Below are positions 1 to 64,000 of a stretch of DNA of 64,000 bases, piece by piece. Position 1 is the stretch's first letter. Each line of letters starts with the position of its first letter. Position numbers and translations under genes: made by a program. Source of the stretch: a bacterium (lineage in GTDB: Bacteria > CLD3 > SB21); NCBI GenBank assembly GCA_013360215.1, contig JABWCP010000005.1, forward strand, positions 124,001 through 188,000, in the 5' to 3' direction. The notes beneath the pieces were generated by a model. That model worked only from the letters and a program-made list of their open reading frames with translations. It did no database searches and was not told the origin of the DNA.

Positions 1-453
1 ATTGAGTTCATTGAGCGCTATGTCATAATCATTTTGACTGGCCAAATTCTTTTCAAAAAGCCCGCGTTGACGCACTTCATTGGATTCGGCCAATTTGCGT
101 TTAGACTCCGCGCGCTCCAGTTGGGCTGTCAGTTCGGCATCGTTGATTTTTATTAAAAGATCATGCTTATTGATAATACTACCTTCACGAAAATAAACCC
201 GCACCACACGCCCGGAAACTTCACTGCGTAATTCGACTTCTTCGTTGGCAATGACGGACCCGGTGGACTGAATTTTATTAGCCAAAGTTTGCGGCTTGAT
301 GATTTTAGCTTTGATCATCATCGGCGCATTGCCGCCACCGCCGCGATTTCCTCCGCCCGGTGAAGAAGTCGCCTCCTTCAGAAGACGGCTTACGGTCAGC
401 CAAATCACAATCCCTGCTAATATACCCCAAAACAAGTATTTCTTAATGGCCAT
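1..453 (-). CDS. RND efflux membrane fusion protein (HlyD/AcrA family), partial
   Basis: The first 151 codons of a periplasmic adaptor subunit are visible; the rest lies beyond the left edge. Translation from the ATG at 453 gives an N-terminal membrane anchor (YLFWGILAGIVIWL), a Gly-rich linker, then the biotinyl-lipoyl-like half motif around GSVIANEEVELRSEVSGRV with the phrase VYFREGSIINKHDLLIKI, and the start of a coiled-coil hairpin (ELTAQLERAESKRKLAES). This order is standard for adaptors linking an RND pump to an outer membrane channel. The gene overlaps the end of the upstream AhpD-like gene by 11 nt, so the two are probably co-transcribed. Substrate cannot be told from this fragment. 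Confidence 0.85.
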   Translation of the reverse strand, partial: MAIKKYLFWGILAGIVIWLTVSRLLKEATSSPGGGNRGGGGNAPMMIKAKIIKPQTLANKIQSTGSVIANEEVELRSEVSGRVVRVYFREGSIINKHDLLIKINDAELTAQLERAESKRKLAESNEVRQRGLFEKNLASQNDYDIALNELN

Positions 454-829
454 GCAAATGCGGCTCCGTGGTTTCGATACGTTCGACTTCATCTAAAAAT
501 TCAACCGCCCGGCGGAGATGCGGTATCACGATGGAACCGCCCACCACCAATCCGACGCTGAACACTTCAAACATTTCTTCGCGAGTCACGCCCGCTTCTT
601 TGGATTTATTGATATGGTAAGCGATACAGTCATCGCAGCGCAATACAAGCGACGCGACAAGGCCGAGCATTTCTTTGGTTTTTATATTCAACGCTCCGTC
701 CTGATACGTCAACGTATCAAGCCCGAAAAACCGTTTGATGACCTTGTTATCCTCCGCCAGAATACGTTCATTCATTTTCTGCCGGTATTCGGTAAATTGT
801 TTGTAACGATCCGCCATGTGTTTTACCAT
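443..829 (-). CDS. AhpD-like / carboxymuconolactone decarboxylase family protein
   Basis: A 128-residue all-helical protein of the CMD/AhpD superfamily. The core carries the redox-type motif CDDCIAYH, with a CxxC pair and the following His typical of AhpD-like peroxidase partners, and the family phrase EMLGLVASLVLRCDDC. This suggests a thiol-based peroxidase or disulfide reductase role rather than true decarboxylation. A TTG sits directly before the ATG at 829, and a second ATG lies at 817; no clear Shine-Dalgarno decides between them. The stop overlaps the start of the membrane fusion protein gene. The C-terminus is His-rich (EPHLHGH), which might bind metal. Confidence 0.8.
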   Translation of the reverse strand: MVKHMADRYKQFTEYRQKMNERILAEDNKVIKRFFGLDTLTYQDGALNIKTKEMLGLVASLVLRCDDCIAYHINKSKEAGVTREEMFEVFSVGLVVGGSIVIPHLRRAVEFLDEVERIETTEPHLHGH

Positions 830-932
830 CAAATAATGTGTGAATGAATAAAGTTAAAAAACCAAATAGCCGCAAGCATAAACGTAAAACAATTATTAGA
901 AACAAGTAACCGCGCTATCTTCTCTAAAAAAT

Positions 933-3008
933 TCAATTGTATAGTTTCCACACCAAACCAAAACGCCATTGCTGCGGCGTTACAGCATAACCATCCATAA
1001 GTTCGAAGCGGTTTCTAAAAATATTTTCCGCTTCATAAAAAATCTGCAAGTCGCCAACATACGCCGATACGCGCGCAAAAAAAAGAAACCCTCCCGATCG
1101 GTTAGATGTTGTCGGCACAAAATACATCGTCGGTGCATCTTGAAACGTGTACCCTGTCGGCTTATTCCAGTACGACGCCGTTATTGTACCCGTTAGACGC
1201 ATATTGTTTTGAAACACCATTTTTTCGCCATAACCGGTCAGCGATGCCCGATACCACGGTGTCCCGTTGCGAAACACCTGATCACCCTGGCTGACGGATT
1301 GGCGCAGTGTCCACGTCGTAAAAGAAAACGGATGGGACGCTTCAACATCGAATCCCCATGTTCTTCCGCTGGACTTGGTTTTAGGTACTACCCGTTCGGT
1401 GTCGGTATGAACGTGAACCGGTGTATAATACGTACCGCCTTTAATAAAGTTGGTATAAATCGTAGCGGACACGGTCAAACCTCGACCCGATGAACGATGG
1501 GCCATGGTACCGGAGATCGTGCGAATACGCGTCACCGGAAGTAAACTAAGTGAATCCTTTGGAAAAAAATAACTGCGGGTATATCCGTCAGCAAACGCAT
1601 CCGAATACAACGATGTCGTATGTATCATTTCGTCATGCAACGATGGAAAAACAACGGTACTTCCGACATCAGCGCGAAGGGTTAATTTCTTTTGTATAGG
1701 ATACGCCACAGACGCTGTCCACGTCATCCCGCCATCATATACCGAATGATGATCATAGCGCACACCCATCACTGCAGTCCATGATGCCCATCGAAATGTA
1801 TTTTCCGCAAATAACGAAGTCATCCGAAATGTATCAAAACGTGTGTTAAGCGTATCAAACGATGTTCGATCATACGCTGCGCCGACTACGGGCGACCAAA
1901 TCCCAATATCGCCCGCATACCGCGTACGGTAGGTTTGATTTTTTACTCCGTAGTAGCGTGGAACTAAACGATACGTAAATCCCGTGGAGCGGCGCACGAT
2001 ATCCGTGTTTTGATATTCAGCCGTCCACATATGCGTTTTATTATTTACAACTAAACGTGCCTGCCAATCATCGCGTTCATCTTTGCGTTCTGCGCCGCGT
2101 GTTGAAAAATCAAATTCATCCTTTAGCGGATCACGATCTCGTCCATAGGCATCGTATCGGTCTGTATAGATTTGGCGATGAATCTGCAACGCAATGTTTT
2201 CATGCATCAGTACTTTACCGCCGAAAAAAATGTTTTTTCCGGAGTACCGGGTACTGTTAAAATTAGCTAAGGTGCCTCCGCTAAGACCGATAGCGAGCTG
2301 CTCACCGGGCGTGCCGCGGCTGGAACCGCCGACATACGTCTGTACGCGCGAGCCAAAATTTCGCCCGAAAAATACACCCACATCGCGAAAATCATCAAAC
2401 ACCGAACGAAACTTGAGTGATGTGAGCGGTTTGTCCGCATCCGCTTGACGCAACACGATATTGATATATCCGGTTGCGGCTTGCGCGCCATATCGCACCG
2501 ATGCATTACCCCGAAATACCTCGATACGATCAATGGTTTCAAGGCTTACATAATTCAGATTACTCCAACCCCAGTCCGGTTCCGTGAGCGGCATACCGTC
2601 GAGCAATATCAATACATGACGATTGGATAATCCCGACCACGCTACCGAGATGGGTTTACCATAACTACCCTGATCGTGTAAATAGGTTCCGGTTATTTGC
2701 ATCAGCATGTCGGCAAAATCTTCGTGATAATAATGCAGCAGCGAATCATGCGTCAAAATCGTATACCAGAATGAAGATTCCCCACGCTGAATGTTTTCCG
2801 TCGTATCTATTTTTTCAAAAAAATGTTGAACCGAACGATAAGGAAACGGTTTGACCATCACCGAATCGGGCCGAATCGTAGTAGTGTCTGTCGAGGATAA
2901 ATGGAGGCTATCGGAGGTCGTTTGTGCGTTAAGAAGGAAATCGTTATTGATGCAAAATAGAGGCACCGCTACAAAGAGCAGTGCCTTTTTGACTGTCCTA
3001 TAAAGCAT
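933..3008 (-). CDS. TonB-dependent outer membrane receptor
   Basis: A 691-residue TonB-dependent receptor. A hydrophobic signal segment at about residues 8-28 is followed by a short linker and a plug domain (about 80-200) with the phrases VLILLDGMPL and IDRIEVFRGNASVRYGAQA-ATGYINI, which are diagnostic. The rest is repetitive amphipathic beta strand ending WRFGLVWKLYN, a typical barrel end. The size is nearer to BtuB-like receptors than to long SusC proteins, and there is no carboxypeptidase-like N-terminal domain. It lies 6 nt after an SSS-family symporter, so the pair may import one compound across outer and inner membrane. The ligand is unknown. Confidence 0.92.
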   Translation of the reverse strand: MLYRTVKKALLFVAVPLFCINNDFLLNAQTTSDSLHLSSTDTTTIRPDSVMVKPFPYRSVQHFFEKIDTTENIQRGESSFWYTILTHDSLLHYYHEDFADMLMQITGTYLHDQGSYGKPISVAWSGLSNRHVLILLDGMPLTEPDWGWSNLNYVSLETIDRIEVFRGNASVRYGAQAATGYINIVLRQADADKPLTSLKFRSVFDDFRDVGVFFGRNFGSRVQTYVGGSSRGTPGEQLAIGLSGGTLANFNSTRYSGKNIFFGGKVLMHENIALQIHRQIYTDRYDAYGRDRDPLKDEFDFSTRGAERKDERDDWQARLVVNNKTHMWTAEYQNTDIVRRSTGFTYRLVPRYYGVKNQTYRTRYAGDIGIWSPVVGAAYDRTSFDTLNTRFDTFRMTSLFAENTFRWASWTAVMGVRYDHHSVYDGGMTWTASVAYPIQKKLTLRADVGSTVVFPSLHDEMIHTTSLYSDAFADGYTRSYFFPKDSLSLLPVTRIRTISGTMAHRSSGRGLTVSATIYTNFIKGGTYYTPVHVHTDTERVVPKTKSSGRTWGFDVEASHPFSFTTWTLRQSVSQGDQVFRNGTPWYRASLTGYGEKMVFQNNMRLTGTITASYWNKPTGYTFQDAPTMYFVPTTSNRSGGFLFFARVSAYVGDLQIFYEAENIFRNRFELMDGYAVTPQQWRFGLVWKLYN

Positions 3009-3014
3009 AGTGTG

Positions 3015-4505
3015 TTATTGCCCGGCGCTCATGAAGGGCGCGTATTTTTCTTCCGGCGACGGTTTAGTCATGAGGCTGACAAAGATCAAACATCCCAATG
3101 AAGAAACGATTGCAGGAATGATAATATAATCGGCTTCAAGCAGCGGTTGATCCATGACGGCATTGGCTACCGTGATACCGACCGTCACGATCATACTCGC
3201 AACCATCGAAGCGACACCGCCCTGAGGCGTAACGCGTTTCCATAAAAAGCTAGCAAGCAGTACAGGCGTAATGCCTGCACCGACCATCGTGTAGGCGGTA
3301 AACGCCATGGCAAGTATGGTCTGAAACTGCGTCGCCAATAAGAAGGCCGCCAGCGCAATAACTACGATCAATACACGCTGCATGGTGATGATCGTTTTCT
3401 GATCGGCTTGCGGATTGATAAAGCGCTGATAAATGTCGCGTGTAATATTGGTCGAGGGTATCATTAAAAAAGTATTGGCCGTAGATAAAATGATCGCTAC
3501 CGCCGCGGCCATCAATAACGCACCGGCGACCTCCGGCAAATCAAATCGCGCGATATGCAGAACGACCGTTTCCGACATCGAAGGATCAATTCCGCCGTCC
3601 GGCGTTTTGAATATAGGATTGGACCAATGTTTGGCGCTGCCGATAATAGACAGAAGGCACAACATACCTTCTACAAAAAGAACGCCGATGACCATGCCGA
3701 TGACAGCTTTTTTGGCCGTCGCTTCATCTCTAGCTGCAAAAAACTTTTGATAGATACTGCTTTCACCCATCAGCAGAAAAAATGTCGGGAAAAAGATGCC
3801 GATCACCCACCATGCATTATGCGTTCCCAATGCGGTAAAATGATCATTGGGCAGCGTTTCGGTTACAAAATTCCAACTGCCGATATCACTGCCAAACAAC
3901 AACAAAGGAACACCGATGATAACCGAAATCGTGATGATCAATCCATTAACAAGATCGGCCGCGATGATAGACACCATGCCGGCCAATAATGTAAACAGTA
4001 CGACGACACCGCATGTGATCATAGCGCCGACGAAAGGATCAAGTCCGGTCGCTGCATTGTGCGGGTCCGTACGGGTGATTATGTTGAGTAAACGTCCGCC
4101 GCCTTTAAATTGATAACCCGCGATGGACATATAGGCAATGACGATGGTGATCGTTCCGAGGATGCGCGCCGTCGCATTGTACCGTTTTTCCAAAATATCA
4201 GGCACGGTATATTCTGCGATTTTGCGAACGCGACCCGCAAGAAAATAAACACACACGATACCTACCCACGCACCGGCTGACATCCATAGCGCCGAAAACC
4301 CGTCGCGAAACGACAACCCTGCGCTTCCGAAAAGCGTCCCTGAACCGACCCACGTGCAGACAAGTGTACCGACCAAAAACCACATGGAAACACTGCGGCC
4401 GGCTACCATGAAGTCGTCTTGGCTTTTGATCTGAAAGCTTTTGTAAATTCCGATGCCGATCAGCACCAGCACATACACTGTTATGACTAAGAGAAAAAGA
4501 TTCAT
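3015..4505 (-). CDS. Sodium:solute symporter (SSS family)
   Basis: A 496-residue polytopic membrane protein of the SSS family. About 13 hydrophobic segments are visible. The N-terminal region has the family pattern DDFMVAGRSVSMWFLVGTLVCTWVGSGTLFGSAG, then AEYTVPDILEKRYNATARI. These match Na+-coupled importers of sugars, carboxylates or amino acids. The next gene in the same direction, 6 nt away, is a TonB-dependent receptor, which suggests a dedicated uptake pair. The gene starts 15 nt after the HEAT-repeat gene, so it may belong to a longer transcript starting near 6371. The substrate cannot be predicted from the sequence. Confidence 0.9.
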   Translation of the reverse strand: MNLFLLVITVYVLVLIGIGIYKSFQIKSQDDFMVAGRSVSMWFLVGTLVCTWVGSGTLFGSAGLSFRDGFSALWMSAGAWVGIVCVYFLAGRVRKIAEYTVPDILEKRYNATARILGTITIVIAYMSIAGYQFKGGGRLLNIITRTDPHNAATGLDPFVGAMITCGVVVLFTLLAGMVSIIAADLVNGLIITISVIIGVPLLLFGSDIGSWNFVTETLPNDHFTALGTHNAWWVIGIFFPTFFLLMGESSIYQKFFAARDEATAKKAVIGMVIGVLFVEGMLCLLSIIGSAKHWSNPIFKTPDGGIDPSMSETVVLHIARFDLPEVAGALLMAAAVAIILSTANTFLMIPSTNITRDIYQRFINPQADQKTIITMQRVLIVVIALAAFLLATQFQTILAMAFTAYTMVGAGITPVLLASFLWKRVTPQGGVASMVASMIVTVGITVANAVMDQPLLEADYIIIPAIVSSLGCLIFVSLMTKPSPEEKYAPFMSAGQ

Positions 4506-4520
4506 AGCACCTCGGTTTGA

Positions 4521-5312
4521 TTATTTTCCGAAAACCTGTTTATGCCGTGCGTCGGCGAGTATCTGTTTGTTTTTTTCGTCAAGCCCTACAATGTCGTCTA
4601 AACTCATATACGCCGCAATACGAACATTTTTGTTTTCGTCCTTAGTAAGCGCGACTAACGTCTCGTACACGTTTTTAGGTAATTGTTCTTTACCGGCATA
4701 TACGACACTGAAGCAGTCGGCGCAGACTTCGCGCATATTCCATGCAAGACTGCGGCACCCTTCGATCAGAAATTCGACCGCGCCGTGCTGACCGTGCGTT
4801 GCGATTTCAGTGATGGCTTCGATAGCCGCCATACCCAAAGTATCTTCGCCGCCGTCATGATCGTGGTATCGCTGATGGGCATACGTTTTCAAAAACGCAA
4901 GCGACTCTTGCCCGCCGATGCGCCCCAATGCAATCAGCGCTTCCTGCAGCATCTCTATATCCCAAAGTACGCCCGGTGTCGGATGGTTTATCATTTCGAT
5001 AAGCACTTCTGCGCCGTCGGTATGGCGCCAGTTACCGAGGCCGACGATACCCGACATCACAAATCGTGCATCCGTCGAACGAATCAACTTCATCAACGGC
5101 TCTTCTAATCGCGGGTCGCATTCAAAATGACTGATCAAGTCGATAGCTTCTCGACGTTTCTCGGTATCTTCATTGTAGATATTCTCAATGATCGCGGTAT
5201 AATACATTTCTTTAGTCAGCGCGATATGCGCGGCTTCCGGATCTTCCTCATCCGCATCCGGCTCTTCCGGCAAATCCCATTCATTGAGTGGTTCTTCGTC
5301 CTGATTGCGCAT
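4521..5312 (-). CDS. HEAT-repeat protein
   Basis: A 263-residue soluble protein with an acidic N-terminus followed by tandem two-helix HEAT-like repeats, for example VLWDIEMLQEALIALGRIGGQESLAFL and NVRIAAYMSLDDIVGL. No signal peptide or membrane segment is visible, so it is probably a cytoplasmic scaffold for protein contacts. The ATG overlaps the TAA of the preceding MarC gene by one base, indicating tight translational coupling. I do not recognise a specific family beyond HEAT/PBS-lyase-like repeats. Confidence 0.8.
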   Translation of the reverse strand: MRNQDEEPLNEWDLPEEPDADEEDPEAAHIALTKEMYYTAIIENIYNEDTEKRREAIDLISHFECDPRLEEPLMKLIRSTDARFVMSGIVGLGNWRHTDGAEVLIEMINHPTPGVLWDIEMLQEALIALGRIGGQESLAFLKTYAHQRYHDHDGGEDTLGMAAIEAITEIATHGQHGAVEFLIEGCRSLAWNMREVCADCFSVVYAGKEQLPKNVYETLVALTKDENKNVRIAAYMSLDDIVGLDEKNKQILADARHKQVFGK

Positions 5313-5941
5313 TATACTTTTCCGTTAATAATTTCCGTGATCCCGACACGTACCATCATAACGCCGATCGCGGCTAATAAGATGGTAAATACTTTAGCGA
5401 TGCCTTTGGCGCCGCTCCGTCCCGTAATACGTAGAACATACGGCGAAAAATGCAAAGCGCCGTAAACGATGAGCAGATTGATCATCACACTAAAAATCGT
5501 CGGCCCCATACCATAACTGTCGATCGTGATCATCATAGTTGTGAGTAAAGCCGGGCCCACGATCAGCGGTATACCGATGGGTACGATGCCGATCGTCGGA
5601 TTCTGATTGATATGTATTTCGGTCGTTTCATCGCGGACTTCGTTACTGATGCGATCGTCCGATGAGGAAATGAGATCATTGATGGCAATAGCAAAAAGAA
5701 TAATACCGCCGGCGATTTTGAAATCGCTGATCGAAATGCCGAGAAAAGCAAATATCGCCTTGCCAAGCGCCAAAAAAGTCATCGTAACCAAAAAAGCTGT
5801 CAGAATAGATTGGCGTAGTACGCGCGATTTGACGGGCTCGGGTATGCCGTCGGTCAATGTGATATAAAGCGGCATAAAACCGATCACATCAATAGCGACA
5901 AACACCGGTATGATCGCAAGGATATAGTCATTATAATTCAT
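5312..5941 (-). CDS. MarC-family integral membrane protein
   Basis: A 209-residue MarC (UPF0056) membrane protein with six hydrophobic segments. Recognisable phrases are IDVIGFMPLYITLTDG near the N-terminus, FAIAINDLI in the middle and VPIGIPLIVGPALLTTMM, the typical PxGIPL-GPA pattern of the family. The reading frame is open farther upstream to 6094, but that part overlaps the VOC gene in another frame and does not look like MarC. The ATG at 5941 lies 4 nt after the VOC stop and gives the normal family N-terminus. The function of the family is not established. Confidence 0.88.
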   Translation of the reverse strand: MNYNDYILAIIPVFVAIDVIGFMPLYITLTDGIPEPVKSRVLRQSILTAFLVTMTFLALGKAIFAFLGISISDFKIAGGIILFAIAINDLISSSDDRISNEVRDETTEIHINQNPTIGIVPIGIPLIVGPALLTTMMITIDSYGMGPTIFSVMINLLIVYGALHFSPYVLRITGRSGAKGIAKVFTILLAAIGVMMVRVGITEIINGKV

Positions 5942-5945
5942 AAGG

Positions 5946-6371
5946 TCAAAATTTTCCCATTTTATCCATGTCCATGAATAAAACATTCCACCGGTGTCCG
6001 TCCGGATCGCAGAACCCGCATCCATACATCCACGCCGTATTTTCTGCCGGTTTGGCAAATACTTTTCCGCCGGCCGCTTCCGCTCTTGCCGCAAGGTGAT
6101 TCACTTCCTCGCGACTCTCCGCATCAATCGAAAACAGAACTTGCGAACCGTGGCGCGTATCCGCAATCGGATGGTGGGTGAAACTTTGGAAGACATGCTC
6201 CGAAAACAACATGACAATCGTTTCTTTGCCGGCATCTTGATCGCCGACCAGCATGCACGCCGTATGTTCGGTATCGCGTTCTGAATTGAACGCAAATCCG
6301 AGATGACTATAAAATGCCCTGGCTTTTTTTATGTCTTTGACAGGCAGGTTGAGCCACATTTCTTTTGTCAT
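5946..6371 (-). CDS. VOC-fold (glyoxalase/bleomycin-resistance-like) protein
   Basis: A 141-residue protein with the duplicated beta-alpha-beta-beta-beta fold of the vicinal oxygen chelate superfamily. It starts WLNLPVKDIKKARAFYSHLGF and ends with the strand CGFCDPDGHRWNVLFMD, both hallmark phrases. It resembles the YaeR/lactoylglutathione-lyase-like group whose substrates are usually unknown. It is the first gene of a run with MarC (4 nt later) and the HEAT protein. No catalytic role can be assigned. Confidence 0.85.
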   Translation of the reverse strand: MTKEMWLNLPVKDIKKARAFYSHLGFAFNSERDTEHTACMLVGDQDAGKETIVMLFSEHVFQSFTHHPIADTRHGSQVLFSIDAESREEVNHLAARAEAAGGKVFAKPAENTAWMYGCGFCDPDGHRWNVLFMDMDKMGKF

Positions 6372-6519
6372 AACCTGAGCATCCGATACAAGTGATATAC
6401 GCGGTATTCGCTGTATAAATCTACGAAACGAAAAAATATATGCAGTTCGGCGGGAAAAATCCGTCTAAATAAAAAGAACTTACAAACGAAGTATGCGTAC
6501 CGAAGACACTCGAAAAATA

Positions 6520-7254
6520 TTATGCGCGCCCGGCGGTGTCCCGCACTTTGGTAAATTTGGCGTCGCCCCAGAGACGTTCGAGATCATAAAACGAACGCGC
6601 ATCTTTTTGGAAAACATGGACGATAACGTCCACATAATCCAAAAGAACCCATTTCAGCGATTGGTGACCTTCTTTGTGATGGAGTTTAGCGCCTTCCTGA
6701 GCGAGGCGATCTTCCACGTTATCTGCAATGGCTTTGGCATGCATGTCGGATGTGGCCGTACATATCACAAAAAAATCGGCAGCGCTGGACAATCCTTCTA
6801 AATCGGCGATAACAACGTCTTCAGCCTTTTTCTCAAACATGTATTCCGTTACACGGCGACACATCTGCATGGCCTCGGACTCCGGTAAGGCTTTTCCGGT
6901 TTTAGGGTCACGCGGTTTGCCTTTTTCACTTTCATAAGCCGCCAATTCCGCATCAATTTCTTCCGTCGTCAACCGGTCCACATCCTCATCCATCATTTCG
7001 TCCTGCGCGATGAGTGCATCTTTTTTGACGGGTTTGGTTTTTTTGGTTACTACTTTTTTAACCGTTTTGGGTTTTTTGGATACGGTTGTTTTTGTTGCTT
7101 TTTTAACGGTTTTGACGGATTTTTTGGTTTTATTGACCGTCGAGCCGGATTTTTTTAAAGTTTTACCCGTCTTGGGCGCTGCTTTTTTCTTAGCCGGTTT
7201 GGTTGATTTTCCGGCTTTAGGTGCCGCTTTTTTAGTCTTTTTGGATGTAGCCAA
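6520..7254 (-). CDS. rsfS: Ribosome silencing factor RsfS with Lys-rich N-terminal tail
   Basis: The C-terminal 115 or so residues are a RsfS/RsfA (DUF143) domain, with KAEDVVIADLEGLSSAADFF, VICTATSDMH and the phrase SLKWVLLDYVDVIVHVF. RsfS binds ribosomal protein L14 and blocks subunit joining when nutrients are short. The unusual part is the first 85 residues or so, almost entirely Lys, Ala, Thr, Pro and Ser in KKT/KKA-type repeats like the C-terminal tail of histone H1, followed by an acidic stretch (QDEMMDEDVDRLTTEE). The start is TTG at 7254, supported by GGAG at 7265-7268; there is no ATG before about residue 86. Normal RsfS is about 105-130 residues, so this protein is roughly twice that length. 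Confidence 0.87.
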   Translation of the reverse strand: MATSKKTKKAAPKAGKSTKPAKKKAAPKTGKTLKKSGSTVNKTKKSVKTVKKATKTTVSKKPKTVKKVVTKKTKPVKKDALIAQDEMMDEDVDRLTTEEIDAELAAYESEKGKPRDPKTGKALPESEAMQMCRRVTEYMFEKKAEDVVIADLEGLSSAADFFVICTATSDMHAKAIADNVEDRLAQEGAKLHHKEGHQSLKWVLLDYVDVIVHVFQKDARSFYDLERLWGDAKFTKVRDTAGRA

Positions 7255-7264
7255 GTTTTTGATT

Positions 7265-7268
7265 CTCC
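7265..7268 (-). promoter_or_regulatory. Shine-Dalgarno for the TTG start of rsfS
   Basis: GGAG on the minus strand, 10 nt before the TTG at 7254. It supports an initiation codon at the head of the Lys-rich extension rather than at an internal ATG. Confidence 0.6.
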
Positions 7269-7324
7269 GATTTTTACAATGCGGTCAATATAGGGATGCC
7301 GATGCTTTAAAATCAAATAAAAAC

Positions 7325-7353
7325 TTGCTATTGCAGGGCTCGTTGGCTATATT
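7325..7353 (+). promoter_or_regulatory. Putative sigma70-type promoter for tRNA-Leu and tig
   Basis: TTGCTA (7325-7330), a 17-nt spacer, then TATATT (7348-7353). The expected start near 7360 is about 16 nt before the tRNA-Leu. The exact 17-nt spacing matches several other promoters in this window. Confidence 0.5.
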
Positions 7354-7375
7354 GCGCCGCATTTGGCCTATATAT

Positions 7376-7459
7376 GCGGGATTGGCGGAATTGGCAGACG
7401 CGCCAGACTTAGGATCTGGTGGTTTTACCGTGTGGGTTCAAGTCCCTCATCCCGCACCA
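7376..7459 (+). tRNA. tRNA-Leu (anticodon UAG)
   Basis: An 84-nt tRNA with a perfect 7-bp acceptor stem (GCGGGAT with ATCCCGC), a long D loop, anticodon stem CCAGA/TCTGG enclosing loop CTTAGGA (anticodon TAG), an extended variable arm as in class II tRNAs, and the T arm GTTCAAGTC. The 3' CCA (7457-7459) is encoded, unlike in the other two tRNAs of this window. It lies 40 nt upstream of tig in the same direction. Confidence 0.95.
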
Positions 7460-7486
7460 TTTTTTTGAAAAAAATATTTATAACAC

Positions 7487-7491
7487 AGGAG
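7487..7491 (+). promoter_or_regulatory. Shine-Dalgarno for the TTG start of tig
   Basis: AGGAG, 7 nt before the TTG codon at 7499. No in-frame ATG lies near this position, so this site fixes the start of trigger factor. Confidence 0.75.
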
Positions 7492-7498
7492 AATTCCT

Positions 7499-8782
7499 TT
7501 GCAAGCGAGTGTGATTCACGAAGATAATGCTACCCGAAAATTAGCGGTAGAAGTGCCCTACGATGCGATGTTGCCATACTTTGAAGAAGCCTTGGCGATG
7601 TACCGCGAAGAAGCCCAGATCGAAGGTTTTCGTAAAGGCAAAGCCCCCAAAGATGTGATTCAGAAAAAATTTGGCAATATGATCGAAGCGGAAGCGTTGG
7701 AAGTGGTCGTGGAAGATTTTTACCGCGAAGCGCTGGAAGCAACTAAGACCGAAGCCATCGCGATCGGCAAAATCGAAAACATGGACTACAAAAAAGGGCA
7801 GCCGCTGAAATTTGATGTGACCGTCGAGATCATGCCCAAGTACGACGTCAAAAACTACAAAGGCCTCAACTTAAAACGCGAAGTACACAAAATAACAGAC
7901 GAAGAAGTGACTGGCGCTTTTGATCGTTTGCGCGAAAGCTATTCCACGACCAAAGAAACCGATGTGATTGCTGCGGGTAATTTCGCAACGGTGGATATTC
8001 AGGTGCTGGATGAAAGCGGCACGCCGCTCATCGGCAAAAAATACGAAGACCGTCGCATTCCGCTCACCCGTCAATTCGTGGGACAGGATTTTATTGACGG
8101 CCTTATCGGCGCCAAAACAGGCGACATGCGCACTCTTGATGTAGCCAAACGCCCTCCGCAGGAAGGCGAAGACATCGCAACGATCGAAAAAGAAAAATAT
8201 CAGGTGACCGTTCGCAAAATCGAAGAAATGCAACTGCCGGCTCTGGATGACGAATTCGCCAAAGATCTCGGATTTGAAACGTTCGAATTGCTCAAAGCCG
8301 ACATGCACAAAAATCTCAGCGAACGCTGGGAGCAGGAGTCCGAACAAAAATTTCGCGAAGCTTTGATTGACGAAATCATCAAACAAAACGAAATCCCTGC
8401 TCCGGAACCGCTGGTAGATAACTCGCTTCAACGCATCGGGCGCATGATCAAAGAACGTCTCAAAGGCCAGCCCGTCAAAGACGAGCTCATCGCCGAACGT
8501 TATCGCCCCAGCGCCATCCGCGAAGTAAAATGGACATTGGCTAAACGTAAAATCATCGAACAAGAAAACCTGAAGGTTGAAGATGCCGATGTTCAGGCCT
8601 ATCGCGAAAAAACAGCCAAACAAAATAAAGTGCCTTTGGAGCAGATCAATGTTCACTTCCATACGGAAACGGAACAACGCAACTTCGAAGATTATTTGCT
8701 TGAAGAAAAAGCGGCCAAACTGATTGCCGACTCAGCCAAGGTCGAAGAAGTGCCCGACATGCTCTCGGAAGAGAAAAAATAA
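7499..8782 (+). CDS. tig: Trigger factor, ribosome-associated chaperone and prolyl isomerase
   Basis: A 427-residue protein of the usual trigger factor length. The ribosome-binding loop is present as GFRKGKAPKDVI, close to the canonical GFRxGKxP signature, in the N-terminal domain. The middle region (about 150-245) corresponds to the FKBP-like domain, although it is divergent, and the C-terminus is the long helical arm region. The protein docks at the ribosome exit tunnel and shields nascent chains. The start is TTG at 7499 with a strong AGGAG site 7 nt upstream. A hairpin terminator separates it from clpP; the tig-clpP-clpX order is common in bacteria. Confidence 0.95.
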   Translation: MQASVIHEDNATRKLAVEVPYDAMLPYFEEALAMYREEAQIEGFRKGKAPKDVIQKKFGNMIEAEALEVVVEDFYREALEATKTEAIAIGKIENMDYKKGQPLKFDVTVEIMPKYDVKNYKGLNLKREVHKITDEEVTGAFDRLRESYSTTKETDVIAAGNFATVDIQVLDESGTPLIGKKYEDRRIPLTRQFVGQDFIDGLIGAKTGDMRTLDVAKRPPQEGEDIATIEKEKYQVTVRKIEEMQLPALDDEFAKDLGFETFELLKADMHKNLSERWEQESEQKFREALIDEIIKQNEIPAPEPLVDNSLQRIGRMIKERLKGQPVKDELIAERYRPSAIREVKWTLAKRKIIEQENLKVEDADVQAYREKTAKQNKVPLEQINVHFHTETEQRNFEDYLLEEKAAKLIADSAKVEEVPDMLSEEKK

Positions 8783-8827
8783 GCTGATATTGCACACGAC
8801 GTAGTTAATATCTGTATTTTAAATTGT

Positions 8828-8862
8828 AAAAACTCTGACTTTGCTTTTTGTTCAGAGTTTTT
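8828..8862 (+). terminator. Intrinsic terminator after tig
   Basis: An 11-bp stem (AAAAACTCTGA at 8828-8838 with TCAGAGTTTTT at 8852-8862) whose 3' arm ends in the T run. It lies 46 nt after the tig stop and just before clpP, so clpP may have its own promoter or be read through. Confidence 0.7.
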
Positions 8863-8904
8863 GCACTTTAAACCTTGAATTTGATGACCGAAACCAGGAC
8901 TTCT

Positions 8905-9561
8905 ATGAATCCATACGAATCATTTGTTAAAAGTGAATTTAGTCGCCTCAGCGATGACAGCCTGCGATCCATCTCCGGTTCCGTCGTGCCTTATGTGATC
9001 GAACAAAAAGGTCAGATGGAGCGCGTCTATGACATTTATTCGCGCCTGCTGATGGAGCGTATTATATTTCTCGGTACGCCGATTAATTATGAGATTTCCA
9101 ATGTCGTCATTGCGCAGTTACTCTTTCTCGCGGCAACCGATCCGGAAAAAGACATTATCATGTACATCAATAGCCCCGGCGGCAGCGTGACGGACGGACT
9201 TGCGATTTATGATACGATGGAATTTATCAAACCGGAAATTCAAACCACCTGTACCGGCATGGCGGCCAGTATGGGCGCTATCCTCCTGATGGCCGGCACC
9301 AAAGGGAAACGTTATGCCTTACCGCATTCGCGGATCATGTTGCATCAACCGCTCGGAGAAACGCAGGGACAATCTTCCGATATCGAAATCTACATGCAGG
9401 AAATCGTGAAGATGAAGGATCAATTGAACAAAATCATCATGCAGCGCACCGGCCAAAACGCGGAACGCCTTGAAAAAGACATTGATCGCAATTTCTTTAT
9501 GTCTTCCGACGAAGCAAAGGCATACGGCATCATAGACGAAGTGCTTGTACGCAAAAAGTAA
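8905..9561 (+). CDS. clpP: ATP-dependent Clp protease proteolytic subunit
   Basis: A 218-residue serine peptidase. The family phrases [30 protein letters not shown] (catalytic Ser in the middle) and [11 protein letters not shown] (catalytic His) are intact; numbered from the ATG at 8905 these are Ser122 and His147. The triad Asp is in the region DIDRNFFMS. The frame is open from a TTG at 8875 and has an earlier ATG at 8884, but the ATG at 8905 has an AGGA 5 nt upstream and gives the usual N-terminus. ClpP forms the tetradecameric chamber fed by ClpX, encoded next. Confidence 0.95.
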
Positions 9562-9681
9562 TTGCGTGTACATAGAACATTATCCGGTCCGGCATCCTCT
9601 CCGCCGGTATCTTATCGGTTTATATTGTTGCAAACGCGAACCCTATTTCTTATTCTAAAGCCATAACCTGAAAGTTAGTCC

Positions 9682-10929
9682 ATGGCACGTACTGTATTTT
9701 GCTCCTTTTGCGGTAAATCAGCCGAAGAAGTAGACAGCATTATTTCTGGACCTAACGGCGTCCACATCTGCAATGAATGCGTACGCAATGCGTTCGATAT
9801 GATTCGCTCGCATACGACACGCGACGTTTCATTGCCGCTGACCGACATCACGCCCGAAAAACTGAAACTGAAGTTAGATGAATACATTGTCGGCCAGGAT
9901 TTTGCAAAAAAATCGTTATCCGTTGCCGTCTATAATCACTACAAACGAATTAATGCGCTCCAAGACTCGGAAAACGATGTTGAACTCGAAAAAAACAACA
10001 TCCTCCTGATCGGACCGACGGGCACCGGTAAGACCTTGCTTGCACAAACGTTGGCCAAATTTCTGAACGTACCGTTTACCATAGCCGACGCCACAACGTT
10101 GACCGAAGCCGGCTATGTCGGCGAAGACGTTGAAAATGTACTCGTACGCCTCCTGCAGGCCGCCAACTATGACGTCCAGGCGGCGGAACGCGGCATCATC
10201 TATATTGACGAAATCGATAAAATTGCACGCAAAGGCGGCAACCCTTCGATCACACGTGACGTCTCCGGTGAAGGCGTTCAGCAAGCTCTTCTGAAAATCC
10301 TGGAAGGCACCGTGGCCAATGTTCCTCCCAAAGGCGGCCGCAAGCACCCTGAACAAAACCTCATCAGTATCAATACCAAAAATATTCTTTTCATCTGCGG
10401 CGGCGCTTTCGAAGGGATCGAAAAAATTATTCAAACGCGCGTCGGCAAAAAGAATATCGGCTTTACGGCTTCAGCGGACAAAAAAGCCGAACAATCCGTA
10501 AGCGAAGTACTCAAATTGGTAGAACCGGATGATCTACTGGGATTCGGCATCATTCCCGAACTGATAGGGCGTTTACCTGTAATCAGTCCGCTCGAAGAAC
10601 TGTCCGAATCGGCGCTCTATTCTATCCTTGTTCAACCCAAGAATGCGTTGGTCAAACAGTATAAAAAACTTTTTGCACTGGAACACGTCGAGCTGGAATT
10701 TGATGAAAAAGCATTGAAAGAAGTCGTCAAACTTGCGGTCAAACGAAAGACCGGCGCACGCGGGCTTCGTGCCATCATGGAAAAATTCATGACCGACATC
10801 ATGTATCAGATACCCAGTATTTCACACTTAAAAACAGTTACTATTCACAAAGATTGTGTCGTATCGGGCGGTAAACCGCGCATGACGTTTGCGGAACCGG
10901 AAGATTCGACCGTCAAAAAAACGGCGTAA
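9682..10929 (+). CDS. clpX: Clp protease ATP-binding subunit ClpX
   Basis: A 415-residue AAA+ unfoldase. The N-terminal zinc-binding domain shows CSFC and CNEC pairs. The ATPase domain has Walker A GPTGTGKT, Walker [11 protein letters not shown], and the phrase [15 protein letters not shown] with a sensor region. The pore-loop equivalent GYVGEDVEN is present. It pairs with ClpP, encoded 120 nt upstream, to degrade tagged proteins in the cytoplasm. The length is normal and no motif is missing. The GGDEF gene follows after only 6 nt, suggesting co-transcription. Confidence 0.96.
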
Positions 10930-10935
10930 TGTTGT

Positions 10936-12144
10936 ATGCGTAGAAAGTTATCTCCTTCGGCTTCCATATCAACACAAAAATCTATGAAAAATCGCCCCAA
11001 AAACACCGAACCATCACCGACACAAATGGATGCTTCGGAAACGCTTTTGATCGAGGAACTGAAATCCAAAGTTTCAGAACTGGAAGCATCGTATATACGC
11101 GTCCAGGATGAAAATCAGCTTCTCCACAAACGTCTGCACCAAACGAGCCTGCTTTATAAAATAGCAGCCATGCTCAATTCGACGTACGATACGACCAAAC
11201 TTTATAATATCATCCAAAACATGCTGTCGGATATTTCGTTTGTCCGGCATTATGCCTTGATCGAGAGAACCGATTCGGGTTCGGTAAATGTACTCTTTCA
11301 CACCCACACTAAAGATCGTTCTTTGGCGCATGTGCTTGATGCGGAAAAAGAAGTAGCGGAAAAAGTGTTTTCAACGGAAAAAGAGTCTTACGTGATTTCC
11401 GTTAACGAACGGAAGGATTTATTAAAATATTTTCCGATGAAAACCGAAGGCAGCATCGTTGCACTGCCGTTGACGTTTCACAAAAAATCCAGTAAAGTGG
11501 TTTGTTATTTTGCCGAGCATAGTCTATCCGATGGAGAAAAAGAATTTTTGAATCTCATCACCAACGAAATCGGTGTGGCGGTTGAGCGCGCTTTACTGTA
11601 TCAGGAAACTTTTGAAATCTCCATCAAAGACGGTCTTACAGGGATTTACAATCGGCGCTATTTCAACGACCGCTCACAGCGTGAATTTAACCGTGCCAAG
11701 CGGTACAAGCATATCCTGTCATTTATCTTGATGGATATTGATCACTTTAAAAAATTTAACGATACCTACGGCCACAAAGTCGGTGACGAAGTACTGGTAT
11801 GGGTTGCAAAAAACTTGAGCAAAGGCTTGCGCGACCACGATGTATTAGCCCGCTATGGCGGTGAAGAATTTATTGTGATTTTACCGGAAACCGATGTCAA
11901 GGGCGCAGCGATCGTTGCCGAAAAACTGCGCAAAATCATCGATGAACAATCGGTTCAGATCAATCATCTTTTTGTGTCTCAGAATCCGCATTCGACCTTT
12001 CATACCGACCGTGTTACGATTTCACTCGGCGTAGCATCTTTTCCCAAAGACGGCGCAACGCTCGAAGAGGTACTGGAGCGCACGGATCAACAACTGTACG
12101 TCGCCAAATCGCAAGGACGTAATCAAGTGGGTTACGAAGAATAA
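10936..12144 (+). CDS. GAF-GGDEF diguanylate cyclase
   Basis: A 402-residue cytoplasmic protein in three parts: a coiled coil (about residues 35-75), a GAF-like sensory domain (about 75-220), and a GGDEF domain with the active site RYGGEEF. It should make cyclic di-GMP from two GTP. An inhibitory I-site RxxD (RDHD) sits exactly five residues before GGEEF, so product feedback is likely. The metal-binding DIDHFKKFND motif is also intact. It starts 6 nt after clpX, an unusual neighbour for a second-messenger enzyme. There is no membrane segment, so the signal sensed is probably internal. Confidence 0.9.
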   Translation: MRRKLSPSASISTQKSMKNRPKNTEPSPTQMDASETLLIEELKSKVSELEASYIRVQDENQLLHKRLHQTSLLYKIAAMLNSTYDTTKLYNIIQNMLSDISFVRHYALIERTDSGSVNVLFHTHTKDRSLAHVLDAEKEVAEKVFSTEKESYVISVNERKDLLKYFPMKTEGSIVALPLTFHKKSSKVVCYFAEHSLSDGEKEFLNLITNEIGVAVERALLYQETFEISIKDGLTGIYNRRYFNDRSQREFNRAKRYKHILSFILMDIDHFKKFNDTYGHKVGDEVLVWVAKNLSKGLRDHDVLARYGGEEFIVILPETDVKGAAIVAEKLRKIIDEQSVQINHLFVSQNPHSTFHTDRVTISLGVASFPKDGATLEEVLERTDQQLYVAKSQGRNQVGYEE

Positions 12145-12165
12145 AACAAATACCAGATATTGAAA

Positions 12166-12205
12166 ATAAAAAATCCCGGTCACTGTGTGATCGGAATTTT
12201 TATTT
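12166..12205 (+). terminator. Intrinsic terminator after the GGDEF gene
   Basis: A hairpin at 12172-12198 (AATCCCGGTCAC with GTGATCGGAATT, one mismatch and one wobble) followed by a T-rich run on the plus strand. An A-rich flank on the other side means it could also act on the minus strand after tRNA-Lys. Confidence 0.6.
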
Positions 12206-12206
12206 G

Positions 12207-12279
12207 TGAGCCAGGTAGGGCTCGAACCTACGACCTTCGCCTTAAAAGGGCGCTGCTCTACCGACTGAGCTACTAGCTC
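12207..12279 (-). tRNA. tRNA-Lys (anticodon UUU)
   Basis: A 73-nt cloverleaf on the minus strand. The acceptor is GAGCTAG with CTGGCTC (one G-U), the D arm GCTCAGTCGGTAGAGC, the anticodon loop CTTTTAA (anticodon TTT) and the T arm GTAGG-TTCGAGC-CCTAC. The first anticodon-stem pair is a G-A mismatch. The 3' CCA is not encoded. Confidence 0.93.
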
Positions 12280-12339
12280 GCCTGCTTCATTTGAAGCGTG
12301 CAATTATATAGAAATTACCCTTAGTTGGCAAGCAAAAAA

Positions 12340-12912
12340 TCACATTTTTAAAAAATTATTTATCATTTTTTTTCCGTGTTCGGTCATCACGGATTCGGGA
12401 TGAAACTGCACGCTTTCCGCTCTGGTACCCTGTATACGCAAACCCATGATTTCACCGGCATCCGTCTGTGCAGATATTTCTATCTTTTGATTCAGACTCA
12501 TCGGATCAACGATCAGGGAATGATACCGAGTAACCCGAAGTGGGTTAGGAATACCCGCAAACACACCTCTACCGTCATGTTTTATAGCCGATACTTTACC
12601 ATGCTTAGGTTCGTTTGCGCGCAGGATGCGGGCACCGTAGACTTGCGCCAGACACTGGTGACCAAGGCATACACCGAGCAGAGGTATGGTATCTGCGGCA
12701 TATCGAATCACATCATTGGAAATACCGGCATCGTGCGGAGAACCGGGCCCCGGCGATATGATGATGCGATCCGGTCGTAACGCTTCAAGTTGTGGAATCG
12801 TGATTTCATCATGGCGATATACTCGCACATCCGACATCGGCGCCGCTAATTCGCGTACGTATTGATAGAGGTTGTAAGTAAAGGAATCGTAGTTATCAAT
12901 AATGATAATCAT
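12340..12912 (-). CDS. pabA: Glutamine amidotransferase of anthranilate / aminodeoxychorismate synthase
   Basis: A 190-residue class I glutamine amidotransferase of the TrpG/PabA family. It starts IIIIDNYDSFTYNLYQY, and has the oxyanion loop SPGPGSP, the nucleophile loop GVCLGHQ and the closing His-Glu pair in FHPESVMTEHG. It would supply ammonia to a TrpE- or PabB-type synthase. No such partner gene is in the window, so it may serve either tryptophan or folate synthesis, and the pabA symbol is tentative. It is downstream of metK on the same strand, separated by a 68-nt region holding a long inverted repeat. Confidence 0.9.
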   Translation of the reverse strand: MIIIIDNYDSFTYNLYQYVRELAAPMSDVRVYRHDEITIPQLEALRPDRIIISPGPGSPHDAGISNDVIRYAADTIPLLGVCLGHQCLAQVYGARILRANEPKHGKVSAIKHDGRGVFAGIPNPLRVTRYHSLIVDPMSLNQKIEISAQTDAGEIMGLRIQGTRAESVQFHPESVMTEHGKKMINNFLKM

Positions 12913-12924
12913 AGGCCAAAATTC

Positions 12925-12992
12925 ATAAGGGCTGCTTTAGCGGATTCCGGGAAGTTTTTTCGCTTCGACCAAACCCTTAAAGCAGCCCTTAT
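12925..12992. repeat. 15-bp perfect inverted repeat between metK and pabA
   Basis: ATAAGGGCTGCTTTA at 12925-12939 is exactly complementary to 12978-12992, with a 38-nt loop. The loop holds a smaller hairpin (GAAG with CTTC around an A run, minus strand). There is no U run directly after either arm, so it is not a standard terminator. It could be an RNA processing or stability element, or a small palindromic repeat. Confidence 0.7.
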
Positions 12993-13013
12993 ATGTAATA
13001 ATAACGAAACGTA

Positions 13014-14270
13014 TTATTTAATTTTAAACGCGGCTTTCACTTTTCCTACGTAGTCCAGTTTTTCCCACGTAAAAAGTTCGACCTTCACCGTTTTTTGGAT
13101 GCCGTCACCGGATGTAAATGTTTTCGTAACCCATTCGTTCTTACGACCCATGTGTCCGTACGCGGCCGACTCCGAATACATCGGTGTGCGCAGTTTGAGG
13201 CGTTTTTCGATAAAATAAGGGCGCATATCAAAAATGGATTCGACTTTTTTAGCAATATCGGCATCGCTCATACCGACTTTGCCTGTGCCGAAGGTATTGA
13301 CAAAAATACCCATCGGTTTGGCTACACCGATAGCATATGAAACTTGCACCAGTACTTCGTCAGCCACACCGGCGGCAACAAGGTTTTTAGCGATATGCCG
13401 CGTCGCATACGCCGCCGAGCGATCCACTTTGGAAGGATCTTTGCCGCTGAATGCACCGCCACCGTGTGCCCCACGTCCGCCATAGGTGTCCACGATGATT
13501 TTACGACCTGTCAATCCCGTATCTCCGTGCGGACCGCCGATCACAAATTTGCCCGTCGGATTGATGAAATATTTGATCTGGTTATTAAAAAGATGTTTGT
13601 ACTTGGGATAACGCTTCATAACACGGGGGATCAGAATATTGATCATATCTTTGCGGATTTTATCCTGCATCGCGCTGTCCGATCCGAAATCATCGTGCTG
13701 CGTGGAAATAACAATCGTATCAATGCGCACGGGCTTACGATTTTCATCGTATTCCAGCGTCACCTGAGATTTGGCATCCGGACGAAGATATTTGATTTCC
13801 TTGTTCTCCCGGCGAAGCACAGCCAGCTCTTGTAATAACTTATGGGCGAGATCCAGCGTAAGCGGCATGTAGTCCGCTGTTTCATTGACCGCATAACCGA
13901 ACATCATACCTTGATCGCCGGCGCCTTGTTCTTCTTTTTTCTTTTTGTCAACGCCGCGATTGATATCCTGCGACTGTTCGTGAATCGCGGAAAGAATACC
14001 ACAGGAGTGCGCTTCAAACATATATTCACTCTTGGTGTAACCGATCTTACGAATAACGCCGCGCGTAATTTCCTGCACGTCAAGATACGTACTGGATTTG
14101 ACTTCGCCGGCCAATACGACCTGACCGGTCGTAACCAAGGTTTCGCAAGCAACTTTGGAATACGGATCGAATGCGATGAAGTGATCTACGAGCGCATCGG
14201 AAATCTGATCCGCTATTTTGTCGGGATGTCCTTCGGATACCGATTCCGATGTAAACAGATAATGTGACAT
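13014..14270 (-). CDS. metK: S-adenosylmethionine synthetase
   Basis: A 418-residue methionine adenosyltransferase that makes SAM from methionine and ATP. The signatures are [25 protein letters not shown] and [16 protein letters not shown], and all three domains are present. The protein has small insertions (for example KKKKEEQ before GAGDQG) that account for the slight excess over the usual 385-400 residues. The gene is preceded by a SAM-I riboswitch with a terminator, so it is repressed when SAM is plentiful. Confidence 0.96.
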
Positions 14271-14310
14271 GAACTACTCCTGTATTAAATAGGTTATTAA
14301 AATGAACAAT

Positions 14311-14345
14311 AAAAAAACCTCATCCGAAGTCGGGAGAGGTTTTGA
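14311..14345 (-). terminator. Terminator of the metK SAM riboswitch
   Basis: On the minus strand AAAACCTC pairs with GAGGTTTT around a small inner hairpin (CCG/CGG), followed by a run of seven T. It lies between the SAM-I aptamer and the metK start, as expected for the expression platform of a transcriptional riboswitch. Confidence 0.8.
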
Positions 14346-14364
14346 AAGAAATCTGTGTTGCTTC

Positions 14365-14486
14365 CATCTCATTGCCCCGACCGCTTACATTGCGTTCGGC
14401 AGGTATTAGCACCTTGACTACGCGCGGGACGTACGGTTGCTGTGGCTTCATCGTGCCTGATCACTCGGCCACTCTTCATAAGAAGG
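14365..14486 (-). ncRNA. SAM-I (S-box) riboswitch upstream of metK
   Basis: The minus strand carries the conserved SAM-I features in order: CTTATGAAGAG, GATCAGGCACGATGAAGCC, CAGCAACC, AAGGTGCTAATACCTGC and a final ATGAGA. P1 can form between TCTTAT and ATGAGA, with one G-U pair. A terminator follows and metK is the regulated gene. The predicted effect is that SAM binding favours the terminator. A promoter ends just upstream, so transcription would begin at the edge of the aptamer. Confidence 0.92.
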
Positions 14487-14495
14487 ATATATGTG

Positions 14496-14524
14496 AAAGA
14501 ACGAATTTTTTAAAAGCGGGTCAA
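14496..14524 (-). promoter_or_regulatory. Putative promoter of the SAM riboswitch and metK
   Basis: On the minus strand TTGACC (14524-14519), a 17-nt spacer, then TTCTTT (14501-14496). The predicted start, near 14489, falls directly at the 5' edge of the aptamer. The -10 match is weak, but the placement fits. Confidence 0.45.
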
Positions 14525-14558
14525 TATATCGAAGCACGACCGCGCTGTCAAGCAGAAT

Positions 14559-15956
14559 TTAGGACGGCTTGGTGCCCCAAACTTCACCCGTAATATTTTC
14601 GACCGGTTCGTCAGGCTCTGCCGCATGTTTAAGTTTTTTCAAAAAGAAAATAATCATCACGGCTGAGAAGAAACAACATACGGTCAAGACGGTATAAAAC
14701 TGTGTGTGGGACCAGGTACTGTAAAACGAACCGAGAAATCCGGCAAAATAATTACCTATCGCCGTCGCGGCAAACCAACCGCCCATAAGTAACCCGCGCC
14801 AGCGGTACGGGGCCATCTTGCTGGCATACGAAAGCCCCATCGGGCTGAGGCATAATTCAGCTAACGTTTGTACATAATACGATGAAATAAGCCACAGCGG
14901 AGACATGGATTTATTATCCGCATCACCGCCACCCATCGAAGCAAAAATCATGATGGCAAAACCCAACCCGCAGAGCATCATGCCGATTCCGATTTTGGCC
15001 GGCGTTGCCGGCTCCAGCCCACGTTTATTGAGCCATCCCCAAAACATGACAACCAGCGGCGTCATCATGAGTATGAACATCGGATTGAATACCTGATAGA
15101 ATTCGGCTTCCGATGCGTTCGCCGGATCGGATATACCCAAAATCACATAAAGCACGCTGCGCAAGCCTTCAGGCAAATCCATCGGCCGTGTGGAGCGTTC
15201 GGCAAATAAAGTCAGTGCAAATCCGTTTTGGTGAAAAGACATCCAGAAAAAAACGACGATCAGATATACGATGATCAAAGCGATCACACGATCTTTTTCT
15301 TTTTTGGGTGAAACACGCTCCTCGGTCGCCATCGTCGTACTGCCGTTTGCGGCTACAGCGGCAGCAGAAGCATTATAGGAAGCCTGGCCAAGACGAAATG
15401 TGATAAAAGAAAAAAGCATGCCGGCGGCGGCGGCACCAAATCCCGCATTGTAACCATATTCCGGGCCGATCGAATTTCTAAGAAAAGTAGCCGCAATCGG
15501 AGCTAAAAAAGCACCGACATTGATACCCATATAAAAAATGTTATAACCGGCATCTTTGAGAGGACTGTTTTTTTCATACAAATTGCCGACGAGAACGGAG
15601 ATATTCGCTTTGAAAAGACCGTTGCTCATCGCCACGACAAATAAACCGAGATAAAAAAGCGACTCGGACGGCTTAGGGATGGCCAATATAGCGTAACCAA
15701 TACCGGTCGCAATAGCGCCCACCATAATGGTTTTAGGAAAACCCCAAAACTTATCGGCAAGGTATCCGCCGAGTACCGGCGAAAAATAAGTCAGCGCAAG
15801 GAATATTCCGTAAATCTGCCCCGTTTTGGTGTCTGGCCAGTCGAAGTAATTTCCCATATACAATGTGAAAATCGCAAGCATCGTGTAGATACCAAAACGT
15901 TCCCACATTTCCGAGAAGAACAAGACTTTGAGGCCGCGCGGATGTCCTTTGAACAT
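14559..15956 (-). CDS. Proton-dependent oligopeptide transporter (POT/PTR family)
   Basis: A 465-residue major facilitator of the POT family that imports di- and tripeptides with protons. The first helix carries the proton-coupling motif ExxERFxY as EMWERFGIYTM, and the following region has ALTYFSPVLGGYLADKFWG, the family signature. About 12-14 membrane segments are visible. A Lys-Glu-rich cytoplasmic loop (SPKKEKDR) splits the two halves. The gene is a single unit on the minus strand between metK and the aconitase-like gene. Confidence 0.93.
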   Translation of the reverse strand: MFKGHPRGLKVLFFSEMWERFGIYTMLAIFTLYMGNYFDWPDTKTGQIYGIFLALTYFSPVLGGYLADKFWGFPKTIMVGAIATGIGYAILAIPKPSESLFYLGLFVVAMSNGLFKANISVLVGNLYEKNSPLKDAGYNIFYMGINVGAFLAPIAATFLRNSIGPEYGYNAGFGAAAAGMLFSFITFRLGQASYNASAAAVAANGSTTMATEERVSPKKEKDRVIALIIVYLIVVFFWMSFHQNGFALTLFAERSTRPMDLPEGLRSVLYVILGISDPANASEAEFYQVFNPMFILMMTPLVVMFWGWLNKRGLEPATPAKIGIGMMLCGLGFAIMIFASMGGGDADNKSMSPLWLISSYYVQTLAELCLSPMGLSYASKMAPYRWRGLLMGGWFAATAIGNYFAGFLGSFYSTWSHTQFYTVLTVCCFFSAVMIIFFLKKLKHAAEPDEPVENITGEVWGTKPS

Positions 15957-16044
15957 ATCTGTTCCTTTGAGGAATAATTAGAAATAAAATCTGAAACGTG
16001 AATTGAGTATGATCAGCGAACCATAAAAAATTTCGATGCTTTAC

Positions 16045-18009
16045 TTACGCATTCACTACTTGCCATCCGCGCGGATCCGTCAATTCGCCGGTCACCGCCG
16101 CCACGCCTGCAACGAACGGTGAAACGAGAAATACATCCCCATTTCCGCCCATACGACCGCTGAAATTACGGTTGCTCGTAGATGCGGTGATCGTATCTTT
16201 AGTAGAAATTCCCGGCCCATTGCCGATACAGGATCCGCATCCGGGTTCCGTTACTACGGCGCCAAAGTCCTGAAACATCTTGATCATACCAAGCTGTTTG
16301 GCATCATCATAGACTTTTTGACTGCTGGGCGTTACGACCATATGAATACGATCAAGCTTTTTGTGACCACGAATGGCCATAGCTACTTGTTTGAGATCTT
16401 CCAAAGATGCGCCGGTACAAGAAACAATAACCACATTGTCAACACGCGTTTTGGCAACGGCAGTAATCGGTTTGCGATTACGACTATCGCCGGGTGTGGC
16501 CACCGTAACCGGTACATCCGCGAGATTGACTTTATACACCGATTCGTACGTCGCCTTATCATCAGGATAAACAAGCATAGATCGCACATCCGATTCCGTC
16601 ATGCCACGTTTTTCGATCAGGAAACGAATAACCGGTGTACAAGGCTCGACAACACCGGTGGTTGCACTTCCTTCGACCGTCATATTCGTCAAAACGGATA
16701 ATTCATCCACGGTAAAACGTTCCAGTGCGGGCCCGCCGAATTGCATGATCACGGTATCACCCGGTTCTTTTTTCCACTGCATCTCGCGGAAATACGGATC
16801 ACCGATGATGTGAAGGATAATATCTTTAGGCGTTACCAGGTTGAGTTTATCTTCACCTTCGATCCAGATGCGTACAGTCTTAGGTACGGTTACCGGGATC
16901 ATGCCGGTGCCCAATCCCAACGCGATGGCTGTCGAACCGAGTCCGTATGCAAAACAATTCATCACGCCCGCCGTCGGTGTGTGCGAATCCGTAAGCGCTA
17001 TGACATCGCCGGGTTTGGCATAACTTTCCACAACCAAACGGTGACAGACACCGGCGGGAAGATTGCCACCCGGACCGTGCATCGGAAGATTGTGTTCTTT
17101 GCAAAATCCGATCAATTCTTGCGCGAGCGCCTGCGCCGAAGCCAAACGCTTGGATTTTACATCGCCGGGCACATCGTCATGCCCGATCAAAACAAAGTGA
17201 TCGTTAAATCCGCGAATAGTCACGCCTTTGTCCGTCGGATTGTGACCAAAAGCTTTTTCGTACAAACTGCGCACATGACCGCCGGTGTATTCATGAATGC
17301 CAAGAAAATCCGCTTTGACGAAAAGTTGTTCACCGGGTTCCGAATAACTCAAACCCTGTCCTCCGGGGGCATCCGTGGCTACGGCTTTGCGTGCTAATAT
17401 TTTTTCAGCGATCGTCATCGGTTTTACGGAACGTCCGGCGGCCTTATAGGGCAATTCCGCTTTTCCGGCGATCACTTTTTTTCCAAACTCCAAAAGTCCG
17501 CCGCCAAAAAATACAGATTTATACAGCGGTGATAACTGCTTTTCCATAAGTACATCAAGATCTACCGTTTCACCGGCAAGCAGTTTATCAATTACCGTCA
17601 TATCATTGGTAAAATACAGACGATCAAACGTCATGTTTTCACGGAAAATACGTTCGAGGCTTTTCGCAATCACCAGTTCGATACCGGCACCGCGGTGCGC
17701 GACCACGGCCACTTCGCGTGAGGAACCGCTGCCATAACTTTCGCCGCCGACTACGACGGAAAAATTTCCTTTTTGAACGTCTCCCTCATGGATGACATCG
17801 CCTTTGCCGACCAAAAAATGAGGGCCGAGTATCGGCTCCGTATAACCCAACGTACATGCCGCACCATTGATGATCGTATCGGTACTCACACCAAAAACCA
17901 ACGGCTGACCCGTGTATGTAAACGAACGCCCCTCAAGCTGATCGCGTACCGATCGGGCGTCTTCGGTATAATAAAAAATGCGTTTTTTTCCGAGAGAAAA
18001 CGGTTTCAT
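16045..18009 (-). CDS. Aconitase-superfamily hydro-lyase with the swivel domain first (LeuD-LeuC order)
   Basis: A 654-residue single-chain hydro-lyase. Residues 1-200 or so are the swivel domain, with GGESYGSGSSRE and a typical EGDVQKGN-like lead. Residues from about 205 form the iron-sulfur catalytic part, beginning MTIAEKILARK as free LeuC proteins do, and carrying LTDSHTPTAG, VVSCTGAS and PGCGSCIGNGPG. The three cluster Cys are present. Most single-chain aconitases place the swivel last; here it is first, as in AcnB but without the AcnB HEAT domain. It may be an aconitase, homoaconitase or isopropylmalate isomerase. The usual SREH is SREV here. No leucine or TCA genes are adjacent. Confidence 0.85.
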   Translation of the reverse strand: MKPFSLGKKRIFYYTEDARSVRDQLEGRSFTYTGQPLVFGVSTDTIINGAACTLGYTEPILGPHFLVGKGDVIHEGDVQKGNFSVVVGGESYGSGSSREVAVVAHRGAGIELVIAKSLERIFRENMTFDRLYFTNDMTVIDKLLAGETVDLDVLMEKQLSPLYKSVFFGGGLLEFGKKVIAGKAELPYKAAGRSVKPMTIAEKILARKAVATDAPGGQGLSYSEPGEQLFVKADFLGIHEYTGGHVRSLYEKAFGHNPTDKGVTIRGFNDHFVLIGHDDVPGDVKSKRLASAQALAQELIGFCKEHNLPMHGPGGNLPAGVCHRLVVESYAKPGDVIALTDSHTPTAGVMNCFAYGLGSTAIALGLGTGMIPVTVPKTVRIWIEGEDKLNLVTPKDIILHIIGDPYFREMQWKKEPGDTVIMQFGGPALERFTVDELSVLTNMTVEGSATTGVVEPCTPVIRFLIEKRGMTESDVRSMLVYPDDKATYESVYKVNLADVPVTVATPGDSRNRKPITAVAKTRVDNVVIVSCTGASLEDLKQVAMAIRGHKKLDRIHMVVTPSSQKVYDDAKQLGMIKMFQDFGAVVTEPGCGSCIGNGPGISTKDTITASTSNRNFSGRMGGNGDVFLVSPFVAGVAAVTGELTDPRGWQVVNA

Positions 18010-18051
18010 CCTTCTTCCTGTGTATAAATCTTAATATGAATTAATTCTAAT

Positions 18052-19026
18052 TTATTTGCGGCGAATTGCCCTTACTTTTTTATCACGTTCTACGCCGGTA
18101 CGAATTTCATCCCAATTGAGTTTGATTTTTTTAGGGCTTTTCCAAACCGTGGGAAGGCCTGCAGCGTCGAATTTGGTGAACACATCCGGATTGTTTTGAT
18201 ATATCAAACCCGAAGCTGATTTGAGGCCTTCGTTGGTGATATCCGCCGGAGCTATGGTTTGATACAATGTGTACTGATAATACAACGACATGATCAGGCG
18301 AATTTCGTCCTGAGGATTCCACGATTGGGTCGTGTACATTCCGCTGTTAATTTCGTTGATGATGATGTTGTTGCGTTCCGTGATCGTGCGCTTCTGACGT
18401 TGCTGTTCTTTGACGCGCATCAGCGAATCCACATTATTCAGCGTAGAATCTTTTTCAACCTTAAGTTCTTTTATGATCGTCTGCGCCGGTGGCGTATAGG
18501 TTGCAATACGATACACGATTAGCCCGATCACCACACTACCGATGATCAGCCCGCCGATAAGTATTTGTTTTTCTCGCACGGTCAAACCGGAACGGCTGCC
18601 CCAATAACGGGACTCTTCAAAACCCCAGGCTTCCGGCGCGTGCCGCCAGGAGTTAAACACTTTTCGTTTTTTGAACCATGTCCGGTAGTCTTCCGGCATG
18701 TGATACACAAAATCTTTTTTAGCGTCGAGGATTTGCGCTTCACGTTCGGCTTTGGCCGTTTCTATTTCTTCCGGGGTCGCGCCAGGATTTTTGACGACTT
18801 CTTTGTACTGAAGCTCGATTTCTTCCTGTAGATTGGTATATTGTTTGACGGCGGCTTTATATTGCCTGTTGTCCACTCCGATGATTTTCTCGACACCAAA
18901 TAAATCGAGACTCACCTTTTTGGCGCGCCACCATTCTTTGAATCGTGAAAAAAGAGGCGTTTCGACCAAGTCGGCATACTCGCCGGCCAAATCCTCTTTG
19001 GGGGTTGGTTTGTTATCCTGCTCCAT
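18052..19026 (-). CDS. Single-pass membrane protein of unknown function
   Basis: A 324-residue protein I do not recognise. The ATG at 19026 is preceded by a clear AAGGAG, so it is preferred to the longer frame starting at 19140. The N-terminal two-thirds is charged and partly coiled-coil (about residues 50-105, rich in Glu and Lys), followed by a Trp/Tyr/Arg-rich stretch (EDYRTWFKKRKVFNSW). One strong membrane segment lies near residues 157-178 (ILIGGLIIGSVVIGLIVYRI). The C-terminal part is mixed with some aromatic helices and a basic end. The topology is probably cytoplasmic N-terminus with a periplasmic C-terminal domain. It sits alone between the aconitase-like gene and divergent serB. Confidence 0.75.
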   Translation of the reverse strand: MEQDNKPTPKEDLAGEYADLVETPLFSRFKEWWRAKKVSLDLFGVEKIIGVDNRQYKAAVKQYTNLQEEIELQYKEVVKNPGATPEEIETAKAEREAQILDAKKDFVYHMPEDYRTWFKKRKVFNSWRHAPEAWGFEESRYWGSRSGLTVREKQILIGGLIIGSVVIGLIVYRIATYTPPAQTIIKELKVEKDSTLNNVDSLMRVKEQQRQKRTITERNNIIINEINSGMYTTQSWNPQDEIRLIMSLYYQYTLYQTIAPADITNEGLKSASGLIYQNNPDVFTKFDAAGLPTVWKSPKKIKLNWDEIRTGVERDKKVRAIRRK

Positions 19027-19289
19027 AAAACATCTCCTTGAAAACCGCTTGGGACGTGCTGGCGAAATATAGTAACTGACAGTGGTAATGAAAAGAAAAA
19101 TCGGGAATTTTGAAATTCTCTGCCGGATATTTTGGAACATCCCTGATGTCTAATTCGACTGACCGATGGACGCATGTTTTTTCAAAAAACTTTTTCACAC
19201 CGAAGATTTTTTTAAAAATACATATATGATTATTCCAAAAACCGTTTTACATTAAATGGATAGGTTCTTCGGGAATATATATACCAGCC

Positions 19290-20240
19290 ATGTTTTCACG
19301 GGATAATAAAACGGTCATCGTATTTGTCGGCTTGCAACCCTTGCCGGAGTCGGTATGGGTGCACGTACTCAGTTCGCTCGCTGAGATCACAGCCGTGCAT
19401 GATCGCCGGTGGTTATCGGAATTTCGGGCCATCGAAATTTATTCAGTATGTACCGATAAAGCCCGCATGCATGCCTATATCGCGAAGACCTTACCGGACT
19501 TCCTTCAAAGTCATGCCATAGACTATTTCATTTTGGATTTAGCGACCAGGTCCAAAAAAATATTGGTGACCGACGTTGATTCGACATTGATACAAAACGA
19601 ATGCATTGACGAATTGGCACGCATGGCCGGCGTAGAAAAAGCCGTGTCGGAGATGACCGCATCGGCGATGCATGGCGCCATCCCGTTTGATGAAGCGCTG
19701 CGTAAACGTGTCGCATTACTTCGCGGATTGCTTGCCTCCGCATTGGAAGAAGTTTATGCGAATGCGATTCGGCTCACGCCCGGCGCACGCACGCTCAGTG
19801 CGACACTGCGCGAGCAAGGTTTACACCTCGTGATGGTGTCCGGCGGATTTACATATTTCACGGCACGCCTTTCGGAGGAACTCGGATTTCATCATCATCA
19901 CGCCAATACCTTAGAGATACGTGACGGCGTTTTGACCGGTGAAGTCAGCGGTCCGATTATTGACAAAGAAACAAAACGGCGTATTCTCATCCAACACTGT
20001 GCGACACTTCGGTTTGATACGAGCCTGGCTATAGCTTTGGGTGATGGCGCCAACGACTTACCGATGCTGATCACAGCCGGTGACGGGATAGCTTATCATG
20101 CGAAACCCATCGTCGAACAAACCGTGATGAATCGTATTCGTTACAACGATCTTACGGCCGTATTGTTTGCTTTGGGACTTGCGGATTACCAATTTTCAGC
20201 CATTGAGGAAGAAATTTCCGCCGAACTTAAAAAAACTTGA
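19290..20240 (+). CDS. serB: Phosphoserine phosphatase
   Basis: A 316-residue HAD-superfamily phosphatase for the last step of serine synthesis. HAD motif I is VTDVDSTLIQNE with the nucleophile and acid Asp residues, motif II lies in VMVSGGFTYF, and motif IV is ALGDGANDLPML. The cap region ECIDELARMAGVEKAVSEMT is characteristic of SerB. The first 85 residues look like a degenerate ACT-type regulatory domain. The ATG at 19290 has no obvious Shine-Dalgarno. Its stop overlaps a candidate promoter for rho. Confidence 0.93.
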   Translation: MFSRDNKTVIVFVGLQPLPESVWVHVLSSLAEITAVHDRRWLSEFRAIEIYSVCTDKARMHAYIAKTLPDFLQSHAIDYFILDLATRSKKILVTDVDSTLIQNECIDELARMAGVEKAVSEMTASAMHGAIPFDEALRKRVALLRGLLASALEEVYANAIRLTPGARTLSATLREQGLHLVMVSGGFTYFTARLSEELGFHHHHANTLEIRDGVLTGEVSGPIIDKETKRRILIQHCATLRFDTSLAIALGDGANDLPMLITAGDGIAYHAKPIVEQTVMNRIRYNDLTAVLFALGLADYQFSAIEEEISAELKKT

Positions 20241-20265
20241 CAATATTAGGCGATTCATATACTTT
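20237..20265 (+). promoter_or_regulatory. Putative promoter for rho
   Basis: TTGACA (20237-20242), a 17-nt spacer, then TACTTT followed by GGGG. It overlaps the end of serB and leaves a leader of about 170 nt before rho. Such a leader could allow the autoregulation common in rho genes, but I see no clear structure in it. Confidence 0.4.
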
Positions 20266-20444
20266 GGGGTACGCTACAGAGACTTCGATCTGCAAAGGTT
20301 CACATCCTTAAATTCCAACACTTAATTTTCTGTTCGGCGCTAAAGCGGACAAATTTTCGTTGAATATCGTTGCCTCTAAAAACTGAATCCTTGTTTTTGT
20401 TAATTTTCTCTTTATAACCGTTTTTCACTTAATTTACCTCCAAC

Positions 20445-21875
20445 ATGAGCGAAGAAAAAGAAATCAAAACTGAAGCGGCAGAACCCGTAGCGGAAACCGC
20501 TGAACCAAAAACCACACGCAAACACGACGGTGCGCGTACACCCAGAGATAAAAAAGCCGATTCGAAAGCCGGTTTACCGGCCGATGTCGAAGAAGAAGCT
20601 CCCGCACCCCGGGAAAAAACGTCGCTGAATCTGGCCAAACTCAAAGACCTCAAAATCTCGGAACTTAACGATATCGCCAAAGATCTCGGCATGCTGAGTT
20701 TTACCGGGATGAAAAAGCAGGATCTGATTTTTACGATCCTCGAAGAACAAACCAAACGCGACGGCTTTATTTTCAGCGAAGGCGTTTTGGAAATATTACC
20801 CGACGGCTATGGTTTCCTCCGTTCGCAAAACTATAACTACCTGCCAAGCCCGGATGATATCTACATCTCTCCGTCACAAATCAAAAAATTCGGCTTACGT
20901 ACCGGCGATGTGATCAGCGGGCAGATTCGCCCTCCAAAAGAAAGCGAACGTTTTTACGCACTCCTGCGTGTCGAAGCGGTCAACTTCGAAAACCCCGAAG
21001 AAGCCAAAAATAAAATTCTGTTTGATAACCTCACGCCGATCTACCCCAAAGAACGGCTTGAACTGGAAACAAAGAACGCCAATAATTATTCGATGCGCAT
21101 CATGAATCTGATGACGCCCATCGGTAAAGGCCAGCGCGGTCTGATCGTCGCCCCCCCTCGTACCGGTAAAACGATTCTTTTGAAGAATATCGCCAATAGC
21201 ATTACGGAAAATCATCCCGAAGTCAAAATGATCGTACTGCTGATAGACGAGCGCCCCGAAGAAGTGACCGATATGGAACGCTCCGTAAAAGCGGAAGTAT
21301 TAAGTTCCACCTTCGACGAACCACCCGAGCGCCACGTACAAGTGTCGGATATCGTTCTCGAAAAAGCCAAACGCATGGTCGAATGCGGACACGATGTTGT
21401 GATTCTTTTGGATTCGATCACGCGCCTTGCCCGTGCACATAATACGGTCGTACCGCATTCCGGTAAAATTCTTTCCGGTGGTGTGGATTCTAACGCCCTC
21501 CATCGCCCCAAACGCTTTTTCGGCGCGGCCCGTAAAGTCGAAGAAGGCGGCAGCTTGACGATCATCGCGACCGCTTTGATCGAAACCGGCTCGCGTATGG
21601 ATGATGTTATCTTTGAAGAATTCAAAGGTACGGGTAACATGGAAATCATCCTTGATCGCCGTTTGTCCGATCGCCGTGTCTATCCTGCGATGGACATCAA
21701 TCGCTCCGGTACCCGTAAAGAAGAACTTCTCCTTACGCAGTTTGAACAAAGCCGCGTATGGATTCTGCGTAAACTGATGAGTGATAAGACGCCGGTCGAA
21801 GCGATGGAATATTTGCTCGACAAAATGCGCGGCACACGCTCCAATAAGCATTTCCTGGAGTCCATGAACGGTTAA
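20445..21875 (+). CDS. rho: Transcription termination factor Rho
   Basis: A 476-residue hexameric RNA helicase. After a low-complexity charged N-terminal extension of about 60 residues (Glu/Lys/Ala/Pro-rich), the Rho N-terminal helix bundle starts at [18 protein letters not shown], followed by the cold-shock-like RNA-binding domain ([16 protein letters not shown]). The ATPase domain has Walker [23 protein letters not shown], Walker [18 protein letters not shown] and the Q/R-loop region. All are intact. A strong terminator follows. The extension is shorter than the long ones of some Bacteroidota and Actinomycetota Rho proteins. Confidence 0.96.
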
Positions 21876-21896
21876 TCGCATTTCGTCTTTAATTTT

Positions 21897-21935
21897 AAAA
21901 AGGGATGAGTCGCTCGGATTCATCCCTTTTTTATT
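21897..21935 (+). terminator. Intrinsic terminator after rho
   Basis: AGGGATGA (21901-21908) pairs with TCATCCCT (21920-21927), flanked by an A run before and a T run after, so it can work in both directions. Confidence 0.85.
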
Positions 21936-22166
21936 TTTTATATCCATTTTATTAACGCGCGTTTTTATACGTTTGTATGAAACGACATAAAATCGTCTCG
22001 CCGTACGTCCCACGATAGCCGATCAAAAATGCCTGTAATTTAAATTAAAAATCCGTAGCATTCGTCGGGGTTTTATTTTCATACGTTTTGAACGTCATGT
22101 TTTTTTGCTCTGCTTTTTCGGCAACTTTGCGTGCCAACAACTTATAATAAATCAAGAAAGCCGGTT

Positions 22167-23387
22167 ATGAAGGACGCCGACACATCGCGCCACCTCCGTC
22201 ATATCACATTGGAAAGCCAGGGGCTGACGAAACCAGCGCCGTTTGGAAAAGGTAAAGCGGCTGTTCTCCGCGCTATGGAACACCTCGGGTACATCCAGAT
22301 TGACACGCTGTCCATCGTCGAACGCGCGCATCATCACACGCTATGGACGCGGATTCCGGATTATAAAACAGAATACTTAGACCAATTGATAGCCGAGCGC
22401 AAAGTGTTTGAATATTGGTTTCATGCCGCGTCCTATCTTCCCGTCAGAGATTTTCGTTTCGCGTTACCGCAGATGATGCGTTTTAAGCGCGGTCCGTCTC
22501 CGTACTATAATGCCGACCCCAAAGTGATGCAGTATGTGATGGATACGATTCGCACCGAAGGTCCCAAAAAAGCCAGGGATTTTGAAAACCGAAAAAAAAG
22601 ATCCGGAAGTTGGTGGAGCTGGAAACCTACCAAACTGGCATTGGAAAGGCTATTTATGCAAGGCGACCTGATGATCAGCGGACGGGACGGCATGCAAAAA
22701 ACGTACGATCTTCGCGAGCGCGTATTACCCGAAACTATGCATGCGACCGAACCGACATCGATGGAATGGGCCGAATATTTAGTTCGGACGTATCTCCGTG
22801 CATATGGATTTACTACGATCAAACAAATCACCCATCTTAAAACGGACGAACGCTTGCGAAAAAACGTGCAGGACATTTTACAATCCATGCTCACGGCGGA
22901 CGCTGTGCAGCGCGTAGATATCAAAGGCAGCCCGTCAGTATTTGTACTTTCGGAATGGGCCGAAAAAACATTCAAAAAAAACGGCCCCTCGATCCGGTTA
23001 TTATCGCCTTTTGATAATGCCATCATCCATCGCGACCGCGTCAAACATTTTTTTTATTTTGATTTTCGGATCGAATGCTACACGCCGCAGAAAAAAAGAC
23101 AATACGGCTATTTTTGTTTGCCTGTCTTATGGGGCGATACTTTTATCGGTCGCGTGGACTGCAAAGCGCACCGAAAAGATCAGCGGCTGGAATTGATCCA
23201 CCTGCATATCGAAAACACAGAACGGTCTTTTGAAATATGGGCGGAGGCTTTCATCGAATCCGTACGGCGTTTTGCTACGTTCAACGGCTGCTCCGCGATC
23301 GTACTGACCAAAGTAAGTCCGTCCCGCTACAAAAAAGCCTTAACGACGCTATTAAAAAATAAAAACTCGGGGGCACATGCCGTATGA
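22167..23387 (+). CDS. AlkZ/YcaQ-like DNA glycosylase (HTH_42 family)
   Basis: A 406-residue protein of the winged-helix AlkZ/YcaQ family, which removes bulky or cross-linking alkylated bases. The phrase LGYIQIDTLSIVERAHHHTLWTR is the family signature; its QID triplet matches the catalytic QxD form of AlkZ rather than the QxQ of E. coli YcaQ. The second conserved region LLSPFDNAIIHRDR and the end region with FIGRVDCKAHR are also typical. The ATG at 22167 gives the normal N-terminus; an in-frame GTG at 22131 is less likely. It overlaps the next gene by 4 nt (ATGA). Confidence 0.85.
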   Translation: MKDADTSRHLRHITLESQGLTKPAPFGKGKAAVLRAMEHLGYIQIDTLSIVERAHHHTLWTRIPDYKTEYLDQLIAERKVFEYWFHAASYLPVRDFRFALPQMMRFKRGPSPYYNADPKVMQYVMDTIRTEGPKKARDFENRKKRSGSWWSWKPTKLALERLFMQGDLMISGRDGMQKTYDLRERVLPETMHATEPTSMEWAEYLVRTYLRAYGFTTIKQITHLKTDERLRKNVQDILQSMLTADAVQRVDIKGSPSVFVLSEWAEKTFKKNGPSIRLLSPFDNAIIHRDRVKHFFYFDFRIECYTPQKKRQYGYFCLPVLWGDTFIGRVDCKAHRKDQRLELIHLHIENTERSFEIWAEAFIESVRRFATFNGCSAIVLTKVSPSRYKKALTTLLKNKNSGAHAV

Positions 23388-23938
23388 GAAAAGTAATCGC
23401 TGCGATCAATATGACGCTGGACGGTTTCTGCGATCACACTGCCGGGATTGCCGACGACGCGCTTCATCAGCATTATACGGATATGCTCAGGCATGCGGGA
23501 ACGCTTTTATACGGACGGGTCACCTATCAACTGATGGAAAGTTTTTGGCCGAACGTGGTAAAAAATCCGACCGGCAATCCGGCTTATGACGAATTTGCCA
23601 CAGCCATAGAGGAAGTGCCCAAAGTTGTTTTTTCGAGGGCACTTAAAAATACCGCCTGGAAAAATGTACGCCTCGCGCAGCGCGACCTTGCGGAGGAAGT
23701 CTTAGCGCTCCGCCGGGAGACCGGCAAAGACATTTTCGTCGGCAGTCCGGGGCTGATCGCAGCCCTGACTGACCTGGGCTTGATTCAGGAATATCAACTC
23801 TGCATACACCCGGTCATCCTAGGGAAAGGTTTACCTCTGTTTAAACAGATCAGTGAAAAAAGAATACTCAAACTCACCAACACCAAAATATTCAGCTCCG
23901 GTTCCATCGTGTTGTATTATGGGGTGGGGAAAGAGTAA
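23384..23938 (+). CDS. Dihydrofolate-reductase-like (RibD C-terminal domain) protein
   Basis: A 184-residue NADPH-binding-fold protein of the RibD C-terminal/DHFR-like group. It starts MRKVIAAINMTLDGFCDHT, as the family does, has LLYGRVTYQLMESFW, and ends in the HPVILGKGLPLF motif. These stand-alone proteins are common and mostly of unknown substrate. The start overlaps the stop of the AlkZ-like gene by 4 nt, so the two are translationally coupled. Confidence 0.88.
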   Translation: MRKVIAAINMTLDGFCDHTAGIADDALHQHYTDMLRHAGTLLYGRVTYQLMESFWPNVVKNPTGNPAYDEFATAIEEVPKVVFSRALKNTAWKNVRLAQRDLAEEVLALRRETGKDIFVGSPGLIAALTDLGLIQEYQLCIHPVILGKGLPLFKQISEKRILKLTNTKIFSSGSIVLYYGVGKE

Positions 23939-24273
23939 ATATCATAAAATCACAATATTTTAGCTTCACATGCTGTTGCTCTGAAATGAAAATTCCGTTC
24001 CTCAAAAGCACTTTAAGAATACTTACTTGAAGTACATTAAATAAGATAATAGGATTTGTTCAAATATTATACCTCCGCTTCACAATAGATACTGCCAATC
24101 AAGATTTGATTAAATCTTCACTCCTTAAAAAAACCTCTAAACCGCCCCTTCTTATTCCCCCGTCTTGACAAATCCCCTGCGGTTATCTATCTTTCCCGCG
24201 TTTTAGAAATACTCTTAGTATAGCTTATGTTTCTTAGTGTAGTATATGATTCATTAACCCAAACGGAGTTTCT
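23939..24273. other. AT-rich intergenic region with promoter
   Basis: A 335-nt AT-rich stretch with no convincing gene on either strand. Its only recognisable element is the promoter at 24165-24193 that would drive the ABC operon. Confidence 0.5.
24165..24193 (+). promoter_or_regulatory. Putative promoter of the ABC operon
   Basis: TTGACA (24165-24170), exactly 17 nt, then TATCTT (24188-24193), about 80 nt before the first gene. Confidence 0.55.
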
Positions 24274-25221
24274 ATGATTCGTGTCGAGAATCTCACCAAA
24301 GATTACGGCAGCGTGCGTGCGCTCAATAGCATCAGCTTTGAAGTGCAGGACGGCGAGATCCTCGGATTTCTGGGGCCCAATGGCGCCGGCAAATCCACGA
24401 CGCTCAAGATCATCACGTCGTATCTCGCGCCCACTTCAGGTAATGTCTTTATCAACGACCGCAACATCCTCGATCACAGCCTTGAGATACGCAAGCAGAT
24501 CGGGTACCTGCCGGAACTCAATCCCTTGTATTACGAAATGACCGTGTACGATTTTCTGAAATTCGTCGCGGCCGCCCGTCAGATCGAAAGCAGCGCTTTT
24601 ACCAAACGCCTCGGCGAAGTGATCGAACTCTGCGGCCTGCGCGGCGTCGTTCACAAAACCATCGCCGAACTCTCCAAAGGTTACAAACAGCGTGTCGGTT
24701 TGGCACAGGCGATCTTTCACGATCCCAAGATTCTGATCTTAGACGAACCGTCCACCGGACTCGACCCCAATCAGATCGTCGAAATCCGCGAACTGATCAA
24801 AAACCTCGGCAAGAAAAAAACCCTGATCATGTCCAGCCACATCTTGCAGGAAGTGCAAGCTACGGCCGACCGGATGGTCATCATCAATAAGGGTCAGATC
24901 GTCGCCAACGGCACCACCGCCGAACTGATGGCCGGCTTCAAAGGCAAGACCGTCGTCACGATGGAACTGCTCAACGCGCAGGAAGAGGCCGTACGCAAAC
25001 TGCAAGGCGCCGTGAGCGGTATCACCGTCACCCAAGTGACACAGGACAGCAATGCACTGATGGTCCGTCTCGAATATCCCAATCAGTCCGATCCACGCAA
25101 AGAGATCTTCGAATATGCCGTCCAACAGCAGTGGGCTATTCTGGAGATGAGCCGCCACAAAGTCAGCCTGGAAGATATTTTCCGGACACTCACCGTCGAA
25201 GGAGGCCAACCCCATGCCTAA
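24274..25221 (+). CDS. ABC transporter ATP-binding protein, Gld/Nos-type
   Basis: A 315-residue ABC ATPase with Walker A GPNGAGKS, the signature region LSKGYKQRVGLAQAI, Walker B KILILDEPSTGLDP and H-loop SSHIL. It belongs to the multidrug/GldA-like group, with a C-terminal extension of about 80 residues. The next genes encode an ABC-2 permease, a GldG-like protein and a DUF4340 protein, the standard order of Gld-type export or gliding-associated complexes. The operon has more C-ending codons than the genes before it, which may reflect high expression. Confidence 0.93.
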   Translation: MIRVENLTKDYGSVRALNSISFEVQDGEILGFLGPNGAGKSTTLKIITSYLAPTSGNVFINDRNILDHSLEIRKQIGYLPELNPLYYEMTVYDFLKFVAAARQIESSAFTKRLGEVIELCGLRGVVHKTIAELSKGYKQRVGLAQAIFHDPKILILDEPSTGLDPNQIVEIRELIKNLGKKKTLIMSSHILQEVQATADRMVIINKGQIVANGTTAELMAGFKGKTVVTMELLNAQEEAVRKLQGAVSGITVTQVTQDSNALMVRLEYPNQSDPRKEIFEYAVQQQWAILEMSRHKVSLEDIFRTLTVEGGQPHA

Positions 25222-25930
25222 TACACACATGATCTACCGCAAAGAGATGGCGGTGTTTTTTAACAGCCCCGTCGCCTATATCGTGCTCGCCGTATTTGCG
25301 GTGATGACCTCGATATTTTTTAGCAATACGTTTTTTCTAAATAACCAATCCGATCTGCGCCCGCTCTTTGAAGTCGTGCCGTGGGTGTTTATGTTCTTTG
25401 TGCCCGCGATCACGATGAGCCTTGTGGCCCGCGAACGCCAGTCGGGTACGCTGGAGTTTCTTGTCACCCTGCCGGTAACCGACAGCCAGATCATCATCGG
25501 AAAATTTTTGGCTGCATTTACGCTCGTAGCGACCGCGCTCGGATTTAGCCTCGTACATTTTTTTACACTGATCGCCGTCGGCAAACACGTGGATGTCGGC
25601 GCCGTATTGTGCGGATACTTCGGACTCCTGCTTGTCGGCGCGCTCTACTGTGCGATCGGTATTTTTTGCAGCACCGTGACCGATAACCAGATTTCAGCAT
25701 TCATACTCACGCTGCTGATCATCACGGTTTTCTTTTTCTTTTTCGGCAAAATGGTCACGTTCGTCCCGGCATTTCTCGCAGGACTTGTACAGTACATGAG
25801 CGTGGATCATCACCTCGAAGGTATCTCCCGCGGCGTGGTGGACTCCCGCAATCTGCTTTACTTCGGGTCGGGTATCGCGTTTTTCCTTTTGGTCAGCACC
25901 CGGCTCCTCGAAATGCGCAAGTGGCGTTGA
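25214..25930 (+). CDS. ABC-2 type permease, GldF-like
   Basis: A 238-residue inner membrane protein with six hydrophobic segments. The N-terminal phrase IYRKEMAVFFNSPVAYIV and the middle phrase ARERQSGTLEFLVTLPVTD are the family signature of GldF-like permeases. Its ATG overlaps the ATPase gene by 8 nt. It should form the channel half of the complex encoded here. Confidence 0.92.
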   Translation: MPNTHMIYRKEMAVFFNSPVAYIVLAVFAVMTSIFFSNTFFLNNQSDLRPLFEVVPWVFMFFVPAITMSLVARERQSGTLEFLVTLPVTDSQIIIGKFLAAFTLVATALGFSLVHFFTLIAVGKHVDVGAVLCGYFGLLLVGALYCAIGIFCSTVTDNQISAFILTLLIITVFFFFFGKMVTFVPAFLAGLVQYMSVDHHLEGISRGVVDSRNLLYFGSGIAFFLLVSTRLLEMRKWR

Positions 25931-25961
25931 TTATTTACGAATGTATTAACGGATAAAACTT

Positions 25962-27518
25962 ATGCTCAAAATCACCAATAAAAGCACGTTCATCAACTAC
26001 GTCCTGCTCATCGCAGCGATCGTCGTGATGGCCAATATCGTGTCCCGCAATCTTTTCGTGCGATGGGATGCGACGGATAACAAACAGTATACCCTCTCCG
26101 AATCCAGCAAAGAAGTCATCGGCAAACTCAAAGACCCGATGCAGGTCAAAGTCTATTTTTCGGATAATCTGCCCGGCCCCTTAGCCAATACGCGCCGCTA
26201 TGTGCAGGATCTCCTGGAAGAATATCAGGCGTTTTCGGACGGCCAATTTGTTTTCGAATTTGTCAATCCGGATGCCGACGATAAAGCCAAAGAAAAAGCG
26301 CAGCAACTCGGGATCGGTCCCGTACCCGTGCAAGCCGTCGAAAACGATAAGATGGAAATGCGCAATGTCTATATGGGTATGGTACTGCTCTACGGCGATA
26401 AAAAAGAACCCATCCCCGTGATCCAGTCCACCGAAGGTCTGGAATACATGATCACGGCGACGATGAAAAAAATCGCCGCGACCAATCTGAAAAACGTCGG
26501 GATCATTTCTCCGGAAAATGAAGAAATCAGCACCCAAAATCTGAACCGCTTTTTGGATCAGCTGTACACCGTACGCAGCGTTTCCCTCGGCAGCGATATT
26601 CCCGCCGATATCCAGACCATCATCATGAATGGCGTTTCGGATTCCGTCAAATTAGACGATCTGTATCGTCTGGATCAGTTTTTGATGCGCGGCGGCAAAC
26701 TTTTTATCGGCCAAAGCAATGTCAAAGATTTTTTTCCGCAACCTTACGCTACGGACATTCGGTCTAACATATTTACATTCCTTGAGCACTACGGCGTCCG
26801 TATCGGCAAAGAAATGATCACCGATCAAAGTTGCAGCCAGATCCAGATGCAGTCGCAACAGGGCTTTTTTATGATGCGCACGGCCGTGGACTATCCGCCG
26901 TTTCCGATGATCCGAAACTTCAACACCTCGCATATCCTGACGCAAAAGATGACCGTCGCACGTTTGTTTTTTGTCAATGAGGTTTCCTCCGCCGAAGCCG
27001 CCGGAACGACGTTTACGCCGCTTATGTTTACGTCGGACAAAACCGGTATGCTGAACGGGCCCTTTTATCAGATCAATCCGACACAAAATCCGATGATGAA
27101 AGCATTTCCTTTCGGTACGAAAACCGTAGCGGCACTCGTCGAAGGAACGTTTAACAGCTTTTTCAAAGACAGTGCCCGGTATGCAAGCCGCGCGGGATTT
27201 ATCCCCGCCAATAATAACGGCCAAATCATCATTGTCACTGACAATCAGTTTTTCAACGATCGCCGCGCCGGCGGTGTGCAGGAAAACACGGATTTTATTC
27301 TCAATGCGGTGGATTATCTGAGCGGCGACAAAGAATTGATCGCTATCCGTTCACGCGACGTCTCGATGCGCCCGCTTGCGGAGATGACCGATTCGGAACG
27401 CCGCTCCTGGAAATGGATCAATATCCTCGCGCCCGGAGCGCTGGTTATCCTTTTTGGTTTGTATATGTGGCGCCGCAATCGCCAACAACGCAAAATGCTG
27501 GAGGATCGTTATGCTTAA
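25962..27518 (+). CDS. GldG-like ABC-associated protein
   Basis: A 518-residue protein with an N-terminal membrane segment (about residues 12-30), a large extracytoplasmic region and a C-terminal membrane segment (ILAPGALVILFGLYMWRR) followed by a basic tail. The phrases RWDATDNKQYTLSESSKEVI and KVYFSDNLPG are typical of GldG/ABC_transp_aux proteins. The middle domain resembles the Rossmann-like auxiliary domain. It works with the ATPase and permease upstream; in Bacteroidota, GldA/F/G are linked to gliding, but many non-gliding bacteria carry them. Confidence 0.9.
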   Translation: MLKITNKSTFINYVLLIAAIVVMANIVSRNLFVRWDATDNKQYTLSESSKEVIGKLKDPMQVKVYFSDNLPGPLANTRRYVQDLLEEYQAFSDGQFVFEFVNPDADDKAKEKAQQLGIGPVPVQAVENDKMEMRNVYMGMVLLYGDKKEPIPVIQSTEGLEYMITATMKKIAATNLKNVGIISPENEEISTQNLNRFLDQLYTVRSVSLGSDIPADIQTIIMNGVSDSVKLDDLYRLDQFLMRGGKLFIGQSNVKDFFPQPYATDIRSNIFTFLEHYGVRIGKEMITDQSCSQIQMQSQQGFFMMRTAVDYPPFPMIRNFNTSHILTQKMTVARLFFVNEVSSAEAAGTTFTPLMFTSDKTGMLNGPFYQINPTQNPMMKAFPFGTKTVAALVEGTFNSFFKDSARYASRAGFIPANNNGQIIIVTDNQFFNDRRAGGVQENTDFILNAVDYLSGDKELIAIRSRDVSMRPLAEMTDSERRSWKWINILAPGALVILFGLYMWRRNRQQRKMLEDRYA

Positions 27519-28032
27519 TGCCAAACTCAAACCGTACGCGCCGTACATCGGCATTCTGCTGGTGCTGGGCATACTACTGATGTATTCGCAGATGCGCCAG
27601 CGTAAATATGAAGCCAAAATCGAAAAGGTATTCGATTTTGCCGCCACGGAAGTGACAGAATTTACCGTCAGCAAAAATGACGTCCAAGTCACCATCACTA
27701 AAGGCGATTCGTCATGGTTTTTTGCCGCGCCGGATACGGGTACGGCGGATGATTACCGGGTCAAACAATTTATCCGCGAAGTGCTCGGTGCCACGCGCGA
27801 AGATGCCGTGAGCGAAGATTCGATCAAGTATAATGAATACGGTGTCACCGAAAGTTCCGCCGTCAAACTCGAACTGCGTGCCAACGGAAAACAACTTTCC
27901 AAAGTATATCTCGGCCAATCCAAAAAAGATATCGGTCAGGAATACGTGCGCTATGCCGGCGATGATCGGGTGTATCCGCTGCGCGGACGCGTAATCAGCA
28001 GCCTCAGCGCCGCGGCTTCATGGTGGCGGTAA
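27511..28032 (+). CDS. DUF4340-type protein of the ABC operon
   Basis: A 173-residue protein with one N-terminal membrane segment (YIGILLVLGILLMYSQM) and a beta-rich extracytoplasmic part with WFFAAPDTGTADDYRVKQFI and KVYLGQSKKD, as in DUF4340 proteins that accompany GldG-like genes. The ATG at 27511 overlaps the GldG gene by 8 nt. It is short for the family, with only one repeat of the domain. A strong terminator follows, closing the operon. Confidence 0.8.
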   Translation: MLNAKLKPYAPYIGILLVLGILLMYSQMRQRKYEAKIEKVFDFAATEVTEFTVSKNDVQVTITKGDSSWFFAAPDTGTADDYRVKQFIREVLGATREDAVSEDSIKYNEYGVTESSAVKLELRANGKQLSKVYLGQSKKDIGQEYVRYAGDDRVYPLRGRVISSLSAAASWWR

Positions 28033-28058
28033 GAGGAAATCAGATTTTCGTATATCTC

Positions 28059-28093
28059 AAAGCGGAGAAACCAATTTCTCCGCTTTTTTATTT
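28059..28093 (+). terminator. Intrinsic terminator of the ABC operon
   Basis: A perfect 12-bp stem (28059-28070 with 28075-28086), a CCAA loop, and a T run directly after. Confidence 0.9.
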
Positions 28094-28150
28094 TTGCAGA
28101 ATAGAAAAACTTCGTAAGTTACACGGAGCGGACCCATCGGAGTTTTTCCC

Positions 28151-29788
28151 ATGATCAAACGGATATTCAAATATCTCGGTATTTTTTTTCTCTTAATCAT
28201 CGTCGCGATCGGATTGATCGTCGGGTATGTCTATGTCCGGCACGGTGGTTTTTTCAAATACCCGTCCGGCGGTGTCCTGTCGGCTCATCAAGCACGATAC
28301 GATGTCAAATCGTACGATATTACACTAGGCGTTGATCCTGAGGAGAAATTTATTCGCGGAACTACGACGATAAAAATCGAATCCCGCGCCGATGGATTGG
28401 ATACCATCCAACTGAATCTGATCGGGTTATACGACGTACTTCATGTCACAGGACCGGGCCAATTGCGCTTCACACAACAGGAAGACACGCTCTGGGTCAT
28501 CATGAACCAAAAACTTGATTCGGGCTCCTTAGTCGATATCGGCATTTCATATCACGGCACACCGCCCACCGCTTTGTATCCGCCGTGGCTTGGTGGTTTT
28601 AATTGGTCAAAGGATGAATCCGGTCACCATTGGGTTGGTCTTTCATGTCAGGGTGAAGGCGGTAAAATATGGTTTCCGTGCAAGGACCATCCTTCGGACG
28701 AACCTGATAGCGTAGCGCTACATATCACTGTTCCCCAACCTTATGTCGTCGCCGCCAACGGCATTTTGAAAAAAATCACTACCACATCGCACGGAATGCA
28801 TACGTATCATTGGGTGACGCGCTACCCCATCAATAATTACGACATCAATCTGAGCATCGGGCGATACGACATCGTAGAGCGTTCGTATGCTGCGGCGTCC
28901 GGACAGACGATGCCCGTCCAGTTTTATGTGTTGCCTCAGGATCGTGCGAAAGCGGATACTTTGATTGACATGGCTGTTGATATGCTGAGCACTTACCGGT
29001 TGTATTTCGGCGAATATCCGTTTCTGTCGGAAAAATTTGGTTTAGTACAAACCGATTACCTCGGGATGGAACATCAGACGATCAATGCATACGGCAATAA
29101 TTTCGAATACCGGGAATTTGCCGGACACCGATGGGATGAACTCATGTTGCACGAAATGGGGCATGAATGGTGGGGTAATAAAGTAACTGTCAACGATTGG
29201 GCTGACTTTTGGATTCACGAGGGGATTTGTTCCTACGGTGAAGCCTTGTATCAACTGTCCAAAACCGGAGAAGCAGGTTATCACAATCACATGTCGCGGT
29301 TGAGCAAACGGATTCGCAATAAAAAACCCCTCGTTGTTCATCCCAATGCGACCACGTCCGAAGCATATAACGACGACATCTACTCCAAAGGCGCCTATCT
29401 TATGCATTCGCTGCGTTTTATGCTCGGGGATTCAGTGTTTTTTAAAAAACTATACCGCTTTGCCAACGATAGCGCTTACACCTATCAAAACCGTGTCAAT
29501 ACCAACGACTTTGTCCGGCTTTGGGCAGACGTAGAAGATGGCAACACGACATTATTCATTCGCGAATTTATCTACACTACCAATCTTCCGGAAATTACGA
29601 TGGATTCGACAGCGGCCGGCACGTATGTCATACGAAGCCGAAACCCGAAGTATGCGTTGCCTCTCGAAATACAAACAAGCCGCGGACTAGAGCGTATCAC
29701 AGTTCACGCCGAGGGAACGAGCATTCAAAGCGCCACGACACCGGTAGTGGATCCGAGACGGTGGTATTTACTTAAAAGTGAAAAGTGA
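28151..29788 (+). CDS. M1 family zinc metallopeptidase, membrane-anchored
   Basis: A 545-residue M1 aminopeptidase-like enzyme. An N-terminal membrane anchor (about residues 7-28) leads to the beta-rich N-terminal domain. The zinc site is complete: HEMGH at residues 334-338 and the distal Glu357 in FWIHEG; the substrate-binding GxMEN loop reads LGMEHQ. It probably trims peptides in the periplasm. The gene stands alone after the ABC operon terminator. It contrasts with the M1-like protein at 34380-37001, which has lost its zinc ligands. Confidence 0.93.
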   Translation: MIKRIFKYLGIFFLLIIVAIGLIVGYVYVRHGGFFKYPSGGVLSAHQARYDVKSYDITLGVDPEEKFIRGTTTIKIESRADGLDTIQLNLIGLYDVLHVTGPGQLRFTQQEDTLWVIMNQKLDSGSLVDIGISYHGTPPTALYPPWLGGFNWSKDESGHHWVGLSCQGEGGKIWFPCKDHPSDEPDSVALHITVPQPYVVAANGILKKITTTSHGMHTYHWVTRYPINNYDINLSIGRYDIVERSYAAASGQTMPVQFYVLPQDRAKADTLIDMAVDMLSTYRLYFGEYPFLSEKFGLVQTDYLGMEHQTINAYGNNFEYREFAGHRWDELMLHEMGHEWWGNKVTVNDWADFWIHEGICSYGEALYQLSKTGEAGYHNHMSRLSKRIRNKKPLVVHPNATTSEAYNDDIYSKGAYLMHSLRFMLGDSVFFKKLYRFANDSAYTYQNRVNTNDFVRLWADVEDGNTTLFIREFIYTTNLPEITMDSTAAGTYVIRSRNPKYALPLEIQTSRGLERITVHAEGTSIQSATTPVVDPRRWYLLKSEK

Positions 29789-29868
29789 TCGTCGGATTAT
29801 AGATCTAAGAAGGACGAACAAAGAATTTGTCGTTTCTTGAATTGCTTTAGTTCAAAAGATGAAGCTCA

Positions 29869-29886
29869 GAAAGCCGTTAGGCTTTC
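29869..29886. repeat. REP-like hairpin 1, left of the transposase
   Basis: GAAAGCC, loop GTTA, GGCTTTC: a 7-bp perfect palindrome. It has the loop type shared by the four palindromes around the transposase gene. Confidence 0.75.
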
Positions 29887-29916
29887 AAATTTGGTAATGC
29901 CTCAACAAAGGAAAGA

Positions 29917-29935
29917 TGAAACCCGTAGGGTTTCA
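29917..29935. repeat. REP-like hairpin 2, overlapping the transposase stop
   Basis: TGAAACCC, loop GTA, GGGTTTCA: an 8-bp perfect palindrome. The TGA stop of the minus-strand transposase lies inside it. Confidence 0.75.
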
Positions 29936-30403
29936 ATACTCTTCCATAACATTAGAAAAGACATAACGCTCATCGTAGTTAATCTCATACCGCTTAAGCA
30001 ACGCGACGTATTCTTCGCGGAATGTTTGTTTTTTGTGATGCTGTTCTTGATTCTCAATATAGCGACAGACGGTATTTAATTGCGACTTGGCATAGGAAAA
30101 CGCACCATACCCTTCCTGCCAAGAAAACCGGCCCTTGATCCAACCTTTTTCGTTTATGAAATTGGTCGAACATCGTTTGACCTCTTTGACTAGAGCCGAT
30201 AAAGCTTCGTGGGGATCGTATCCTATCAGAAAATGAACATGATCCGGCATGCCATTGATCGCAAGGAGTTTATGGCCTTTGTTTTGAATAATGCCGGTCA
30301 TGTATTTATACAGCTCAATCTTATGATTATCCGGTATCAAACTCATTCGACCTCTGACGACCGAAACGATGTGGATGTAAAGTTGGGTGTAGGTGTTAGC
30401 CAT
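29933..30403 (-). CDS. REP-associated tyrosine transposase (IS200-like, Y1 HUH)
   Basis: A 156-residue single-strand transposase-like protein of the TnpA-REP/IS200 family. The HUH motif is present in NGMPDHVHFLIGYDP, and the C-terminal helix YAKSQLNTVCRYIENQEQHH with the conserved Tyr and the HH pair is typical. It is complete. Four small palindromes with different stems but similar loops flank it, two on each side and pointing in opposite directions. That is the pattern of RAYT genes that spread REP elements rather than of a mobile IS, and there are no classic terminal repeats. Confidence 0.88.
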   Translation of the reverse strand: MANTYTQLYIHIVSVVRGRMSLIPDNHKIELYKYMTGIIQNKGHKLLAINGMPDHVHFLIGYDPHEALSALVKEVKRCSTNFINEKGWIKGRFSWQEGYGAFSYAKSQLNTVCRYIENQEQHHKKQTFREEYVALLKRYEINYDERYVFSNVMEEY

Positions 30404-30418
30404 AGTTTTCCTCTAATT

Positions 30419-30435
30419 CATTCCCTACAGGAATG
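30419..30435. repeat. REP-like hairpin 3, right of the transposase
   Basis: CATTCC, loop CTACA, GGAATG. On the minus strand the loop side reads TGTAGG, like the loops of the left hairpins. Confidence 0.7.
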
Positions 30436-30469
30436 CCACGCTTTCTATCAGTTCATAGTTAACCATTTT

Positions 30470-30487
30470 TATTCCCTAACGGGAATA
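30470..30487. repeat. REP-like hairpin 4, right of the transposase
   Basis: TATTCCC, loop TAAC, GGGAATA. On the minus strand it reads CCCGTTAGGG in the centre, the same core as hairpin 1. Confidence 0.75.
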
Positions 30488-30684
30488 CAATCTGATCAAT
30501 AGCTCCTGAGACATAGAGAGCGTTGCCAGAACTTACAAAGCGACTAATAGAAAAAATAAGTAACGATTTAAAAAAATATAGATCAGGGAAAATTTGCATT
30601 CAAGCGTTAGCAATATTTACTGAATAGCGAAAACAACAAAACCTGTGAATAACTAAAAACACCACTAGGCATACGATGTTTCAT

Positions 30685-31434
30685 TTAGCGAGCCGAGGAA
30701 CCGTACGACCACGGAATACTCAGCGAACATTGGATGCCGCGATTTTTTCCGCCGACACCCTGATCACGTCGGAGCATTTGAAACAGCATAACCGACAAAC
30801 GTATATCCGGATTATGCTTTTGGGAAAAAAGTGAAACACTGCCCATCACTGCGGCCGAATAAAAACTTTGGTGATCGAAAGTCGCCGCATTAGCCCACAC
30901 AAATCCGGTCCATTCCCATCGGTGTGACGGTGCATAGGTGAGACGCAGACGATGAACGATGTCCGCACGATCCGCTTTTTTAAATCCATCAGCCCACAGC
31001 GTCGTATTTTCTATCTGCCACGAAGAGTGCGGCGAAAATAAAACCGACGCACCGCCGATGGCGTAAGGCGAATTAAACCACTTCCCGTTTTGCGGAATTT
31101 CGATGATCGCGTACGGAGTCACGGACCATGTATTGCTAAGATGAAACCAACGATACAGACCGGCTTGAAAATAATTGATATCCGAATTTCTCGTTTGGAG
31201 GTCTAACGACTGAAAAACATACGCGGAAATAAACGGCTTTTCATACGTGCCGACGATATCGCCCGACGGATGAAGATTGATTAATCGCCCGGAATACGGA
31301 AAAAATCCCGATGAATGTAACCGCAAACGAAGCGAACCTTTGGTGCGGCATGAATCATCTCCCGCATTTACCGCGGCACTCCAATTCAAAACAATAAACC
31401 ATAACAACAAACCACGGATCGTATTTGAAAACAC
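30685..31434 (-). CDS. Secreted barrel-like protein of unknown function
   Basis: A 249-residue protein with an N-terminal signal peptide (IRGLLLWFIVLNWSAAVNAG). The rest alternates aromatic and polar residues in strand-like stretches (SVTPYAIIEIPQ, RWEWTGFVWAN, DIRLSVMLFQML), as in small outer membrane beta barrels. The start is GTG at 31434, with AAAGGAG 8 nt upstream. I do not recognise the family. It stands alone between the REP region and the DMT-like gene. Confidence 0.7.
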   Translation of the reverse strand: MFSNTIRGLLLWFIVLNWSAAVNAGDDSCRTKGSLRLRLHSSGFFPYSGRLINLHPSGDIVGTYEKPFISAYVFQSLDLQTRNSDINYFQAGLYRWFHLSNTWSVTPYAIIEIPQNGKWFNSPYAIGGASVLFSPHSSWQIENTTLWADGFKKADRADIVHRLRLTYAPSHRWEWTGFVWANAATFDHQSFYSAAVMGSVSLFSQKHNPDIRLSVMLFQMLRRDQGVGGKNRGIQCSLSIPWSYGSSAR

Positions 31435-31507
31435 GTTTATGTCTCCTTTGTTTTTTTGAAAAATTTATAACCGGCCGTTGCGTTTTCCAACCCGATTCTT
31501 GCGCAGA

Positions 31508-31957
31508 TTAACCCCCCGATTTTCCTTTGATAAAACACACCACGGTCAACGCGGCAAACAAAAACGATAACCAGAAGTACACATTCATAGACTCTTTGAA
31601 AACCAGCACCGCAAGGCCGATGGATGTAGTGACCATCGCCAGTATAGCGTACAGCGTATAATAGGCGGCTCCGTAATGACGGTACAGCACGTACAAAAAA
31701 ATATTGAGTAAAATCAGACCTGCTGCGGCAACGGCAAACCAGACAAAATTTTCCACGGCGTAGGGTATTATTTTACCGGAAGAAAAAAATGTTGCGATAC
31801 CAAACAATCCGAGCGATGCGAGAAGCAATGAAAAAGCACCAAAATAAAACGGGTGATCAAATGGTGTCGCTTTCTTTTGAGCATAGGTGACCAAGGCATT
31901 GCCTATCGCCGCGACGAACGCCAATCCAAACGGCACGGAAGCCGCCCACCACTTCAT
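31508..31957 (-). CDS. Half-size DMT-superfamily membrane protein
   Basis: A 149-residue protein with about five hydrophobic helices, resembling one half of an EamA-type transporter or a long SMR protein (GNALVTYAQKKA, YGAAYYTLYAILAMVTTSIGLAVLVFKE). Such small proteins act as dimers in export of small molecules. Its ATG overlaps the stop of the GNAT gene by 4 nt, so both are in one operon. Confidence 0.75.
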   Translation of the reverse strand: MKWWAASVPFGLAFVAAIGNALVTYAQKKATPFDHPFYFGAFSLLLASLGLFGIATFFSSGKIIPYAVENFVWFAVAAAGLILLNIFLYVLYRHYGAAYYTLYAILAMVTTSIGLAVLVFKESMNVYFWLSFLFAALTVVCFIKGKSGG

Positions 31958-32478
31958 ACGTCAAACCGCTTGGTCATAACCTCATACTCAAAATGCATTG
32001 AATGAAAATCATACGCATAACGTGTCGTTTTTTGGAAACCATGACGTTCGTAAAACCGAATGGCCTTGTCATTACCATCCCAGACGGCGAGCCAAAGCGT
32101 ACGAATACCCAACAAGCGCACCTCGTCAAATAAAGCACTCTGTAGCCGCTCTCCGATACGCTGGCCGATAAAATTGCGCAGCATATATATTTTTTGCAGT
32201 TGAGCGGGTTTGGTATCTTCCAGTAATTTGTACGGCGACACTTTTTTCATTTTGGCGTAACCTACCGGCAAACCATCGGCCAGAGCGATCCAAAAGCTAT
32301 TGTTTGTTTTGCTGAGACTCGATGTGATTTTGGGAACAGAAAAAGTTGTGTCGAGATATTCTTTCAGTACCGGTTTATCGGTCCACACGTAACCGAAAGC
32401 ATCCTCAAATGTAACCCGCGCAAGAAGTGCCAACGCTGTCGCATCGGCGATCGTGGCTCTACGAACCGATATATCCAT
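31954..32478 (-). CDS. GNAT family N-acetyltransferase
   Basis: A 174-residue acetyltransferase. The acetyl-CoA loop is QLQKIYMLRNFIGQRIGERL, followed by WLAVWDGNDKAIRFYERHGF, the typical motif B region. Two ATG codons, at 32484 and 32478, lie close together; GAGG is 8 nt before the second but only 2 nt before the first, so 32478 is preferred. It may inactivate a small toxic compound or modify a protein; the substrate is unknown. Confidence 0.88.
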   Translation of the reverse strand: MDISVRRATIADATALALLARVTFEDAFGYVWTDKPVLKEYLDTTFSVPKITSSLSKTNNSFWIALADGLPVGYAKMKKVSPYKLLEDTKPAQLQKIYMLRNFIGQRIGERLQSALFDEVRLLGIRTLWLAVWDGNDKAIRFYERHGFQKTTRYAYDFHSMHFEYEVMTKRFDV

Positions 32479-32581
32479 GCTCATTTCCTCAGTTCAAATA
32501 TGGGTCGTGATTTCATTGTTTATTTTCACTGGACGCAGTTTTTTGTTTTATATCAAACGTTTTTCATTCGTACTTATCCGA

Positions 32582-33505
32582 TCAGATCGAATGCATGATT
32601 CGGCTCAACTGACGATCGCTATTCAATCCCACCGCACGGGCAATCTGAACCCGCGACAAATCCGGGTTTTTAAGTAACAATTTTATTTTTTCTTTACGCA
32701 CGAGTGTCGTGTACTCATTGACGGTGATCCCGGCTTCTTTTTTAAAAATGCGTGTAAAATTACGTTCACTCATGCACGCGATTTCGGCCAAATGACCGAC
32801 GGAAGATTTTTTATGAATATTTTCCGAAAGATAATCCTGCACTTTATGGATACCGGAGTGAATGTGATTTCGGTAATCAAGGTACGAACTTTTTTGGGGC
32901 TGAGAACCCGTGCGCCGCGTATAGATCACCATTTCACGGGCGACTTTGTGCGCAAAATGCGATCCCTGTATGCGTTCTAAAATATATAACGCCATATCAA
33001 TACCGGAGGCAATCCCCGCACTGGTTATGATATTACCGTCTTCTACAAAAAGCACGTTTTCCTGTACATCCAGTTTTGGAAAATAACGTTTCAATTCAGC
33101 CGTCCGCTTGAAATGCGTCGTACATTTTTTGTAATCCAATAAACCTGCATACGCCAGCGCAAATGCGCCGGAGCACACGCTGCACAGCGTGATATTTTCA
33201 CGATGGCAACGCCGCAACCAATCCAGTAACTCGGTTTGTGAAGTAAACTTGTAATCGTGAATGGATCGGACATTCGGACCGGGTATAAAAATATAATCCT
33301 CCGGTTTGATCGCCACCTCGCTAAAATGTTTGATATGACCAAACGTGAGCCCGCCCGAACTTCGCAATTCTTTGGTATATGTACAGTATTCGATTTCAAA
33401 CGGTGCACCGTAACCGATAGCTTCCAAAAACACCTGCTCAGGCCCACCCAAATCCAACAGATGAACTTCCGGCAATATTAGAAAAACAATTTTTTGAGAT
33501 GCCAT
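32582..33505 (-). CDS. GlxA-type transcription regulator (DJ-1/PfpI domain plus AraC HTH)
   Basis: A 307-residue regulator. Residues 1-190 form a DJ-1/PfpI-like domain with FLILPEVHLLDLGGPEQVFLEA and ITLCSVCSGAFALA, where the nucleophile elbow Cys is kept. The C-terminal 100 residues are an AraC-type double HTH (MSERNFTRIFKKEAGITVNEY, LSRVQIARAVGLNSDRQLSRIM). It is divergent from a PfpI-family gene, and the shared 273-nt region has an imperfect 19-bp inverted repeat that could be its operator. The ligand is not known. Confidence 0.9.
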   Translation of the reverse strand: MASQKIVFLILPEVHLLDLGGPEQVFLEAIGYGAPFEIEYCTYTKELRSSGGLTFGHIKHFSEVAIKPEDYIFIPGPNVRSIHDYKFTSQTELLDWLRRCHRENITLCSVCSGAFALAYAGLLDYKKCTTHFKRTAELKRYFPKLDVQENVLFVEDGNIITSAGIASGIDMALYILERIQGSHFAHKVAREMVIYTRRTGSQPQKSSYLDYRNHIHSGIHKVQDYLSENIHKKSSVGHLAEIACMSERNFTRIFKKEAGITVNEYTTLVRKEKIKLLLKNPDLSRVQIARAVGLNSDRQLSRIMHSI

Positions 33506-33568
33506 AACACGTCCTTTGATCTTTGTTTAAAGATAACACCGGTTATGCTAACCCGTGCGCCATTAATC

Positions 33569-33587
33569 AGACATTTTCGGCCAATCA
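33569..33587 (+). promoter_or_regulatory. Left arm of an imperfect 19-bp inverted repeat
   Basis: AGACATTTTCGGCCAATCA matches the reverse complement of 33680-33698 at 16 of 19 positions. The two sites are about 110 nt apart in the intergenic region between the GlxA-type regulator and the PfpI-family gene. They are candidate binding sites for the AraC-type domain. Confidence 0.45.
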
Positions 33588-33679
33588 GTATTAATCTACC
33601 CAGCAATATAAACTCAATAAAATCAAATTAGATAGACGTAAAAAATAAAATATAAGCCAGCTTAATTTATTTCAAAAAA

Positions 33680-33698
33680 TTATTGGCCAGAAATGTCT
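33680..33698 (-). promoter_or_regulatory. Right arm of the imperfect 19-bp inverted repeat
   Basis: The partner of 33569-33587, about 80 nt before the PfpI-family start. A further ATTGGC half-site-like word lies just downstream, at about 33712. Confidence 0.45.
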
Positions 33699-33778
33699 TT
33701 TTATTGGCGATGCTAATTTTTTCATAAGCCGTATTTTGTAAAAAAGTATACACGTCACCGATTTTCGCACGAGGTATT

Positions 33779-34366
33779 ATGAAAAAAAACGTAGGCATTT
33801 TGATTTTTGATGATGCGGAAGTATTGGACTTCGCCGGACCGTTCGAAGTTTTTGCCGTTGCATCCGAAGTGCATGATTTTTCCTTGTATGATGTATTTAC
33901 GGTCGCCCGGCATATGAAACCGGTACGCGCCGTCAACGGTTTACTCGTCACACCCAATTATGATTTTTCAAATCACCCTCCGATTGATATTCTGATCGTC
34001 TCCGGCGGGCAAGGCACGAGAGCGTTACTCCACGATCAAGAGCACCACGATTGGTTACAACGTGTCCATCGTACAACCGAATACACTCTGAGTATTTGTT
34101 CCGCCGCACGAATTTTTGGCGCGCTCGGTTTGCTTGATCGTAAACCCTATTGCACGCACCATCAGGTGTACGATCACTTAAAAGAAATCGTGCCCACCGG
34201 ACAACCGCAAAACGATCGGCGCTTTGTCCAAACCGATGAACGGCTTTACACGTCGGGCGGCATTTCCGCAGGCATAGATCTTTCATTTCATATTCTTGAG
34301 CAGCGCCACGGCAAAGAAACCGCCGTTCGAACAGCTGAATATATGGAATACCGTTATACACCATAA
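33779..34366 (+). CDS. DJ-1/PfpI family protein
   Basis: A 195-residue protein of the DJ-1/PfpI class I amidotransferase-like superfamily, close to the N-terminal half of GlxA regulators. It starts VGILIFDDAEVLDFAGPFEVF and has the nucleophile elbow SICSAARIFGALGLLDRK with Cys. Possible roles are isonitrile hydratase-like, glyoxalase III-like or a stress function. It is divergent from the GlxA-type regulator and is followed after 13 nt by the M1-like pseudoenzyme gene, so it heads that operon. Confidence 0.88.
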   Translation: MKKNVGILIFDDAEVLDFAGPFEVFAVASEVHDFSLYDVFTVARHMKPVRAVNGLLVTPNYDFSNHPPIDILIVSGGQGTRALLHDQEHHDWLQRVHRTTEYTLSICSAARIFGALGLLDRKPYCTHHQVYDHLKEIVPTGQPQNDRRFVQTDERLYTSGGISAGIDLSFHILEQRHGKETAVRTAEYMEYRYTP

Positions 34367-34379
34367 ACCGGAGTTTGGT

Positions 34380-37001
34380 ATGATCAGACCATTAATTAAA
34401 AAAATATGGATTGGCTTTGTATGCCTGATGTGGCCTGCGACGATGAAACCACTGCACACGCAGGATAGTGCAACGATCATCACGCCGGAACGTTGGGCGC
34501 GCATTCACAAAATAGATGTGCAACATGTCGATTTGAATCTGCGTCTGGACTGGAAAACAAAATCGGTGGAAGGGTATGCGACTATCATTTTGCAAATGCG
34601 TACCGCCACGGATCGTATCGAACTCGACGGCGCTTTTCTGACGATACATCGTGTCGAAGCCGGCGACGGGACGCCTCTGCGTTATACGTACGACGGCAGT
34701 GATCGTGATGGCGCTCTGCAAATACAGCTTGATCGGACTCATGGGGCAGGTGAAATCCTGACCTTGAATGTTTTTTACAAAACCGGATGGGTCAACTATA
34801 GTGATCCGAACAATCTCTGGGGAAGCAACGGTAAAGGTATTCGTTTTTTTGAACTCACATTTTCAGAACCCCGCCGCCGCAAACAAGCCTGGAGCATTTC
34901 CGAATACACTTCCAACCGTTATTGGTTTCCCGGCCATGATACGCCTTCGGATTTACGTACCACCACATTTTCGATGCGCGTGGACACACCGCTTACAGTC
35001 ATCTCCAACGGCACTCTGCTGCGTACGGAAGATCATTCCGACGGCACCAGAACATTTCATTGGCGAATGGATACACCGTATGCCAATCATCGTACATCCT
35101 TTGTCGTTGGTCGTTATTCAATATTTCGCCAGATGACCGACGGTGTCGTGATCGACAACTATAGTTATCCCGACGAGTACGACGCTACCGTAGCCACGGT
35201 CGAACGTTTACCCGATATGATGCGTTTTTATTCCGAACTTACCGGACAATCGTACCCCTTTTCGCAATACGCTCAGGTTTTTGTTCAGGATTTACCGTGG
35301 GGCATGGAAAATGCAACCGCCTCCACACTAACTGAAAATATGGTGGATGATCATCCGACGCATACGGAATTTCTTTTTTTATGGGACATGCTGGAAGGTG
35401 AAGCGCTGGCGATGCAATGGTTTGGAAGTTACGTTCCTGCTGCATCATGGGAAGACATTTGGCTTAATCGGGCCTTTGCGCGGTATTTGTCTTGTATGTA
35501 CGACGAATATAAAAATGGTCGCGACGAATTTCTCTTGTGGCAATTGGCGTTTCAACATAACACGTACCTCTCCGATTGGGCATCCGGTACACGGCTTCCT
35601 GTAGTTGCCCGACGCACCGCAGCTGAAGCTTCTCTGGTGAACGGTAATCACACTTATCTTCACGGCGCCAGTGTTTTGCATATGCTTCGCAAGCATGTCG
35701 GCGAAACCGCGTGGAAAAAAATCCTGCAACACTATGTACTGACTTACGGCGGCCGTCCCGTTCAAACGGAGGATTTGCGCCGCTCTGTCGAAGCCGTCAC
35801 CGGTGAACCGATGGATTGGTTTTTTGATCAATGGCTGTATCGAACCGGTCACCCGGTGTTTACTGTAACCAAAGAATACCATCCCGGAGAAAAAACCCTG
35901 ACGCTTACAGTTCGTCAAACCCAATCACCGGACACAACCGCGTCGGTGTTTTCACAGAACCGCTGGTTTCAGGGAAAGATGGAAATAGCCGTAGATGACC
36001 GTATCGAAACAATATGGATCAAACCGCAATCGGAAAATGTATTTCGTTTGGCATGCGAACGTGCGCCGCGCCGTGTTATTTTTGATTACGAAGGGACGTG
36101 GATCAAAGAGGTGGCATTTGAAAAAACATTTTCAGAGTGGATTGATCAGTTTACCGGCGACGGTGATATTTTAGCCCGACGGGATGCGATGACCCGACTT
36201 TCCGCGATGGCCTCCGACTCCGGCACATCGCTTCGCGATAAACAAAAAATTTATGCTGCTTTTCGCACTGTGATCGGCGGTACGGCATATTGGCGACTCC
36301 GTTACATGGCTACACTTCAACTTCAATCACTGATAGCGCCACCTTCAAACCCTAAACCGGTACTTGATAATGAAACGCGTCGCTTACTTCTTACCGTCAT
36401 TCGCAGGGACAGCATGTGGTGCAAAACCGCAGCCATAAGCTTATTAGGCTCTACCCGGGATCCGTCGAATGCTTCGCTCTTTATTGATTTGCTCCGCGAT
36501 CCTAAAGATCGCGTCGTAAACGCAGCCGCCATCGCCTTGGGTAAAACCAAACACCCTAAAGCGTTTGACGCTTTGAGTGAATTGACCCGTCGCCCTTCAT
36601 GGAAAAACCAAAGCCTGATCAGCGCGCTCAATGGTTTGAGAGAATTGGGGGATGCGCGCGGAGCCGATATCGCGGTCGCTGCGCTGAGCGATCGCTATGC
36701 GCCGCGCTGGACACTGGTCACTCCGGTGTGGGACTTTCGTATCGCAGCCGCACAAACATTGGTCACTCTTGGCCATTCAAACAAAGCGTATTCCATCATC
36801 GCAGATCGCTTCCAAAAAGCCATGGAGGAAAACGATATCAACGATATTCTTAATAACGCTTTACTCATCGCAACACTGGCGGACCCCAGAGGCAAAGAAG
36901 TTTTTGATGCTTTGAAAGCAAAATTTAAAAATGATGCCAATACCATAACGGCCGTTACGCAATACGAAAATCAATTTTTGGAAGCGCTTAAGAAAAAATG
37001 A
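34380..37001 (+). CDS. M1 peptidase homologue without zinc site, with C-terminal HEAT repeats
   Basis: An 873-residue secreted protein with the overall fold of M1 aminopeptidases. A signal peptide (KKIWIGFVCLMWPATM) is followed by the N-terminal beta domain, a PWGMENATAS loop equivalent to GxMEN, and the helical catalytic region. The zinc motif is destroyed: HExxH is EALAM (residues 341-345) and the distal Glu is Arg364 in LNRAFARYL, although the surrounding W-F-G and W-x-D-I-W-L-N frame is kept. The last 270 residues are HEAT-like helical repeats (AAAIALGKTKHPKAFDAL). It is therefore probably a binding or scaffold protein. The ATG at 34380 has GGAG 7 nt upstream. A DUF4932-like peptidase gene follows. 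Confidence 0.88.
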   Translation: MIRPLIKKIWIGFVCLMWPATMKPLHTQDSATIITPERWARIHKIDVQHVDLNLRLDWKTKSVEGYATIILQMRTATDRIELDGAFLTIHRVEAGDGTPLRYTYDGSDRDGALQIQLDRTHGAGEILTLNVFYKTGWVNYSDPNNLWGSNGKGIRFFELTFSEPRRRKQAWSISEYTSNRYWFPGHDTPSDLRTTTFSMRVDTPLTVISNGTLLRTEDHSDGTRTFHWRMDTPYANHRTSFVVGRYSIFRQMTDGVVIDNYSYPDEYDATVATVERLPDMMRFYSELTGQSYPFSQYAQVFVQDLPWGMENATASTLTENMVDDHPTHTEFLFLWDMLEGEALAMQWFGSYVPAASWEDIWLNRAFARYLSCMYDEYKNGRDEFLLWQLAFQHNTYLSDWASGTRLPVVARRTAAEASLVNGNHTYLHGASVLHMLRKHVGETAWKKILQHYVLTYGGRPVQTEDLRRSVEAVTGEPMDWFFDQWLYRTGHPVFTVTKEYHPGEKTLTLTVRQTQSPDTTASVFSQNRWFQGKMEIAVDDRIETIWIKPQSENVFRLACERAPRRVIFDYEGTWIKEVAFEKTFSEWIDQFTGDGDILARRDAMTRLSAMASDSGTSLRDKQKIYAAFRTVIGGTAYWRLRYMATLQLQSLIAPPSNPKPVLDNETRRLLLTVIRRDSMWCKTAAISLLGSTRDPSNASLFIDLLRDPKDRVVNAAAIALGKTKHPKAFDALSELTRRPSWKNQSLISALNGLRELGDARGADIAVAALSDRYAPRWTLVTPVWDFRIAAAQTLVTLGHSNKAYSIIADRFQKAMEENDINDILNNALLIATLADPRGKEVFDALKAKFKNDANTITAVTQYENQFLEALKKK

Positions 37002-37039
37002 TTATTGGGATAATATCCTCACACATGCAGGAGATGGTG

Positions 37040-38179
37040 ATGAATCGGTTTTTTGGTATTGTTTATATGGTAACTTTATTCGGATTGGGTGAAAAGGTGC
37101 TTTCTCAAACACCCGCCAATGAATTGATGTTGCGCGTAGATCCGCGAGTTGAATTACTTTGTATTGCTTTTCGCTTGGCGGATTATCCGGAAGTAATAGA
37201 CACGTTAAACTCGGCCTACACGCAGCGGATAGATGCGCATTTTCAAAAGTACAAGAACCATCCTTTGATCGAAGATATCCGGCTTCTCCTAGACAGCGTA
37301 AAAAAACACGACATCGAATTTGGTTATTGGGATATCCCCGCCATTGCGATTCATATACGTGCATCCGCGGACTGGACACCGGTGGCGACAGCAGATCAGC
37401 TTGTTGACGATATTTGGGATAATCGCACTTGGCTCACACCCCGGCGGATGGAATTGATCAGAGCATTTTATTATGACAGCGATGCACGCCGGTTTTTTGA
37501 CGATGAACGGGATTATTACGCACGTGCCGAAGCGAGCATCAACCATCGCATAATGCATTTACAAAAAACGTGGTTACAGAAATATTTCGGCATGGCCGAA
37601 TCGGAGGCGTATTTCGCAATTCTTGGTTTGCAATTGCGTCAGGGTGCCTATTTGCGTGTAAATGCTCCTCATGAAATGCGGCAAACCTTTACGCTGTTTC
37701 CGTGCACGGCATTCGATCGTTGGGGTCTGCCTGCGTCTCTGGATTCGCTGCAGATTATACGCTCCATTTTACACGAATACATCCACGCGTTTGTAAATCA
37801 AGCCGTGGACGCGTACGAAAGCCAATGGCAAAAACCGGCAGAGCTGATTTTGGCCGATCCGCATCTGTGGTCATTGATGAAAGATGCTTTTTATAATAAC
37901 CCGCGGTATCTCGTTTACGAATCATTGGTTCGCGCCACATCGATCATCTATCTGACCCGGCACCATCCCGAACTCATTTCTCTTGAAAAGGAAATCACAG
38001 CGCAGGAAAAATGGGGATTTTATTGGATGAGGGAAACGATCCGTCTTCTGGAGAATTGCGAAAAAGAACGAAATCGTTATTCGGATTTTTATTCGATCAT
38101 GCCGGAGGTGTGTCGTTTATTGGAGTTGGTCTCAGGTCGCATGCGAGACGGAAAATACGTCTCCCCTAATCGGCAATAA
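37040..38179 (+). CDS. DUF4932-like metallopeptidase, secreted
   Basis: A 379-residue protein with a signal peptide (MNRFFGIVYMVTLFGLG) and the zinc-peptidase motif HEYIH in LHEYIHAFVNQAVDAY. The composition and layout match DUF4932 proteins, a little-studied gluzincin-like group. The ATG at 37040 has AGGAG 6 nt upstream, and an alternative ATG at 36998 overlaps the upstream stop. It lies directly after the zinc-less M1 homologue in the same direction, so an active and an inactive peptidase-like protein are made together. Substrate unknown. Confidence 0.75.
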   Translation: MNRFFGIVYMVTLFGLGEKVLSQTPANELMLRVDPRVELLCIAFRLADYPEVIDTLNSAYTQRIDAHFQKYKNHPLIEDIRLLLDSVKKHDIEFGYWDIPAIAIHIRASADWTPVATADQLVDDIWDNRTWLTPRRMELIRAFYYDSDARRFFDDERDYYARAEASINHRIMHLQKTWLQKYFGMAESEAYFAILGLQLRQGAYLRVNAPHEMRQTFTLFPCTAFDRWGLPASLDSLQIIRSILHEYIHAFVNQAVDAYESQWQKPAELILADPHLWSLMKDAFYNNPRYLVYESLVRATSIIYLTRHHPELISLEKEITAQEKWGFYWMRETIRLLENCEKERNRYSDFYSIMPEVCRLLELVSGRMRDGKYVSPNRQ

Positions 38180-38236
38180 ACCGTCACCGGATGTACGACA
38201 GGTTTCGGTATTGAAACCCGGCATGATGTTTCACGT

Positions 38237-38282
38237 ATACACCAGATAAAAAACCTATGGCTACATTTTTTATCTGGTGTAT
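38237..38282. repeat. 17-bp perfect hairpin with a start codon in its loop
   Basis: 38237-38253 is exactly complementary to 38266-38282; the 12-nt loop (CCTATGGCTACA) contains the ATG of the small membrane protein. The stem is AT-rich near the loop. It may hinder initiation, or act as a terminator for the upstream operon, as the sequence after the second arm is T-rich. Confidence 0.85.
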
Positions 38283-38451
38283 TTTGTTGATTCTGTGCTG
38301 GCCGCTTGCCCTGGTCGCCTTGATCATGTACCCGTTTGTTTGGTTGATATTGCTGCCGTTTCGAATTGCCGGATTGGCGGTGGAGGGTGTACTCAAGTTT
38401 ATCTGGGCCTTATTTACGCTGCCGTTTCGGGTACTCAGCGGCGGAAAATAG
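38257..38451 (+). CDS. Small conserved-looking membrane protein
   Basis: A 64-residue very hydrophobic protein with two to three membrane segments; PLALVALIMYPFVWLILLPFRI and the following GLAVEGVLKFIWALFTLPFR have the regular pattern of a real small inner membrane protein rather than of noise. The ATG is in the loop of a 17-bp hairpin and has no Shine-Dalgarno. It ends 2 nt from the convergent rhodanese-like gene. Function unknown. Confidence 0.65.
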   Translation: MATFFIWCILLILCWPLALVALIMYPFVWLILLPFRIAGLAVEGVLKFIWALFTLPFRVLSGGK

Positions 38452-38453
38452 TT

Positions 38454-39092
38454 TTAACAACCGTCTCTGATTTTTTCTTCTTCTTTTTCAAATCGCGGAG
38501 CATCTATTTTTTTTCGGGGCGGTTCTTGCTTCTTCACCGTCACTTCGGGCTTAGGTTCCCGGATCACCGTAGGCTGACCGCCAAAATAGAGGCTTATCTT
38601 ACTTCTTTCTTCGAAACGTTTTTTCTCTGCATCTTTTGCATCAGGCAATAACTTTGGAAACAATATTTCCGAACGCCAGGCTGATAATCCTCCGTGCATC
38701 GTATACACATTCTTAAAATTTTTAGCTTTGAGTAGCACCCATGCTTGCCCGGCATGAATGCCGCCTTCGGAATATAGAATTATCAATTCATTTTTTTTCA
38801 AGGTAGAATGCAGCAGATCAGGAAGCGACTTTAACTCAGCGCCGGGAATGTGATATCGGGAGTATGATGACGAATCACCAAGATGAATGATACGCATGGG
38901 TTTTTCATTCATAAGCCAAACAGCTAATGAATCGGACAAAACATGATCGTTTTCTGTCTCGACAAGATCCGCTATTTCATTGATCTTGTCATGATAGGGA
39001 TCTGAATTGCCTGAAAGCAGCGCTAAAAGACCGAACACAAAACAGACTGCAAATAAAAAACGATTAACCGTCACGCGCTCAACCCTTTGCAT
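38454..39092 (-). CDS. Rhodanese-like protein without the catalytic Cys
   Basis: A 212-residue protein with an N-terminal membrane segment (FLFAVCFVFGLLALLSG) and a rhodanese-fold domain (RIIHLGDSSSYSRYHIPGAELKSL, ELIILYSEGGIHAGQAW, GGLSAWRSE). Where active rhodaneses have Cys at the start of the active loop, this one has Ser (LYSEGG). The tail of about 60 residues is charged and Pro-rich. The ATG at 39092 overlaps the YeeE/YedE gene by 14 nt; TTG 39104 and GTG 39074 are other possible starts. It is the last gene of a sulfur operon and may bind a partner or sulfane-sulfur carrier. Confidence 0.82.
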   Translation of the reverse strand: MQRVERVTVNRFLFAVCFVFGLLALLSGNSDPYHDKINEIADLVETENDHVLSDSLAVWLMNEKPMRIIHLGDSSSYSRYHIPGAELKSLPDLLHSTLKKNELIILYSEGGIHAGQAWVLLKAKNFKNVYTMHGGLSAWRSEILFPKLLPDAKDAEKKRFEERSKISLYFGGQPTVIREPKPEVTVKKQEPPRKKIDAPRFEKEEEKIRDGC

Positions 39093-39666
39093 GTAATTTT
39101 TCAATACGTTCAGCGGCTACAAAACCTAATAACGCCATCATAACTACGATAAAAACAGCCGTGCCGTACGGGATTTGAAAAAACTGAAACAAGGTGATAT
39201 CTCCCAGCGATGTTGAAAAATACCAACTCTCGATATAGGGATAGGCCTCCGCAAAAATAAAAATTCCTGTCATCATGCCGATAAAATGAATCCATCCATC
39301 CATTCGACCGGTAACAGAAGCCACACAACACGTACCCGGACAATATCCGCCCATAATAAATCCGACACCAAAAACGACGCCTCCGGCGAGCTGCGGATAT
39401 ATATACGTGGGAAGCACACGAATAGCCGAAAGATCCAGCAAATCCAGTTTATTCAACCAAAACAAGCCCAACATAGCTGTTACAAGCGCAGAAAACATAA
39501 CTTTGAATACAGACAGATCATTTAGATAAAATTGCTGCGCTAGTTTGACGGCGCTCCCAAAACCGGCTTGCTCAAGAAAAAAACCAAATCCAATACCGAT
39601 GAAAACCGCTATTATCAGCGATTGTTCAAAACCGATCATATCAAATTTCAAAAAAGGGGCGTTCAT
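39079..39666 (-). CDS. YeeE/YedE-family sulfur transporter half (second)
   Basis: A 195-residue membrane protein with about five helices and the conserved Cys-rich loop GGYCPGTCCVA, typical of one half of YeeE/YedE proteins that import thiosulfate. The other half is encoded directly upstream, so this is a split, PmpA/PmpB-like pair. The ATG at 39666 overlaps the upstream stop by 4 nt and has AAGG 8 nt before it, better than the ATG at 39672. The neighbours are rhodaneses. Confidence 0.87.
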   Translation of the reverse strand: MNAPFLKFDMIGFEQSLIIAVFIGIGFGFFLEQAGFGSAVKLAQQFYLNDLSVFKVMFSALVTAMLGLFWLNKLDLLDLSAIRVLPTYIYPQLAGGVVFGVGFIMGGYCPGTCCVASVTGRMDGWIHFIGMMTGIFIFAEAYPYIESWYFSTSLGDITLFQFFQIPYGTAVFIVVMMALLGFVAAERIEKLHAKG

Positions 39667-40175
39667 TTCCATTGCCTTCTAAAAAATTTGGCGACCAGAT
39701 ACGCCGTTATAAACACGGAAGCGATAAATATCCAACTGCCTACACTCATCAATGCACCTCCCGTCAAAGCCTGACCGCTCGTGCATCCGCGAGCAAGCTT
39801 GGAACCCAAACCCATCAGAATTCCGCCGGCAAAAGCAAAAATAAAACGCGTGCGGGTGGATACGCTTTCGGATTTTTCGATTTTAAATTTTAATCTTCCC
39901 GAAAACCAACCGGATAACAAACCGCCGATCAGAACACCGGCCATCTCAAATACTAACCAGTCTTTGAGAGGGTTTCCGTTATTGTAATATTCACTGTAAA
40001 AAGCGTTCGACTGGATATGCGACGGTGCGACCGTATTTACGGTCGAAGTTAAAACAGAACTCAATGCGCCGGAAGCACCCAGACCTCGTCCCACAATGAA
40101 AAAAGACAAGAGTAAAACCAGCCCAAGTCCAACACCCGCCACATAGGGATTCATATAAGGTTTCATCGGTTTCAT
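39663..40175 (-). CDS. YeeE/YedE-family sulfur transporter half (first)
   Basis: A 170-residue membrane protein with about four helices and the loop GSKLARGCTSGQALTGGAL, which carries the conserved Cys of the YeeE/YedE family. It pairs with the second half encoded next. In full-length YeeE the two halves are fused and the Cys residues lie along the thiosulfate path. The start is 3 nt after the stop of the secreted sulfurtransferase, so substrate processing and uptake are co-expressed. Confidence 0.87.
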   Translation of the reverse strand: MKPMKPYMNPYVAGVGLGLVLLLSFFIVGRGLGASGALSSVLTSTVNTVAPSHIQSNAFYSEYYNNGNPLKDWLVFEMAGVLIGGLLSGWFSGRLKFKIEKSESVSTRTRFIFAFAGGILMGLGSKLARGCTSGQALTGGALMSVGSWIFIASVFITAYLVAKFFRRQWK

Positions 40176-40178
40176 GGT

Positions 40179-41057
40179 CTATTTTTTTACCTGATACGAT
40201 TCATCACGTACATTCCAGTCTTCAAAACATCCGTCGTATAATAAAGCTTCATACCCTAACATACGTGCAACTGTATATACCAAAGTAGCTTGTTGCCCGA
40301 CATGACAGTAGGTGACAACCGTATCGCCTTTTTTGACGCCTGCATCATCAATGATTTTTTGCAAACTGGCGACGGGTAAAATTTTATTGGTACTATCCGT
40401 CAATGTGGAAAAGGGAATATTTCTGGCGCCTTCAATGTGACCGGTTCGCAATATCCCGCCGCCATTGCCGGCGTAAAAATTTTTAGAACGCGCATCTATA
40501 ATTTTAACTTTTTCAGACGACAAACGCGACTTGACCCATTCTGCATTAGTGATGATTTCCGGATGGAGTTTAAGCGCCAGTGCTGTTTTTTGTACGATCG
40601 GTATATTCTTGGTAATCGGACGCCCTTCCGCTTTCCATACATCAAGACCACCATCCAGAACTGCTGTCTGATCATCAAATCCAAAATAAGAAAGCGCGAC
40701 GAGCATCCGCGTCGTGGTGGTAACACTACCTCTGGTAAACACGACGACAATTTTTGATTTTTGAGAGATACCCAGATTTTCCAATACATTTTTAGCCGTT
40801 ACGCTATCCGGCATTTCCGTGGATAAATCCGGCGTATCCATAGCGAGCCAGTTAAACCATAAAAATCTTGACCCTGGAATATGTCCTACAGCGTACTCTT
40901 TTCGTGTAAAAGCGGTTTGAAGTATCACTAGATCAGAATCATTGATATGATCGGCCAACCACTGGGTTGAAACAAAATAAGGCAATGTACGCTCTGAACC
41001 TTCCGCGGACGGGACCGACAGATAAAAAAGAATCAAACAGCAAAGAAGCTTCTTCAT
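40179..41057 (-). CDS. Secreted tandem-rhodanese sulfurtransferase
   Basis: A 292-residue thiosulfate or mercaptopyruvate sulfurtransferase type protein with a signal peptide (MKKLLCCLILFYLSVPSAEG) and two rhodanese domains. The first (about 30-155) lacks the Cys, as is usual (VVVFTRGSVTTT); the second (about 165-290) has the active-site loop TYCHVGQQA. The motif AVGHIPGSRFLWFNW is also present. It should act in the periplasm. The ATG at 41057 is preferred to the TTG two codons before. It is the first gene of the operon leading to the split YeeE/YedE pair. Confidence 0.9.
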   Translation of the reverse strand: MKKLLCCLILFYLSVPSAEGSERTLPYFVSTQWLADHINDSDLVILQTAFTRKEYAVGHIPGSRFLWFNWLAMDTPDLSTEMPDSVTAKNVLENLGISQKSKIVVVFTRGSVTTTTRMLVALSYFGFDDQTAVLDGGLDVWKAEGRPITKNIPIVQKTALALKLHPEIITNAEWVKSRLSSEKVKIIDARSKNFYAGNGGGILRTGHIEGARNIPFSTLTDSTNKILPVASLQKIIDDAGVKKGDTVVTYCHVGQQATLVYTVARMLGYEALLYDGCFEDWNVRDESYQVKK

Positions 41058-41345
41058 AAACAAATTACCTTTTATAAATTTAAGAGGGAAACGAACGGTA
41101 TAGACTTGCGTAAGTCTTTACGGTTTTAATTGGTTTATGTTTCATGTTTTTACAATGCGTGACACCCGACAAATCTATGCGCTCTCTACTCAGAACAACG
41201 CCAAACCATCGCGCATTTAAATATGTAAACTGAAAATCGCTACGCTTATAACTATGCTATTATTTATATATCGTAAAAACATTCGGCAGACGGTTGTCCG
41301 CGATCATGAAGGTGTGAACTAAACTTGTATCTTCGTGCATCCTGC
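41058..41345. other. Intergenic region upstream of the sulfur operon
   Basis: About 290 nt without a recognisable gene. It must hold the promoter of the sulfur operon (minus strand), but I cannot identify it with confidence. A small palindrome AGACTTGCGTAAGTCT lies near 41102-41117. Confidence 0.4.
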
Positions 41346-42632
41346 TTAAGCCGAGCGATCTACGGCGTCTCGAATCACTTCGGCCGGTTTATTCATATAC
41401 CCAAAAAGCAGATGTGGAAATTTTTCGCGAACACGCCGCATCAAAGAAGGAACACCGGCCGCTTTGGAGCGATATTCGCCAACGACATCGTTCAGATACC
41501 AGTCGGGATCAATATTGAAATTGCGCCACTGAATCAGATGAAGTTTTGTATCGGCTATAAGAGCCATTAGCGCACGTATTTCCGCTTGGGAATCCGTTAT
41601 ACCCGGAAAAACAAAATAATTGATTGAGGCAAATTTTTTATGATCGCGCGCGACCTTCAGCGATCGTACTACATCGTCAAACGTATAGTTGTTGGGTTTG
41701 TAATAGCGATGATAAAGATCCGGCTGAGCCGAGTTCATACTCACACGGACACTGTCGAGGCCCGCATCAAATAATCGCACTAACGTATCCGGTTTGCTGC
41801 CGTTGGTATTGATATGAATAACACCACGCTTGGTGTGTCGACGTATCGCCCGTATGGAATCTTCGATCAATTTACCGCGTAACAGCGGCTCGCCTTCGCA
41901 TCCTTGACCAAAACTCAAAATGGCATGTTCGGCCTTTTCCAAATGCGGTACGGCATATTCGACGATTTCTTCGACCGTAGGAACAAACTCTAAGCGATTT
42001 TGCGGTGATGGAACGGATTCTTTCGGTTGAAATGAAATGCAACCGACACAATTGGCATTGCACGCCGAGGCTACGGCGACCGGCGCCTCCCAACGTCCGA
42101 GAAAAAGATTTTTAGCGTTAGGACAACCGTATTCGATAGCGCAGGCATGACCATGATGCGCCAATAAACGATTATTAGGATGACGAACGATCCACGCATC
42201 GACAGCGTGCTTCACTTTTTTATCATCAAAAGACGTCGGCAACTGTTTGATATCTTCATCGACATGCACGGCAGGTACGTAGTAACGACCACGATAATAA
42301 CCCACTGCGGTAAAAGAAAAAAGCGGAAGCCGGGGCGCTCCTGTGATGGTTTCGTAGGCGGCCATGAGATAATGCGTATATGACGGCGGGATGTATGCAG
42401 CGACGGCATACGCATCATCAAATACTATGAGTTCGCCGGTTTTTCTATCGTACCCCATAGCTTTACGTTGAGGTAAGAAATATAATTGCGAACCTTCCGG
42501 CAGAGGGATCAATGTATCGGCTGTAACAGGAACCGTATTGTTTCCACTGCGCCCAGCCATGGCAATCTGCGGAATGTCGCTAAATCGCCCTTGCGCATCG
42601 CTGATCAGCAGATGAGGTATGGTTTTAAACAT
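41346..42632 (-). CDS. Radical SAM protein
   Basis: A 428-residue radical SAM enzyme with the cluster motif CxxxCxxC as ACNANCVGC in the middle of the chain, followed by ILSFGQGCEGEPLL (the GGE-like SAM motif region) and HINTNGSKPD. About 190 residues precede the cluster motif and form an unusual N-terminal region with a Cys-containing stretch (HACAIEYGCPNAK). The layout is like a radical SAM domain of the SPASM-less activating or modifying type. No peptide or substrate gene is beside it; a response regulator gene is upstream on the same strand. Reaction unknown. Confidence 0.88.
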   Translation of the reverse strand: MFKTIPHLLISDAQGRFSDIPQIAMAGRSGNNTVPVTADTLIPLPEGSQLYFLPQRKAMGYDRKTGELIVFDDAYAVAAYIPPSYTHYLMAAYETITGAPRLPLFSFTAVGYYRGRYYVPAVHVDEDIKQLPTSFDDKKVKHAVDAWIVRHPNNRLLAHHGHACAIEYGCPNAKNLFLGRWEAPVAVASACNANCVGCISFQPKESVPSPQNRLEFVPTVEEIVEYAVPHLEKAEHAILSFGQGCEGEPLLRGKLIEDSIRAIRRHTKRGVIHINTNGSKPDTLVRLFDAGLDSVRVSMNSAQPDLYHRYYKPNNYTFDDVVRSLKVARDHKKFASINYFVFPGITDSQAEIRALMALIADTKLHLIQWRNFNIDPDWYLNDVVGEYRSKAAGVPSLMRRVREKFPHLLFGYMNKPAEVIRDAVDRSA

Positions 42633-42653
42633 GATAGAATGGAATTCGGGGAA

Positions 42654-43151
42654 TTATTTTCCGCGCAGGCGGTTAATTTCGGTTGTCTTTTCGCGAAGGT
42701 CTTCGGTAAGGCGGAGGTTTTCAGTGGCAAGGCGCTGATTTTCAGAGGCTAATTCTATCTGACGGCGATTTTCGTCATACCGTTTGACAGCTAACTCTAT
42801 CGTATTGAGTAATTCGTTGAGATCCCAAGGCTTATTGAGATATCTGAAAATCTCACCGTAGTTTACGGAATTAATCAAAGCCGTCATATCGGAATACCCG
42901 GACATGATAATACGAACCACTTCGGGACGGCGCTCACGGACATGACGCAAGAATTCTGAACCGGTCATTTCCGGCATACGTTGATCTGAAATAACGACGG
43001 ATACCCGTTCGTCCAAAAGCTCCAGACCGGCTTTGGCACGCGATGCCGTTAAGACGTCATAATCGTCTTCAAGTGATTTTTGCAAAACCTTTAAAATTTC
43101 GACTTCATCATCTACGATGAGCAAAACCGGTTTTGTTAGCGGCTGGGACAT
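42654..43151 (-). CDS. Response regulator with C-terminal coiled coil
   Basis: A 165-residue receiver-domain protein. The phosphoacceptor Asp is in VVISDQRMPEMTG, with acidic pair DDE in LLIVDDEVEIL, Ser/Thr position IIMSGYSD and Lys in YLNKPWDL. The receiver is of the type found in HD-GYP and RpfG-like regulators. After it come about 40 residues of heptad-like coiled coil (ENRRQIELASENQRLATEN) but no output domain. The ATG at 43151 is preceded by AGGA with 6 nt spacing. No histidine kinase lies nearby. It is upstream of the radical SAM gene by 21 nt and may be co-transcribed. Confidence 0.88.
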   Translation of the reverse strand: MSQPLTKPVLLIVDDEVEILKVLQKSLEDDYDVLTASRAKAGLELLDERVSVVISDQRMPEMTGSEFLRHVRERRPEVVRIIMSGYSDMTALINSVNYGEIFRYLNKPWDLNELLNTIELAVKRYDENRRQIELASENQRLATENLRLTEDLREKTTEINRLRGK

Positions 43152-43370
43152 GCCGTTTCCTGTCATAATGAGAAATAGGTAGTATAAAAACCGTTTTAAA
43201 GATACAATCAAAGCGTCGCAAAATCAAAATATTTTCTCTAAAAACGGTTTGACTTTATTGGGATGCCGACCTATATTTTTTCCGGATTTTTCAGCCTGTC
43301 GCTGGCACTTCCATATACCATTCAAAATACTTTCTATACATCTTCGTTATACTAACGGAAAAGGTAATCT

Positions 43371-45428
43371 ATGGCACATGACGCTCAAGCGGGCTCTTCG
43401 ACGACGGGTTCGCACCAATTCACGCCTTACATCGCACCGGAACACAATGTACCGGAGTTTACGGCTAAAGCGCTGATCCTCGGTGCGCTTTTCGGTATCA
43501 TCTTTGGCGCGGCAACGGTCTATCTTGCGCTCAAAGCAGGACTCACCGTATCCGCTTCCATTCCTATCGCTGTTCTGGCGATCTCATTGGGACGCAAACT
43601 TTTTAAAACCACGATTCTTGAAAACAACATCATTCAGACCGGTGGATCGGCAGGCGAATCCATCGCTGCCGGTGTGGTTTTTACGTTGCCCGGATTTCTC
43701 TTTCTCAGCGCTGAAAGCATGGGACCGAGTTATTTCAACTATTGGACAATTTTTGTATTAGCCATGTTCGGCGGTATTTTAGGAACGTTGATGATGGTGC
43801 CGCTGCGCCGACCGTTGATCGTACAGGAACACGGCGTACTTCCTTATCCGGAAGGAACCGCTTGCGCATCCGTTTTGGTTGCCGGCGAAAAAGGCGGTGA
43901 CTTTTCCAAAACGGCGTATCAAGGTCTTGGCTTTGCATTCATTTATGCATTCTTCCAGAAAGTATTTCACTTCATCGCCGAAACACCGGCTTGGGTCACA
44001 CAACAAACCAATAAATTTTTTCCTTCCGCCACGGTAAATGGTGAAATCACGCCGGAATACATGGGTGTAGGCTATATCATCGGACCGCGCATTGCCGGGG
44101 TGCTTGTAGCCGGCGGTGTGCTCGCATGGCTCGGTTTGATACCGCTGTTAGCATCACTGGTTCCTGCCGCAACGATAGCCGAACAACTTGTCAAACTCGG
44201 TTATTTGCCGGATATCCTCACCGCAGGCGGACCGGGCGGCTGGGATCCTGCTACGCAAACTTTTGGCAGTACCGCTACAGCCGTCTATCGTGCGTATGTG
44301 CGCCAGATCGGCGCCGGCGCTGTCGCCGCAGGCGGATTTATTACATTGATCAAAACGCTTCCCACGATCGTAAGCTCTTTTAAAGGCAGTGTCGCCTCGC
44401 TGAAAAACAAACAATCCGAAGAATCCGTGCGTCGTACGGAACGTGATCTGTCGTTTGGAACAGTAATCGCCGGTTCGCTCGGATTAATAGTTCTTATCGC
44501 CATCCTCCCCATTATCCCGGGCGATTCGATCATCAGCAAAATTGTGTTAGGTTTATTGATTATTGTATTTGGTTTTTTCTTCGTAACGGTATCAAGCCGT
44601 ATCGTCGGCATCATCGGTTCGTCATCCAATCCGATTTCCGGTATGACCATCGCCACCCTCATGGGCACAGCTTTAGTTTTTATCGGTGTAGGTTGGACGG
44701 GCAGTTTATATGAACCGATGGCACTTGTCGTCGGAGGTATGATCTGTATCGCAGCCGCTAACGCCGGTGCGACATCCCAGGATCTTAAAACCGGTTACAT
44801 CGTTGGCGCGACACCGAAGTATCAGCAGATTGCACTTTTTGTCGGCGCGATTGCCAGCTCCGCGATGATCGGATGGACGGTGCAAATCCTTGATACTCCG
44901 ACTTCCGAAATGGCCGCACAAGGCATCCAGCATGCGATCGGCACAGAAAAATACCCGGCACCCCAGGGAACATTGATGGCTACCTTGATCAAAGGTTTGT
45001 TATCATTTAACCTTGATTGGCAGTTTGTTCTTGTCGGCGCATTTGTAGCGGTGACGATGGAACTCTGCGGCGTCAAGTCGTTATCGTTTGCCGTTGGTGC
45101 ATACTTACCTCTTTCGACGACGCTTCCTATTTTTGCCGGTGGCGCCATCAAAGGTATTGCCGATTGGAATCGTTCACGTAAGGGCGAGTCGGAAGAAGAT
45201 GCGGAACTTGGCAAAGGCAGTCTCTTTGCGACAGGTCTTGTTGCCGGCGGTGCGCTCTTTGGCGTCATCGTTGCCATCGCAACTGTGTTTGCCGAAGACT
45301 TCATGAAATCCATCAATATGGAACATGCTTTCTCCGGTATTTTGGGCCAGGCCGGTTATGAAATTTTCGGTGTTATCTGTTTTGCTATCATGGGCATTAC
45401 ACTGTACCGGGTTGCAATGAAAAAGTAA
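43371..45428 (+). CDS. Oligopeptide transporter, OPT family
   Basis: A 685-residue polytopic membrane protein of the OPT superfamily, with about 14-16 hydrophobic segments. The first family motif is LGALFGIIFGAATVYLALKAG with TVSASIPIAVLAISL, then NNIIQTGGSAGESIAAGVVFTLPGFLFL, both typical of bacterial OPT proteins. Substrates are likely peptides or metal-peptide complexes. It is a single gene read toward the phenylalanine hydroxylase gene, which has its own promoter and attenuator. Confidence 0.93.
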   Translation: MAHDAQAGSSTTGSHQFTPYIAPEHNVPEFTAKALILGALFGIIFGAATVYLALKAGLTVSASIPIAVLAISLGRKLFKTTILENNIIQTGGSAGESIAAGVVFTLPGFLFLSAESMGPSYFNYWTIFVLAMFGGILGTLMMVPLRRPLIVQEHGVLPYPEGTACASVLVAGEKGGDFSKTAYQGLGFAFIYAFFQKVFHFIAETPAWVTQQTNKFFPSATVNGEITPEYMGVGYIIGPRIAGVLVAGGVLAWLGLIPLLASLVPAATIAEQLVKLGYLPDILTAGGPGGWDPATQTFGSTATAVYRAYVRQIGAGAVAAGGFITLIKTLPTIVSSFKGSVASLKNKQSEESVRRTERDLSFGTVIAGSLGLIVLIAILPIIPGDSIISKIVLGLLIIVFGFFFVTVSSRIVGIIGSSSNPISGMTIATLMGTALVFIGVGWTGSLYEPMALVVGGMICIAAANAGATSQDLKTGYIVGATPKYQQIALFVGAIASSAMIGWTVQILDTPTSEMAAQGIQHAIGTEKYPAPQGTLMATLIKGLLSFNLDWQFVLVGAFVAVTMELCGVKSLSFAVGAYLPLSTTLPIFAGGAIKGIADWNRSRKGESEEDAELGKGSLFATGLVAGGALFGVIVAIATVFAEDFMKSINMEHAFSGILGQAGYEIFGVICFAIMGITLYRVAMKK

Positions 45429-45445
45429 GTGCCGTGAACTGTTTT

Positions 45446-45474
45446 TGACTTTATAGAAAACATTACTTATTATT
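45446..45474 (+). promoter_or_regulatory. Promoter of the phenylalanine hydroxylase leader
   Basis: TTGACT (45446-45451), a 17-nt spacer, then TATTAT (45469-45474). Each hexamer matches the consensus at 5 of 6 places. The predicted start lies at or within a few nt of 45481, the ATG of the leader frame, so the leader may be translated from a nearly leaderless RNA. Confidence 0.65.
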
Positions 45475-45480
45475 TGAGAC

Positions 45481-45570
45481 ATGAAAACAGCACCTATACA
45501 TATTGAAACATCGTTTTATTATTACTTTTATCGCAACGGATCCCCGCCTTTGGAGATGCGATTAAGGTAG
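45481..45570 (+). CDS. Aromatic leader peptide of the phhA attenuator (predicted)
   Basis: A 29-codon frame (ATG 45481, TAG 45568) with a run of six aromatic codons: TTT TAT TAT TAC TTT TAT (45514-45531), giving FYYYFY at residues 12-17. It sits between a promoter and an intrinsic terminator, upstream of phenylalanine hydroxylase. This is the classic layout of amino-acid attenuation, with ribosome stalling at Tyr or Phe codons controlling the downstream hairpin. No good Shine-Dalgarno is visible. A chance frame is possible, but the run of aromatic codons in this exact place is hard to explain otherwise. Confidence 0.62.
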   Translation: MKTAPIHIETSFYYYFYRNGSPPLEMRLR

Positions 45571-45591
45571 TTTTTATTTTTAAAATCACCG

Positions 45592-45622
45592 ACCCGTTTC
45601 CCCAAAGGAAACGGGTTTTTTA
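45592..45622 (+). terminator. Attenuator-type terminator before phhA
   Basis: A perfect 10-bp stem, ACCCGTTTCC (45592-45601) with GGAAACGGGT (45607-45616), a 5-nt loop, then six T. It is 21 nt after the leader peptide stop and 30 nt before phhA. The leader word CCTTTGG (45547-45553) is complementary to CCAAAGG (45602-45608), which covers the terminator loop and the first bases of its 3' arm: a possible antiterminator. Confidence 0.85.
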
Positions 45623-45651
45623 TTTTCACCCTTTAATGAAAGGAAAACGCC

Positions 45652-46401
45652 ATGACTTTGGAAAATGAAAACCACACAACGGAAGAACTCGAAGTTTGGA
45701 GACTTTTGTTCGAACGCCAATCGTCACTGCTGCACCATACGGCATGCCAAACGTTTTTGGAAGGACTCACCGCATTGGATTTTCAACCGGACGCCATTCC
45801 TCATTTGAAATCCATCAATGCAAAACTTCGGGATATGACCGGTTGGTCGCTCACGGTAGTACCCGGCATCGTTGAGGATGCGATTTTTTTTGAAATGCTG
45901 TCGCGTAAAACATTTCCCGTTACAGGATGGTTGCGATCCAAAAAACAACTTCAGTATATCGAGGAGCCGGATATGTTTCATGATGTATTCGGACACGTCC
46001 CCATGCTAACCGATAAACAATTTTGCGGTTTCTTGGAAGGATTGAGCCGCATTGCCTTAGCCTATCCCAACAACACCTTTGTTATTGAACGCCTCGTACG
46101 TATGTATTGGTTTACGGTCGAATTCGGTTTGGTACGTGAATCCGATAACGTCAAGATTTGCGGCGCAGGAATCCTTTCATCCATCGGCGAAACGCTGTAT
46201 TGTCTCAGTGGCAAACCGCCCGTTGTGGAGTTCGATTTACATACCGTATTTGAAATGCCTTTCCGAAAGGATCGTTTTCAAGATCGGTATGTGTTGATCA
46301 ATGATTTTGAGCAGCTATTTCGATCCGTGAATCAAATGGAAGAAACTTTGTTGCGTTTGCAAAGACAAATTCAACTTCAGGTTTTATCATGGAGTTGTTG
46401 A
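45652..46401 (+). CDS. phhA: Phenylalanine 4-hydroxylase
   Basis: A 249-residue pterin-dependent aromatic amino acid hydroxylase of the short bacterial type, which converts Phe to Tyr with molecular oxygen. The iron site is intact: His110 and His115 in MFHDVFGHVP and Glu157 in YWFTVEFGL. The pterin region EPDMFHD and the phrase YNNTF-like AYPNNTFVIERL follow the family pattern. The symbol is used in the generic sense. Upstream lie a promoter, an aromatic leader peptide and a terminator that suggest control by Tyr/Phe supply. The ATG is preceded by AAAGGAAA. Confidence 0.92.
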   Translation: MTLENENHTTEELEVWRLLFERQSSLLHHTACQTFLEGLTALDFQPDAIPHLKSINAKLRDMTGWSLTVVPGIVEDAIFFEMLSRKTFPVTGWLRSKKQLQYIEEPDMFHDVFGHVPMLTDKQFCGFLEGLSRIALAYPNNTFVIERLVRMYWFTVEFGLVRESDNVKICGAGILSSIGETLYCLSGKPPVVEFDLHTVFEMPFRKDRFQDRYVLINDFEQLFRSVNQMEETLLRLQRQIQLQVLSWSC

Positions 46402-46472
46402 GCGATAAAACTGAAAACAATTGAAAAACACGTTTTTATGGCTAAATTTAGCACATTCAAAAAAGGTTACGG

Positions 46473-48470
46473 ATGAATTCAGCCAATAAATCAAACGAAA
46501 TCGAACGCATTGCGGACATGCTTCGACTGGAGATGAACAATCGTCCCAGCGAAGATTTTATTAAATCGTTTATTCGCCAAATAGACAGCCTTGCGCCCAA
46601 TGTATTACGGTATTTTCGCTCTACGCTCAGTCAGACTTTGATCGAACGCGAAAATCAAGGCAAAGGTCATCTTAAAATCGAAGCGCTTCTTGAGTTATTG
46701 GATTTATGCGATTTACAGGTGTGGCTTACTTCGGCAGGACTGCATGAAAAAGCCGCCCGTAATGTCGTCAAAGGATTAAAAAACCGATCCACGGAAGAAC
46801 TCAATAGAATCATTCACGGCAAACTCTACATCGAACACGATCGCACGGAATTACTGGAGTTCTTGGTTGATGCCGGTGTTGAAGGTGATGATGCCGAACA
46901 TTTTGTGAAGCTTGTTCGTGAGATGGATGTGTCCGTAACGGAAATTATTGACCGCATCTTCAAACTTAATTTTCTTGCCGAAAATGCCTTTCGGCAAGAA
47001 TCTTTGCGTGGTATGATGTCACTGAAAGAAATTGTGACATTATACTTATACTCGGTTTTACAAGTTACGATCAGTGACTATGTGCACGACGAAGAAACGA
47101 TAAGCGAAATAGCCGCGCGCCTTGCTTTATGTAACAATATGCGCCGTGAATTCGCTTTAGTTCAGCAATTAGAACGCTACTTTTTCAGCACTACATCCGT
47201 AGAAGACACCCAAAACAAAACACGGGATTTTTGGATCAAACTGCTGAACGATTACGAAGTGAAGCTGGCGCTGGAGCAATATATCGGTGATGATAAATTG
47301 AAACGCTCCGATATGGAGATCGCCGACCTCTATGTAGAGGCCGGGCACATTTTTGACGATGTCAGCGAGATCAAAGATCAGACTTTAGCCGTTATTTCGA
47401 TCACCTACCGGCTTGATAATCCCGAAGAAACAGGTCATACTGTCGAAGAACTTCTTGCCATCATAGATCAGATCAAACTGCTCACCACCGAGATGGGCCC
47501 GCTGAGCATTATGACAAGAGATATTTTTTCGTTTTTTGAAATCCTCGGTGAATCCGATCACAAGAATCGTTTTTTCCACAAAACAATTATTTCATTCCGT
47601 TCGTTACTACGCAAATTAGTGGATCTCAACGAAAAAACAGGCGAGCGGGTGACATTGGATCAATTAATTCTCACCTATTTACACGCGCGCCTCAAAGCTT
47701 TTCTCGAAGATTACGAGGGCCCGCGGGAAAAACATCTTGAGTCTATCAAAACTCGCATTTCCCATTGCCATGATATGCACCGTCAGTTTGCCATCACGGA
47801 CCTGGTAGAAGAACATATCTTCGAAAATCCGGGATTGCTGTTGACGCTTTCCGAACCGGATAAATACTGGCCGGAACTCATCAATACATTTGAGCTCAAT
47901 ATCATGCTGGAGATTTATATCGAGCGCGAGTATTTGGTCTCCGGGCATCACGATATGACCAAGCGCCAGATGATGGAAACTTTGCAACAGCTCATCAACG
48001 GTATTCAGGAAATTTCCATCAAAAGCCTCAGCGTGGTATTTCTCACAGCGCATCTGGCCGCTATGCAAGATCACGCCAAAAGTAAAACCGTTTCTCTTGA
48101 CGAAATCATCCAGACCATCGCTCAACTTCGCAAAGATGCGGAGATGGCTGCCAAACAGATCACCGTGGAGTCGCGTGTCAAACACGATATTCTTACGACA
48201 TTGACTGAACGGCTATTCCGTTTGGAAACGATACAAAGCGCCATCACGCTTAGTAACACTACAGATATCATAGATCGCTTAGATGAAGTGATTGTCGGTT
48301 TACGTACACGCAGAGATAATCTGATCGGCGGGAAAATGGATGCCAAAGTTTTGCAGGATGACCTGAATACTTATCTTCATGACTCAAAAGTTGTCGGATT
48401 GATTGACGAAGTAGAAAGACTGTATAAAAACGAACTTGCCCAACAGGCCAAACTTGTTGCATCCAAATAG
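46473..48470 (+). CDS. Large helical protein with an internal duplication, unknown function
   Basis: A 665-residue, almost all-helical soluble protein that I do not recognise. It has an internal repeat of about 140 residues: residues near 184-320 (LKEIVTLYLYSVLQ, CNNMRREFALVQQLERYFF, LLNDYEVKLALEQYI) align with residues near 395-535 (LDQLILTYLHARLK, CHDMHRQFAITDLVEEHIF, LINTFELNIMLEIYI). A separate helical N-terminal region (1-180) and a coiled-coil-like C-terminal region (560-665) flank them. There is no signal peptide or membrane segment. It converges on the SpoIIE-like sensor gene with only 3 nt between the stops. Confidence 0.8.
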   Translation: MNSANKSNEIERIADMLRLEMNNRPSEDFIKSFIRQIDSLAPNVLRYFRSTLSQTLIERENQGKGHLKIEALLELLDLCDLQVWLTSAGLHEKAARNVVKGLKNRSTEELNRIIHGKLYIEHDRTELLEFLVDAGVEGDDAEHFVKLVREMDVSVTEIIDRIFKLNFLAENAFRQESLRGMMSLKEIVTLYLYSVLQVTISDYVHDEETISEIAARLALCNNMRREFALVQQLERYFFSTTSVEDTQNKTRDFWIKLLNDYEVKLALEQYIGDDKLKRSDMEIADLYVEAGHIFDDVSEIKDQTLAVISITYRLDNPEETGHTVEELLAIIDQIKLLTTEMGPLSIMTRDIFSFFEILGESDHKNRFFHKTIISFRSLLRKLVDLNEKTGERVTLDQLILTYLHARLKAFLEDYEGPREKHLESIKTRISHCHDMHRQFAITDLVEEHIFENPGLLLTLSEPDKYWPELINTFELNIMLEIYIEREYLVSGHHDMTKRQMMETLQQLINGIQEISIKSLSVVFLTAHLAAMQDHAKSKTVSLDEIIQTIAQLRKDAEMAAKQITVESRVKHDILTTLTERLFRLETIQSAITLSNTTDIIDRLDEVIVGLRTRRDNLIGGKMDAKVLQDDLNTYLHDSKVVGLIDEVERLYKNELAQQAKLVASK

Positions 48471-48473
48471 TCG

Positions 48474-50783
48474 TTATTTCATTGATCGTAAAACTATCGT
48501 TGTCTTATTAGCCGTTTGTTCTACGATTACTTCATCAACGAGTTTTTGTATGGCACCAATACGCCGCGCACGGACCGCTTTGCCTTCGGCTTGATCTGAT
48601 CCTTCCGAAATCCTCGCCATATTCCAAAGTGCATTGTTATCCTGATCCGTGATTCGCACTTCGACGCCGTCATCCCACGCTTCGGTTTCGACATGAATCG
48701 ACTTCTTCAGTTCAGACGGCTTGGTACTCCGGGCAGCATAGGTTATCGTTTCGCGGCAAGCGGATAGCATGGACTTGATTTTTTCCGATTCAAAACCACG
48801 ATTCGCCATCATCGTTTGGATCTTATTTTCCGTGTCAAATTCTACATCCGACCCTGGTGTAAATATGAAATGCTCTTTAACGCTTTCACGGCGAGCTATT
48901 TTTAATATGACGGCGTCACTATGTTTCGAATCCATCGCTGTGTTATGAATTTTCTCCGGCCCATCGGTCATCGTGTCGGGCGAAATTCCATTGCTGTGTA
49001 AAAACATAGTTTCACCCGTAGCCAATACAAATGTCGTGGTTTCAAAAGAACCAAGCCATTGAGGCATACCCAGAGCTCTACCGCGTATAGCGATAGATTG
49101 CGTTTGATCCTTTTTTTGCAAAACAGGGTATTCCGACCCCGCATTGATCAACCGTACTCGATGGTCGTGGGTATTGATGATTCCGACACCAAGCGCTATC
49201 GTTCGCGTATCGGTATCCCGATGTTTCATAAAATCCGTTTCAAGTTCGTTCATCCATCGCAAAGGGTCTTGCAGAAGCAAATCACTGCGTTTCCAATACG
49301 CACTCAGCAATCCCTTCATCAGTGCAGCATAAAACGAACCGATGGCGCCTTTACCGGCAGGATCAGCGATAGCAAAAGCAACAAACCCCGGTTGCGGTTC
49401 GGTTATATCGTAAAATTTTCCGTTGTACTCTTGAGCTATCACTAAACGACCATTGATCGTCAGACCGCGCGTTATTAACGGCGATGACCGAAGAGTACCG
49501 CCTTGGATTTTTTTTACAACATTGGATTGAGTCTTCAATTCCGATTGTACATCAGACCATGCACGTTGAACGGATTCGGTTTGTATCGTACTTTCCTTTA
49601 GGGATTTTACCATGTTTGCTATAGCGCGATGAAGAGCGCCGATCTCATCTTGTGGATCAGAGGAAGATTCGCGAAGTGTATGCGTTTGATCACCGGACGC
49701 AACGATCTGAACATCGTCTGCCAACCGACTCAAGGGTAAAAGAATAGTACGACTGAGATACCAACTCAACAAAACTCCGGTCAAAAATCCAAATACGGCC
49801 GAAAAAATCAGTACACGTATCAATGCCGATTCGGCGTATGCCATATTAGGAAAGGCCGTATTCCATACCTGCAAAAAAACCACCGACCAGTTATCACTGC
49901 GTAGCGGGTATCGCGCAAAAAAAATCTGTTCTACGGAATTACGCCCATATCCTTCGTTTTTTATTCCGCGTATTATGTTTTCATTCCATTGTTTTTCGTT
50001 GGTCGCGATGATCTCATTATCATGCAGCAAAAAAACAGATACGCCCGGCATGGATTGTTTTATTTCAAGCAGCCAAGCATTCGTTCTGATATAGAGTAAA
50101 ATATAACGCTTTTGCCCTTCTGCGGTTTCGAGAGGTATAAAATATTTGAGGGTGTGCCACACAGGGGCTTTATTACCATCGCTTATAGGCTGGAATGACG
50201 GTTCGACGAATGCCGGATTGGGCAAATTACGAACGGGATAGTTTTCTTTGTATCCGGTTGATATCGGTTCAGACAAAAGACTTACACCCTGATCGTCCAG
50301 GAGATAAACTGAAAAATAATCTTCGGAATGATGTCTAAGGAATTCGGCTAATATACCCGGTTGCCTCCAAAACGGTTCCGCAGTAAGTCGTTTCCTCAAA
50401 AACTCGCCTTGTTCGGTATGTTTCATAAAACGATTGTTTAAGTTGGCCCGATAGGACGCCAGACGATCAAGGTTGGCCGACAAATCCGCTTCCTGTATCA
50501 CGTGATCGATATGGCCGCGAAAAAGATAACCTACGATTACAAAACAAAATGTCATAGCGATAATGATTACGGAACTCATGCGCCGTGCGATACGTGCTGT
50601 TTTAGTAAAATATAACAGCGCCAGCACACAAAAGGTCGTACCGGTTATACCTGCCAAAACTAAATACAATACACGATCTTCTTCCGCCCAACGAAAAAGA
50701 AAATACACGACACCGGCGAAAAGCAGTAACTGAGAGATTGCAACACGGAAACGGTTTGTCCACCTTGCAGGAAAGGTCATCAT
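48474..50783 (-). CDS. Membrane sensor with CACHE, HAMP, degenerate PP2C (SpoIIE) and HATPase-like domains
   Basis: A 769-residue protein. Three or four N-terminal membrane helices lead to an extracytoplasmic double-CACHE-like sensor (about 105-320), one more helix (ALIRVLIFSAVFGFLTGVLLSW), a HAMP domain (LSRLADDVQIVASGD), a PP2C/SpoIIE phosphatase domain and a C-terminal HATPase_c-like domain. Two of the four PP2C metal Asp are replaced: the GDxYD site reads GKFYD and the SDGI site reads SNGI, while ADPAGKG and SDAVI keep theirs. In the HATPase part the N-box Asn is replaced by Tyr (RETITYAA). It looks like a partner-switch sensor whose enzyme sites are altered. Confidence 0.85.
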   Translation of the reverse strand: MMTFPARWTNRFRVAISQLLLFAGVVYFLFRWAEEDRVLYLVLAGITGTTFCVLALLYFTKTARIARRMSSVIIIAMTFCFVIVGYLFRGHIDHVIQEADLSANLDRLASYRANLNNRFMKHTEQGEFLRKRLTAEPFWRQPGILAEFLRHHSEDYFSVYLLDDQGVSLLSEPISTGYKENYPVRNLPNPAFVEPSFQPISDGNKAPVWHTLKYFIPLETAEGQKRYILLYIRTNAWLLEIKQSMPGVSVFLLHDNEIIATNEKQWNENIIRGIKNEGYGRNSVEQIFFARYPLRSDNWSVVFLQVWNTAFPNMAYAESALIRVLIFSAVFGFLTGVLLSWYLSRTILLPLSRLADDVQIVASGDQTHTLRESSSDPQDEIGALHRAIANMVKSLKESTIQTESVQRAWSDVQSELKTQSNVVKKIQGGTLRSSPLITRGLTINGRLVIAQEYNGKFYDITEPQPGFVAFAIADPAGKGAIGSFYAALMKGLLSAYWKRSDLLLQDPLRWMNELETDFMKHRDTDTRTIALGVGIINTHDHRVRLINAGSEYPVLQKKDQTQSIAIRGRALGMPQWLGSFETTTFVLATGETMFLHSNGISPDTMTDGPEKIHNTAMDSKHSDAVILKIARRESVKEHFIFTPGSDVEFDTENKIQTMMANRGFESEKIKSMLSACRETITYAARSTKPSELKKSIHVETEAWDDGVEVRITDQDNNALWNMARISEGSDQAEGKAVRARRIGAIQKLVDEVIVEQTANKTTIVLRSMK

Positions 50784-51000
50784 TGCGGAATATTCCTCTT
50801 TATAAAAGCAACGTACACAATCCGTTTCTGTAATTCAACTTGGGATATTGATGCTAGCCATAGCGATGCTTGAACAAATTAAAACACGTGCTACTGATAT
50901 GCTCTGCGAAGATTAATATGCAGTATGATTTTTCGTTGGCAACACATAAAATAAAAAACCAATAAACTTCTTTGTTCATTGGTTTTTATTATTTTCGACG
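50784..51000. other. Intergenic region with terminator
   Basis: 217 AT-rich nt between the sensor gene and tRNA-Ala. Nothing recognisable besides the terminator at 50954-50987. Confidence 0.5.
50954..50987 (-). terminator. Terminator after tRNA-Ala
   Basis: AAAAACCAAT (50954-50963) with ATTGGTTTTT (50978-50987), a 14-nt loop, and T-rich flanks on both strands. In the minus direction it lies 13 nt after tRNA-Ala. Confidence 0.7.
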
Positions 51001-51074
51001 TGGAGCTGAGGGGGATCGAACCCCTGACCTCATCATTGCGAACGATGCGCTCTCCCAAGCTGAGCTACAGCCCC
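51001..51074 (-). tRNA. tRNA-Ala (anticodon CGC)
   Basis: A 74-nt cloverleaf: acceptor GGGGCTG with CAGCTCC (one G-U), D arm GCTCAGCTTGGGAGAGC, anticodon stem CATCG/TGATG enclosing TTCGCAA (anticodon CGC), and T arm AGGGGTTCGATCCCCCT. CCA is not encoded. Three decayed copies that share its 5' end, D-arm and T-arm words lie immediately upstream. Confidence 0.93.
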
Positions 51075-51105
51075 AATACAAAACAATTTCAAAGTTACAT
51101 TTAAA

Positions 51106-51185
51106 ATTTACCAGATCGAACCACTGACCTTCCCGCCTTCAAGCGGGACGCTCTCCTCACGCCCACGGCGTGAAACTACAGCCCC
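51106..51185 (-). pseudogene. tRNA-Ala-derived pseudo-tRNA, copy 1
   Basis: It shares GGGGCTGTAG, AGAGCG and GGTCAG-GGTTCGATC with tRNA-Ala, but the D loop is replaced by a hairpin (TCACGCC, GTG, GGCGTGA), the anticodon arm by TCCCGC, TTGAAG, GCGGGA, and the 3' acceptor strand is missing. It cannot make a normal tRNA. Confidence 0.7.
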
Positions 51186-51238
51186 GATACAAAAAGCGGG
51201 ACGCTCTCCTCACGCCCACGGCGTGAAACTACAGCCCC
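51186..51238 (-). pseudogene. tRNA-Ala-derived pseudo-tRNA, truncated copy 2
   Basis: The 5' half only: it repeats copy 1 from GGGGCTGTAG through the D-loop hairpin and into the anticodon arm, then stops and joins the next unit. Confidence 0.65.
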
Positions 51239-51264
51239 GATACAAAACAATTTCAAAGTTACAT

Positions 51265-51352
51265 TTAAAATTTACCAGATCGAACCACTGACCTTCCCGC
51301 CTTCAAGCGGGACGCTCTCCTCACGCCCACGGCGTGAAGCTACAACTGCATT
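51265..51352 (-). pseudogene. tRNA-Ala-derived pseudo-tRNA, copy 3
   Basis: A full-length copy like copy 1, offset by 164 nt, with an altered 5' end (TGCAGTTGTAGC). The AT-rich spacer between copies is also repeated. Confidence 0.65.
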
Positions 51353-51425
51353 GCAAAAAAATTTCAAAGAAATTTACCAACTAAACCCACTCAACATCCT
51401 GCTTTCGCATCGGGATGTCCTCTAA
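51353..51425 (-). pseudogene. More decayed fourth tRNA-like copy
   Basis: On the minus strand the region holds GACATCCCGATGCGAAAGCAGG and AGTGGGTTTAGTTGGTAAATT, which align loosely with the anticodon arm and T arm of the other copies. It is much more degraded. Confidence 0.4.
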
Positions 51426-51522
51426 ATCTGAACTAAAGTCAAAAAAACTATTTTAAAAACGATAACTTATTATTCAACGATGGCGCAATCTAAATGACGG
51501 CATGTAAAAATACAATGAATTT

Positions 51523-52095
51523 TTACAGCTTGGAGAAATACTCATGCCGCAACAAACTGTATAAGTAATGATCCACCCGTCGACCTTGGATATCAAAATA
51601 TTCACGCATAATACCCTCGCGATGAAAACCCAATCGCTCCAGCAAACGTGAAGATGCCATATTTTCGACAGAACATTTGGCCTCAACCCGGTACAAACGG
51701 GCTTCGTAAAATATTTTTTTCAACACAAGCCGTATCGCTTCCGTCCCGTAACCGCGCCCCTGAAAAACGGTCGCAATACTGTATCCGATTTCACCGATTT
51801 CGTGTTCCCAAGAACGTATCGTCAACGTAATCCAACCGATGGGTATACGATCTTCTGTTTTTTCTATGATCCACTGAAACCGTTCACGGTTATAATCGGG
51901 TAAAACATTGGACTGCGAACGTAACAAATCCTGCTCTATCGTATCCACGGTGACCGTACGCAATGGCTGATGCGCTCTTACCGTGGCCTCATTGCGCCAT
52001 ATCACCATCGTCGCCGCATCTTCCGGATAAGGATCGCGCAATACTAAGCGTCCTGACTCACTTTGTGAAGGGGCATGTTCTGCAAAATCAATCAT
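51523..52095 (-). CDS. GNAT acetyltransferase, RimJ/RimL-like
   Basis: A 190-residue acetyltransferase of the RimJ/RimL group, with LVLRDPYPEDAATMVIWRNE at the start, the acetyl-CoA loop QGRGYGTEAI and the end motif NMASSRLLERLGFHREG. These enzymes acetylate protein N-termini or small molecules. It stands alone downstream of nothing obvious; the next gene on the plus strand is rpmG. The specific substrate is unknown. Confidence 0.9.
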   Translation of the reverse strand: MIDFAEHAPSQSESGRLVLRDPYPEDAATMVIWRNEATVRAHQPLRTVTVDTIEQDLLRSQSNVLPDYNRERFQWIIEKTEDRIPIGWITLTIRSWEHEIGEIGYSIATVFQGRGYGTEAIRLVLKKIFYEARLYRVEAKCSVENMASSRLLERLGFHREGIMREYFDIQGRRVDHYLYSLLRHEYFSKL

Positions 52096-52249
52096 CTTTC
52101 AGTTACTCAAACCAATTTTGTAAAATGTTAATCCGTCGAAATCTAAAACGCATCAAAAAATACAATTCTATATAACTAATCGCAAGATTAAGCTTATCAA
52201 AATCACCTAAACCCATAAAAAACAGTGCGTGAAAAATCAATATTATTAC

Positions 52250-52278
52250 TTGACAAACGAAAGCTTTTAATATATATT
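52250..52278 (+). promoter_or_regulatory. Promoter for rpmG
   Basis: TTGACA (52250-52255), a 17-nt spacer, then TATATT (52273-52278), 60 nt before rpmG. Confidence 0.65.
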
Positions 52279-52338
52279 TCTGCCCATTTTGGATAGAATA
52301 TAATTTTATTATAAACATAGTCTTTTGGAGAGTTCGTC

Positions 52339-52524
52339 ATGGCAAAGTCTAAAGGCAATCGCATCGTGATTACGCTGGAATGCACATCCTGCAAAGACAG
52401 CGGTTTGCCCGGTATGTCCCGTTATACCACGGAAAAGAACAAAAAAAATAATACGGAACGCCTTGAAGTAAAAAAATACTGCAATGTAGAACGTAAACAT
52501 ACCCTGCACAAGGAAACCCGTTAA
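52339..52524 (+). CDS. rpmG: 50S ribosomal protein L33
   Basis: A 61-residue L33 with [15 protein letters not shown] and [20 protein letters not shown], the normal family sequence. One zinc-type CxxC (CTSC) is kept, but the second pair is only a single Cys (KYCNVERKH), so zinc binding may be altered or use His. A GGAG lies upstream of the ATG. It is followed by a short zinc-ribbon gene. Confidence 0.93.
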
Positions 52525-52552
52525 TAAGCATTTTTTGTAAAGGAGCTTTGCC

Positions 52553-52756
52553 ATGGCAAAGAAACAAACATTTGTTGATAAAACCGCTAAAGTCGCAGCG
52601 TATGCTGAAAAAGTAAAATGCGAAGCCTGCAAACAGGAATCTGTCGCATCGTACGCCAAATTCGTAGAATCTAAAGTATCGGAAAAAACCGGTGCATGGA
52701 AATTTTTGGAACGCAAAGTAAAACTCTGCGGTAACTGCGGCACCATGATCGCCTGA
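52553..52756 (+). CDS. Short zinc-ribbon protein next to L33
   Basis: A 67-residue basic protein with two CxxC pairs (KCEACKQ and LCGNCG) about 35 residues apart, a zinc-ribbon layout. I do not recognise a family. A good AAAGGAG lies 7 nt before the ATG. It is co-directional with rpmG with a 28-nt gap and is followed by a strong terminator, so it is probably expressed with L33 and may be ribosome-associated; that role is inference. Confidence 0.78.
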   Translation: MAKKQTFVDKTAKVAAYAEKVKCEACKQESVASYAKFVESKVSEKTGAWKFLERKVKLCGNCGTMIA

Positions 52757-52776
52757 TCTATTCAAATTTAGTTTTT

Positions 52777-52815
52777 AAAAGCCCGTATCGGTTGACGATA
52801 TGGGCTTTTTTTTTA
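52777..52815 (+). terminator. Intrinsic terminator after the rpmG operon
   Basis: A 14-bp stem with one wobble (AAAAGCCCGTATCG with CGATATGGGCTTTT) and a long T run. Confidence 0.92.
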
Positions 52816-52929
52816 ATGCATTGCCGGGTATTTTACTTGCCATTCCTTATACGGCGATCTATATTTTGATGCACATCACATAATTTTATTTTCAATCAAC
52901 GGTCTTGTACATCAAACAACGAGGTTTAT

Positions 52930-53754
52930 GTGAATTCAGGACTCGCCCGCATCGTGGTCGCGATTGTAGCTTTGCCTTTTGTCATCGCCGCCATCATTTA
53001 CGGTTCTTGGTATTTTTTTGCACTGATGGGTACTATACTGCTCATCGGCATATCCGAAATGCTAAATCTGCTTCGCCACAAAAACAGTAAACCGCAAACT
53101 TTCGCTGCTTTTCTTTGGGGATTGATTTTTCTAGGACTCACGTTTTTCGGTAAAACCGAGCTATTATTACCCGCCTTTTTTATGTTTGCAATATTTGTCA
53201 TGACTGTGGAATTGTTTCGTAACACCGGCTCGGATATGATGAATATGGCGGCCACATGGATGACCGTTTTTTATCCGTCGTTATTGATCGGATCGATGAT
53301 TTTACTCCGTAATACCGGCGGCGCGGAGAGTCATAGCGGCGCTCAATTAGTGTTTTTGGTTTTTTTGAGCATTTGGGCATGCGATACATTTGCGTATTAT
53401 GGTGGCCGAATGATGGGTAAAAATATATTTTTCGAAAGGGTCAGCCCTAAAAAAACATGGGAAGGCGCCATTACCGGTTTTTTTGGTGCATTGATCGGCG
53501 TATGGCTCGTACGCTACGTATATCTGACGCTTGACATCCCTTTCATTATGAGTTTGCCGCAAACATTGGTAATCGGTTTTTTGGGCGGTACATTCGGACA
53601 GATCGGTGATCTTGCCGAATCTTTGATCAAACGGGATGCCGGCGTCAAAGACAGTGGCGCTCTGCTTCCCGGGCACGGAGGCATTCTGGATCGGTTTGAC
53701 AGTATGATGTTTGTCGCACCGCTCACCTATGTTTATGTCACTTATTTTGTTTAA
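52930..53754 (+). CDS. cdsA: Phosphatidate cytidylyltransferase
   Basis: A 274-residue polytopic enzyme that makes CDP-diacylglycerol for phospholipid synthesis. The CdsA signature is near the C-terminus: SLIKRDAGVKDSGALLPGHGGILDRFDS, preceded by SPKKTWEGAITGFFG. About eight membrane helices are present. The start is GTG at 52930 with GAGG 5 nt upstream; no usable in-frame ATG is close. The next gene, a lipoprotein, starts 7 nt after the stop. Confidence 0.94.
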   Translation: MNSGLARIVVAIVALPFVIAAIIYGSWYFFALMGTILLIGISEMLNLLRHKNSKPQTFAAFLWGLIFLGLTFFGKTELLLPAFFMFAIFVMTVELFRNTGSDMMNMAATWMTVFYPSLLIGSMILLRNTGGAESHSGAQLVFLVFLSIWACDTFAYYGGRMMGKNIFFERVSPKKTWEGAITGFFGALIGVWLVRYVYLTLDIPFIMSLPQTLVIGFLGGTFGQIGDLAESLIKRDAGVKDSGALLPGHGGILDRFDSMMFVAPLTYVYVTYFV

Positions 53755-53761
53755 TAACTCT

Positions 53762-55420
53762 ATGCGCCGGTGGCTGATTGTTTTGGCGATTATCCATCTG
53801 ACGGGATGTATGCCACACACACCCTCGGACGGCGGAATAGCAACCATCGCTTTGTCATCCGATCCTGAAACGCTAAGCCCTCTTTTTGCTACGGGTACCA
53901 ATTCTTCCGCAGTGATTTATTTTTTATACCCGGACTTGGTAGAATACGACTTTAATGAAATCACCGGACGCGACACCAATCTCCCATCATTAGCAAACTC
54001 CTGGACTATTTCGGATGACTATTCTACGGTGACTTACCATTTGCATACGCATGCACACTGGCAGGACGGAAAAAAAATCACGGCGCATGATTTTGCGTAC
54101 ACTTATCGTTTGTACTTCGATCCGCAGATCGGAAGCGCAAGACGAACACGAAGCGATATCGTACAAACCCGTGACGACGGTTCGATTGATTGGGAAAATG
54201 TAATTCGCACGCCGGATGACTCCACGATCGTATTTCATTTCAAAAAAAACACGCCACATCACCGTATGACCGAATGGGCACAACAGACCCCCATTCCCAA
54301 ACACGTGCTGGATACAATCCCGCCTTCGCGTATTCGTACATCCTGGTTCAATCAGAAACCGGTGAGCGGAAAACATTTTATCTTGGAACGATGGGAACGA
54401 AAACAAAACCTGATTCTCAAACGCAATTCGGAATGGACGATACCCGACAAAGCACATCTTGATCAGATAGTGTTTCGTATTATTCCCGATATGACCACAC
54501 GCCTTATCGAATTACAATCCGGACGTGTGGATGTCGTCGAAGGTGTTAACCCGTCCGATGCCGCCGAACTGCGCAAGCAATCCCGTTTTCGAATCGAACG
54601 TCAATCCGGGCGCCGCGTCGAATTTGTCGGATGGAATCATATTGATCCATCGCCCTATATTTCCTCCGGAACCATAAAACCGCACAAATTTTTTTCCGAT
54701 CAACGTGTACGCAAAGCTTTGAGTTACGCGATTCATCGCGCAGAGATCACACAAAATTGGTGTGGAGAATATGGTCAAATAGCATCAGGTCCCGTATCGC
54801 CGGTTTTCCGATGGGCATACAACGATCAACTCCCGGAGATGACCTACGACCCGGATTCGGCACGCATTATCCTTCAAAGTGCAGGATGGGCCGATCATGA
54901 CGGTGACGGTATTCTAGATAACAACGGAAAGCCTTTTCAATTTACGCTCACCACCAATACCGGCAATCCACGCCGCGAGTTTATCGCACAAAAAATCCAA
55001 TCGGATCTTTTGCGCATCGGCATCAAAATAGAAATCCAGATGCTTGAAACGGCGGCCTTCAATGCTGCGCTGCGTGAGCGAAAATTAGACGCATTCATCA
55101 CCGGCTACTCGGTCAACATGAATCTTGACCTGCAACCGCAATTCGGTTCCGATCTGAAAAAAAATACATTTAACGCATCAGGTTATCAAAGTGCTGAAGC
55201 GGATAGTTTACTGAATGTTATCTACAACGCAGCTGATCGTTACTCTGTAGCCGACGCTTATCGCGCATTGCAATCCGTTATTTACCGCGATCAACCTGTA
55301 ACTTTTTTATTTTGGTATGATAATTTGACTGTGTTTAATAATCGTGTCCGCGGCACACACGCAGACATCTATTCGCCATACCACCGTTTTTGGGAATGGT
55401 ATATCGAAGAAAATCCATAG
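53762..55420 (+). CDS. Peptide ABC transporter substrate-binding lipoprotein (SBP family 5)
   Basis: A 552-residue periplasmic binding lipoprotein of the DppA/OppA type. The signal ends in the lipobox LTGC (about residues 13-16), then the family phrases LSSDPETLSPLF, TAHDFAYTYRLYFDP and DQRVRKALSYAIHRAEI. It would bind peptides or nickel-type ligands and hand them to a DppB/DppC permease. The ATG at 53762 gives the signal peptide; the longer frame from 53711 overlaps cdsA. A DppB-type permease follows after 4 nt, but no DppC or ATPase is in the window. Confidence 0.92.
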   Translation: MRRWLIVLAIIHLTGCMPHTPSDGGIATIALSSDPETLSPLFATGTNSSAVIYFLYPDLVEYDFNEITGRDTNLPSLANSWTISDDYSTVTYHLHTHAHWQDGKKITAHDFAYTYRLYFDPQIGSARRTRSDIVQTRDDGSIDWENVIRTPDDSTIVFHFKKNTPHHRMTEWAQQTPIPKHVLDTIPPSRIRTSWFNQKPVSGKHFILERWERKQNLILKRNSEWTIPDKAHLDQIVFRIIPDMTTRLIELQSGRVDVVEGVNPSDAAELRKQSRFRIERQSGRRVEFVGWNHIDPSPYISSGTIKPHKFFSDQRVRKALSYAIHRAEITQNWCGEYGQIASGPVSPVFRWAYNDQLPEMTYDPDSARIILQSAGWADHDGDGILDNNGKPFQFTLTTNTGNPRREFIAQKIQSDLLRIGIKIEIQMLETAAFNAALRERKLDAFITGYSVNMNLDLQPQFGSDLKKNTFNASGYQSAEADSLLNVIYNAADRYSVADAYRALQSVIYRDQPVTFLFWYDNLTVFNNRVRGTHADIYSPYHRFWEWYIEENP

Positions 55421-55424
55421 CTGT

Positions 55425-56408
55425 ATGTTGAGATTTATATTAAAACGCGTGCGCACGGCGATCCCGATGATTTTCGGATTGCTCACGGTGACTTTTTTTT
55501 TAATACGATTAGCGCCCGGCGATCCGACATCACTTTTTATTGATCCATCGATAGATCCGCAAGCGGCTGCTCAACTTAAAGAAAACCTCGGCCTTAATGA
55601 TCCTTTACCCGTTCAATACGGAAAATGGCTGGGTGTCATACCGCCGTTTGAAGGTTTATTGCAAGGCGAACTGGGTATTTCATTTAGCAAACAAATACCC
55701 GTTGTAGAAGTGATTTCGGAAGCACTAATCAATACGCTGATCCTAACCGTTGCTGCTTTGATTGTGGATATTCTTGTCGGCGTCGGGCTCGGCGTTATAT
55801 CGGCGTTACGCAGGGGTACGGCTTTTGACCGAATGACAACTGTCGTAGGTTTATTTTTTTATTCGATGCCGCATTTTTGGTTGGCGCTGGTTTTGATTAT
55901 GATTTTTTCACTTTATTTGGGCTGGTTCCCGGCTTCGCAAATGCATAGCATCGGTTACGAAGTGTGGCCTTTCTGGACACGCGTGCAGGATTTGCTGGCG
56001 CACATGGTGTTACCGGTTTTTGTGTTGGGGATTGCTTCTGCCGCTTCGACGATTCGTTATGTGCGCAGTAGTATGTTGGAAGTTTTGCAGCAGGACTATA
56101 TCCGCACGGCGCGTGCCAAAGGATTGCCGGAGTCTACGGTGATATGGAAACACGGTTTACGCAACGCATTGTTACCTTTGATCACGATCATCGGATTATC
56201 GTTTCCATTTTTACTGGCGGGCGCTGTCGTTACGGAAGTTGTTTTTGCGTGGCCGGGGATGGGACGGGTTATTATTGATGCGATTTTTGCACGGGATTAT
56301 CCGCTGATCATCGCCAACACCATGATGGCCGGCGTATTAGTTATCCTGGGAAATCTTTTAGCTGATATATTGTATGCAGTAGCCGACCCGCGTGCACGTG
56401 CGGAATAA
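55425..56408 (+). CDS. Peptide ABC transporter permease, DppB type
   Basis: A 327-residue inner membrane permease with six helices. It starts FILKRVRTAIPMIFGLLTVTFFLIRLAPGDP, the standard DppB N-terminus, and has the EAA-like loop YIRTARAKGLPESTVIWKHGLRNALLPLIT. It starts 4 nt after the binding lipoprotein gene at ATG 55425. The second permease and the ATPases usual for this family are absent: the next gene is on the opposite strand. They may be encoded elsewhere. Confidence 0.92.
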   Translation: MLRFILKRVRTAIPMIFGLLTVTFFLIRLAPGDPTSLFIDPSIDPQAAAQLKENLGLNDPLPVQYGKWLGVIPPFEGLLQGELGISFSKQIPVVEVISEALINTLILTVAALIVDILVGVGLGVISALRRGTAFDRMTTVVGLFFYSMPHFWLALVLIMIFSLYLGWFPASQMHSIGYEVWPFWTRVQDLLAHMVLPVFVLGIASAASTIRYVRSSMLEVLQQDYIRTARAKGLPESTVIWKHGLRNALLPLITIIGLSFPFLLAGAVVTEVVFAWPGMGRVIIDAIFARDYPLIIANTMMAGVLVILGNLLADILYAVADPRARAE

Positions 56409-56415
56409 TATTGCT

Positions 56416-56979
56416 TTAGTGTGCGGTACCCAAAGCCTGAAGTTTTAATGCGATGACTTCCGCTAAATTGGCCGCCTCCATATTCGGAGCAAACGTATCA
56501 TCCAATGCCTGAATTCTGTTAACCGCCCCCGGATAATTTCCCAACTGATAATAACAGCTGGCCTGAACCCATATCAGATCTTTATGTGTCACGCTGCGAT
56601 CAAGCGAGAGTTTGAACTCCGGTTTTTTTCGCAACACAAAGGCCGTTTTATCCAATGACTGCAAAAGACTCCCGGAACCCCACAGCGTAACACTCCAACC
56701 GGCATATCCGTCCGGTATCGAATCCAAAGCTGCTTCTGAAAAATATACATTCGCCGTATTCAGATCGTTGAGTCGCATCGCGGACCAACCCGCACCAACA
56801 CGCGCCGTCGAACCTTCGGTCGCGATCAAACTTTCATAACGACTTAGTGCTTCTTCATAATCACCGTCTTCAAACAACTGTTGCGCCTTTTCGATAGCCG
56901 TTTCATCTTTGGACGGGCAACCTGTAATCCAAAAAACGGAAACCAATAAAATCAAATAGCGGATAGATAAAGTTTTCAT
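56416..56979 (-). CDS. TPR-type lipoprotein
   Basis: A 187-residue lipoprotein. The signal peptide ends with lipobox ITGC, and the mature part contains tetratricopeptide-like helices (KAQQLFEDGDYEEALSRYESL, then WVQASCYYQLGNYPGAVNRIQAL). Such proteins are docking scaffolds at the membrane. It overlaps the stop of the large type IX cargo gene by 4 nt and so belongs to the same operon; it might help that protein fold, anchor or be exported. The link is inference. Confidence 0.85.
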   Translation of the reverse strand: MKTLSIRYLILLVSVFWITGCPSKDETAIEKAQQLFEDGDYEEALSRYESLIATEGSTARVGAGWSAMRLNDLNTANVYFSEAALDSIPDGYAGWSVTLWGSGSLLQSLDKTAFVLRKKPEFKLSLDRSVTHKDLIWVQASCYYQLGNYPGAVNRIQALDDTFAPNMEAANLAEVIALKLQALGTAH

Positions 56980-59900
56980 TTTACTAAAACCATTCTGCGT
57001 GTTTGTGTGAATGCGCCCGAACTTAAACGATACAGATATACGCCCGAAGCTACCGCGAGGCCTTTTTCGTTTTTACCGTCCCAAATTGTTTCAAAATTTC
57101 CAGCCGGTTTATATCCGCTGAAAAGTGTTCGCACTTCCTGCCCGAGCATATTATAAATTTTTAACGTCGTATGTCCCGGTTGTGAAATCGCAAAACGAAT
57201 GGTCGTGGACGGATTAAACGGATTTGGATAATTTTGATCAAGGGCAAATGTTTTCGGTTGCACGATATATTCGGGATCATAAAACACCGCGATACGTACA
57301 TTTTTATGAATGCGTGTTTCAACCGCGCCAAAGCGACCTTCTCCGGAAAGGCGTTGCCATTGATGATTTTCATAAGCATAGACACCGATACGCCCTTCAT
57401 CAAAATTTTCATCCGCCGCACGCAACGCGCTTAGATGATCCTGATATCGGACATGCACGGTAACTTCGGCTGAGGAAGCCGTATTCAGCACATTCACCGC
57501 ATCCGAAAGCGGGCGCAACAACATCGGGACATTCCCGGTTTCAGCTTGATCTAAAACAAGATATCCGCGTTGATTACCTTCAAAAACAAAATTACTGTAG
57601 GTTGTTTTTTTGTCCAAAGAAACTACCGTGTAACTTCGTCGAATCGTATCCTTATTTCCGGCAAGATCAAATACTTCACCCACGACCGGTATTACACCGA
57701 CAGATTCGATGCTGTAGTCGCCGAAATACACTCCGTTGTTTGACTCGATATCAATCACCTGTCCGTTGGCGGTAAGCGCGGCCGAAGCGATGGTTTCGTT
57801 ACTTCCCAATGCAAACCGAATACGCTGAAGTAACGGCGAAGATAATGCCGCCAGATATGCCACCGGCGCCGTATTGTCCTGCACTACGACACGGAATGTA
57901 TCCGATACCGTAAATTCACCGTCGGAAGCAATGATGCGTACGGAAACGTTACCAAAAAAATCCGCTGTACTGCGCAAATACAAGGAATCATTAGAAATCA
58001 ACGGGTCTACCCCATCGGCAAATTTGACGAACGAAAAAGTCAGCGCGGTATGGTCCGCATCATAAAATACGGTTGAAAGTTTTTTGATCAGAACCTTACC
58101 GAAATTTTGCGGCAGCGTCGTATCCGATATTGTCGCCAAACGCACGGGTCTGTCGTTAACCGGTACAATTTGCAAGACCAGCGTATCCTTGGCTGACAAA
58201 TCAGACAGATCCGTAGCTGAGAGATACAATTCCATCGAACCGGTCGAATCCTTTAGCGGCGTAACATACAACGTATCGCCGGAAATCGCTGCGACCGATT
58301 TGCTATTGGAAAGTAATACACCATACGTGACGGGTTCCAAATCCGGTTCCGAAAAAATCATCGGCAGATACAAAATCGCCGTACGGGCCGCATCCTCTTG
58401 TACACTCGTATCACGGGCTGCAAATATTCTACTCGGCGCATCATTGGCTGCTGTTACGGTAAAAAAAACAGTGTCGCGGATTTCCGTGTTGCCATCGGAT
58501 ACACGGATTTCAAGTGAAGCGCTTCCAAAAAAATCTCTATCCCCTTCCACGTACAACGAATCGTTAAGGATATAACCCTCGACGCCGGCATTTACTACAA
58601 AAGAAGAAAAATCAATCACACCATCATCCGGATCACTATAATAATCTGGCAAATAAACCATCGCACGATACGAAAAATCCTCCGCAAAACTGGTGTCCCG
58701 CAACAGCGACGTACGCGCCGGCGGATCGTTGATCGGAATGATTTGAAGTTGGAATGTGTCGCGATTGCTCAAAGGCGTGGGATCGGAAGCTTCGATGATG
58801 ACCTGGCTCTGACCGTTGAGGTTATTTTGTGACAAGGCATACAAACTGTCACCTGAAATACTCAACGCAACAAACGGAGACGGCGTATGCACTGAAAATG
58901 TCATTGTTTCACCATCCGCTTCATGAAACACCAATGGCAGATAGGCTAACAATTGTTTTCCAAAATCCTCTTGTAAATTTTTCGGCCCGATCGGAGTAGC
59001 TACTTTCGGCGCATCATTTTGTTGCGTTACCGTGACAAGGAGCGTATCGTATGCAAAGTTACCGGAATTATCCTGCGCTTCAACGATCACTTCAAACAGA
59101 CCGGATGAATCTTCAGATGAAAAGAACTCCAATGTGTTACCGGTGACCCACGCATCCGCTCCCGATACCAATGTACCGGCAGAAAAAGTAAGCGAACTAT
59201 TTTCCGGATCGGAAAAAATATCATGGAGGTTCGTTATGATCGTACGAGTGCCGCTATCTTCTGCAAATGTAGTATCCCGTATCATTTGTATCCGTTCGGG
59301 CGAACGGCTCAGCGTCGTCTGTTCACCGACAGCCGCGTCTGTCAAATAATCCGCATCACTCCCCGTGCCGTTATACGTGAAAACAGAAAAATAATATTTT
59401 ACTCCACGCGATAATCCGCTGATACTCACGGACGTTCCGCTGCCTGCAAAAACAGCGTAGGTATTACCGCCAAGATCCGTGCCGCTGCCAAACGTCGAAT
59501 TCGCTGTAATACTTTGACCGTCATTGGGTGCAAGCTCGATGAGCGCATCGGCGCGGACAAGTACCAAATGATAGTCGCCGTCACCACCCTGCCAAGCGAT
59601 GGTCATCGCCGAAGAATCAATCCCGCTAAATACGACATCCGATGGCGGCAATGTCGGTTCACTGAATGCGCACAAACCCGTTACGGCCAGTGTCTGTGTA
59701 ACACCGCTTTCATGTACGATCACACTGTCATACGATCCGGTAACCGAGGGCGCAAAACGCACATAAATTGTCGTAAGCTCAATTACCCCGCCGGTTTCAG
59801 GAAGTGTAATATTGGAACCAAACACGCCTCCGCTGGTTGTAGAGATTTCAAATCCATGCGGCGCATGTATTAATAAAGAACCGCTCAAACCCGTAGCCGA

Positions 59901-60053
59901 CACGGCATACGAAAACTCATCAGAAATCGCACCGGGCGCTGTAACCGGAAACGGTTGCAGGTCCCCTGAAAGTGAAATTTCCTGAGCCGACAGATACGAA
60001 CGAAGACCGCCCGCAAAAAACATTACAAATAAATACACTCGAATGTAGCGCAT
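56976..60053 (-). CDS. Secreted adhesin-like protein with tandem cadherin-like repeats and type IX sorting domain
   Basis: A 1025-residue secreted protein. A signal peptide (about residues 1-24) is followed by a beta domain (25-128), a fibronectin type III domain (about 138-245), then five cadherin-like/Ig-like repeats of about 95 residues, each opening with a phrase like RDTTFAED or RDTSFAED. A further Ig-like part and a 330-nt tail precede the C-terminal sorting domain FALDQNYPNPFNPSTTIRF-to-QTRRMVLVK, with the GQEVRTL and GVYLYRL motifs of the type A signal. This marks export by the type IX system and attachment to the cell surface. No T9SS structural gene is in the window. Confidence 0.93.
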   Translation of the reverse strand: MRYIRVYLFVMFFAGGLRSYLSAQEISLSGDLQPFPVTAPGAISDEFSYAVSATGLSGSLLIHAPHGFEISTTSGGVFGSNITLPETGGVIELTTIYVRFAPSVTGSYDSVIVHESGVTQTLAVTGLCAFSEPTLPPSDVVFSGIDSSAMTIAWQGGDGDYHLVLVRADALIELAPNDGQSITANSTFGSGTDLGGNTYAVFAGSGTSVSISGLSRGVKYYFSVFTYNGTGSDADYLTDAAVGEQTTLSRSPERIQMIRDTTFAEDSGTRTIITNLHDIFSDPENSSLTFSAGTLVSGADAWVTGNTLEFFSSEDSSGLFEVIVEAQDNSGNFAYDTLLVTVTQQNDAPKVATPIGPKNLQEDFGKQLLAYLPLVFHEADGETMTFSVHTPSPFVALSISGDSLYALSQNNLNGQSQVIIEASDPTPLSNRDTFQLQIIPINDPPARTSLLRDTSFAEDFSYRAMVYLPDYYSDPDDGVIDFSSFVVNAGVEGYILNDSLYVEGDRDFFGSASLEIRVSDGNTEIRDTVFFTVTAANDAPSRIFAARDTSVQEDAARTAILYLPMIFSEPDLEPVTYGVLLSNSKSVAAISGDTLYVTPLKDSTGSMELYLSATDLSDLSAKDTLVLQIVPVNDRPVRLATISDTTLPQNFGKVLIKKLSTVFYDADHTALTFSFVKFADGVDPLISNDSLYLRSTADFFGNVSVRIIASDGEFTVSDTFRVVVQDNTAPVAYLAALSSPLLQRIRFALGSNETIASAALTANGQVIDIESNNGVYFGDYSIESVGVIPVVGEVFDLAGNKDTIRRSYTVVSLDKKTTYSNFVFEGNQRGYLVLDQAETGNVPMLLRPLSDAVNVLNTASSAEVTVHVRYQDHLSALRAADENFDEGRIGVYAYENHQWQRLSGEGRFGAVETRIHKNVRIAVFYDPEYIVQPKTFALDQNYPNPFNPSTTIRFAISQPGHTTLKIYNMLGQEVRTLFSGYKPAGNFETIWDGKNEKGLAVASGVYLYRLSSGAFTQTRRMVLVK

Positions 60054-60120
60054 GCGAATTAGTTATCCGATTTACGACTGTGACAATTATACAAAAAAAC
60101 AACCTATTCGGGCTAAAAAA

Positions 60121-61074
60121 TTATTTTATCAATTGAAGAACGGCATTAAAATCATCCGGCAGCTCCGAATCAAAGCGCATTATTTTTTTAGTTGTCGGAT
60201 GAATAAAACCCAGCGTTTTGGCATGCAGCGCCTGACGTGGTATCAGTTCTAATATATTTTCAGCGTGCTGTTTTTTCTTTTTTTCTCCGCCCGCCAAATT
60301 CGGATTATCTCCGCCATACGTTTTGTCGCCAAGTATCGGATGACCGATATAGTTCATATGCACGCGGATCTGATGCGTTCGCCCGGTTTCCAGCTGGCAT
60401 CGAATCAATGAAACGCTTTCGTACGCCGTTATCAATTCGTAATGCGTGATAGCGTTTTTACCTTCTTTAGTCACGGCAAATTTTTTTCGATCCTTCGTAC
60501 TCCGACCGATCAGAGTTTCAATCGTATCTTTTTTCTTTTTGGGTTTACCCCATACCAGCGCCCAATATTCGCGCTCGATATTATGATCTTTAAAAAGTTT
60601 ACTCAGATGACGGTGCGCCCGATCATGTTTGGCAACTAATAAAAGACCGCTGGTGTCTTTATCAATACGATGCACTATACCCGGACGCAACTCACCGTTG
60701 ATACCCGACAAATCCTGCACATGATGCAGTAAGGCATTGACCAGCGTACCGGTATAATTAGCATACGCCGGATGAACAACCATGCCGGCCGATTTATTAA
60801 CCACCAAGATATCATCATCTTCATATACCACACGAATAGGAATATCTTCGGCTTGCGCTTCGACTTTTTCCGGCAAAGGTAATATTACTTCGATCCGATC
60901 GCCCGGGCGTATCATATACGATTTGGCAACAAACTTACCGTTGACACTGACCATGTTTTCCGACACCAGCTGTTGCGCGCGCGAACGTGAAAGATTTTCG
61001 ATCGCGTGGGTCACAAAGTGATCAAGACGTTTGGGGCGTTCGTTGGCCGGTATATTGAACTGATACTTTCGCAT
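60121..61074 (-). CDS. RluD-family 23S rRNA pseudouridine synthase
   Basis: A 317-residue pseudouridine synthase. An S4 domain is first (RLDHFVTHAIENLSRSRAQQLV), then the catalytic domain with the nucleophile Asp in GIVHRIDKDTSGLLLVAK and LETGRTHQIRVHMNYIGHPILGD. The RluD/RluA family modifies uridines in helix 69 or elsewhere in 23S rRNA. The ATG at 61074 is chosen; the frame is open up to 61158 but would then overlap the divergent gene. An inserted Lys-rich stretch (GGEKKKKQH) is near the end. Confidence 0.93.
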   Translation of the reverse strand: MRKYQFNIPANERPKRLDHFVTHAIENLSRSRAQQLVSENMVSVNGKFVAKSYMIRPGDRIEVILPLPEKVEAQAEDIPIRVVYEDDDILVVNKSAGMVVHPAYANYTGTLVNALLHHVQDLSGINGELRPGIVHRIDKDTSGLLLVAKHDRAHRHLSKLFKDHNIEREYWALVWGKPKKKKDTIETLIGRSTKDRKKFAVTKEGKNAITHYELITAYESVSLIRCQLETGRTHQIRVHMNYIGHPILGDKTYGGDNPNLAGGEKKKKQHAENILELIPRQALHAKTLGFIHPTTKKIMRFDSELPDDFNAVLQLIK

Positions 61075-61151
61075 GCTTTCAGGAATTCGCCGTTGAATGA
61101 ATGCCGTTAATTGTGTAACATAGTCAAAACAATTCTGAATTTCAATTTGCT

Positions 61152-61901
61152 GTGGCACATTACCCGGTTTATTTTTCCGACTCTACCCTTGCGTTACACC
61201 GCTCGGATTATCACTCCCTTTTTGGCAATGATGCACCTGTCGTACAGGAAACCGCACGTATCCAGATCGGTGATACGGCCCTCACCGTCGCCGTGACATT
61301 ATCCGACAGCAATGCGCTGTGTCTTACGCCACAAGATAGTTTTCGATTAAAACTTAATCCCTCTATATTGACATCAACCCCGACACCGGATTTTCTAAAA
61401 ATCATTGTTATGGTACATGCCCGTGGAAAAGAGACCCGCTTTAATGGTACCTTGCAATTGATCGAACGCGAACTTCTTTTGCAAAAACACGAAATGACAC
61501 AGCTTAAGCTAATTCCCGGCCAAGTGGTTTTTCTTGCTGCGCGCAAAGGACGTGATACGATTTTTGGCGGTGTGCGCGTCATCGAAGTCAGCGGCGCCAA
61601 TCGGGCCAGGATACCACGTGATGAAGCACAAGGCGCTCTTTTACAGGAGAACGATCTGCTTTACCTCACCGGGTTGGGTACGCCGAATTCTATTCCCGTT
61701 TCGGAAACACCGGCTTTACCCGAACGTTTTCTAGCGCTGGATCTGAAACCAGGAAAAAGCGGTACATCATGGATTACCGAAAAAGACGTGTGGCAAGCCA
61801 TTCTCAAACACAAAAAAATCTGGGTCCCCAAAAATGCCCGCCTTACTCCGGCCGCGGCAGATCTCGGCAAATCACATCGCATTTTTGAATTTGAAGCATG
61901 A
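61152..61901 (+). CDS. PduL-like protein of unknown function
   Basis: A 249-residue protein starting with GTG at 61152; no good Shine-Dalgarno is seen, so the exact start is uncertain. It has a two-part layout vaguely like the phosphate propanoyltransferase PduL: a first phrase LALHRSDYHSLFG and a second LLLQKHEMTQLKLIPGQVV resemble the paired metal-binding RHxH-L-LFG and RHIHMT-LGL-DGQVV motifs, but most of the His ligands are lost. It overlaps pnuC by 4 nt. It may be a divergent member or only structurally similar. I cannot name a function. Confidence 0.55.
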   Translation: MAHYPVYFSDSTLALHRSDYHSLFGNDAPVVQETARIQIGDTALTVAVTLSDSNALCLTPQDSFRLKLNPSILTSTPTPDFLKIIVMVHARGKETRFNGTLQLIERELLLQKHEMTQLKLIPGQVVFLAARKGRDTIFGGVRVIEVSGANRARIPRDEAQGALLQENDLLYLTGLGTPNSIPVSETPALPERFLALDLKPGKSGTSWITEKDVWQAILKHKKIWVPKNARLTPAAADLGKSHRIFEFEA

Positions 61902-62482
61902 CGCTTGATTGGTATGAAATTTTCGGATTTGTAACGGGTGTCCTGTGCGTCGCCCTCCTGATCCGTCAGAATATCTGGAACTGGCCGGTCGCTATCGGCA
62001 ATGCCGTGTTCTATATTATCGTATTTTATAATGCACGTTTGTATGCCGATGTGGTGTTGCAGTTTTTTTTCATCGGCATCAATGCGTATGGTTGGATAGT
62101 CTGGCTGCGACGCGGACCTCAAGGTGAGACGCTGCACGTCAACTCAATGGATAAGGTCGCATGGCTTTGGTCTCTGTTGGCGATAGCGGCAGGCACGACT
62201 TCCCTCGGAGCATGGCTCCATTATAATACCGACGCCGCACTGCCGTATGCCGATGCCTTCGGAACGGCCACCAGTTTGACGGCTCAATTTTTGATGGCCC
62301 GAAAAAAATGGGAAAATTGGATTTTGTGGATCGCCATCAATATCTGGTATATCGGTTTATATTTTGTTCGGGACCTCTATCTTACCCAAGTCCTTTATGT
62401 GATTTATCTCGGCCTTGCCATCGCGGGCTTGATCGAATGGCGACGCGCTTTTCGCAACTCCAAGCAATCCCTTACCAACTAA
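61898..62482 (+). CDS. pnuC: Nicotinamide riboside transporter
   Basis: A 194-residue membrane protein of the PnuC family with seven helices. Signature phrases are RQNIWNWPVAIGNAVFYIIVFYNARLYADVVLQFFFIGIN-AYGWIVWLR. It facilitates entry of nicotinamide riboside for NAD synthesis. The ATG overlaps the stop of the PduL-like gene. No NadR-type kinase gene is adjacent. Confidence 0.93.
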   Translation: MTLDWYEIFGFVTGVLCVALLIRQNIWNWPVAIGNAVFYIIVFYNARLYADVVLQFFFIGINAYGWIVWLRRGPQGETLHVNSMDKVAWLWSLLAIAAGTTSLGAWLHYNTDAALPYADAFGTATSLTAQFLMARKKWENWILWIAINIWYIGLYFVRDLYLTQVLYVIYLGLAIAGLIEWRRAFRNSKQSLTN

Positions 62483-62503
62483 CTGTAACACAGGTACCAT
62501 CTG

Positions 62504-63076
62504 ATGCGCGAACAACAGTATGACTCGGAATCCTTTGTACAAATTGATTTCACCAAACAACGTATCGCACTGAATACCTACGATACCTGCACATTTGAAC
62601 GATGCGATTTTTCGAAATCGGATTTGGCGGAAGTTTGTTTTTTAGATTGCCGGTTCATCGGTTGTAATTTTACTTTGTGCAGCGTGGGCAACACCGTCTT
62701 CGGTAATGCTGTTTTTCAAGAATGTAAAATGACGGGAATTAATTTCGAAAAAGCCAATACGGCGTTATTCTCCGCTTCATTTATCCAATGCGACCTCAGT
62801 TCATCCCTATTCACCAAAATAAAACTCCGTAAAACACAGTTTGATAACTGCATATTAAAATCGGTTGATTTTACGGGATGCGATCTGACCGATGCAAAAT
62901 TGTCGGCCAGCGATCTAGCGGGAGCGCATTTTGAAAATACCATACTTGAAAAAGCGGATTTACGTACCGCGTTCAATTATTCGATTGATCCGGATATCAA
63001 CCGCATACGAAAAGCGCGTTTTTCACAAAGCGGTTTACACGGTTTGCTTGAAAAACACGGAATAGAAGTCAGTTGA
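62504..63076 (+). CDS. Pentapeptide repeat protein, Qnr-like
   Basis: A 190-residue right-handed beta-helix protein made almost entirely of A(D/N)LxF-type repeats (CDFSKSDLAEVCFLDCRFIG, ADLRTAF). Its length, the short break in the middle and the final helical tail (RKARFSQSGLHGLLEKHGI) resemble the Qnr/MfpA group, which mimics DNA and protects gyrase. It is shorter than Qnr proteins (about 218) and could instead be a general repeat protein. It is followed by the tag gene, another genome-protection factor. Confidence 0.85.
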   Translation: MREQQYDSESFVQIDFTKQRIALNTYDTCTFERCDFSKSDLAEVCFLDCRFIGCNFTLCSVGNTVFGNAVFQECKMTGINFEKANTALFSASFIQCDLSSSLFTKIKLRKTQFDNCILKSVDFTGCDLTDAKLSASDLAGAHFENTILEKADLRTAFNYSIDPDINRIRKARFSQSGLHGLLEKHGIEVS

Positions 63077-63099
63077 ATTATTTAACCCGACCGAAAGTT

Positions 63100-63681
63100 A
63101 TGACAACAACCTCGAAAACAAAAAAACAACGATGCTGGTGGTGCGGCGACGACCCTTTGTATTGCGAATATCATGATAAGGAATGGGGCGTACCAGTACA
63201 CGATGATCAGAAAATATTTGAGTTTTTAATTCTCGAAGGATTTCAGGCCGGGCTGAGTTGGATAACGATACTGCGCAAACGCGATAATTTTCGCAAAGCG
63301 TTCAAACAATTTGATCCTAAAAAAGTGGCACGCTTCTCAAAAGCGGACGTCAGCCGTCTGATGCAAGACACCGGTATCGTGCGTAACCGACTCAAAATCG
63401 AAGGTGCGATCAACAACGCCAAATGTTTTCTCGAAGTACAAAAAGAATTCGGCACATTTGACCGTTATATTTGGTCTTTTACCGGGTATAAAACGCTACG
63501 CAATCCAAAACGCTCCCGCGAAAATATCATGGCCACTTCGCCGGAATCAGATGCCTTGTCCACTGATCTGAAATTGCGCGGTTTTAAATTTGTCGGTTCG
63601 ACCGTCATTTATGCGCACATGCAAGCTTCCGGAATGGTAGATGATCATGTCAAAGGATGTTGGAAGCACAAAAAGCGCTAA
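63100..63681 (+). CDS. tag: DNA-3-methyladenine glycosylase I
   Basis: A 193-residue Tag glycosylase that excises 3-methyladenine. The zinc site is complete: CWWCGDDPLYCEYHDKEWGVP at the start and the HxxxCWKH-like end (DDHVKGCWKH). The aromatic pocket phrase FEFLILEGFQAGLSWITILRKR, with the key Glu, is intact. The ATG at 63100 is chosen; a TTG at 63073 overlapping the upstream gene is possible. Confidence 0.94.
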   Translation: MTTTSKTKKQRCWWCGDDPLYCEYHDKEWGVPVHDDQKIFEFLILEGFQAGLSWITILRKRDNFRKAFKQFDPKKVARFSKADVSRLMQDTGIVRNRLKIEGAINNAKCFLEVQKEFGTFDRYIWSFTGYKTLRNPKRSRENIMATSPESDALSTDLKLRGFKFVGSTVIYAHMQASGMVDDHVKGCWKHKKR

Positions 63682-63738
63682 AACTTTTTAATCGTTGCAC
63701 TAACTCCACCTCGACCGGTTAACCCGAAGGTGGGTTAT

Positions 63739-64000
63739 CTATTTCTTATTAACCCAAAAAAATCGCTCGGACGAAGCCGTCTGACCGGACAACAGATCTT
63801 TGACGGTAATCGTCAAAACGCATTCGCCTTCCGGCAATTCGCTGATATCAAATCCCACGTATTCCCGTTCTGTCGGCAAGGTTCCGGTTTTTTGTGTCAC
63901 CGACGTGATCGTCGCTTTACTCCTACCAAAAAGTTTACCTACAGCCCGCGTTAAAATATTTCCGCGTTGAACCGGTGCCAACGTATAACTGATTTCGTAG
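63739..64000 (-). CDS. C-terminal part of a surface-type protein, partial
   Basis: The last 86 codons of a gene that begins beyond the right edge. The visible part is beta-strand rich (YEISYTLAPVQRGN, VGFDISELPEGECVLTITVKDLLSGQTASSERFFWV). This pattern is like the C-terminal Ig-like tail seen in GWxTD-type proteins of FCB bacteria, but the piece is too short to be sure. Confidence 0.6.
   Translation of the reverse strand, partial: YEISYTLAPVQRGNILTRAVGKLFGRSKATITSVTQKTGTLPTEREYVGFDISELPEGECVLTITVKDLLSGQTASSERFFWVNKK

Follow-up and report, generated by a model that had tools for sequence, protein, structure and literature searches.

Biosynthetic genes controlled by leader-peptide attenuation, for which pheL, trpL, and hisL are the classical examples, are preceded by a short open reading frame (ORF) rich in codons for the product of the pathway, by protector, antiterminator, and terminator helices, and by a terminator placed before the structural gene. 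Phenylalanine 4-hydroxylase itself is regulated by attenuation in the Bacillus cereus group, where a T-box senses tRNA charging through direct contact with the tRNA and no leader peptide is involved (PMC2494555). In Sinorhizobium meliloti the trpL attenuator RNA is leaderless; that is, its 5′ end is the leader ATG (PMC7298713). Leader-peptide attenuation is also described in Flavobacterium psychrophilum, in the main text of a study that names the amino acid biosynthesis operons behind the leader peptides in general terms and there makes no mention of phenylalanine or tyrosine (PMC9723704).

The window (the whole 64-kb stretch of DNA that we analyzed) carries phhA, a gene for phenylalanine 4-monooxygenase, behind an arrangement of the same kind. 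Upstream of the gene lie an ORF with sensor codons, a protector hairpin, a computed antiterminator, and an intrinsic terminator. We consider it very probable that a ribosome-mediated transcription attenuator couples phhA to tyrosine supply, mainly by sensing charged tRNA-Tyr.

The leader and terminator at phhA

The features of the locus are given in Table 1. The phhA product matched NF008877 just over the cutoff and also matched Pfam Biopterin_H. Downstream of the gene, at 46473 to 48470, is a 665-codon ORF with no Pfam match.

Table 1. Features at the phhA locus (positions are those of the window)
Feature	Position	Strand	Basis or remark
Promoter-like site, TTGACT-17-TATTAT	45445..45473	+	Motif match; predicted start about 45480, i.e., leader ATG
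Leader peptide ORF MKTAPIHIETSFYYYFYRNGSPPLEMRLR, 29 codons	45481..45570	+	ORF list; Tyr-run leaders at the equivalent place in 30 of 80 phhA loci
Sensor codons F Y Y Y F Y (leader codons 12 to 17)	45514..45531	+	Translation
Region 1, aromatic-codon strand of the protector hairpin (partner, region 2b)	45520..45534	+	Duplex energy, folds
Region 2a CCTTTGGAGATGCG, antiterminator 5′ strand	45547..45560	+	Folds; begins 15 nt past last Tyr codon
Region 2b TGCGATTAAGGTAGT, partner of aromatic codons	45557..45571	+	Duplex energy, folds
Intrinsic terminator, stem and U-run	45592..45624	+	Hairpin search, folding
Region 3 CGTTTCCCCAAAGG, antiterminator 3′ strand	45595..45608	+	Fold of 45541-45610
Shine-Dalgarno-like AAAGGA and phhA start codon	45639..45654	+	Sequence inspection
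phhA, phenylalanine 4-monooxygenase	45652..46401	+	NF008877, Pfam Biopterin_H

The terminator hairpin, ACCCGTTTCC-CCAAA-GGAAACGGGT, occupies 45592-45616 and is followed by the U-run, 35 nt before phhA. Its stem is 10 bp, or optionally 11 bp via a G-T pair (45591-45617). Both the leader RNA and the terminator folded better than shuffled sequences (z = −4.0 and −4.4, respectively). On both strands of the window, the leader is the sole ORF of 10 to 60 codons with at least five consecutive F, Y, or W residues. Our coordinates agreed with those of an earlier sequence-only reading of this DNA for the 29-codon frame with its FYYYFY run, the 10-bp terminator with its T run, and phhA, as well as for the complementary words CCTTTGG (45547-45553) and CCAAAGG (45602-45608). 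The promoter that it had proposed (TTGACT, 17 nt, TATTAT) is present as a sigma-70-like site, although its start had been given one base late (45445 is correct). That site has 10 of 12 matches to the consensus, but the region gives two such sites versus 1.2 expected by chance; on its own, therefore, the promoter-like site is weak, being near chance.

Recurrence of the leader among phhA loci

A protein search of GTDB genomes yielded 80 phhA loci outside the window genome. Bacteroidota accounted for nearly all of them; one was from an unclassified bacterium, and two were labeled Pseudomonadota but fell inside the Bacteroidota tree. Because phhA is absent from relatives in the window's own family and class, conservation could not be compared among near kin. 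We sought terminator-like hairpins up to 330 nt upstream of phhA and counted a short ORF as a leader when a stretch of seven residues held three or more Tyr. A hairpin was found in 38 of the 80 loci, and in 30 of these 38 it was preceded by a Tyr-run leader ORF. Thus, the leader-terminator pair occurred in 30 of 80 phhA loci versus none in 20 dinucleotide-shuffle sets, which gave 0.8 terminators and 0 leaders per set. The regions upstream of 102 other ORFs from these loci contained 12 terminators but not one Tyr leader. The sequence-only reading had called for a comparison of the aromatic run and terminator in relatives; they recur, mainly in Bacteroidota, and the controls gave none.

In the relatives the coding runs recur (YYYYY, YYYHYYH, and YYSHYY) while the nucleotide sequence varies. 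Examples are MNFTHNTYYYYYQSPKGIGNGSVMHIL (L045), MTNMNSKYYYYYYYRITPFGVGVVCS (L081), MFENQAVKYYSHYYHFFSSWD (L034), and MSTATKYFNTSYYYWYFILSGQDVLCRCL (L051). Tyr made up 19% and Phe 5% of the residues of the 31 leaders, window included. Because the runs in the relatives are overwhelmingly Tyr, we take Tyr to be the main signal. There was no detectable leader-terminator pair in 50 of the 80 loci; in several loci in which no leader was found, phhA lies just 10 to 40 nt behind the upstream gene. Four loci from Algoriphagus and relatives (L063, L072, L082, and L086) have terminators upstream of phhA and leaders with mixed His and Tyr residues (e.g., TYVHHSYCF and TFVHHSHYH) but no Tyr run; these are possibly decayed or differently tuned attenuators.

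The recurrence also bears on where transcription starts. The TATTAT box in the window ends 7 nt before the leader ATG, and about 20 of the 31 leaders have a full TAnnTTTG box, which the text of the F. psychrophilum study gives as the Bacteroidota −7 element (PMC9723704), ending 4 to 9 nt upstream of a leader ATG. Because of this spacing, in the window and in many Bacteroidota loci, transcription is predicted to start at or next to the leader ATG, and many of the leaders, including that of the window, are probably leaderless. A leaderless RNA had been suggested from the window alone, and the position of the promoter box in many relatives favors it, the start itself being a prediction.

In a phylogenetic tree, the window PhhA grouped with Bacteroidota sequences on a long branch that joins another long branch (L071), so the donor of the gene cannot be named. 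Leader presence required 11 changes on the PhhA tree versus a mean of 25 when shuffled, so leaders cluster on the tree, yet have either come and gone several times or escaped detection in some loci. These sequences make it plausible that the window lineage acquired phhA and its leader together by transfer. Two contigs, labeled Rickettsiales and Thalassovita (L007 and L012), carry phhA genes that fall inside the Bacteroidota tree; they are probably mis-binned metagenome contigs.

Competing helices and the proposed mechanism

Helix statistics were calculated for the 31 loci with both leader and terminator, including the window. Pairing of region 2a with the terminator 5′ arm and loop was stronger than in shuffled sequences (mean z = −2.1; P ≤ 0.05 in 20 of 31 loci). 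Where this pairing was significant, region 2a mostly begins 11 to 17 nt past the last Tyr codon, just beyond where a stalled ribosome would end. Partners were also swapped among 21 loci, each representing a distinct group; native partners averaged −14.4 kcal/mol versus −10.8 kcal/mol for swapped ones, and none of 20,000 permutations was as good. Pairing of the Tyr codons with region 2b gave a mean z of −2.4, with values below −1.64 in 22 of 31 loci.

In the window, region 2b overlaps the end of region 2a and the leader stop codon, and region 3 consists of the terminator 5′ arm, the loop, and two bases at the start of the 3′ arm. The protector duplex has an energy of −12.6 kcal/mol versus −6.4 kcal/mol in shuffled sequences, of which 1 of 300 was as good. 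The stretch from 45541 to 45610 folds at −19.9 kcal/mol, a value reached by 0 of 200 shuffles. When a ribosome sits on the final Tyr codon and the 3′ arm is still incomplete (RNA upstream of and under the ribosome was dropped from the fold), CCTTTGG-A-GA-T-GCG (45547-45560) pairs with CGT-T-TC-C-CCAAAGG (45595-45608) at −18.8 kcal/mol; with the ribosome at the stop codon, folding of the window sequence lets the terminator alone form. By computation, then, the antiterminator is mutually exclusive with the terminator and becomes available when the ribosome stalls on the sensor codons. The antiterminator, terminator, and protector of the window each beat shuffled sequences. However, when its region 2a was set against just the 5′ arm and loop, the pairing did not reach significance (matched by 36 of 200 shuffles; rank 11 of 21), and it became convincing only once the first bases of the 3′ arm were included. 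A further point against the model is that region 2b would lie entirely under a ribosome positioned at the stop codon, but region 2a only in part. Overall, all of the classical attenuator helices (protector, antiterminator, and terminator) are supported. The competition between CCTTTGG and CCAAAGG proposed in the sequence-only reading thus has statistical support, but the antiterminator is larger and stronger than that 7-bp word and includes the terminator 5′ arm; a further refinement is the protector hairpin, which the aromatic codons form with the last part of the leader.

From these features we infer the transcription start, the stalling of the ribosome, and the direction of the response. 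RNA polymerase would start at or next to the leader AUG. When Tyr-tRNA is charged, the ribosome would pass FYYYFY to the stop codon and mask region 2, and the terminator would form before phhA. When charged Tyr-tRNA is short, the ribosome would stall on the aromatic codons and occupy region 1, freeing region 2a to pair with the terminator 5′ arm and loop; termination would then fail, phhA would be made, and PhhA would convert phenylalanine, probably imported, to tyrosine. If the leader were not translated, the protector hairpin and the terminator would both form. Because two of the six sensor codons are Phe, phenylalanine shortage may also open the window copy. The attenuator put forward in the earlier proposal is supported by the recurrence at 30 of 80 loci and by the helix statistics; read-through into phhA upon tyrosine shortage would be the direction of its control.

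Metabolic role, rival readings, and known systems

The window genome, rated 100% complete, has chorismate synthase, but PDH_N, PDT, and the CM_2 chorismate mutase, each found in all or 13 of 14 control genomes, had no match in it. Pterin-4a-carbinolamine dehydratase, which recycles the PhhA cofactor, is present. Because the tested enzymes leading from chorismate to Phe and Tyr are absent and pterin recycling is present, PhhA appears from the gene content to be the only recognized tyrosine source, as judged against PDH_N, PDT, and CM_2-type chorismate mutase. The genome also lacks HisG, and its sole TrpE-like match adjoins a PabC-like gene and is probably PabB. Given these absences (HisG, CM_2, PDT, and PDH_N) and the probable PabB, the genome is probably that of a broad amino acid auxotroph, despite its chorismate synthase. 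With HisG absent and the TrpE-like match probably PabB, Trp and His attenuators of this genome were dropped as a source of evidence for the mechanism.

Among the leader-bearing genomes, 7 of 23 searched had no TyrA match (L031, L045, L051, L069, L075, L077, and L083). A DAHP synthase gene lies upstream of phhA in 20 other loci, all from Bacteroidota, 7 of them with the leader. It is on the same strand, in some cases just a few tens of nucleotides away (L009, L010, L018, L021, L029, L033, L034, L043, L047, L049, L050, L055, L057, L058, L063, L065, L067, L081, L082, and L086). Mutant fitness data assign phenylalanine hydroxylase of Echinicola vietnamensis a role in tyrosine biosynthesis (PMC7311316), and three Echinicola loci have the leader (L034, L043, and L057).

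PhhA is catabolic in some bacteria. The attenuator could be real and yet serve phenylalanine removal, or respond to Phe, as the two Phe sensor codons would allow; we regard this as improbable. Attenuation opens when an amino acid is scarce, so that induction by Tyr starvation fits tyrosine synthesis and has the wrong sign for catabolism. Homogentisate dioxygenase (HgmA) was not found in the window genome, the HPD match there is weak, far below the cutoff, and interrupted by a stop, and Tyr far outnumbers Phe in the leaders of the relatives.

Even less probable is control of phhA by a nontranslated element that binds tRNA or a ligand (a T-box or riboswitch), with the ORF a by-product, for which the B. 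cereus-group T-box sets a precedent in sensing tRNA charging at this enzyme. A T-box covariance model had no match at the window locus or in ten relatives, and no Rfam family reached its gathering score in either; known Rfam leader families were rejected, Trp_leader scoring 17.3 bits versus a gathering threshold of 41 at the window locus. Moreover, it is the coding run, not the nucleotide sequence, that recurs among the relatives. Nor do we give any real credence to the reading that the terminator merely ends the transcript of the upstream OPT-family peptide transporter gene (same strand, ending at 45428, 163 nt before the terminator) and that the aromatic ORF is incidental, which we reject because several loci keep both the leader and the terminator although their longest upstream ORF runs the other way (L030, L031, L039, L051, L069, and L075), because none of the 12 control terminators followed a Tyr-run ORF versus 30 of the 38 at phhA, and because the antiterminator complementarity would have no explanation.

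With a tyrosine-sensing leader-peptide attenuator as the preferred reading, the mechanism is a known one, whereas the target phhA and the conserved leader family appear to be new. The sequence-only reading knew of no such design for a phenylalanine hydroxylase, and we found no description of one in the literature searched, which most subscription papers lay outside; the T-box is a precedent by another device. A broader proposition is that leaderless tyrosine attenuators controlling Bacteroidota phhA form a widespread family not yet described, that the attenuator accompanied phhA in its passage to an unrelated auxotrophic lineage, and that it marks PhhA as serving regulated tyrosine synthesis and not catabolism. 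We judge this proposition to be evenly balanced between true and false. A Tyr leader would be a sign, readable in the sequence, that a phenylalanine hydroxylase is made on tyrosine shortage and serves tyrosine synthesis, and would help settle the ambiguity between anabolic and catabolic annotation of PhhA in many genomes. The phhA loci also supply a collection of leader peptides, probably leaderless, from a phylum with few leaderless mRNAs (5.5% in the F. psychrophilum text [PMC9723704]).

Compared with pheL, trpL, and hisL, the phhA attenuator has the same architecture but a different kind of target, a pterin-dependent monooxygenase that makes its product in one step from another amino acid; it occurs in Bacteroidota and one further lineage and is probably leaderless. 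It shares this last property with S. meliloti trpL, which differs in amino acid, gene, and phylum and whose start is known whereas the one here is predicted. F. psychrophilum is in the phylum of the relatives, with leader peptides at amino acid operons. The B. cereus-group T-box regulates the same enzyme, also by attenuation in response to tRNA charging, but it is an unrelated functional analogue, which suggests two independent recruitments, of a T-box and of a leader-peptide attenuator, for the sensing of tRNA charging at one enzyme.
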